29,808 bases of DNA. Origin: a bacterium (lineage in GTDB: Bacteria; SM23-81; DAOVCL01). Below are positions 1 to 29,808 of the stretch, in pieces. How positions within the stretch are numbered: the first letter of the stretch is position 1; each line of letters begins with the position of its first letter. Below the pieces are notes generated by a model. It saw nothing but the letters and a program-made list of their open reading frames with translations, was not told the DNA's origin and did not search any database. The stretch covers positions 1-29,808 of the forward strand of contig JAOZPP010000037.1 in assembly GCA_029932675.1 (NCBI GenBank). Direction: 5' to 3'. Both the position numbers and the translations under genes were made by a program.

Positions 1-25
1 AATTTTCTATGGCTACCCCATAAAC

Positions 26-45
26 CTACCGCCTTTAGGCGGTAG
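26..45. repeat. Short palindromic repeat, family C
   Basis: A perfect 8-bp inverted repeat: CTACCGCC, loop TTTA, GGCGGTAG. The CTACCGC...TTTA core recurs as CCGCAC-TTTA-GTGCGG at 6902-6917 and 8745-8760 and in degenerate form near 5891-5909. It is a dispersed hairpin family. No T-run follows, so I do not call it a terminator. Confidence 0.6.
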
Positions 46-114
46 TAGTTTAGTGTTGATTTCCGGAGGCCAATTGTTTATCTATTCAATCGAATATATT
101 TCTGAGGGAGTGGT

Positions 115-1389
115 GTGATAAAGGGCCTCCTCAAAGAGTATGATTCTCGGGTATGGATTCTCTTTGCCGCCCGTTTTGTGGCCGCTATGGGCTTTTCAGT
201 AGCCATGCCCTTTTTGAGCCTTTACCTCTATCAGGAGCTGGGCGTAGAGATGAGGGTAGTAGGGACTATATTTATGATTTCGGCTGGCTCCAGGGCTTTG
301 GGCACTATCCTGGGAGGAGAGCTATCCGATACACAGGGGCGAAGGAAGGTGATGATAAGCTCTATGTGCCTACGGGCATTAGCCTATATGGGGATGAGTT
401 ATCTGGTCTTGGTAAAAGCCCCCTATGGTGTTCTCGGTCTGGCCTTGGTAGTGAGTTCTTTTCTCGGTTCGGTTTTTATGCCGGCCTCCAGTGCTATGGT
501 TGCCGATGTTGTCCCCCAAGAGAAGAGGGTGAAGGCCTACGGGTTAATTAGAGTAGGGGTGAATGCAGGGTGGGCCCTAGGCCCAGCCCTGGGAGGTATC
601 TTTGCTACCCTCTCCTACTCTACCCTTTTCCTCTTTACTGCTTTCTGTAGCTTGGCTACCGCCCTGCTAATCGGCCTTTTCACCCAAGAATCACTTCAGA
701 AGGGGAAGAGGGGAGACTTCGCCATTAAGGACCTTATTGCCATACATAAGGATGGTAACTTCTTTGGCTTCTGCCTGATAAGCCTAATCCTTTTTGTAGC
801 TACTTCTCAGATGATCTCTACCCTTGCCGTTTTCTCCGTGGACAGGGTGGGCATATCGAAGGTTCAATTGGGGTATCTATTTACTACAAACGGCCTAATG
901 GTTGTCCTCTTCCAGTATCCCTTCTCCTCCTGGCTGCGCAGGTTTCGCATAACGACGGATATGGCCTTTGGCGCCCTCCTCTACAGTTTGGGTTACTTCT
1001 CGGTAAGCCTGGCAAATGGTTTCCCCTCCTTGGTAGTCTCTATGGTGGTGATTACCCTGGGGGAGATAACCTTTTCTCCAGCGGCGATGACCATGGTAGC
1101 TAACCTTTCACCAAGCGCCAGCCGAGGGAGATATATGGGCGTCTTCAGTCTCATTGAGGCCGTGGGTCGCTCGTTGGGCCCATTTGTAGGGGGATTTGCC
1201 TTAGACTACTTAAAGGGCTATCCCTTGTTCCTCTGGGGGATAATAAGCACCCTTAGCCTGGGGAGCAGCTCTGGGTTTTTCTGGCTGGGAAGGAGAATCC
1301 CCCGCCACCTGAACTCTGGCCTGGGAAAGGAGGTCATTCCTCCCCTACAGCGGACTTCCTCAAGCATCTGGGCTGGAGGGAAGAGATGA
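115..1389 (+). CDS. MFS family permease
   Basis: A 424-residue inner-membrane transporter of the major facilitator superfamily. About 12 hydrophobic helices are visible. The cytoplasmic loop 2-3 signature is present at residues 67-80 (GGELSDTQGRRKVM, matching GxLxDxxGRKxxL). The central loop near residues 190-205 is charged and the C-terminal tail (about 390-424) is hydrophilic. The start is GTG at 115, four bases after GAGGGAG (104-110). The substrate cannot be read from sequence; drug or metabolite efflux is typical of this group. Its TGA overlaps the ATG of the glycosylase gene in an ATGA junction (1386-1389), so the two are translationally coupled and probably one transcript, although no functional link is obvious. 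A convergent MFS gene of a different subgroup lies just beyond. Confidence is high for the family and low for the substrate. Confidence 0.9.
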   Translation: MIKGLLKEYDSRVWILFAARFVAAMGFSVAMPFLSLYLYQELGVEMRVVGTIFMISAGSRALGTILGGELSDTQGRRKVMISSMCLRALAYMGMSYLVLVKAPYGVLGLALVVSSFLGSVFMPASSAMVADVVPQEKRVKAYGLIRVGVNAGWALGPALGGIFATLSYSTLFLFTAFCSLATALLIGLFTQESLQKGKRGDFAIKDLIAIHKDGNFFGFCLISLILFVATSQMISTLAVFSVDRVGISKVQLGYLFTTNGLMVVLFQYPFSSWLRRFRITTDMAFGALLYSLGYFSVSLANGFPSLVVSMVVITLGEITFSPAAMTMVANLSPSASRGRYMGVFSLIEAVGRSLGPFVGGFALDYLKGYPLFLWGIISTLSLGSSSGFFWLGRRIPRHLNSGLGKEVIPPLQRTSSSIWAGGKR

Positions 1390-2321
1390 GGGTTCCTCAC
1401 CAGGTGGAAATGGACTTGACCGCTTTCCTCCGCTGCCGTTTTGATCTCGACTGTATGAGGGTGGGATATAGGTATGCCCCTTGGATGGAGGTAGATGGCG
1501 AGTATATCCAGGGGGTTCTCTGTGGGGAGAGGGTAATCAGGCTTAGGCTAAAGACCAGACAAGGCAAGCTTCTGCTCGGTTTGGAGTCAAATTCTATCCT
1601 CTCTCCCCAGGAGATTGCTTGGTTAAGGGAGAGGGTGATATACTGCCTGGGCTTGAAAGATGACCTTTCCCCAATTTACGAATTAGCTAAGGGGGATGAA
1701 AACCTTAAGCAGGCCTTGTTGGCCCTCCCTGGGTATAGGTTGAAGGCTACCCCTACCCTTTATGAGGCAATCATTTCGGCTATGCTTAGCCAAAACTGTA
1801 GTGCCCAGGTTTTCTTCTCCATGCGGGAGAAGCTAATCAGAGCTTTAGGAAGAAAGGAGGAGATTGGGGGCGATATGGTCTATGCCTTCCCCCTCCCAAA
1901 GGACATTCATACTGCGGAAGAAAATGTCCTTAGGGAAATGGGTCTCTATTATCGCACAAAGTTCATCCGTGAGGTGGCCCAACATCTGAGTCCTAGATTT
2001 TTGCAGGAACTGAGGCGAACCTCCCCTGCCGAGGGAATCGCCGCCCTCAGATCCTTAAAAGGGATTGGGGAATATACCGCAAGGGTTGTCCAGATCTACG
2101 GGCTAAGAAGGTTTAACCTTGGCTTCGTAGACGGCTATGTGCAAAAACTTTTAGGCATGCTCTATTTGGGCACCCTCCGACCCAAACCTAAGGAGATCTT
2201 TGCCCTGGCTCAGAGTAAGTGGGGGGAATGGCAGGCCTATGCCCTGGATCTACTCATTGCTTATTGGCAAGGAAGGAGCCTCCCCCGGGATTCAGGGGAT
2301 TTACCCTATGGCTCATCGTAG
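1386..2321 (+). CDS. HhH-GPD DNA glycosylase (AlkA/OGG-like)
   Basis: A 311-residue base-excision-repair DNA glycosylase of the HhH-GPD superfamily. The helix-hairpin-helix is LKGIGEYTARVV (residues 224-235), followed by VDGYV with the likely catalytic Asp249. Residue 230 is Tyr where bifunctional OGG/Nth enzymes have the Schiff-base lysine, so I infer a monofunctional enzyme like AlkA (3-methyladenine-type lesions). The segment AIISAMLSQNCS (about 128-139) corresponds to the conserved 'A-I-L-x-QQ-x-S' region, with QN in place of QQ. The N-terminal ~110 residues look like the AlkA/OGG beta domain. The start overlaps the upstream MFS stop (ATGA). Its 3' end overlaps the convergent MFS gene by 16 bp (2306-2321). 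Substrate specificity is an inference from family. Confidence 0.85.
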   Translation: MRVPHQVEMDLTAFLRCRFDLDCMRVGYRYAPWMEVDGEYIQGVLCGERVIRLRLKTRQGKLLLGLESNSILSPQEIAWLRERVIYCLGLKDDLSPIYELAKGDENLKQALLALPGYRLKATPTLYEAIISAMLSQNCSAQVFFSMREKLIRALGRKEEIGGDMVYAFPLPKDIHTAEENVLREMGLYYRTKFIREVAQHLSPRFLQELRRTSPAEGIAALRSLKGIGEYTARVVQIYGLRRFNLGFVDGYVQKLLGMLYLGTLRPKPKEIFALAQSKWGEWQAYALDLLIAYWQGRSLPRDSGDLPYGSS

Positions 2322-3556
2322 CTTGTTGCCTTTTTAGGTTTCGGAGTTCCCCTCCTCTCTTGCAGGCCCAGGGAGAGCAGGAAGGAGAGTAGGGAAAGCC
2401 CACCCACTAAGCCGAAGAGGAATGTGTAGGAAGAGAGGTTTATTATCCAGCCGCCCAGTGCCGAGAAGAAGACGGTGGGAGCAATAATGGTATTCATAAA
2501 TCCCACATAGGTTGCTCTCTCCTCCGGGGGGGCTATCTCCAAAAGGTAGTTGGTGTAGCCAATATTCAGGCCGCTGCCAGTTGCTCCTAAAAAGAAGAAG
2601 GCCAACTGAAAGATAATGGTTGGGGAGAGGGGGAAAAGGATAACCAAAAGGGGCGAGAGCAGAGCCATGAAGGAGGTGAGGCTGAGGACCAACCTGTTGC
2701 TCCTCCTGTTGCTTAATCTGCCCCAAACCACATTGGAGGAGATCATCCCCACCATCTCACAGGAGAGATAGACCCCAATCACTTTGTCTTCAACTCCTAA
2801 AACCTTCTGAGCATAGAGCACATAGAAAGGCATCCCCAGAAGATAAGAGCCCAACAGCATCCTTACCAAGAAGAACCGGCGAAAGTTGGTATCCCCTTTG
2901 AATATCTGGGGACCCTTGAGGAGCGACTCCCGAAAACTTCTTCCCTCCCCGGGCAGCGATGGTTCCTTGGCAAAACAGAAAAAGAGGAGAGCTAAGGTTA
3001 TGCAGATAAGGGCTAAGGTGAAGATGAGGCCAAAGTTGGTGGGATATGAGAACCGACCCATTATCATCGTCACCACCACTCCCCCTCCCACTGCCAAGAG
3101 GCCCCCAAAGAATATTCTCATTCCGAAAAAAGATCCCCTTTTCTCCAAAGGAATTGTCTTTCCTACGATCTCCATAAAGGGTACTCCCGCAATTCCCCCA
3201 GCTACAGCATAAAGGGTGAAGAGGACGAAGAAAAGCCAGAGCAGAAGTTCCCTCTGTTCACCAAAGAGGAAGATGGATACAGTCACCCCACCGAAGAAGA
3301 GGCTTCGGAGGCCAGCCATCCAGATATAGAGGGGGAGCTTTCTTCCCTTGTGTCCTACCAGTCCGGCCACTAACATCTGGGGAAGCAACCAGCCTATGGA
3401 GGCCAAGTTGGAGGAAAGGCCGATAAGAACCTTGGAGGAGGTCAATTGGGAGAGGAAAGCAGGGAGGATAGAGGAGCCCCTGATAAAGGCTGAAGCCAAG
3501 GTAAAGAGGGCGCCGTTTAAAACCCCCAAGATGAAGTTTCTCCGATACCAGGCCAT
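2306..3556 (-). CDS. MFS family permease
   Basis: A 416-residue inner-membrane MFS transporter with about 12 hydrophobic segments. The loop 2-3 motif is AGLVGHKGRKLPLYIW (63-78), with His in place of the usual Asp. The subgroup differs from the permease at 115: it resembles uncharacterised 'MFS transporter' proteins beginning with a short polar N-terminus and a helix starting near residue 7. The substrate is unknown. The ATG at 3556 has only a pyrimidine-rich stretch just upstream. A GAAGGGA lies about 22 bases upstream, too far for normal spacing, so initiation may be weak or leader-dependent. It is convergent with the DNA glycosylase gene (16-bp overlap) and divergent from the promoter at 3678. 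Confidence 0.88.
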   Translation of the reverse strand: MAWYRRNFILGVLNGALFTLASAFIRGSSILPAFLSQLTSSKVLIGLSSNLASIGWLLPQMLVAGLVGHKGRKLPLYIWMAGLRSLFFGGVTVSIFLFGEQRELLLWLFFVLFTLYAVAGGIAGVPFMEIVGKTIPLEKRGSFFGMRIFFGGLLAVGGGVVVTMIMGRFSYPTNFGLIFTLALICITLALLFFCFAKEPSLPGEGRSFRESLLKGPQIFKGDTNFRRFFLVRMLLGSYLLGMPFYVLYAQKVLGVEDKVIGVYLSCEMVGMISSNVVWGRLSNRRSNRLVLSLTSFMALLSPLLVILFPLSPTIIFQLAFFFLGATGSGLNIGYTNYLLEIAPPEERATYVGFMNTIIAPTVFFSALGGWIINLSSYTFLFGLVGGLSLLSFLLSLGLQERRGTPKPKKATSYDEP

Positions 3557-3677
3557 AGGGAGAAAAGGAAAGCTCAGATCCCTTCCTTGTCAACAACTTT
3601 TCTTCCTAAAAACAAGGGTTAAACCCAGGTGAGTAATAGCTCCTCTACCGTGCCTCAATTACCCTCCAAAATTTTCC

Positions 3678-3706
3678 TTGACAAAGAGGAACGGAACTAT
3701 TATTTT
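3678..3706 (+). promoter_or_regulatory. Sigma-70-type promoter for leader RNA / ABC exporter
   Basis: TTGACA (3678-3683), 17-bp spacer, TATTTT (3701-3706). The same -35, spacer length and -10 occur inside the 159-bp repeat at 7059 and 7946. Transcription would begin near 3713, about 205 bases before the ABC transporter gene. Confidence 0.6.
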
Positions 3707-3712
3707 AGATGA

Positions 3713-3880
3713 AAATCAAAGGTGTGAGGTCTGATGGCTAACTTTCTGTGGATAACAATTTCGATTATGAACCGAATTAAGTTCGTTAAGGGGAGGAGTG
3801 TATCCATTGCTGAAGGTTAGCCATTGACTGGAGAGAAGACCAACTTGGCCGTGGGTGCCTCTGAGCCCACGGCTTTTTTG
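3713..3880 (+). ncRNA. Candidate structured leader or small RNA with intrinsic terminator
   Basis: Between a good promoter and the ABC exporter gene lies a ~168-nt stretch of nested complementary segments. They are: GGTCT 3728-3732 with AGACC 3837-3841; ATGGCTAAC 3734-3742 with GTTAGCCAT 3816-3824 (perfect 9 bp, extendable by a G-U); GTGGATA 3748-3754 with TATCCAT 3801-3807; and a small CGAA/TTCG hairpin at 3773-3785. An 11-nt bulge (3826-3836) and two internal loops separate the stems. A strong terminator follows at once. It could be a riboswitch/attenuator controlling the exporter or an independent small RNA. I do not recognise a known family and it lacks the consensus cores of TPP, SAM, cobalamin, glycine or c-di-GMP-I elements. 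Confidence 0.5.
3848..3879 (+). terminator. Intrinsic terminator ahead of the ABC exporter gene
   Basis: A perfect 8-bp stem, GCCGTGGG (3848-3855) and CCCACGGC (3866-3873), with a 10-base loop and TTTTTT (3874-3879). It lies between the promoter at 3678 and the ABC gene start at 3917, so it must be read through, or regulated, for the exporter to be expressed from that promoter. Confidence 0.85.
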
Positions 3881-3916
3881 TTATTAGGGGTTTTTAAGCT
3901 CAGGGAGAAAAAGGGA

Positions 3917-4723
3917 ATGGATTTAGCCATTAAGTGCAAGGGGATAACCAAGTTTTTCTACGAGACAAATTCGGGGGGGAAGTCAAAAGGAGGGTTTCTG
4001 CCTTGGAGTGGCAGAAATAGTAAACTTACTGCTGTGGATTCCCTCAATCTGGAAGTGAATCGCGGGGAGATATTTGGGATTGTTGGCCCCAATGGATCAG
4101 GAAAGTCCACCTTGGTCAGACTTATCTCCACCCTGCTTTTGCCGGATAGGGGGCAGATAGAGGTGTTTGGGTTGGATGTGGTCAAGCAGAAATCCCAGGT
4201 CAGGAAGCTAATAAACAGGGTCTCAGTTGATGCGGCCTTCTTTAAGAAGCTCTCTTGTTGGGAGAACCTGAGTTATGCGGCCCGGCTCTATGGGGTCCCA
4301 ATTAAGGAGGCCAAAAGGAGGGCCACAGAGATCTTACAGAGGTTCGGCTTCCAGGAGGGAAAGATAACCCAACCTATGGAGAACCTCTCCCGGGGGATGC
4401 AACAGATGGTAGCTATTGCCCGCGCCTTCTTCACTTCTCCTGTACTCCTCCTTTTGGATGAACCCACCACCGGTCTGGATCCAAAATCTAAGAGGGAGGT
4501 GCAGGAGTTCATCCTAAGGGTTAGAGAGAGCCATGACTCTACTGTTTTGCTCACTACCCATGATATGGATGAGGCGGAGAAGATTTGTGATCGGGTAGCC
4601 ATCATCGATCGCGGGAGGATTGTGGCGTTGGATACCCCCAAGAACCTGAAGTTTATGGTAAAGGGGGAAAGTTTAGAAGATGTCTTTATGGAGCTAACCG
4701 GAAAGAGTTGGGAGGAGGACTGA
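3917..4723 (+). CDS. ABC-2 exporter ATP-binding protein
   Basis: A 268-residue ABC ATPase. Walker A is GPNGSGKST (57-65), the signature is LSRGM (157-161), Walker B is VLLLLDEP (176-183, catalytic Glu182), and the H-loop His is 215. The position of the Q-loop glutamine reads Val (VSVDAAFF, 102-109), which fits a subfamily with degenerate Q-loops. An inserted Gly/Lys-rich stretch (about 18-37) precedes the first beta strand. An open frame extends upstream to 3824, but that part would translate the terminator hairpin. ATG 3917 follows AAGGG and starts at the normal family N-terminus, so I chose it. Its TGA overlaps the permease ATG (TGATG). With the permease it forms a DrrAB/NatAB-like exporter of unknown substrate, probably under the upstream leader. 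Confidence 0.9.
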   Translation: MDLAIKCKGITKFFYETNSGGKSKGGFLPWSGRNSKLTAVDSLNLEVNRGEIFGIVGPNGSGKSTLVRLISTLLLPDRGQIEVFGLDVVKQKSQVRKLINRVSVDAAFFKKLSCWENLSYAARLYGVPIKEAKRRATEILQRFGFQEGKITQPMENLSRGMQQMVAIARAFFTSPVLLLLDEPTTGLDPKSKREVQEFILRVRESHDSTVLLTTHDMDEAEKICDRVAIIDRGRIVALDTPKNLKFMVKGESLEDVFMELTGKSWEED

Positions 4724-5520
4724 TGAGTCCATTGGCTTCAGAATTGAAGGCCTGTTACGGCTTTGTAGAGAGAAACTTCAACTTGGTGAGGCGATATCTG
4801 GGTTGGGAGATAGTCTTTTTAGTCTACAACATCGTCAATGCCTTAACCATTGGTTTCATAGGGGTAACCCAGGGAAAGGAGAAGGTCCTCTATCTGGTGG
4901 TGGGGGCAATGTTATGGGGTTTCCTCTCCATTCTCTTCCATGAGGTGAGCGAATCGGTATCCTGGGAAAGGTGGGAGGGGACGATCGAATACACCTTTAT
5001 GGCCCCTGTGCACCGGTTTACCCATTTAGGAGGGATGTGTATCTACGCCATTATTTATGGGATAATCAGAACCGTGGTGTTGTTACTTGCTGTCGCGCTT
5101 TTCTTCAACCTCAGCTTACAAAACGCTAACTTTCCTGCCGCCTTAATCATCCTTGTGGTCTCCAGCCTCTCCTTCATTGGGTTGGGGTTAATGGCCGCTA
5201 TCCTCCCCTTAATGTCTCCAGAGAAGGGCTCCCAGGCGACCCATATCTTCCAGGCAGTCCTCCTCCTGATCTCTGGGGTTTATTACGAAATAAGCGTTCT
5301 TCCCAAGTGGATACGGCCACTTTCGGCCATCTCCCCGGCTACTTACACCCTGCGGGCGATGAGGGCTGCCCTCCTGGAGGGAAAGCCCCTCGGGCAGATG
5401 AAGGGTACGCTCCTTGTCCTTCTGGTTGTTGGTCTTATGCTCATCCCCTTAGGGCTCCTTGTCTTTCACTTAGCGGAGATCTATGCTAAAAGGAGGGGAA
5501 AACTAAAGAGGAGTGGATAA
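4723..5520 (+). CDS. ABC-2 type transporter permease
   Basis: A 265-residue inner-membrane permease with about six hydrophobic segments. A typical ABC-2 C-terminal region is present: 'ISGVYYEISVLPKW', then 'ISPATYTLRAMR' before the last helix. The C-terminus is basic (KRRGKLKRSG). The start ATG at 4723 sits six bases after GGAGGAG (4711-4717) and overlaps the ATPase stop by one base. An alternative GTG at 4708 would bury the Shine-Dalgarno in the coding sequence and is unlikely. It is the membrane partner of the preceding ATPase. The substrate is unknown; lipid, polysaccharide or drug export is typical of the class. No terminator is visible after it. The repeat-rich accessory region starts immediately downstream. 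Confidence 0.88.
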   Translation: MSPLASELKACYGFVERNFNLVRRYLGWEIVFLVYNIVNALTIGFIGVTQGKEKVLYLVVGAMLWGFLSILFHEVSESVSWERWEGTIEYTFMAPVHRFTHLGGMCIYAIIYGIIRTVVLLLAVALFFNLSLQNANFPAALIILVVSSLSFIGLGLMAAILPLMSPEKGSQATHIFQAVLLLISGVYYEISVLPKWIRPLSAISPATYTLRAMRAALLEGKPLGQMKGTLLVLLVVGLMLIPLGLLVFHLAEIYAKRRGKLKRSG

Positions 5521-5607
5521 ACCTCGGGGGACAATCTTCGCAGATGCCCTGAGGGAGGCAAGATGTTAACAGGGAACTGCCCTTAGGGGAAAGGGCTTCA
5601 CCGGGTT

Positions 5608-5721
5608 TTTAGTGCGGGTCAAGGACCTTAAACCCCATCCAAGCCGTCAGAGCCCCTGTTCTCCCGGCCCGGTATATCTTAACCTCCTGCAGGTTTCAAG
5701 CCTGCAGGAGGTTGTGGTTTA
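5608..5721. repeat. Direct repeat, copy 1 of 2 (partner 6908-7022)
   Basis: A 114-bp unit matching 6908-7022 with about four differences including one indel. It begins TTTAGTGCGG and ends GGTTGTGGTTTA. Its right part is a perfect 13-bp inverted repeat, AACCTCCTGCAGG (5681-5693), loop TTTCAAG, CCTGCAGGAGGTT (5701-5713). No coding potential. Confidence 0.85.
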
Positions 5722-5794
5722 TTGAACAATTGGGAAGAGCTTGGGAGATTGCAGTGGGGGAAAATAGGAAGTGTCACTTTTTTCTATGTTCGTC

Positions 5795-5849
5795 CGTCAT
5801 TGCGAGACTTGCCTCAAGCGATAGCGAAATGGCAAGCTGGAGCAATCTC
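5795..5849. repeat. CGTCATTGCGAG / AGCAATCTC dispersed repeat
   Basis: It begins CGTCATTGCGAG and ends AGCAATCTC, with GCGATAGCGAAATGGCAAG-type sequence between. This matches a very widespread short intergenic repeat (CGTCATTGCGAGN...GAAGCAATCTC) known from many Bacteroidetes, Chloroflexi and Deltaproteobacteria. This copy is diverged. Confidence 0.65.
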
Positions 5850-6050
5850 TAACCTCTGCCGTCAGGGCTCTGCCCTGCCGGTAGAAAGTTCTACCGCATT
5901 TTAATGTAGGGTCCTCTATGGGGCTAAGACCCTACAACACCAGCTAAAGCTGGGTAGAAAACCCGTAGGGGCAGGACTTCAGTTTGTCCGAGGGAAAATC
6001 CGAAAAATGGCTTGACGTTTCTGATAAATATGGTTAATTTTGATGAAGAA

Positions 6051-6257
6051 ATGCCCAAAATGAAATGTTCTTTATGTGGAGGAGAACTCAAAGAGAAAAT
6101 CATTAGCTATGAAGTCCACTTCAAAGAAAAGCCTTATAATTTTGTGGACGTGCAAGCTTTAGTTTGTGAGAGCTATGGTGATATTTCGTTCTCCTCAGCA
6201 ATGGTCAAAGAGATGGGTCGGACCATCGAAGGGAAAGGGAAACCATATAACTACTAA
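6051..6257 (+). CDS. YgiT-type zinc-finger antitoxin-like protein, one zinc ligand lost
   Basis: A 68-residue protein resembling the YgiT/MqsA-type zinc-finger family that usually serves as the antitoxin partner of a small toxin (often DUF4258 or MqsR). The first ligand pair is intact (CSLCGG; Cys codons at 6066 and 6075). The second, which should be CxxCG, reads CESYG: the Tyr codon TAT is at 6174-6176, one transition from TGT. Zinc binding by the normal four-cysteine site is therefore doubtful. The usual toxin gene is absent on both sides. Start alternatives are ATG 6030, 6051 or 6060, none with a strong ribosome site; I chose 6051 to fit the family N-terminus. Probably a relic or an orphan regulator. 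Confidence 0.6.
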   Translation: MPKMKCSLCGGELKEKIISYEVHFKEKPYNFVDVQALVCESYGDISFSSAMVKEMGRTIEGKGKPYNY

Positions 6258-6550
6258 ACCCGGATTGTTCCTAAACTGCTGACGAGTTTGTAATTCAGAG
6301 GTTTTCTTATCACCCGTAGGGACAGACCTTCAGGTCTGTCCGCCCCTTTCTCCGCTAAGGCGGAGTCCCTACAAGGAGGCAGCCACGGCGTTGAGAATGA
6401 ATAGCAGTGATTTATGAATAATTCAGGTAAAAAGGCGTCCGTTTCCCCCCTTACGGAATCTACGCCTTAAGCAAGCAATCTGAATTTGCGTAAATCCAAG
6501 GCTGGTTGCAATTCAGATCCCCTAAAAAATAGCGCCATTGGAGTGATACT
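6258..6550. other. Gene-free region with three hairpin systems
   Basis: A composite palindrome occupies 6316-6372. Two hairpins lie closer to the DUF2442 gene: AAGGCGT 6432-6438 with ACGCCTT 6462-6468, enclosing CCGT/ACGG; and ATCTGAATTTGC 6478-6489 with GCAATTCAGAT 6508-6518. The latter two could form a folded 5' leader. Confidence 0.45.
6316..6372. repeat. Composite family B palindrome (two hairpins in an outer stem)
   Basis: An outer GTAGGGA/TCCCTAC pair (6316-6322, 6366-6372) encloses GGACAGACC-TTCA-GGTCTGTCC (6320-6341) and CTCCGC-TAAG-GCGGAG (6350-6365). The TTCA-looped GGACAG.../...CTGTCC core recurs at 9070-9095 and 9448-9470, and degenerately at 5964-5989. Confidence 0.65.
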
Positions 6551-6796
6551 ATGATACCAAGAGTGATTGAAGCAAAGTATGTTAAGGGATACATCCTTCA
6601 TCTTCGTTTTTCTGATGGTTCAGAAGGCGAAGTGAACCTTGAAGGGGAATTAGAGGGAGAGATTTTCGAGCCTTTAAGGGATATTTCCTACTTCAAGAAT
6701 TTCAAAGTGGATCATGAGCTGCACACTATTATTTGGCCTAACGGTGCTGATTTTGCCCCTGAGTTCCTGTATGAAAAGTTAAAGGTGTTGGCATAA
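6551..6796 (+). CDS. DUF2442 family protein
   Basis: An 81-residue acidic protein with the DUF2442 pattern: an N-terminal 'PRVIEAKYVKGYILHLRFSDG' strand pair, 'FEPLRDISYFKNFKVD', and the diagnostic 'IIWPNGADFAPEFLYEKL' ending. DUF2442 proteins are frequently paired with a DUF4160 protein and regarded as toxin-antitoxin-like or regulatory partners. No DUF4160 gene is visible here, so this copy is an orphan. The ATG at 6551 is preceded by GGAGTGATACT (GGAG, 7-base spacing), giving a good ribosome site. Two hairpins lie in the 120 bases upstream. The molecular function of the family is unproven. Confidence 0.8.
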   Translation: MIPRVIEAKYVKGYILHLRFSDGSEGEVNLEGELEGEIFEPLRDISYFKNFKVDHELHTIIWPNGADFAPEFLYEKLKVLA

Positions 6797-6907
6797 TAAT
6801 AGAAAAAGGGGTGGGTAGAGGGAGATAGGGAACCACAAATTCATACAGCATTACACGGATGTGCAGCTTGTAAGGCTCTTCCCTCATGGGCAAGGGTTCT
6901 ACCGCAC

Positions 6908-7022
6908 TTTAGTGCGGATCAAGGACCTTAAACCCCATTCCAAGCCGTCAGAACCCCTGTTCTCCCGGCCCGGTATATCTTAACCTCCCGCAGGTTTCAA
7001 GCCTGCAGGAGGTTGTGGTTTA
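6908..7022. repeat. Direct repeat, copy 2 of 2 (partner 5608-5721)
   Basis: A 115-bp unit with about four differences from copy 1. It is preceded by an intact family C hairpin, CCGCAC-TTTA-GTGCGG (6902-6917), which overlaps its left end. Its inverted repeat is AACCTCCCGCAGG (6982-6994) with CCTGCAGGAGGTT (7002-7014), with one mismatch. Confidence 0.85.
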
Positions 7023-7024
7023 GC

Positions 7025-7183
7025 CAGGGCTCCTGTCCCTGAAGGGAGGGGAAACTCCTTGACAGGATAAGCCTCAGTAGTTATTTTTACGGCAGACCAA
7101 GGTGAAGTGTGAGGGACATCTTCTGAGGCGATAATTGAGATCAGAAGGTGAGGTCAAAAAATAGGGAGTGTCCCTATTTTTCA
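7025..7183 (+). repeat. 159-bp promoter-bearing repeat, copy 1 (partner 7912-8070)
   Basis: Matches 7912-8070 over 159 bp with two mismatches near the left end; offset 887 bp. It contains a TTGACA-17-TATTTT promoter (7059-7087), an inverted pair TTCTGA 7121-7126 / TCAGAA 7141-7146, AAGGTGAGG (7145-7153), and the 25-bp family A palindrome at its right edge (arms AAAAATAGGGA and TCCCTATTTTT, loop GTG, 7157-7181). Confidence 0.9.
7059..7087 (+). promoter_or_regulatory. Promoter inside the 159-bp repeat, copy 1
   Basis: TTGACA (7059-7064), 17-bp spacer, TATTTT (7082-7087). Transcripts would begin near 7094 and lead into the antitoxin gene at 7201, passing the TTCTGA/TCAGAA pair and the AT-rich palindrome. 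Confidence 0.55.
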
Positions 7184-7200
7184 AAGCGAGGTAGTTAAAA

Positions 7201-7413
7201 ATGGTCAAAAGTGTCAGTATAGAAGGTTTAGATGATGAGCAGGCTCATTTCATCAGGGAACTTGTAGAATTTCTCAGGACGAAAAAGCAGAGAAAACAAG
7301 CCTTTACAAGAACAGGAGCCAAGGGGAGAAAAAGGGGTGAGGTAGCCTTTGCCACTTATCCCTTAGGAGTTAAAGGAGAACTGACAAGGAAGAAAATTTA
7401 TGAAGGCATCTGA
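7201..7413 (+). CDS. Antitoxin-like protein upstream of a PIN-toxin relic
   Basis: A 70-residue basic protein with an N-terminal 'SVSIEGLDDEQAHFIRELVEFL' helix, a Lys/Arg-rich middle, and a C-terminal 'YPLGVKGELTRKKIYEGI'. This arrangement is typical of short antitoxins (VapB-like in role) encoded directly before PIN-domain toxins: a dimerising N-terminus and a C-terminal segment that inserts in the toxin. I do not recognise an exact Pfam family. The ATG follows GAGG (7188-7191) by nine bases. Its stop overlaps the start of the PIN gene (ATG 7400), the usual coupled arrangement. It appears intact although the toxin is broken, so it may persist as a free antitoxin/repressor. Likely transcribed from the promoter at 7059. 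Confidence 0.6.
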   Translation: MVKSVSIEGLDDEQAHFIRELVEFLRTKKQRKQAFTRTGAKGRKRGEVAFATYPLGVKGELTRKKIYEGI

Positions 7414-7727
7414 TCTTGCATTGCTTGATACCAATGTTATTGTTTATGCCGTGGATTCTTCCTCCCCTTACCAATCCCATCTCCCCTCAGGAAGCCATGG
7501 AGGAAGTTAAAAAGTATCTTGAGTGCAAAAGCATTGTCAAGATTTATCCTCGAAAGGACATTTTGTAAGCGATGATAGCTCTTTTTAGGGACCATCCGGT
7601 AGAAAGGGCGGAGATTTTTGATCTCCAACTTATCGCCACTATGCTCTCGAATGGGGTGAGCCAAATCTACACTTATGACCAGAAACTATTCACAAAGTTT
7701 GAGGAAATCAGGGTGTTAAATCCATGA
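7400..7727 (+). pseudogene. Broken PIN-domain toxin (VapC-like)
   Basis: Starts in frame with the PIN N-terminus MKASDLALLDTNVIVYAVD (acidic residue in LLDTN), 14 bases before the antitoxin stop, but runs into TAA at 7508-7510. Homology resumes in another frame from about 7488 (QEAMEEVKKYLECKS...). That frame contains an internal TAA at 7566-7568 and then ends with a good PIN C-terminus (IFDLQLIATMLSNGV, IYTYDQKLF, ending at TGA 7725-7727). The total is ~328 bp, shorter than the ~400 bp of an intact gene, so an internal deletion is likely besides the frameshift and the stop. PIN proteins are Mg-dependent ribonucleases; this one cannot be functional as written. Confidence 0.8.
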
Positions 7728-7771
7728 AGGGGAAAGGGCGGTGGTGGAGAGAGTGTTTCAAAATCTTCCAT

Positions 7772-7910
7772 TTAATCTAATAAATCGGCTTTGGTAATCT
7801 CCTCACTAAGATCTTTAAGCCCTAACTACCCATCCTTCCTGTGCCTCCTGTAATCTCTTATAAATTACAAAAGGGCCTGTAAAAGGTTTCCCTAAATGAT
7901 ACCATTTCCA
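7772..7910 (-). pseudogene. Possible decayed small ORF, unrecognised
   Basis: Read on the minus strand, this stretch gives WYHLGKPFTGPFVIYKRL then QEAQEGWVVRA. After a one-base shift it continues as LKDLSEEITKADLLD and a stop (TAA at 7772-7774). The two pieces look protein-like but are interrupted, and the 5' side is cut by copy 2 of the 159-bp repeat (starts 7912). It may be a gene fragment truncated by repeat insertion. I do not recognise a family, and chance is possible. Confidence 0.25.
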
Positions 7911-7911
7911 T

Positions 7912-8070
7912 CAGGGCTCCTGCTCCTGAAGGGAGGGGAAACTCCTTGACAGGATAAGCCTCAGTAGTTATTTTTACGGCAGACCAAGGTGAAGTGTGAG
8001 GGACATCTTCTGAGGCGATAATTGAGATCAGAAGGTGAGGTCAAAAAATAGGGAGTGTCCCTATTTTTCA
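7912..8070 (+). repeat. 159-bp promoter-bearing repeat, copy 2 (partner 7025-7183)
   Basis: Second copy, with promoter at 7946-7974 and the family A palindrome at 8044-8068. The next gene is open from a GTG that forms the palindrome loop (8055-8057), so the right end of the repeat is fused in frame to that gene. Confidence 0.9.
7946..7974 (+). promoter_or_regulatory. Promoter inside the 159-bp repeat, copy 2
   Basis: Identical to the promoter at 7059: TTGACA, 17 bp, TATTTT. It would drive the DUF7718-like/DUF5647-like gene pair at 8055-8641. Confidence 0.55.
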
Positions 8071-8369
8071 ATGAATTTCTGCTCTGTGACTCTGACCGAA
8101 AAAGGCATGTACATAAGACTGATCGGGGCAAGGTTATTTCCTTTACTGTTCAGTTTGAAACTTTGGTGAATGACAAATGGTTGCCTGTTATTCGCTACGA
8201 TACAGCTCACGGCTGCGCTCATAAAGACATTCTTCATCCCAATGGTCACAAAGAGAAGATCGACCTTGGATCACTGACTTTGAAAGAGGCATTGGTTTTA
8301 GCAGACAGAGACATCAACGAAAATTGGCCCCGATACAAGCAACGCTTTATCGAGGAGTACGGCAAATGA
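8055..8369 (+). CDS. DUF7718-like small protein
   Basis: A 104-residue protein with a conserved-looking core, 'VISFTVQFETLVNDKWLPVIRYDTAHGCAHKD', followed by 'DINENWPRYKQRF'. I recognise this RYDTAHG...AHRD pattern as a family of small uncharacterised proteins (I believe DUF7718) often encoded next to a DUF5647 protein. The first five codons (MSLFF) and the GTG start lie inside the family A palindrome of the 159-bp repeat, so the native start may have been replaced by the repeat. AAGGTGAGG is about 14 bases upstream, longer than ideal. An ATG at 8071 is out of frame. Its stop overlaps the next ATG (ATGA, 8366-8369), so the pair is coupled. A toxin-antitoxin-like role is inference from context only. 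Confidence 0.7.
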   Translation: MSLFFNEFLLCDSDRKRHVHKTDRGKVISFTVQFETLVNDKWLPVIRYDTAHGCAHKDILHPNGHKEKIDLGSLTLKEALVLADRDINENWPRYKQRFIEEYGK

Positions 8370-8641
8370 GTCAAAGGGACTTCTTCTCCAAAAATTTGAC
8401 TTTATCTACTGAGTTTGACCTATCTCTCTTAGATCACCCTGAAGTCGCAGAGCAAATCCCCAAGGATGCACTCATTGTGTTTCTCCCTGAGGATGATCAA
8501 GAACTTTGCGCCTACAACTTGGAAAATGCTAAGAAGATGAAGAGATCCGGTCAAAGGGTTATCTATGTGAAAATCAAAGGGTTAGAACCTCCCCGTTCCA
8601 GGCTCATAAATCCACAAGTTGAACTTGCCCCAGCTACATAA
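8366..8641 (+). CDS. DUF5647-like small protein
   Basis: A 91-residue protein. It resembles DUF5647: 'LSTEFDLSLLDHPEVAEQIP', 'ALIVFLPEDDQELCAYNLENA', then 'RVIYVKIKGLEPPRSRLINP'. I chose ATG 8366, inside the ATGA overlap with the upstream stop. The frame is open back to 8324 but that would extend far into the first gene. The function of this family is unknown. It has a short two-layer alpha/beta appearance with no enzyme motif. Genes like this are commonly found as the second member of a pair with the RYDTAHG-type protein, as here, suggesting a two-component (possibly toxin-antitoxin) module driven by the repeat-borne promoter at 7946. Confidence 0.7.
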   Translation: MSQRDFFSKNLTLSTEFDLSLLDHPEVAEQIPKDALIVFLPEDDQELCAYNLENAKKMKRSGQRVIYVKIKGLEPPRSRLINPQVELAPAT

Positions 8642-8744
8642 TAGGATCTTCTTAGCCTCACGAAAATCTTTCGACTTGGAGCCTCGAATTTTTTCTCCTC
8701 TTAGAAATGAAACTGCAGGTTCACGGAGATGGACGCAGATTCTA

Positions 8745-8760
8745 CCGCACTTTAGTGCGG
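8745..8760. repeat. Family C hairpin
   Basis: CCGCAC-TTTA-GTGCGG, a perfect 6-bp stem identical to that at 6902-6917, preceded in both by TTCTA. Confidence 0.7.
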
Positions 8761-8930
8761 ATTTGGGGCCTTTAGATCCAAGAATGGGCTACCAGGAACT
8801 GGTCGGGGAAGCCCCCAAAAAAGTTCCCTCCGTTTTTGCGGGGGTAGAAAAGCCGTAGTCCGAAAAGTTAAACCCTTTTCCTTCCGATGAAGGAGATATC
8901 TTACCTTTCGTTCGAGAGGAGGTTGGGTGA

Positions 8931-9053
8931 GGGAGAGTCGGGAAGCGAAAACAAGGGCTCTACAGCGGTTAATTCCAAGCTGGAGTCCAATAGGAGGAAA
9001 CAGCCGATTTGCTTAGGGTGTACGTATGAAGGCAGGTCGGTTTTTTGTTTTTT
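8931..9053 (+). ncRNA. RNA-like element, copy 1 (partner at 9267-9429)
   Basis: Shares ordered blocks with the 9301-9429 element: GGGAGAGT (8931), CAAGCTGGAGTC (8976-8987), GCCG, GGCAGG.CGG, and a T-run TTTTTTGTTTTTT then GG. Its terminator stem is GCCGA (9003-9007) with TCGGT (9037-9041), plus TGC/GCA inside. Where copy 2 has G-C, this copy has A-T in the stem, a compensatory pair. No clear -35 is present; TATCTT at 8897-8902 matches the copy 2 -10. Possibly a decayed copy. No known RNA family recognised. Confidence 0.4.
9003..9053 (+). terminator. Terminator-like hairpin of RNA copy 1
   Basis: Stem GCCGA/TCGGT with inner TGC/GCA and a long loop, followed by six T, G, six T (9041-9053). It is weaker than its partner at 9390-9429. 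Confidence 0.5.
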
Positions 9054-9069
9054 GGGGAGGTGGAGCCGT

Positions 9070-9095
9070 AGGGACAGGGCTTCAGCCCTGTCCCT
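9070..9095. repeat. Family B palindrome
   Basis: AGGGACAGGGC, loop TTCA, GCCCTGTCCCT: a perfect 11-bp stem. Related copies at 6320-6341 and 9448-9470. Confidence 0.8.
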
Positions 9096-9106
9096 AGTTT
9101 CCCTGA

Positions 9107-9132
9107 GCCGTCAGAACCCCGATTCTGACGGC
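9107..9132. repeat. Family E palindrome
   Basis: GCCGTCAGAA, loop CCCCGA, TTCTGACGGC: a perfect 10-bp stem. The left arm GCCGTCAGA(A/G)CCCC also occurs in both copies of the 114/115-bp repeat (5643 and 6944) without its right arm. Confidence 0.7.
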
Positions 9133-9143
9133 GAAAAGGAAAA

Positions 9144-9169
9144 GGTGGCAGAAGAGGGCTTCTGCCACC
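9144..9169. repeat. Family D palindrome
   Basis: GGTGGCAGAAG, loop AGGG, CTTCTGCCACC: a perfect 11-bp stem followed by TCAAG. Other copies at 17730-17752 (same TCAAG flank) and 25795-25818. Confidence 0.8.
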
Positions 9170-9194
9170 TCAAGGGAGGAAATTGTGATGGACG

Positions 9195-9219
9195 AAAAAT
9201 AGGAAGTGTCCCTATTTTT
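9195..9219. repeat. Family A palindrome
   Basis: AAAAATAGGAA, GTG, TCCCTATTTTT; one mismatch compared with the perfect copies at 7157-7181 and 8044-8068. Confidence 0.8.
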
Positions 9220-9232
9220 CATAAAAAAATCC

Positions 9233-9260
9233 TTGACTGAGGGAGGGGAATTCCTATCTT
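9233..9260 (+). promoter_or_regulatory. Promoter for RNA copy 2
   Basis: TTGACT (9233-9238), 16-bp spacer, TATCTT (9255-9260). The predicted transcript runs from about 9267 to the terminator at 9429, ~163 nt. Confidence 0.5.
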
Positions 9261-9266
9261 TAAGTA

Positions 9267-9429
9267 AGAGACAGAGTGGGGTTCACCCCATTTGACCTGC
9301 GGGAGAGTGTGGCCGAGGGGAGTTAGGGCACAGAGCCCGGGGTCTGAAGCAAATAACAATACAAGCTGGAGTCTAATGAGCTGGGGATAGCCGGGCTGCA
9401 AGTTTAAGGCAGGCCGGCTTTTGTTTTTT
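9267..9429 (+). ncRNA. Candidate structured RNA, copy 2
   Basis: Bounded by a promoter and an intrinsic terminator. Local hairpins: TGGGG-TTCA-CCCCA (9277-9290) and GGGC-ACAGA-GCCC (9326-9338). The CAAGCTGGAGTC block (9362-9373) is shared with copy 1. It contains no open frame and is upstream of the giant secreted protein gene (start 9583), so it could be a small RNA or a leader regulating that gene. I do not recognise a riboswitch consensus. Confidence 0.45.
9390..9429 (+). terminator. Intrinsic terminator of RNA copy 2
   Basis: Stem GCCGG (9390-9394) with CCGGC (9414-9418), a G.G mismatch, then CTGC (9396-9399) with GCAG (9409-9412), and a 9-base loop. It is followed by TTTTGTTTTTT (9419-9429). 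Confidence 0.75.
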
Positions 9430-9447
9430 GGATTTTTAGAGGCATCA

Positions 9448-9470
9448 GGGACAGGGCTTCAGCCCTGTCC
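9448..9470. repeat. Family B palindrome
   Basis: GGGACAGGGC, TTCA, GCCCTGTCC. It is the same core as 9070-9095 and occupies the same position relative to the upstream terminator. Confidence 0.75.
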
Positions 9471-9493
9471 GAAGGGAGCGGGCTACACAGGAG

Positions 9494-9516
9494 AAAATAG
9501 GAAGTGTCCCTATTTT
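9494..9516. repeat. Family A palindrome followed by T-rich iterations
   Basis: AAAATAGGAAGTGTCCCTATTTT, then three further CCTATTTTT-like units up to 9546. This suggests slippage from the right arm of the palindrome. Confidence 0.7.
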
Positions 9517-9582
9517 TCCCTATTTTTCCTATTTTTTATTTTTCCCTACACAAAATACAAACTCAAAAATGGAGGTGAGGGA

Positions 9583-12500
9583 ATGAAGACACACATGTTT
9601 TTCCCTTTTCTGACCCTAGTTTTGGTGGGGGTTGTGGCTACGGCGGTTTTGGACTATGGGCAGCCGATGGATTGGGGACAGAAGGGTTCTGGCCCTCAGA
9701 GGAGAGGTACCAAGTTAAACGACTTGCTTACTGCTTCCTTTCAGAGCAAATGGGACGGCGTTCATTATGTGGGCAAGTTACTATTTGGGCCGGTTAAGGC
9801 TGTGGAAGTTCAAGGTGATTACGCCTATCTTAACTCAGGCGGGGGGATACTTGTCCTAGACATCTCCGATTCTACATCACCAACCAGGATTGGCGGAATC
9901 TCCGCTCCAGGGAGGGTTAATGGCCTCTTCCTTAAGGATTCTTGCCTCTATGTGGCTACCGGATCAGCCGATGGGGACTGTGCTAGCTTGGCATTAGTGA
10001 ATGTGAGTGATCCGGCTTACCCCTATCTAGAAGGCCAGTACAACTTCTATACTTCATACGGCGCAGAGGACGTGTATGTTACGGGTCCTTATGCCTATGT
10101 CGCATTTGGAAGTGGTTTAAGGATCATAAATGTGGCAAATCCAGCTAACCTTTATGAGGTAGGTTACTACGCTAATCCAGTTGCGGCAGTGCATGTCCTC
10201 GACTCATTAGTCTATGCTGCGTGTGGAAGTAGTTTAAGGATCATAAATGTGGCTGATCCAGCCAGCCCTTATGAAGTAGGTTACTGTGATACCCCAGGCG
10301 GGGCAGAGGGACTATATGTCTTGGATTCATTAGCTTATGTCGCCAGTTACTATGCTGGTTTAAGGGTGATCAATGTGGCTGATCCAACCAACCCTTATGA
10401 GCTGGGCTACTACGATACCCCAGGCCAAGCGTGTGGCGTATATGTCTCCGGCTCCTATGCCTATGTGGCTGATGGGACTGCCGGTTTGCGGGTGATCAAT
10501 GTGAGCAATCCGGCTAATCCCTATGAGGAAGGTTATTACGATACTCCAGGCAGTGGAGGGGATGTATATGTCTCAGGTTCATATGCCTATGTTGGGGGGT
10601 CTGGTTTACGGGTCATCAGTGTGGCCGATCCGGCCAACCCTTATGAGGAAGGTTACTACCCGACCCCAGGCGAAGCGCGGGGGGTATATGTCACAGATTC
10701 TCATGCATATGTTGCTGACGGTTCCCGTGGTTTGATGGTCATTAGTGTGGTCGATCCAACGAACCCTCGTGAGGAAGGTTACTGCATCACTCCTGGCAGC
10801 GCACATGATGTATATGCAGATGGCTTTTATGCCTATCTCGCAGACGGAGAAAGTGGGCTAAGGATCATCAATGTGGCCGATCCGGCTAACCCTTATGAGG
10901 TGGGCCACTACGATACTCCAGGTTATGCACGAAGTGTATATGTCCTGGGTTCTTATGCGTATGTCGCCGATGACACTGCTGGTTTGCGGGTGATCAATGT
11001 AGCGGATCCGGCCAACCCTTATGAGGTGGGCCACTGTGAAACCCCAGGCTCTGCACAGGATGTATATGTCTTGGATTCTTTAGCCTATGTCGCAGATGAT
11101 GCCCGTGGCCTAAGAATCATTAATGTAGCTTATCCAGCTAATCCCAATGAAGTAGGCTACTACGACACTCCAGCCCATGCAGTGGGGGTATGTGTCTTAG
11201 GTTCTTATGCCTACATCGCTGATATGCCCTTCGGGGAGGAGGAGGATGGTTTAAGGGTAATCGATGTGGCTAATCCAACCGACCCCCATGAAGTAGGTTA
11301 CTACGATACGGGTTATGCACATGATGTATATGTCTCAGGTTCATATGCCTATGTGGCAGAAAACAATTACGGTTTAGGGGTGATCAATGTGGTTGATCCA
11401 ACCAATCCCTACGAGGCGGGTTCCTTCGATAATCCGTGGGGCTGGGCGTGGGGACTCTCAGTCGCAAATAGTGTTTATCCCTCGGGTTGCTATACCTATT
11501 TCACAGATGCAATGACTGGTTTGATCATCGTGCAGTTTTCTGGTCAGCTTGGCACAATCGCTGGCACGGTGAAGGACTCGTATACTCAAAACCCGATAGA
11601 AGGTGTGCTTGTGGAGGCGATGCAAGAAGAGAATGTACTCGGAAGCGACAACACAGAATCTGATGGGAGCTACAGCATTCCCAATTTGCCCCCAGGCACT
11701 TACAATGTTCGGGCATCAAAAGATGGTTATGAGACCAAGACCGAAAATGGGAAGGAAGTAGTTGCCGATCAGACCACAACCGTTGACTTCCAGCTCAATC
11801 CCAGCCCGTCTGATACCCTGTTCTTTGATGATTTTGCTGATGGGAATGATGATGGCTGGCAGAAATACGGTGGTTGCACCTGGACGGTGGAAAATGAAGA
11901 ATACACCAGCAGTGTGAGCGGATCTGAGGTCTGGTGTCTCAGTGTGGCTGGCAACTCTGACTGGACGGATTATATCTTTGAGGCCGATGTCTATGGAGAT
12001 GCGGGTGTGGATAAGGTAGTGGCATTTCGGGTCGTTGATGAGAACAACTTCTATGCGGTGAATGTGAGAAGCGACTGGATGGGGGCAGATGAGGTTACCC
12101 TCTCCAGGATAGTGAATGGAGTCTCTACCGAGATCACCACTGCTGAATATCCCAGTCAGCTCAATACCTGGTATCACATTCAAGTCAAGGTTATCGGTGA
12201 TAATATAAAGGTCCGGGTAGATGACAACCTGGTAATAGATTACACCGATACAGACACCCCCTTGGACAACGGCCAGATTGCCGTCACAGCCTACTCCGGT
12301 GCCTACGGAAGCGCCACCGTGAGGTTTGACAATGTGCTGGTGGCCTGGCCACCGGGAATCGAAGGGATTCAAGTGTTATCCCCCAATGGTGGGGAAGAGT
12401 GGGTTGTAGGGTCCGAGCACGATATCACCTGGACTTCGATGAACTTCACCGGCAATGTCAAAATAGAATACTCCACCAACGGGGGCACGGATTGGATGCC

Positions 12501-14967
12501 AATCATAAGCAGCACGGAAAATGACGGCATTCACCTTTGGACAATTCCGGACGACCCTTCAACTGACTGTTTGGTGAAGGTGTCCGATGCTGCCGACGGT
12601 AACCCTTGGGATGTGAGCGATGCCCCATTTACCATCAGTCCTCATCCAACGGGCACTATTGCCGGTACCGTAACAGAAATTCGTCTACCCCCAGCACCTC
12701 CCATACCAGATGTCTTAATCGAAGTTTGGCAAGGCTTTACCATTGTTAATTCTACAACAACTTCGGACGATGGGACCTATACCCTTGAAGTAAATACAGG
12801 GACTTACTTAGTCAAGGCATCAAAATTGGGTTATGTAACGAAGACCCAGGACAACGTCGTTGTTACAGAGGACCAGACCACGACGATAGATTTCCAGTTG
12901 CCAAGAACCAACATCACTTTGACTTCACCTGAGAATGGGGATGTGTGGATTGGGGGTGACACTTACCTCATCACCTGGACCACTGAAGGTACTGGTATAG
13001 ACCACATAAGATTGGACTACACAACCGATGGCTCTAATTGGGAATCGATTGTTGAAAGTACTCCTGATAATGGATCGTTCTCTTGGGAAACACCTCGCAT
13101 AGGCTGTCGAACTGTTGTAGTTCGAGCTTATGCTGAGGCTGTTGATGACCACATTTGGGATTGGGACGAACACATGTTTACCCTGGGATTTGGCGATTTC
13201 CTGCTTAATCGGGACGCGTATGGCTTTGATAATTACGGGGATCCAGACCGTGATGATGATTGGGACCAATTTGTGGATGCCTTTAACCTTCAAGGTCTAA
13301 TCGATCACTATCCTGGAGCAACCATTTCTAAGATTCTGCTTTCAGCTTTTCTGGAAGGACGTGATGGCAATAAGGCAGGAAATTGCTTCGGGATGTCAGC
13401 CACAAGCATACTCTTTTTTACCCGTTTCCTCGATGTTACAGATCAGAACCTCGTCGGGCAAGAGGCTGATTCCCCCTACGAACTTCAACTCTATCAGCAG
13501 GGACATATCATCCCAGAATTAGATCATCTGATTGAGAAGTATCATTGGTATGCGATGAGTGCTGAGGTCCAGAAGTATCTCTGGAAGTCGGATGACAATG
13601 AGGACCCTGTTACGGTATTCAATCGACTCTTAGACAATTTTCAAAATGGAAATGAACGCCCGAGCACCATTCAAATTGCTAAAGCAAGAGTAGAAAATGG
13701 CGAGATAAAAGGGCCAGCTCACGCGATGGTGGCAATAGGTGCCTATTTAGAAACCAGCACTATTGGTAAAATAGTTGCGTACGATCCGGACGCACCTGGG
13801 GTGCAAGGCCGTGAGGTTACCGTTGATTTGGCAGGAAATACCTGGGGCTATCCACCCAGGGGTTGGAGTGGAGATTCCGATGTAAGGTCTTTATTTGCAG
13901 TTCCGGATACTATACTCGATGGTCCACACTCATTGCCAGAAGAAGACCCGGATCTTACTGTAGTTTTGGCGGTCCTGGGCGCGGAGAGTGTGGTGCGACT
14001 ATTCTTTACCGATGACCAAGGTAGGTATCTTGGCTGGCATGAGGGAAATTTCCATGCCAACATCCCAGGCGCAGGGCCAATTTTGTTCTGGGAGAGTGAC
14101 ACTGGACCGAGCCCGGAACAATACTTTTTGCCATCTGACATCTACTTTACAACTACGGTTATTGGAGTAGACACGGGCACCTACGGTATTGATTTCTTTG
14201 CAGGCGGCAATCTTTTTCAAATCAGAGACGCCACCGTTGGCACAACGACGATCGATCATGTTTCCTATGTTGATAGCACAGGCACAGCAAGTTACACCAC
14301 CTCTGACTCAATGAAGTGGTATTCTTCCTCTCTAATCAAGGTACTACCCGACACATCTGGTGAGCGAATCTTCACCGTGCTCAACACTTCGATCTCCGCT
14401 GGTGATAGTGTAAACTTCGTAGTCAGCCCTGACCTCAACTCCTTCTCGTATGTCAACTGGGGTGGGCCCAAAACCTATGACCTTATGATTGAACAGAGGG
14501 GCATCCATGGAGACTCAACATTCTATTCTGGTTTTTCTCTTGGTGAAAGCACCACGGATAGATTCACTCCACAGGATTGGGATTCTTTAAGTGGTAGTCA
14601 AGTCGTTCTTGAGGTTGATGTGGGAAATGATGGCAACGTGGATAGCACAATTGTGCTGGAGCCTGGCGTTTCGGTGCCTTCCAGACACTTGTCTGGATTA
14701 CCGATGGTCTTCTCCCTCTCCCAGAACTATCCCAATCCCTTTAACCCCATCACCACGATCAAGTATGCTCTGCCCAGGGATTGCTGGGTGAGGTTGGAGG
14801 TTTACAACATCTTGGGGCAGAAGGTGGCGAGTTTGGTGGATGGGGAGCAGAGGGCTGGATACAAAACCGTTAGATGGGATGCGGGGGCGCTTTCCAGTGG
14901 CATTTATTTCTATCAGTTGCAAGCCGGAGAATTCGTGCAGACAAGGAAGATGGTTCTTTTGAGATAG
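9583..14967 (+). CDS. Giant secreted LVIVD-propeller protein with putative Cys-hydrolase domain and sorting tail
   Basis: A 1794-residue protein. ATG 9583 follows GGAGGTGAGGG (9571-9581); the frame is open upstream but only through repeats. Residues 1-25 are a signal peptide. Residues ~70-655 hold about 14 LVIVD-type repeats of 39-45 residues (GLRVINVADPANPYEVGYYDTP-like), probably two seven-bladed propellers. Then come carboxypeptidase-regulatory-like domains (~657-742 and 1024-1107), a LamG-like domain (743-921), and two KNH/Ser-Thr-rich-type domains starting 'LSPNGGEEW' (929) and 'LTSPENGDVW' (1111). Residues ~1205-1420 form a globular domain with GNCFGMS (Cys1268), GPAHAMVAIG (His1380) and VAYDPD (Asp1401), the order of a papain/transglutaminase-like triad. 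The C-terminus (~1709-1794, NYPNPFNP at 1715) is a FlgD-like/Por sorting domain, implying export to the cell surface. Catalysis is inferred only. Confidence 0.88.
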   Translation: MKTHMFFPFLTLVLVGVVATAVLDYGQPMDWGQKGSGPQRRGTKLNDLLTASFQSKWDGVHYVGKLLFGPVKAVEVQGDYAYLNSGGGILVLDISDSTSPTRIGGISAPGRVNGLFLKDSCLYVATGSADGDCASLALVNVSDPAYPYLEGQYNFYTSYGAEDVYVTGPYAYVAFGSGLRIINVANPANLYEVGYYANPVAAVHVLDSLVYAACGSSLRIINVADPASPYEVGYCDTPGGAEGLYVLDSLAYVASYYAGLRVINVADPTNPYELGYYDTPGQACGVYVSGSYAYVADGTAGLRVINVSNPANPYEEGYYDTPGSGGDVYVSGSYAYVGGSGLRVISVADPANPYEEGYYPTPGEARGVYVTDSHAYVADGSRGLMVISVVDPTNPREEGYCITPGSAHDVYADGFYAYLADGESGLRIINVADPANPYEVGHYDTPGYARSVYVLGSYAYVADDTAGLRVINVADPANPYEVGHCETPGSAQDVYVLDSLAYVADDARGLRIINVAYPANPNEVGYYDTPAHAVGVCVLGSYAYIADMPFGEEEDGLRVIDVANPTDPHEVGYYDTGYAHDVYVSGSYAYVAENNYGLGVINVVDPTNPYEAGSFDNPWGWAWGLSVANSVYPSGCYTYFTDAMTGLIIVQFSGQLGTIAGTVKDSYTQNPIEGVLVEAMQEENVLGSDNTESDGSYSIPNLPPGTYNVRASKDGYETKTENGKEVVADQTTTVDFQLNPSPSDTLFFDDFADGNDDGWQKYGGCTWTVENEEYTSSVSGSEVWCLSVAGNSDWTDYIFEADVYGDAGVDKVVAFRVVDENNFYAVNVRSDWMGADEVTLSRIVNGVSTEITTAEYPSQLNTWYHIQVKVIGDNIKVRVDDNLVIDYTDTDTPLDNGQIAVTAYSGAYGSATVRFDNVLVAWPPGIEGIQVLSPNGGEEWVVGSEHDITWTSMNFTGNVKIEYSTNGGTDWMPIISSTENDGIHLWTIPDDPSTDCLVKVSDAADGNPWDVSDAPFTISPHPTGTIAGTVTEIRLPPAPPIPDVLIEVWQGFTIVNSTTTSDDGTYTLEVNTGTYLVKASKLGYVTKTQDNVVVTEDQTTTIDFQLPRTNITLTSPENGDVWIGGDTYLITWTTEGTGIDHIRLDYTTDGSNWESIVESTPDNGSFSWETPRIGCRTVVVRAYAEAVDDHIWDWDEHMFTLGFGDFLLNRDAYGFDNYGDPDRDDDWDQFVDAFNLQGLIDHYPGATISKILLSAFLEGRDGNKAGNCFGMSATSILFFTRFLDVTDQNLVGQEADSPYELQLYQQGHIIPELDHLIEKYHWYAMSAEVQKYLWKSDDNEDPVTVFNRLLDNFQNGNERPSTIQIAKARVENGEIKGPAHAMVAIGAYLETSTIGKIVAYDPDAPGVQGREVTVDLAGNTWGYPPRGWSGDSDVRSLFAVPDTILDGPHSLPEEDPDLTVVLAVLGAESVVRLFFTDDQGRYLGWHEGNFHANIPGAGPILFWESDTGPSPEQYFLPSDIYFTTTVIGVDTGTYGIDFFAGGNLFQIRDATVGTTTIDHVSYVDSTGTASYTTSDSMKWYSSSLIKVLPDTSGERIFTVLNTSISAGDSVNFVVSPDLNSFSYVNWGGPKTYDLMIEQRGIHGDSTFYSGFSLGESTTDRFTPQDWDSLSGSQVVLEVDVGNDGNVDSTIVLEPGVSVPSRHLSGLPMVFSLSQNYPNPFNPITTIKYALPRDCWVRLEVYNILGQKVASLVDGEQRAGYKTVRWDAGALSSGIYFYQLQAGEFVQTRKMVLLR
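9790..11540 (+). repeat. Tandem ~126-bp coding repeats (LVIVD units)
   Basis: About 14 in-frame units, each encoding Y-V-x-x-S-x-AYVAD...GLRVINVADP-NPYEVGYYDTPG-like sequence. Nucleotide similarity is high among units 4-11, indicating recent expansion or homogenisation. Confidence 0.8.
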
Positions 14968-15036
14968 AAACGGGAGATAGTAGAGGTGGAGAGTTGAGAT
15001 AGAGTGAAACGGTGGAGAGAAAGGCAATGGATGAGA

Positions 15037-15070
15037 GGGGCTCCGATGTTCCGGAGCCCCTTCTTGTTTT
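15037..15070 (+). terminator. Intrinsic terminator after the giant secreted protein gene
   Basis: GGGGCTCCG (15037-15045) and CGGAGCCCC (15052-15060) form a perfect 9-bp stem with a 6-base loop, followed by TTCTTGTTTT. Confidence 0.85.
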
Positions 15071-15074
15071 AGGG

Positions 15075-15103
15075 TTGACATTGAAGTTTCGATTTTGTAT
15101 AAG
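15075..15103 (+). promoter_or_regulatory. Strong sigma-70-type promoter
   Basis: TTGACA (15075-15080), exactly 17 bp, TATAAG (15098-15103), placed five bases after the preceding terminator. Transcription would start near 15110 with a ~104-nt leader before the protease lipoprotein. Confidence 0.8.
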
Positions 15104-15213
15104 TTTTAGCAAGGCAGGAAAATATTTTGATAGGATAACAAGATTTGGAAGATAGCGGAAAACAGCGAACGAGGCCGAAATAAATCCTGTCTCAAACTTA
15201 TCAAGGGGTTAAG

Positions 15214-16209
15214 ATGAGATTCTATTGGGCAATTCTGTTAGCGGTTTTGGCAGGCCTCTCTTGTTCTCATCCTCCCTATAGATTATCACATCGTCCTTCC
15301 GATTTTGAACAGCTCAAGCTTGATAAATTGAACCAACTGCAGAGATCAATCCTGAAGATCACCTGCTCCGCCAGCTATCGACATTACCGCTACTCTCGCC
15401 CTTCCGACCAAATGAGTACATCTTCTCAGGAGAGCCTCTTAATCAGCAAGGAGATAACTGTAAATTCTGTCGCCGGGACAGGAGTTATTATCTGCCAAAA
15501 CCCACGTAAAATGGTTTTGCTTACCTGCTACCATCTGTTTGATTTCGAAGACACCCTTCGCACCTTCTACCTTGACGAACGGAGGGAACCAACTCCATTT
15601 CTCCATTCCCTTTCCATTAAAAAGGGACAGAACATCCTTATCTCCCATATGAGCGGTAGAAGCAGTTTAGGGGAAATAATCGCTGTAGATAAAGAAAACG
15701 ATTTGGCTTTAATTGAAACGGATACAGAGGAGATTCTCCTCTCTGAATCCCCATTTGAAGGTCCGTTTGGGGACGCGGAGGAGATCAAATTAGGGCAAGA
15801 GATTTACCTATTAGGTTTTCCGGGAGGCTATTTTGTGGTTACCAGGGGACTGGCCAGTCCCTCGCCATTCAAAAGCGAGTTTATGGTTGATGCTCCCTTT
15901 AATAGTGGATTTTCCGGTGGAGTAGGTATTGTTTTTACCCCAGATGGAGGATGTGAACTAATTGGATTAGCTAATGCAGTGGCCTATAACCCGGAAACTG
16001 TCCTTGTTCCCATCCAGGAACCAAACATCGGCGAAAGATATGGGGATTTGCCCTATGATGGGGAGATATACATCAAGGATATGAAACTAATCAACTATGG
16101 CCTTACCTTTGTGATAAAGAGCAATGTCATCCTCAATTTCCTCCGCCGGGAGAGGGGTAGGCTCAAGAGGCGGGGTTATGTTCTCCCGACAGGGGTGGGG
16201 GAAAGATAG
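15214..16209 (+). CDS. Trypsin-like (S1) serine protease lipoprotein
   Basis: A 331-residue protein. A lipobox AGLSC lies at the end of a short hydrophobic leader (lipidated Cys17), so it is membrane anchored and periplasmic or outer-membrane. A chymotrypsin-fold triad is visible: His107 in LLTCYHLF, Asp163 in ENDLALIE, and Ser234 in NSGFSGG. GFPGG (201-205) is typical of HtrA/S1C-type proteases. No PDZ domain follows; the C-terminal ~60 residues include a basic end (RRERGRLKRRG). A long segment between the leader and His107 is not assigned. ATG 15214 is preceded by AAGGGGTTAAG. A dedicated promoter lies at 15075. It could be a quality-control or processing protease; the substrate is unknown. 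Confidence 0.85.
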   Translation: MRFYWAILLAVLAGLSCSHPPYRLSHRPSDFEQLKLDKLNQLQRSILKITCSASYRHYRYSRPSDQMSTSSQESLLISKEITVNSVAGTGVIICQNPRKMVLLTCYHLFDFEDTLRTFYLDERREPTPFLHSLSIKKGQNILISHMSGRSSLGEIIAVDKENDLALIETDTEEILLSESPFEGPFGDAEEIKLGQEIYLLGFPGGYFVVTRGLASPSPFKSEFMVDAPFNSGFSGGVGIVFTPDGGCELIGLANAVAYNPETVLVPIQEPNIGERYGDLPYDGEIYIKDMKLINYGLTFVIKSNVILNFLRRERGRLKRRGYVLPTGVGER

Positions 16210-16313
16210 GGGTAAACAGGGAGAGGCCTAAGGGTGTGACCCTACATCAGGAAAGATAGCGGAGGGAGATAGAGGACTCTCCCTACTGTTACACACCACC
16301 ACTGGGGTAATAT

Positions 16314-16772
16314 ATGGCGGTTACCAAAGCTGTTTTGGGGTATATTATCCAGGATGGCAAGATCCTTCTGATCAGGAAGAAGAAGGGGCATGGGAGGGGC
16401 AAATGGAATGGGCCAGGGGGGAGGATGGAACCTGGGGAGTCCCCCGAAGATTGCCTGAGGAGGGAATTAGAGGAGGAGATAGGGATTAGGGTGAAATCGG
16501 AGAGAATGATAGGCAACTTAACCTTCTACGAGGAGGGGAAGTTAGATTGGCTCGTCTATATCTTTAGGATAGAAGCGTATGAAGGCCAACCCAACGAGAG
16601 TGGTGAGGCTCTGCCCCGATGGTTTCCCTTAAACGAGATTCCCTTTGACCAAATGTGGGAGGATGACAGCTATTGGCTTCCTTTACTGATAGAGGGGAAG
16701 AGCCTCAATGGTAGGTTCTGGTTTGAAAGGGGAAAATTAGTCAGATATTCAGTCAATCCATCATCAGATTAA
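16314..16772 (+). CDS. MTH1-like Nudix hydrolase (8-oxo-dGTP diphosphatase type)
   Basis: A 152-residue Nudix enzyme. The Nudix box occupies residues 36-58 and matches GX5EX7REUXEEXGU exactly (REL-EEE-IG core, 50-57). Beyond the box it resembles eukaryotic MTH1/NUDT1 more than E. coli MutT: KWNGPGG with Asn32, WFPLNEIPF, and MWEDDSYWLPLL with Trp115, Asp117 and Asp118. These align with Asn33, Trp117, Asp119 and Asp120, the purine-recognition residues of human MTH1. Likely reaction: hydrolysis of oxidised purine (d)NTPs such as 8-oxo-dGTP to the monophosphate plus pyrophosphate, protecting DNA synthesis. The start ATG 16314 has a weak ribosome site (GGGG about 6 bases upstream). It faces dapF convergently. 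Confidence 0.88.
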   Translation: MAVTKAVLGYIIQDGKILLIRKKKGHGRGKWNGPGGRMEPGESPEDCLRRELEEEIGIRVKSERMIGNLTFYEEGKLDWLVYIFRIEAYEGQPNESGEALPRWFPLNEIPFDQMWEDDSYWLPLLIEGKSLNGRFWFERGKLVRYSVNPSSD

Positions 16773-16786
16773 GGGGAGAACATCTC

Positions 16787-16808
16787 CACCAGGGCAGGAA
16801 CCCTGGTG
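16787..16808. repeat. Hairpin between convergent Nudix and dapF genes
   Basis: CACCAGGG, loop CAGGAA, CCCTGGTG: a perfect 8-bp stem. No T-run on either strand, so it may act as a transcript 3' stabiliser rather than a true intrinsic terminator. Confidence 0.45.
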
Positions 16809-16848
16809 ACAAAAGGGAAGTGAACCCTGCGGATCTACGGGTAACGGG

Positions 16849-17661
16849 CTACGATGTTATTATTACCGTTCCCTCGAAGGCCAATTTTACTTTTCCTTCA
16901 ATCCAAACGTCCTTCGCCGTTTTCTCGGTAGTCTTAAAATAGACCTTTAAAACTCCTCCTCCTTTTGTCTCCACTTCAACTGGAGGCTGCGCTAGCCCTT
17001 TCCAAGCAGCAATTAGAGCGGAGGCAGCAGCACCTGTGCCGCAGGCCAGGGTCTCCTCTTCCACCCCCCTCTCATAGGTGCGCATCCTCAATCTGTTCCC
17101 ACCCAATACCTGCACGAAATCCACATTTGTCCCCTGGGGGGCAAAGAGGGGGTGATACCGCAATTTCCTGCCTAAAGAGAGAAGAGGTGCTTGGGCTACA
17201 TCCGTTAAGATAATCACCAAGTGAGGTACCCCAGTGTTTACTGTAGAGGCTTCCACCCTTTCTCCCTCGCTTTCAACGGGAATGTCAAGCCTGATTTCAG
17301 ATGGTTCTCCTAACTTTACCATAATCGATTCCCCTCTGACCCTCGCCTCATGCATACCATCTGGGGATTCAAGGGTCAGCTCCTTTTCTGATGCCCCTAA
17401 AATTTGGGCAAACTTTGCTATGCACATAGCTCCGTTGCCGCAGAATGGTGCTTCCCCTCCGTCAGCATTGAAATATCGCATCCTAAAGTCAGCTATCTGG
17501 GATTGTTCTAAGATTAGCACTCCATCGGCTCCCACGGAGAGGCGGCGGCGACAGATCCCCCTCACCAAGTGAGGAAGATCTGGAGGAAGGATCTCCTTCC
17601 TGTTGTCTAAGAGGATAAAGTCATTTCCTGAGGCGGATAGCTTGACGAAATTCAATTTCAT
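16849..17661 (-). CDS. dapF: Diaminopimelate epimerase
   Basis: A 270-residue cytoplasmic epimerase converting LL- to meso-diaminopimelate, the penultimate step of lysine synthesis and the source of DAP for peptidoglycan. The two catalytic-cysteine motifs are present: FCGNGAMC (Cys74) and ACGTGAAA (Cys207). Other family signatures are ASGNDF near the N-terminus, GADG (44-47), FNADGG (64-69) and NTGVPH (142-147). The length is normal. The start ATG 17661 has GGAGAAAGG about 14 bases upstream, rather far. The gene is convergent with the Nudix gene and lies downstream of the pil operon, but the terminator at 17840-17863 separates them. The other lysine genes are not here. Confidence 0.96.
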   Translation of the reverse strand: MKLNFVKLSASGNDFILLDNRKEILPPDLPHLVRGICRRRLSVGADGVLILEQSQIADFRMRYFNADGGEAPFCGNGAMCIAKFAQILGASEKELTLESPDGMHEARVRGESIMVKLGEPSEIRLDIPVESEGERVEASTVNTGVPHLVIILTDVAQAPLLSLGRKLRYHPLFAPQGTNVDFVQVLGGNRLRMRTYERGVEEETLACGTGAAASALIAAWKGLAQPPVEVETKGGGVLKVYFKTTEKTAKDVWIEGKVKLAFEGTVIITS

Positions 17662-17729
17662 GATTAATTAAAACCTTTCTCCAAACCTACTGTTACTCTT
17701 AACATATTCAGGGGAAAGGCACCCCTATA

Positions 17730-17752
17730 GTGGCAGAAGTGGGTTCTGCCAC
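17730..17752. repeat. Family D palindrome
   Basis: GTGGCAGAA, loop GTGGG, TTCTGCCAC, then CTCAAG: the same element as 9144-9169, here between dapF and the pil operon. Confidence 0.75.
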
Positions 17753-17839
17753 CTCAAGCAAGCCCATGGGGCTAAGCTACTGGATTTAGATGAATTAGAA
17801 CTCCGGGGGAGTGGACTCCGATCGGATACTCCGCAATAG

Positions 17840-17863
17840 AAAAAGGGGGCCCAATAGGCCCCC
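17840..17863 (-). terminator. Intrinsic terminator of the pil operon
   Basis: On the minus strand: GGGGGCC, loop TATTG, GGCCCCC, then TTTTT. Located 24-47 bases after the pilQ stop. Confidence 0.85.
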
Positions 17864-17886
17864 TGAAGGGATATGGTAAATAAAAC

Positions 17887-19152
17887 TTACTTCTGGCCCA
17901 CTTCATCCTTGATCAGATGGGGGGTAACGAATATAACCAGATCATTGGTCACCGTCTCGTGTTTGGTATATCTAAAGAGCATCCCCAAGAGGGGGATATC
18001 CTTCAAAATGGGGATGCCTTTCTGAAATGACTTCTTCTCCTGGTTGGTAAGGCCGCCAATAACCGCTGTCTGCCCATCGGAGACGACAACATTAGTCTCC
18101 GCCTTCTGGGTGGAGATGATCACTCCATTGGGGTCGTAGCTGTAGGAGCTCCTTTCTGGATAGAGGTGCATAGATATCCGAGTGGGAGAGGTGATGTGGG
18201 GGGTTACGATGAGCTTGGTGCCCACCTGATACATCTTTATTACTACGTTGCCGGATTGATCGAACATCTTCAAGGGGATCTCCTGGCCCATTAGTATTGT
18301 AGCCGTTTGATTGTCCATCGTGGAGATGGAAGGTTGAGCTAAGATATGGGCCTTGTTCTGGCTAGCCAGGCTGGCGATTACTGAATTTAAGTCAAAGTTA
18401 TTCCTTACCGTTCCATAAGTGAAGTTTCCAATGACTTCACTGACATTCCTCTCTACAGTGCTCTGGGAGATCTCTAAGGGGTTACTCCCCCCTCTAATCG
18501 CCTGCCAATCAATTCCCAGTTCCCAGAGGGCGGATGTGTCTATCTCTAATAGTTTTGCCTCTATTTGAATTTGAGGGGTTTCCCGATCCAAGCTATCTAT
18601 GAGGGAGGATATCATATTTAGGTTATCCGGTCGATCCTTAATAATTAGGGAGTTTGTCCGCTCATCTACTTCTATCTTCCCCCGAGAGGAGGTGAGTTCC
18701 TTGAGGCTGGTGGAGAGGGTCCTGGCCTTGGCATGGTTGATGTGGAAGACCCTTGTCTCCAGCCTCCCCAAGTTGGCCAGATCCGCCTCATATTTCCCTT
18801 TAGCCATCTCCTCGGCAATGAAATCCTTTTGCGGTAAGACCCTTAAGTAGTTATCCCCCTGCACCACCACTAAACCATTCGTTTCGCTGATAATATTCAA
18901 GGCCTGCCGCCAAGTCACATCCTTAATCTGGAGGGTCACTTCCCCCTCAACTTTTGGCCCGGCTACGATGTTTACCCCACTGTAACTGGAGAGAAAATCA
19001 AGGACCGAATGGATATCAGCATGTTGAAGGTTAAGGCTTTTGATGAGCCCTTCAGTCTGTTGGCCCTGTTCCTGAGGGTAGAGCCCTCCCCCAGAACCCA
19101 AGGCCAACGCCAAGCCAAAGATTAAAGCTAAGCCCAGGATTTTTCTATTCAT
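17887..19152 (-). CDS. pilQ: Type IV pilus secretin PilQ, short form without AMIN domain
   Basis: A 421-residue outer-membrane secretin through which the pilus emerges. There is a signal peptide (~1-22), an STN/N0 domain (~34-108), an N1 domain (~130-200), and the secretin core (~245-415) ending PLLGMLFRYTKHETVTNDLVIFVTPHLI. Typical PilQ is 600-750 residues with N-terminal AMIN domains. Those are missing here, and one AMIN domain is on PilP instead. I chose ATG 19152 (GCGAGG seven bases upstream); TTG 19158 is possible. The start overlaps the pilP stop by 8 bp. Last gene of the operon, followed by a terminator. Confidence 0.9.
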   Translation of the reverse strand: MNRKILGLALIFGLALALGSGGGLYPQEQGQQTEGLIKSLNLQHADIHSVLDFLSSYSGVNIVAGPKVEGEVTLQIKDVTWRQALNIISETNGLVVVQGDNYLRVLPQKDFIAEEMAKGKYEADLANLGRLETRVFHINHAKARTLSTSLKELTSSRGKIEVDERTNSLIIKDRPDNLNMISSLIDSLDRETPQIQIEAKLLEIDTSALWELGIDWQAIRGGSNPLEISQSTVERNVSEVIGNFTYGTVRNNFDLNSVIASLASQNKAHILAQPSISTMDNQTATILMGQEIPLKMFDQSGNVVIKMYQVGTKLIVTPHITSPTRISMHLYPERSSYSYDPNGVIISTQKAETNVVVSDGQTAVIGGLTNQEKKSFQKGIPILKDIPLLGMLFRYTKHETVTNDLVIFVTPHLIKDEVGQK

Positions 19153-20026
19153 AACCAACCTCGCTTTTCTTCTTTCCTTTCATCTTGAGCAATACAGTTC
19201 TCGTCCACCCATACTCCACCACCTGGAAGATGATCTTCTCCTCTGTAACTTGGGCCACATAGCCGTTTTTAACCCGATCACCTTTTCTCAATATATATCC
19301 ATAACCGTTGGGATCCTCCAAAAGGGCACGAAACCCGCTTGAATCCTCTAAAACCCCCACTAAAGTCAGGTTCTCGACATCAGGCAGAGGAACAGAGCCA
19401 AACTGCAGTTCCCCTTCCTGCCAAAGGGGCTTGAAGGGGTCCCGGCGCCCTCCACTGGAGTAATGGACCGCCCGGCGGGGGGCAAAGGAAGGAAGTTCCT
19501 CCCCGGACTGTTGGGGGGAAGGGATGATGGGTTTCACTCTCTTCTCCACTGCTCTCTTGACTTTAGGTTTAGCTTCTGATGCTGGCCGTTTTATCCGTTC
19601 CGCCCTGCTGGCCAGCCAGGGTTTAAAATGGGGAAGATCTGCCCCTGGGAAGAGAAGCTGAAAGTTATGCCGGTCATCTACAACCCGGTGGGGGAGCATC
19701 TTCTCTAAATCAAGGGCGATCCTTACCCTTAAGGGATTGAGCTTAAATTGACTTGTTCTAATTGACTTTATGCCACAAGGGGGTAAGTGAAAGTAGTTTA
19801 AATGGGGGAGGGCATGTTTGGCATCTTCAAAGTCAAGGATCACCCGTGGCGGATCCTTTGTCTCCCAAACCTGGTAACTTATCTCTCCTTGACAGTAGAC
19901 GGTGAGAAGGACCCCTTCCTGATTGCGCTCTATTTGGATATCCTTCACCAAGGATTTTGGAGAACCCCAGCCAGGGGTGAAAAGGAGAAAGAGAGCCAGC
20001 AAACTAAGGAAAAATGCTTTCATCAT
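19145..20026 (-). CDS. pilP: PilP-type pilus assembly protein with N-terminal AMIN domain
   Basis: A 293-residue exported protein. After a signal peptide (~1-21; no lipobox cysteine, unlike classical lipoprotein PilP), residues ~26-127 look like an AMIN domain (VYCQGEISYQVWETKDPPRVILDF). A basic Pro-rich linker (~130-190) follows, then the PilP domain (~192-282: GGRRDPFKPL, LVGVLED, ALLEDPNGYGYILRKGDRV). Known PilP links the inner-membrane PilN-PilO pair to the secretin; AMIN binds peptidoglycan and normally belongs to PilQ. This fusion would move cell-wall anchoring to the PilP subunit. The start overlaps the pilO stop (ATGA). Confidence 0.85.
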   Translation of the reverse strand: MMKAFFLSLLALFLLFTPGWGSPKSLVKDIQIERNQEGVLLTVYCQGEISYQVWETKDPPRVILDFEDAKHALPHLNYFHLPPCGIKSIRTSQFKLNPLRVRIALDLEKMLPHRVVDDRHNFQLLFPGADLPHFKPWLASRAERIKRPASEAKPKVKRAVEKRVKPIIPSPQQSGEELPSFAPRRAVHYSSGGRRDPFKPLWQEGELQFGSVPLPDVENLTLVGVLEDSSGFRALLEDPNGYGYILRKGDRVKNGYVAQVTEEKIIFQVVEYGWTRTVLLKMKGKKKSEVGYE

Positions 20027-20691
20027 CTCTCTCCTCCTTTCTCCTTGGTCGTTCTCGTTTCTAACTCTTTCCTTCTCAGCCTTAGTTTCCCCAAGATGCC
20101 CCCCTTGGTTTTCTTCCCCTCCTCCTCGCCGATTTCCTTCTCCCTTGCCGAGAGGTTATAGGTAGTAAGCTTTAACTCCGCCCTTATCGTGTTTGGGCTC
20201 TCCTCCTCCCCTAAACCGTCTATCCTCACCTGGGAAATGTTCACGATAAATGGGAAGTTAGCCACATAGCTTAAGAATTTCCCCAGTCGATGAAATTCAC
20301 CCTTTAATTTGACCAAATAGGGGTTAGCCGCATAAAAATCTATGGGCACAGAGGGTTGTGGGGTTATCTCGGAGATGTAAACTTCAGCCTGGCCGGCAGC
20401 CCGATGCAGCCTACGCAAAAGGGCTGGGGTCTGCTTATGGAGGGGGAGGAGAAGTTTAACCGTTCTGTACTGAGTTAACAACCTCTGATAGTCCTTCTGC
20501 AACTTCTGGAGGCTCTCCGCCTTTCGCTTCACCGTCCTTAACTTTGAGGAGATAACCTGATATTGGAACTTTCTCTCCCTGATCTGGCGCTGGGTAGGCT
20601 TAAAGAGTTGGGAATACCAGAGATAGATTACCCCCAATAAGATGACTATAACAACTGCTATTTTCTGGTTCCTCGGGTCTCTCAGATCCAT
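20023..20691 (-). CDS. pilO: Type IV pilus alignment protein PilO
   Basis: A 222-residue inner-membrane protein with a short cytoplasmic N-terminus, one helix at ~11-27, a coiled coil (~34-85), and then a ferredoxin-like periplasmic domain (LKGEFHRLGKFLSYVANFPFIVNI typical of PilO). The charged C-terminal extension from ~180 is rich in Lys/Glu/Arg and unlike classical PilO. It forms the heterodimer with PilN and contacts PilP. Three bases separate it from pilN, and it overlaps pilP by ATGA. Confidence 0.9.
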   Translation of the reverse strand: MDLRDPRNQKIAVVIVILLGVIYLWYSQLFKPTQRQIRERKFQYQVISSKLRTVKRKAESLQKLQKDYQRLLTQYRTVKLLLPLHKQTPALLRRLHRAAGQAEVYISEITPQPSVPIDFYAANPYLVKLKGEFHRLGKFLSYVANFPFIVNISQVRIDGLGEEESPNTIRAELKLTTYNLSAREKEIGEEEGKKTKGGILGKLRLRRKELETRTTKEKGGER

Positions 20692-20694
20692 AAC

Positions 20695-21294
20695 TTATCC
20701 TTTGCCCTTCTTTTCTCCTTTGGGTTGAGGGGTGATAGGTTTCCATCCCTTGAGATTGCCGGCAACCTGAAAGGAGAAGGTCTTCCTTTTCTTCTCCTGG
20801 ACCTGCTTGACCCAGTTCAACTCTACCCCATCGAAGAAAGCCGTGCGGTCTAACCTGAGCATTAGGGTGGCTAAGTTGTTAAGGGAATAGCTCTCTCCCT
20901 CGATGATCACCTGGGGGTTCTGGTCACTTTCTACCTCCTTGAAGGAGGTAAGCCAAAGGTTGTCTGGGACTGCTGCCGACAACTTCTCTAAGAGATCTAT
21001 CCAGTAGGCTCTATTCTTGTCCAGTTTATCTATCGCCTCCATTCTCTTCTCGACCTGTGCCCTCAGCTTCTCCAGGTTTTCCACCACCTTTATCTGGGGA
21101 GCCAACCTCCTGGTCTCCATCTCCGCTGCAGCTATGTTCTTCTCAATCTTCCCTAACCTGAACTTCTCGTACTGGAGGAGGCCAAAGAGGATGAGCACCA
21201 CACCAACCCAACCAACGATCAGATAAATTGTCCCCCTGCTTAATCCCTTCCTCTCCTCCCTTAACCCCCTAGGCAAAAGGTTTATCTTTATCAT
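20695..21294 (-). CDS. pilN: Type IV pilus alignment protein PilN
   Basis: A 199-residue bitopic inner-membrane protein. The first residues, MIKINLLP, form the conserved INLLP peptide that docks in PilM. A membrane helix lies at ~22-41, followed by a coiled coil (~45-95) and the periplasmic domain (LSAAVPDNLWLTSF, VIIEGESYSLNNLATLMLRL). The Lys-rich tail is unusual but harmless. The start codon directly abuts the pilM stop, so translation is coupled. Confidence 0.92.
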   Translation of the reverse strand: MIKINLLPRGLREERKGLSRGTIYLIVGWVGVVLILFGLLQYEKFRLGKIEKNIAAAEMETRRLAPQIKVVENLEKLRAQVEKRMEAIDKLDKNRAYWIDLLEKLSAAVPDNLWLTSFKEVESDQNPQVIIEGESYSLNNLATLMLRLDRTAFFDGVELNWVKQVQEKKRKTFSFQVAGNLKGWKPITPQPKGEKKGKG

Positions 21295-22347
21295 CTAAAG
21301 GACCTTTCTACAGGCCAATCCTATGGGCACGGCCATTAGTGGGGCCATCTTCTCGGCTTGAAGACCAGGAAATTGGGCCGCATCAAATTTTATATTCCGT
21401 AAGGGATTAAAGATTTCCACCGGTATAGAAAGCTTCTCTTGAATATATTCTGGAAGGTAAGGGATGAGCGACCCGCCTCCACTTAGGACTATCCAATCGA
21501 TTCCCTCTGCCTTGGAAGCTGATTCGAAATAAGAGAAGGCCACCTCTATATCCACCGCTAACTCATCCCCTGTGCTGGCAATAATAGCCTTCAACATATC
21601 GGGATCGACAGTCTCCACCACCTCCCCCCGCAGCACTTTCTCCGTGAGCTCTGGGCTGAGGTTTAGCTCCTTGCTAATGGACTCAAAGAACATCCTTCCC
21701 CCAGAGGCTAGATCCCTCATCGAATGATAGACCCCGTCCTTGATGAAGGTGATGTTTGTGCTGTCAAATCCAATATTCACCAAAGCTAATATGCGATCAA
21801 CATCTACCTGGTAGTTCACCTCGTAGGCGTTGAGCAGGGCAAAGGCATCTACATCTATGATTACCGGGTTGAGCCCAGCATCTCCTAAGAGTTCAAGATA
21901 GCTGTTTAAGATCTCGTTGCGGGCAGCCACTATGACGACCACCATCTTGCTCTTGTCTTCCTCGACATGGACGATGTTATAATCGAGGGTCACGTCCTCG
22001 GTGTCAAAGGGGCTCCTCTGCTCGGCCTCAAAGAGGATGGCCTGTTCTGCCTCCTCCCCGCTTTTGTAGTCCATTATCAATCTATCGGTGATCACCCCGT
22101 GGCCGGATATGGAGAAAACAACATCCTTCGTTTTCACATTACACTGATCGATCAAATTCTGTAACTGCAGGAGGACAAGGTCTCTATCCCTAAACTCCCC
22201 GCCCACTATGGCCTCGGGAGGGAGCTCCCTCATTCCCCATTTGGAGAGGGTTAGCTTCTCCCTCGTCCCCGAAACCTCAGCCAGCTTGAGGGAGTAGGCA
22301 CCTATGTCTAACCCGATAAGGGATTTCTTTCTCAAACTCATCGCCAT
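21295..22347 (-). CDS. pilM: Type IV pilus actin-like protein PilM
   Basis: A 350-residue cytoplasmic actin/FtsA-like ATP-binding protein that binds the N-terminus of PilN and connects the alignment complex to the motor. The nucleotide-binding signature is IGLDIGAYSLKLAEV (~11-25), phosphate 2 is ALVNIGFDSTNITF, and the adenosine motif is VLSGGGSLIPYLPEYI. The start is ATG 22347, or ATG 22341 two codons later. AGGTGAG (22351-22357) is three bases from the first and nine from the second, so the second may be used. First gene of the pilMNOPQ operon, preceded by its own promoter. The pilB/pilT/pilC/pilA genes are not in the window. Confidence 0.94.
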   Translation of the reverse strand: MAMSLRKKSLIGLDIGAYSLKLAEVSGTREKLTLSKWGMRELPPEAIVGGEFRDRDLVLLQLQNLIDQCNVKTKDVVFSISGHGVITDRLIMDYKSGEEAEQAILFEAEQRSPFDTEDVTLDYNIVHVEEDKSKMVVVIVAARNEILNSYLELLGDAGLNPVIIDVDAFALLNAYEVNYQVDVDRILALVNIGFDSTNITFIKDGVYHSMRDLASGGRMFFESISKELNLSPELTEKVLRGEVVETVDPDMLKAIIASTGDELAVDIEVAFSYFESASKAEGIDWIVLSGGGSLIPYLPEYIQEKLSIPVEIFNPLRNIKFDAAQFPGLQAEKMAPLMAVPIGLACRKVL

Positions 22348-22377
22348 AAGCTCACCTGTTCTTTAACAATTGATTCA

Positions 22378-22407
22378 ACTATACTCTATCCCCTGTATTT
22401 TTGTCAA
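22378..22407 (-). promoter_or_regulatory. Promoter of the pilMNOPQ operon
   Basis: Minus strand: TTGACA (22402-22407), 18-bp spacer, TATAGT (22378-22383). It lies in the 66-bp gap after the upstream secreted-protein gene and gives a ~24-nt leader, so the pil operon is likely expressed independently of that gene. Confidence 0.75.
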
Positions 22408-22413
22408 GGGAAA

Positions 22414-24444
22414 TTAACGGATAAGAAAAATTTTTTTTATTGCTCTTTTACCCCCCACATCTAACTTCAGAAAGTACAAGCCATTTTTGAGTTCCTCGCC
22501 TTCCTCATTTCTTCCCCTCCAGGTAAACTGATAGGGACCTGGGGGAAGCTGACCGGTATAGATAAGCTTAATCTCCTCACCTTCGAGGTTATAGATACTG
22601 ACCCTTACCTGCTTTTCTCCCCTCCCCTTCAAGAGAAACCGAATAGATTCCTCCTGGCTAAAGGGGTGAGGAAAAACCAGGGGGGGGAGAGGGGCGTAGG
22701 GTTCCCTGGTTACTCCTATAGGGGAGAGATGGAAGTCAAGCTCTGTATCAGGGTGAGAGGGGGAGAGGGTTATACCCCTCTCCTCTTTTTCATCGTATCC
22801 AGGAGCAGTGGCGATTAGGGAAAGTTGGGAGTAAGGGATAGAGAGCCTATACCAACCGCTCCAATCGGTCTCCGTGGAGAAGTTCTCCCCTGGGGTCGAA
22901 CCGATGGCCGTGATCCATGCCCACCGCAAGGGGGAACCATCAGAGGTATAGACGTATCCACTCACTACACCGGGGAGTTCCTTCAGCGAAAAGTTGAGGG
23001 TGAGATCTGTTCCAGAGAAGAGGACGTTCCGTTTTACCTCAGCCTGATATCCCTCCTTTTGGGCCCTAAGGTTGTAGGTACCTGCCGGGAGATATATTCT
23101 ATAGTGTCCTTGAGAATCCGTTTGGGTGCTAAAGGAACCGCTTTCCCCCCAAGCGGAGATTTGAGCTTGGGGGATTCCTTTCCCCTCTTCGTTATTGACC
23201 CAGCCCTGGAGAGAGGCGTCTGCCGGGAGGAGGTGGAAATTTACCTCCCCTTTTCCAACTTTGATCCCATTCACCTGCCCCTCCCTGGCCCACCAGCCCT
23301 TAGGGGGGAATACCCGCAGGCTATACCGTCCTAGCGAATCGGCCACCGGAAGGGAGTAAGCTCCAGAGGTGTCCGTAAAGGTCGAGGTCCAGCTCAAATC
23401 AGTCCAGCCTTTAACCTCTATCTCCGCTGGATCGCCGTTGTTTACATAGACCGTTCCAGAGATGGTTCCCTTGGCCCTAAAGCAGACGAAATCGAGAAGA
23501 AGGGTATCCCCATCCTCCACCCTGAGCCTCCGGGGCTCAGGCACCAGGTATTTCGGGATGAGGCACTCTGGATCAGGAGCAATCGTCCATCTCCCCCCTT
23601 TAACCTCAAGCAGATAATCCCCCAGGGAGTCGCTAAGGGCCGAAGGGGTCAATCCTCCACCCTCCTGGGTAGAGGTTATCCGCACCTGGGGCACTGCCTC
23701 TCCCTCTTGGTCCATAACCCTCCCTTGAACCCGGGCGGTAGCCCGCTGATAGGCAAGGTTCACCCCAGTAATCTCCCCATCAACCCTGAGTTGTCTGGGC
23801 TCGGGGGGGATGTAGCCTGGGGCTATTCCTAAAAGGTCTACGCTCCCCACCAGCCATCTTTGAACCCCAAGGCTTTCGGGCACCCAAATCCGGTAGTCCC
23901 CGTTTAGATCGGTGAAGGCCAAATAGGTTACCCCTCCTGCAGGGAAGTTGGCCTCCCCTAACGAGGCGTAGACCATCAGTTTCTCCCTTGCTGGGGGATT
24001 AACTACCATTCCGGAGATTGAATACCGGGAGTGGGCTGGGACCTGAAGAAGATAAGCTGAATCGCCTATTCCATCTTCCCAAGCCCTAAAGATGAAATGA
24101 CCGGGGATTGGCCAATATCCCTTGATTGTCTGGCTAAGGGAGCCATTCCGGAGGCCATCGAGATCGTTAGGTCCACCATCAACAAATAGGCCTTCACCCG
24201 AGGTGACCAAGAAATCCCTACTCCGCTCTATCTTTCCATCTCCATCCAAATCCATCCAGATCTCAGCCCCCACCCTTCCTCCTTCCCTTTCCAAACTAAG
24301 GGAGAGGAGGAACTGCTCACCTACCGAGACGGTATCCACCTTCTGGTTATCCAAGAGAAGGTTGTGCAGACAGAATGCTCCCTGAGCTCCCCAAAGGATA
24401 CTCCCCAAACAGATGGCGTAAAAAAATAGCCCCCTTTTCCTCAT
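22414..24444 (-). CDS. Secreted multi-domain protein with carboxypeptidase-regulatory-like repeats and sorting tail
   Basis: A 676-residue exported protein with a signal peptide (~1-25). An N-terminal region contains WMDLDGDGKIERSRD, a Ca-binding-like acidic loop. Several beta-sandwich repeats of the carboxypeptidase-regulatory type follow (e.g. 'GTISGTVYVNNGDP', 'ASLQGWVNNEEGKGIPQAQI', 'GVVSGYVYTSDGSPL', each with a DSxGxY turn). The last ~88 residues are a FlgD-like/Por-type domain (VFPHPFSQEESIRF ... GLYFLKLDV ... KKIFLIR). Surface display is therefore likely. There is no catalytic motif; an adhesive or scaffold role is inference. It is immediately upstream of pilM on the same strand; a link to pili is possible, but pilM has its own promoter. 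The start ATG 24444 has only a weak ribosome site. Confidence 0.82.
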   Translation of the reverse strand: MRKRGLFFYAICLGSILWGAQGAFCLHNLLLDNQKVDTVSVGEQFLLSLSLEREGGRVGAEIWMDLDGDGKIERSRDFLVTSGEGLFVDGGPNDLDGLRNGSLSQTIKGYWPIPGHFIFRAWEDGIGDSAYLLQVPAHSRYSISGMVVNPPAREKLMVYASLGEANFPAGGVTYLAFTDLNGDYRIWVPESLGVQRWLVGSVDLLGIAPGYIPPEPRQLRVDGEITGVNLAYQRATARVQGRVMDQEGEAVPQVRITSTQEGGGLTPSALSDSLGDYLLEVKGGRWTIAPDPECLIPKYLVPEPRRLRVEDGDTLLLDFVCFRAKGTISGTVYVNNGDPAEIEVKGWTDLSWTSTFTDTSGAYSLPVADSLGRYSLRVFPPKGWWAREGQVNGIKVGKGEVNFHLLPADASLQGWVNNEEGKGIPQAQISAWGESGSFSTQTDSQGHYRIYLPAGTYNLRAQKEGYQAEVKRNVLFSGTDLTLNFSLKELPGVVSGYVYTSDGSPLRWAWITAIGSTPGENFSTETDWSGWYRLSIPYSQLSLIATAPGYDEKEERGITLSPSHPDTELDFHLSPIGVTREPYAPLPPLVFPHPFSQEESIRFLLKGRGEKQVRVSIYNLEGEEIKLIYTGQLPPGPYQFTWRGRNEEGEELKNGLYFLKLDVGGKRAIKKIFLIR

Positions 24445-24773
24445 CTCTCAGGGGAGATTACCAGATGTTCCTGTCTCTGTCAAGGGTTTTTTATGGTCCA
24501 AAGCCTCTCCTCACAGTTTAGAAAGAGCAGAAAACAGTTTTTATATAAGCAGAGGTTTTCCAGACTCCAGTCCAACCATTAACTGGGTGCAATTTTCATA
24601 CCAAGGGGATCAGGGGAAAGCAACTTTGCCATTCGGCTAATGGCTCGTGGAAGAAAGGCTTAACATCGAGAGAAGTTCCGGCAAATTCTTTCTCTCCCCC
24701 TGTTTGGAACCTGGCCAACCGTCCTCCCATCCTGATCGAATTTAGCACATCAGAGGGATGGACGCAGGCGAGG
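24445..24773. other. Intergenic region with little recognisable content
   Basis: About 330 bases. On the minus strand TTGACA (24477-24482) precedes the secreted-protein gene, but with only a weak -10 (TAATCT). A small hairpin GCCATT-CGGCT-AATGGC lies at 24628-24644. I see no gene and no clear terminator for the lipoprotein gene at 24774. Confidence 0.4.
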
Positions 24774-25673
24774 TCAGTTGCTTACCGGTGATTTGGTCAA
24801 GTAGGGGATGAGCCAGCCGTTGAAGTCGTAAGGGTAGTTGTCATCATAAATCGTTTCGTGCCGGAGGAGGTCGAAGACAGCAAACCTCACCGCTGGTATC
24901 CTCTGCACCCTCCAGGTCCCCGTGTAAGTCCCACCCCCGTTGTTCTGGAATGGTATCCTGATGTGCCAGGGCCAGAAACGAGTGAAGACATGGAGGAAGA
25001 GATCAGCAGGCTCACCATTGGTTTCAACTGTGATTTTGACCTCTTCCCCGGTCTGGAAGGTGAAGCAATCATTTATGTCAAAAAGGTCCAAGGGATTAGT
25101 GATGGTGGTATCCGGGTAGCTTGCACTCTGGATATTGACGCTCAGGATCTCCACCGTGGAGACAGAGTCCGATCTTCCCTCTGCCCCAGAGATCTTGGTT
25201 AGTTCCCATCCCCGGTGGGGGAGATTTACCCCTCCTTTCTTCCTGAAGATAGCGTAGAGGTGTGCAGTTTCACTAAGGGGCTTCTTAATATGCACCCAAT
25301 GGCTGCTGTCCGACGACCATTTGACCACGTGCAAATAACCCACTGTCTTTACCGTCCAGGAGACAAAAGCCGAGTCACCGGTGATATGGATGTCCAACTC
25401 CGAATCTGGGTGACCATTAATCTGCCTCCCCCAAAGCGCCCTCAGGGTGTCGAAGAGGACTTTGCCCGGGGTTGTGCTCGTGTCCCCGGAGTCAGAGGTC
25501 GCCTCACCTTCATAGTGGCCGATGAGCTTAAACCAGGTTGAATCTGGACCCAAGATAAGATCTTGGATCGCTTCCTCATCTGTTGTCGCTGGCTGAGGGT
25601 TTTCACCCTTTTTGCTGCAGCTTGGCGCGACACTAAGAGCTATTAGCAAAAGGATCAACGTTAACCTCTTCAT
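24774..25673 (-). CDS. Putative lipoprotein, unrecognised
   Basis: A 299-residue protein with a lipoprotein-like leader (LILLLIALSVAPSC; Cys19, with Pro at -2, a slightly unusual lipobox) followed by SKKGENPQPATTDEE, a typical linker. The rest appears all-beta. The segment 'TVEILSVNIQSAS...TFQTGEEVKITVETNGEPADLFLHVF ... GTYTGTWRV' resembles an Ig-like/accessory domain and 'KVLFDTLRALWGRQINGH' precedes it. I do not recognise a family and see no enzyme motif. The ATG has an excellent ribosome site (GGAGGTGAAG). It probably sits in the cell envelope. Its 5' region is shared, head to head, with the GyrI-like lipoprotein gene across 530 bases. Confidence 0.7.
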   Translation of the reverse strand: MKRLTLILLLIALSVAPSCSKKGENPQPATTDEEAIQDLILGPDSTWFKLIGHYEGEATSDSGDTSTTPGKVLFDTLRALWGRQINGHPDSELDIHITGDSAFVSWTVKTVGYLHVVKWSSDSSHWVHIKKPLSETAHLYAIFRKKGGVNLPHRGWELTKISGAEGRSDSVSTVEILSVNIQSASYPDTTITNPLDLFDINDCFTFQTGEEVKITVETNGEPADLFLHVFTRFWPWHIRIPFQNNGGGTYTGTWRVQRIPAVRFAVFDLLRHETIYDDNYPYDFNGWLIPYLTKSPVSN

Positions 25674-25794
25674 AATGCTTCACCTCCACTTTTATTTGGT
25701 TAATTGACGGAGAAACAATTTGGCTTGTGGCTGGAGAAAGTTCCATTTCCGATGATGGAACCTACCTTGCGCCCAACACGAAATTTAGGAGGAG

Positions 25795-25818
25795 GTGGCA
25801 GAACCCCGCTTTTGCCAC
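25795..25818. repeat. Family D palindrome
   Basis: GTGGCAGAA, CCCCGC, TTTTGCCAC; one G-T style mismatch relative to the perfect copies at 9144 and 17730. Confidence 0.65.
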
Positions 25819-26143
25819 ATCGCCTTGGATTAGGGCCAATCCCAGTTACCCTTAGTCCAGGCCCAACTTTGCAACTTGTGTGCCAAACCCCTGTTCAAAA
25901 TATACGAACCTATCTACCAATCAACAAAAAAGTTAGAGGCCAAAGGTAACAGAGGTTTGGGGTGGGGAAGAAATTTTTGAACGGAAAACGGCCACAAGTG
26001 TTCAATATACGAACATAGTCGAAACCGTGGATTCATGCAGATCCTCTCATCTGCGGGTTTGAATTTGACTCCTTGGCAGTCGCTAACTTCTCCTACGCTT
26101 CCCAAATTCTCAGAACCCCCCAAAAGTTAAGTTAACAATTTGC

Positions 26144-26171
26144 TTGACATATAGGGGAGAGAGGATATCAT
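26144..26171 (+). promoter_or_regulatory. Promoter of the GyrI-like lipoprotein gene
   Basis: TTGACA (26144-26149), 16-bp spacer, TATCAT (26166-26171). A strong AAAGGAGGTGAAAG ribosome site precedes the ATG at 26205. Confidence 0.75.
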
Positions 26172-26204
26172 ATTGGAGAGTTTAACTCCAAAAGGAGGTG
26201 AAAG

Positions 26205-26762
26205 ATGAAGGCAAGTACATTTTCCCTCAGGGTAGTACTGGTCCTCGCTGCCCTGTTGATCGGGGGTTGTGGAAAACAGGCCAGCAGAGGTCCAGAGGTA
26301 TCAGTGAAGAGGGTGGAAGGCCTTACTGTAGCCTACGTCTCTCATCAGGGGTCCTATGATGCCATACCTTCTGCTTTGCAGGAGGTTATGGGTTGGATTC
26401 AGCAGAAGGGCATACAGGTGGCTGGTCCGCCGATGGGGGTCTTTTATAATGAACCGGGAAAGGTAGCCCCTGAAAAGCTCCTTTGGGAGATTCAGTGGCC
26501 GATTGCGCCTCGGGAGGGGGAAGGGGTGGAGGAAAAGGTGAAACAGACCAAACCGATGGAGGTGGCCTACACCATCCACAGAGGTCCTCATGACCAAGTG
26601 GGTGCAGCTTTTGATCGGTTAAAAAAGTGGATTGGGGAGAACGGCTACCAGATCTGCGGACCGGCAAGGGAGATTTGGTTCAACGACCCCCACTCCGTTC
26701 CCCCTGAATCCCTGAAGACGGAGGTCCAATTCCCGGTGGTTAAAAAGGGCGCAAACCAGTGA
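26205..26762 (+). CDS. Lipoprotein with GyrI-like effector-binding domain
   Basis: A 185-residue protein with a clear lipobox, LIGGC (lipidated Cys22). The mature part is a GyrI-like/AraC effector-binding fold made of two similar halves: 'TVAYVSHQGSYDAIPSALQEVMGWIQQKG...GPPMGVFYNEPGK' and 'EVAYTIHRGPHDQVGAAFDRLKKWIGENG...GPAREIWFNDPH'. Both end in the characteristic aromatic-asparagine-(Glu/Asp)-Pro turn. In the cytoplasm this fold binds or inactivates small hydrophobic molecules, as in GyrI, BmrR and SOUL/HBP-like proteins. Here it is predicted to be tethered in the envelope, which suggests ligand sensing or scavenging outside the cytoplasm. It has its own promoter and the strongest ribosome site of the region. 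The ligand is unknown. Confidence 0.85.
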   Translation: MKASTFSLRVVLVLAALLIGGCGKQASRGPEVSVKRVEGLTVAYVSHQGSYDAIPSALQEVMGWIQQKGIQVAGPPMGVFYNEPGKVAPEKLLWEIQWPIAPREGEGVEEKVKQTKPMEVAYTIHRGPHDQVGAAFDRLKKWIGENGYQICGPAREIWFNDPHSVPPESLKTEVQFPVVKKGANQ

Positions 26763-26870
26763 ACCTACTCTGGTGGCTGGAGAGCAACCTTAGCCTGAGA
26801 GGTGAATCCCCTGCAAGCCAAGAGGCTCCTTGGGCTTAATTGGGGGCGTTGAAGGGAGAAAGGGACGTTT

Positions 26871-28599
26871 ATGGCAAATCAAACAAGGGGACCTATTACC
26901 GCAGAGGATCTATATCGACTCCAACTGATTATCGACTTTGACATCTCTCCTGATGGAACTCATATAGTCTTTTCCCTTCAGCGAGCTGTGAAGAAGGGGG
27001 AGAAAAAGTATTCCAACCTTTGGATTGTTCCCACCTCAGGTGGCCGTGCCCGTCAGTTTACCTATGGAGATCAAAAGGATAGCTTTCCCCTGTGGTCTCC
27101 GGATGGGAGGGAGATAGCTTTTCTCTCCGATCGAGCAAAGGAGGATGAACAAAATATCTATATCATCCCCTTCTCCGGAGGGGAGGCACGCCAGCTTACT
27201 AAACTGCAGGGGACCTTCCCCTTGCTGGAGTGGTCTCCCAATGGTGAACGGATCCTTTGCCAGTTCCGCAAGAAGGATAAGGAAGCCATCGAACGGGAGT
27301 CGGATGAAGAGAGGAAGAAATTGGGGGTGGTCTCTCGCCACATCACCCGCCTCTTCTACAAAGAGGCTTGCCTACTATGGCCACCGCGGGAGGGGGGAGT
27401 ATTGGAGGAATACCTCCCTCTGGGTAGTGCCTATAGATGGAAGCCAGGGGGCGAGAAACCTTACTGAACCGTTCGACATCAATGTCAATGGCTGGACGAT
27501 CAACGACCTTCCCCTGCCTTTGTCCCGGATGGGACCTCTTTGGTCTTTGGATGGTGAAAGGATCTACTTTCCGGTCGCGCGTCAGGGGAATGGAGTTCTG
27601 CTCTCGATCTCCCTCCAATCTCCTGAGAAGGGTTTGGAAACGGTGATCGGAGAAAAGGGTGTAGTGGGCTCATTCTGTTTTAACAAGGACAACTCAAAAT
27701 TGGCCTATTTTCATGCAGATATGGCCGATCCAGGCCAAATTTTGGTTAAAGATATGCCCACTGGCCGGGTCCGCCAGCTCACTCAGGTGAACAGGAAGCT
27801 TTTAAGGAGGCGTAATCTCGGGCAGGTAGAGGAGGTTTGGTTCAAGGGGGCAGCAGGCAATGGCCTCCAGGGTTGGATCTTAAAGCCGCCCGGGTTTGAT
27901 GAATCAAGGAAATACCCCTCGATATTAGAGGTTCACGGGGGGCCACGGGTGCAATATGGTAATCTGTTTATGCACGAGTTCTACTTTCTGGCCGCCCACG
28001 GTTATGTGGTCTACTTCTGTAACCCCAGGGGTGGACAGGGGTATGGGGAGGCTCACTCCAAGGCCATCTGGAACAACTGGGGCACGGTCGATTATGATGA
28101 CCTCATGGCTTGGGTCGATCTTGTCAGCAAGAAACCATATATCGATCCACAAAGGATGGGCGTTACCGGGGGGAGCTATGGTGGTTATATGACTAACTGG
28201 ATCATTGGCCATACCGACAGATTCAAGGCTGCCGTAACCCAACGGAGCGTGAGCAACCTGATCAGTATGTGGGGGTCAAGTGACTTCAACTGGTCATTTC
28301 AAAGGGAGTTTGGGGACAGACCCCCCTGGGAGGACTTGGAGAACTACTGGCGACAATCCCCTTTGAAATACATCGGCAATGCCAAGACCCCCACCCTGGT
28401 TATCCACAGCGAGAATGACCTCCGTTGTGCCATTGAACAGGGCGAGCAGGTCTTCGTTGCCTTGAAGAAGTTGGGGGTGGAGACGGAGATGGTTCGCTTT
28501 CCCGATGAGCCCCATGGCCTCTCCCGCCAGGGCCGTACAGACCGTCGCATAGAGAGGCTCAACCACATCCTCCGCTGGTTCGACCGCTGGCTGAAATGA
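26871..28599 (+). pseudogene. S9 (prolyl oligopeptidase family) peptidase gene, frameshifted
   Basis: Read in two frames. Frame one (from ATG 26871) encodes the start of the WD40/TolB-like propeller (DFDISPDGTHIVFSLQRA ... PLWSPDGREIAFLSDR) up to RHITRLFYK near 27360, then loses homology and stops at 27465-27467. From about 27361 the neighbouring frame continues (YYGHRGRGEYWRN, NLTEPFD) to an intact alpha/beta-hydrolase domain. That domain has the nucleophile in GGSYGGYM (Ser codon 28174), the acid in HSENDLRC (Asp codon 28417) and the base in EPHG (His codon 28513), ending at 28599. Relatives normally have tens of residues more between these two parts, so I infer a deletion plus a frame change at ~27360-27370. 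It would be an oligopeptidase/acylaminoacyl-peptidase if repaired. Sequencing error cannot be excluded. Confidence 0.8.
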
Positions 28600-28600
28600 G

Positions 28601-28882
28601 ATGGCAAAGCGGATTGATACCCCTTCGCTGGGGGGATTGGCCAAAAAACTAATGCCCTTCTTCCTTGCGGTCAGCTTGTTGAGCTGCTCTTCAGGTGTTT
28701 TCACCGTGAAGGATGTGGCGGGAATCAGGCCGGGGACTAAATTCCGAAAAGTGAAGTTAGCGACCCCGAGGGAGCTAAGTTTGTTTAAATTAGCTGACAG
28801 AACCTCTATTCTGCCATCTACCTTTGCTACTCTAAATTGCCTTTTGGGGCTGATGATGGCTTTTGATTTATTAATCGGGTAA
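28601..28882 (+). CDS. Small hypothetical protein, possibly a lipoprotein
   Basis: A 93-residue open frame starting one base after the peptidase stop. No Shine-Dalgarno is visible. An internal ATG (28652) would give a 76-residue product beginning MPFFLAVSLLSCSS, a plausible lipoprotein leader with Cys12. The rest has no recognisable motif; the C-terminus is hydrophobic. It could be a downstream operon member or chance. Confidence 0.3.
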   Translation: MAKRIDTPSLGGLAKKLMPFFLAVSLLSCSSGVFTVKDVAGIRPGTKFRKVKLATPRELSLFKLADRTSILPSTFATLNCLLGLMMAFDLLIG

Positions 28883-29037
28883 TCAAGAAGAAAGCTCCTA
28901 TCGAAAAAATTTAACTATTTCAGATACCTTTCCTATCATGGAGAGGAGTTCGCTAAATTATTAATCACCCTGGCTTAATTATTATCAAATAATAACTCTT
29001 CTGTTGGTTTCGCCGTAGAGAAAGACCTATTCCTGAT

Positions 29038-29415
29038 CTACTTATCTTTTGTCTTACTCCAGCTTGCAATACCTAATAAAATCAAGCCTATCACATTGGA
29101 GACAGCGAATATCAAAGTCGCAAGCGTTCCCCAATCGAGTATAAATTCATTTGCCAAAAGACCGAGGGTACCAACAATCAGAAGAACGAAAGGACTTACT
29201 TCTATAACTTTTCTCATTAGTATTTCCTCCAATTTCGTCTGAACCTTCTTAAGAGTGCGGATGCACAGACTCCGTATATCATAAATATGGTGAAGACGAC
29301 GCAGAGCGTATGGAGAAGCCCCCCTCCAACCGCGCCTACCAGCGATACCTAAGACAAGAGCCCCCGAAATTGCACCCACGAGCCATGGTAACAGTACCTC
29401 ACGGTAATACTTCAT
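29038..29415 (-). CDS. Small integral membrane protein, unrecognised
   Basis: A 125-residue protein with three hydrophobic segments: LLPWLVGAISGALVLGIAG near the N-terminus, then FVLLIVGTLGLLANEFI and LIFAVSNVIGLILLGIASW. A basic amphipathic stretch (RRGWRGASPYALRRLHH...TLKKVQTKLEEI) lies between the first two. The ATG at 29415 is preceded by AAAGGAG at seven bases; the frame is open further upstream but without a ribosome site. No family recognised. It is downstream of hicA on the same strand, separated by 85 bases. Confidence 0.6.
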   Translation of the reverse strand: MKYYREVLLPWLVGAISGALVLGIAGRRGWRGASPYALRRLHHIYDIRSLCIRTLKKVQTKLEEILMRKVIEVSPFVLLIVGTLGLLANEFILDWGTLATLIFAVSNVIGLILLGIASWSKTKDK

Positions 29416-29500
29416 ATTGTATCTCCTTTTCTGCCTAACGACCAAGGGTCACTTGCCGCTATGGAGCGCCAGCGGAATAGTGGTCAGGTGCACCCGATTG

Positions 29501-29683
29501 TTATGTCGGGTTTTTAAGCATCTTTATGATATGCTTGGCTAAATACTCATTGATTTCTTTATGTCTGGGTATGGGCTGGGATATCTTTGTTCTGGGGTTA
29601 TGATACCAATCGTGTTTGGTACCATGGCGGATTAAGACGCAACCCATCTTTTCCAGCTCTTTGATTAGATCTTTCCTTTTCAT
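29501..29683 (-). CDS. hicA: HicA-type mRNA interferase toxin
   Basis: A 60-residue HicA/YcfA-family toxin with a double-stranded-RNA-binding-like fold: MKRKDLIKELEKMGCVLIRHGTKHDWYHNPRTK, then QPIPRHKEINEYLAKHIIKML. The conserved His of the GxKH motif (the presumed catalytic residue) is present, as are the C-terminal PRHKEI and helix. Free HicA cleaves mRNA and stops translation. Its ATG overlaps the stop of the upstream HicB-like gene (ATGA), so antitoxin is translated first. Length is normal and the gene looks intact. Confidence 0.92.
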   Translation of the reverse strand: MKRKDLIKELEKMGCVLIRHGTKHDWYHNPRTKISQPIPRHKEINEYLAKHIIKMLKNPT

Positions 29684-29808
29684 GCGACTTCCAATTCATC
29701 AACTCGTCGAACACAAGGAATATTTCCACTCGAAAGGTCATGGTAGATGTCTCTTAAATTCTCCTTTAATTCCTCCAATGTCTCCCCTTGGGTCATATAA
29801 TCCGGATA
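29680..29808 (-). CDS. hicB: HicB-like antitoxin, C-terminal part (runs off the window)
   Basis: Only the last 42 codons are inside the window, ending at TGA 29680-29682, which overlaps hicA. The translation is YPDYMTQGETLEELKENLRD then IYHDLSSGNIPCVRRVDELEVA. YPDYMTQGETLEEL matches the end of the HicB partial RNase-H-like fold (YPG-x-x-TQGDTLEEA-type). No DNA-binding domain follows, so this is the short HicB form. The order hicB-hicA is the reverse of the E. coli arrangement but common elsewhere. HicB would neutralise HicA and probably repress the operon. Confidence 0.8.
   Translation of the reverse strand, partial: YPDYMTQGETLEELKENLRDIYHDLSSGNIPCVRRVDELEVA

Follow-up and report, generated by a model that had tools for sequence, protein, structure and literature searches.

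The DNA analyzed here (the window) is a stretch of 29,808 nucleotides from an uncultured Zixibacteria-like bacterium in which an intergenic region separates a gene for an MFS protein from an oppositely transcribed pair of genes for an ABC exporter. The features of this locus are given below; strands 1 to 4 are the segments of the leader RNA which enter competing helices.

2306-3556, minus strand: divergent MFS gene, on the other flank of the leader intergenic region
3678-3706, plus strand: sigma-70-type promoter TTGACA-17-TATTTT, read from the sequence (TTGACA 3678-3683, TATTTT 3701-3706)
3726-3729, plus strand: Shine-Dalgarno-like GAGG, read from the sequence, 4 nt upstream of the leader ATG
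3728-3754, plus strand: strand 1, Shine-Dalgarno/start codon and first 7 codons (MFE fold; ribosome-mask model)
3734-3820, plus strand: predicted leader ORF of 28 codons, MANFLWITISIMNRIKFVKGRSVSIAEG (ATG 3734, TAG 3818-3820)
3793-3829, plus strand: strand 2, 3' end of the leader ORF with the stop codon (fold; complementarity; ribosome-mask model)
3842-3861, plus strand: strand 3, 5' arm of the terminator and start of its loop, being the 3' half of the antiterminator (complementarity; ribosome-mask model)
3847-3879, plus strand: intrinsic terminator, stem 3847-3874 followed by a T run, its 3' arm being strand 4 (scan, fold, conservation)
3917-4723, plus strand: first gene of the putatively regulated operon, DrrA-like ABC exporter ATPase (match below the TIGR01188 cut-off)
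4723-5520, plus strand: second gene, ABC-2 type permease (PF01061), overlapping the stop codon of the ATPase gene

In NCBIfam the names drrA and drrB were reached only below their cut-offs, and we have therefore left the substrate of the exporter without assignment. A PDB search grouped the ATPase generically with ABCA and other ABC ATPases and gave no match for the permease.

The sequence-only reading had described a promoter, a folded RNA of about 168 nt with nested stems and a terminator in front of the exporter, and all of these elements are present. Judged by consensus score alone the promoter is at chance level (2 found, 1.6 in shuffles), and so is the terminator in a simple scan (3 found, 3.2 expected). 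Both are kept in two relatives which carry the leader, the promoter as TTGACA-17-TATTTT in genome G001 and as TTGCCA/TATATT in genome G003, the terminator almost identical in the former and retained in the latter. From the position of the promoter, transcription would start at about 3713. The 168-nt leader RNA has a minimum free energy of -60.9 kcal/mol as compared to -43.35 ± 3.77 kcal/mol for shuffled sequences (z = -4.66, 0 of 200 shuffles). As had been described, a 9-bp stem AUGGCUAAC/GUUAGCCAU (3734-3742/3816-3824) closes a region of 73 nt, and sequence and fold also confirm a 7-bp inner stem formed by GUGGAUA and UAUCCAU. The element is present in one copy in the genome.

What had been overlooked is that a leader ORF sits beneath these stems. 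Its stop codon is 26 nt away from the terminator stem, and besides GAGG the sequence GGTG at 3721-3724 is an alternative Shine-Dalgarno candidate. The arrangement of the Shine-Dalgarno sequence is the same in G001 (GAGAGGTCTAATG).

A nucleotide search in 98 genomes returned true homologues of the leader only in G001, which belongs to the same genus as the window, and in G003, all other matches being short and due to chance. Exporter and leader co-occur, since both are found in these two Zixibacteria genomes and both are missing from a third relative, G002. In G001 the leader ORF has 30 codons with one in-frame 6-nt insertion relative to the window and the same stop position. In G003 the end of the leader ORF is retained together with promoter and terminator; a G run shortened by one base places this conserved end in a different frame from that of the nearest ATG, which may be due to an assembly error or to decay. 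When the window is compared with both relatives, conservation is lowest in strand 1 and in the apical region, and it is the 3' end of the ORF and the arm of the terminator that are kept. The three stems of the sequence-only reading do not share in this conservation: the stem between strands 1 and 2 is weaker in G001 and has mismatches, strand 1 of the window was not found in the G003 leader, and the minimum free energy folds of both leaders do not reproduce the nested stems. What persists is the geometry of ORF and terminator and the complementarity between ORF end and terminator arm. The ORFs of the window and G001 differ at 7, 5, and 6 first, second, and third codon positions and 12 of the 14 changed codons are nonsynonymous. 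We therefore dropped peptide conservation as evidence for coding. No purifying selection on the leader peptide is visible between these two sequences, in keeping with a leader in which the position of the ribosome is sensed and the peptide itself has no function.

Scanning genome contigs for the permease yielded 80 loci from many phyla. At 38 loci, forming about 13 leader groups with the window and its relatives included, an ORF of 18-48 codons in front of the orthologous ATPase gene ends 11-31 nt before an intrinsic terminator. We also applied an automatic rule (Shine-Dalgarno sequence, ATG, 17-48 codons, stop codon 8-32 nt before the strongest terminator). It was satisfied by 22 of the 50 terminator-bearing loci with 1.5 expected from shuffles of the 180 nt upstream, whereby the nominal probability is overstated as the loci are partly related. 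The leader groups were assigned to Zixibacteria, WOR-3/Stahlbacteria, Coatesbacteria and Bacillota, besides some further bacteria. Poribacteria and other loci, judged by eye, have no comparable leader and the association of leader and exporter is therefore not universal.

These leaders show complementarity between the 3' part of the ORF and the 5' arm of the terminator. Combined over 13 leader groups this complementarity has a Stouffer z of -7.4 against dinucleotide shuffles and of -6.0 against codon shuffles. The antiterminator of the window has an energy of -20.8 kcal/mol, for which the window taken alone reaches only p = 0.010 with dinucleotide and 0.025 with codon shuffles. Here strand 2 has two partners, as it can pair either with strand 1 (via 3800-3829) or with the 5' arm of the terminator (via 3793-3817). 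For the WOR-3 group we used an alignment of 14 distinct leaders (A2), on which the following pairing percentages are based. The antiterminator between the last ORF codons and the terminator arm has standard pairs in 97.6% of the cells compared to 36-52% for slid versions. Three of its pairs are changed on both sides (two from A-U to G-C and one from G-C to A-U), which was matched by 2 of 500 shuffles. The terminator is 99.2% paired and a hairpin in the end of the ORF, the rival of the antiterminator, is 97.1% paired versus at most 47% when slid. As all three helices are supported, the mutually exclusive pairings 1-2, 2-3, and 3-4 therefore exist in WOR-3, with the stop codon adjoining strand 2. 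A WOR-3 covariance model of leader end and terminator (R1) matches the window via the terminator only (12.3 bits, E = 0.21), and such a match does not demonstrate that the attenuators of Zixibacteria and WOR-3 share an ancestor.

The influence of a ribosome on these pairings was modeled by partition-function folding in which the ribosome footprint, from -14 to +15 of the P site, was held single-stranded. The model is simplified in that the footprint is fixed, the start site is assumed and kinetics are left out. With no ribosome the window leader is predicted to have 9.9 terminator pairs and 0.9 pairs between leader and strand 3. With the P site at codons 2-5 the terminator pairs drop to between 3.2 and 0.6, even at full length, and about 16.6 antiterminator pairs of strands 2 and 3 are predicted before strand 4 is made. 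With the P site at codons 10-22 the model predicts the OFF state. For a ribosome at the stop codon it predicts that strand 1 can pair with strand 3 as long as strand 4 has not been made, although the terminator wins at full length. Only 1 of 250 dinucleotide shuffles of the leader equalled the drop in terminator pairs of the window and none of 250 equalled the rise in antiterminator pairs. The loss of the terminator upon early arrest lies in the top tail (at most 2 of 60 shuffles) for 14 of 24 leaders from four phyla, groups of the Bacillota, Stahlbacteria, and Coatesbacteria among them. In the model the effect is not seen in the other 10 leaders, including that of G001, which gives no switch.

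Taken together we conclude, with a probability of roughly 0.83, that the element is a leader-peptide (ribosome-mediated) transcription attenuator of the ABC-2 exporter operon. A promoter, a Shine-Dalgarno sequence, a 28-codon ORF, a terminator and three competing helices are established by sequence and computation. The short ORF with its Shine-Dalgarno sequence lies between promoter and terminator, the intrinsic terminator precedes the structural gene, and an antiterminator which overlaps the ORF excludes the terminator, in the window as well as, by covariation, in the WOR-3 counterparts. That the position of the ribosome chooses the fold is a result of the model and does not extend to G001. 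The sequence-only reading had offered a riboswitch or attenuator regulating the exporter, or else an independent small RNA. The attenuator part is supported, since in the relatives this exporter is likewise preceded by a promoter, a leader and a terminator, and the pairings of terminator and antiterminator are mutually exclusive; the riboswitch part is not supported.

According to the proposed mechanism, in the ribosome-free leader strand 1 with Shine-Dalgarno sequence and start codon would pair with strand 2, the 3' end of the ORF. This helix would act as an anti-antiterminator and leave strand 3 for strand 4, and transcription would end at about 3879 to give an RNA of about 165 nt. A ribosome running through to the stop codon would cover strand 2 and the terminator would again form. 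A ribosome arrested at the first few codons, however, would mask strand 1 and thereby free strand 2, which would seize strand 3 ahead of the synthesis of strand 4, so that RNA polymerase would continue into the exporter genes. We infer that the leader is translated, that the operon is induced and that a drug is the signal. The inducer is likely a translation inhibitor which arrests ribosomes early in the ORF, and the putative substrate would be this same inhibitor, expelled by the exporter.

The leader ribosome could alternatively wait at regulatory codons, as in an amino-acid (aminoacyl-tRNA) attenuator of the trp/his type. Both Zixibacteria leaders contain five Ile codons, with ITIS in common at codons 7-10, but a run of regulatory codons for one residue is not found, no residue is common to all groups, and the Ile codon usage of the window is not rare (ATA 14.1 per 1000). 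A pause with the A site at codon 7 does fall inside the antiterminating range of the model; the regulated gene, however, is an exporter with no biosynthetic neighbor. We regard such an attenuator as improbable.

Still less probable is a ligand-binding riboswitch, in which the stems would be an aptamer that binds a metabolite or drug directly and controls the terminator. The sequence-only reading saw a ligand-binding layout in the stems, and the strong fold (z = -4.66), the conserved terminator and leader end and the antitermination layout would agree with it, but the stems are made by the start and the end of the ORF, and the apical region between them is coding and not conserved. In riboswitches the aptamer is generally the part with the highest conservation. 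At this locus strand 1 and the apical region vary most among the Zixibacteria and the conserved parts are the 3' end of the ORF and the terminator arm, which argues against a riboswitch, as do the folds of G001 and G003, which differ from that of the window. In other phyla the leaders preceding this exporter have the geometry of ORF and terminator in common, not an aptamer. Rfam contains no family matching the leader at the gathering threshold and nothing above chance at the E-value threshold either. The ncr1575 sRNA (RF02452), which could be aligned to the leader at full length, reached 15.8 bits (E = 9.9), far under its gathering score of 60, and was rejected as a chance match.

An independent small RNA, in this case a stable trans-acting RNA of about 165 nt next to an exporter with its own promoter, is equally improbable. 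The complete promoter-to-terminator unit and its very stable fold would agree with it, and a terminated transcript would arise in any case. The element, however, is a single copy and always found immediately 5' of the exporter, the ORF and the pairings competing with the terminator would be left without explanation, and an RNA of this length is the expected remnant of termination at an attenuator.

Leader-peptide attenuation as proposed here resembles the bmrB (yheJ) leader of bmrCD, the genes of an ABC multidrug exporter, in Bacillus subtilis, where losing leader translation lowers expression and abolishes the induction by lincomycin (PMC4191407). In both cases a short ORF, translated in bmrB and predicted in the window, precedes an ABC exporter, and both have an intrinsic terminator and three alternative stem–loops (PMC4191407); the predicted OFF state of the ribosome-free window leader also agrees. 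However, bmrB has 53 codons and contains the terminator inside the ORF, whereas the stop codon of the 28-codon ORF of the window lies 26 nt before the terminator. BmrCD is furthermore named differently from the DrrAB-like ABC-2 exporter. The leaders of vmlR (PMC9226507) and msrD (PMC10314930) and uORFC-6-1 before hflX (PMC8632094) likewise combine a short ORF, ribosome stalling as sensor and transcription attenuation upstream of a drug-protection gene; their regulated genes, however, code for ABC-F proteins and HflX and not for an ABC-2 exporter. In a genome scan Naville and Gautheret (2010) described "ABC-leaders", premature terminators and antiterminators before ABC transporter operons in lactobacilli, bacilli, and Gammaproteobacteria, and their section on these leaders leaves the sensing open (PMC2965389). 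The cases of their Figure 4 have no reported leader ORF, and that section does not mention the exporter group and the phyla dealt with here. In the open-access papers searched we found neither this exporter group nor these phyla nor a recurrence across phyla in this context. The mechanism itself is already known and its cross-phylum setting is apparently undescribed.

It is possible, though we would put the chance at somewhat below even, that one DrrAB-like ABC-2 exporter is held under leader-peptide attenuation in at least four phyla (Zixibacteria, WOR-3, Coatesbacteria, and Bacillota), the leaders having diverged to the point where nothing but geometry and complementarity is left, and with an apparently leaderless ORF, beginning at or beside the transcription start, in part of WOR-3. 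If true, this would be an ancient or repeatedly reinvented exporter of uncultured bacteria which senses translation stress and is directed against natural ribosome inhibitors. The experimental cases of leader-peptide attenuators of drug exporters come from few cultured bacteria such as Bacillus subtilis. The recurrence of this logic at an orthologous exporter of several uncultured phyla points to ribosome stalling as a general means of sensing translation inhibitors. The exporter family is therefore a worthwhile candidate for drug efflux. As the sequences are not conserved, covariance models fail where a simple search rule (a short ORF which stops 11-31 nt ahead of a terminator and whose end is complementary to the arm of that terminator) detects such switches.

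According to the WOR-3 model R1, 14 of 147 genomes have the element at the exporter, and three genomes contain four additional copies at other places. These copies (L151 572-645, L152 619-693, L153 594-668 in reverse, L154 512-589 in reverse) consist of a promoter, a short ORF and a terminator, with no exporter ORF directly downstream; in L153 more than 2 kb downstream are devoid of any ORF of 100 aa. At the WOR-3 loci L049, L050, L053, L073, L074, and L093 the leader ATG is only about 6-8 nt past the TATAAT box, and the leader ORF may therefore be leaderless. L048, L051, and L061 have two ORFs overlapping at TAATG or ATGATG instead of one 30-codon ORF. Leaders of the Coatesbacteria type were seen at L054 (2866-2943), L078 (2768-2893), L100 (2773-2892), and L144 (1109-1255). 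In the last three the ORF contains a GGUGGGUU-like copy of the 3' arm of the terminator itself, a putative direct mimic for the capture of the 5' arm.

Downstream of the exporter genes the window has 3.9 kb with small ORFs only (5520-9420). Positions 6012-6257 presumably resemble a YgiT-type zinc-finger antitoxin and 6551-6796 what we take to be a DUF2442 protein; the region is therefore possibly a toxin-antitoxin or remnant region. It is followed at 9421-14967 by a gene whose product of 1848 aa combines ten LVIVD repeats with carboxypeptidase-regulatory domains and a Por secretion C-terminal sorting domain, and tandem repeats of 126 bases are located inside this gene at 10232-11222.
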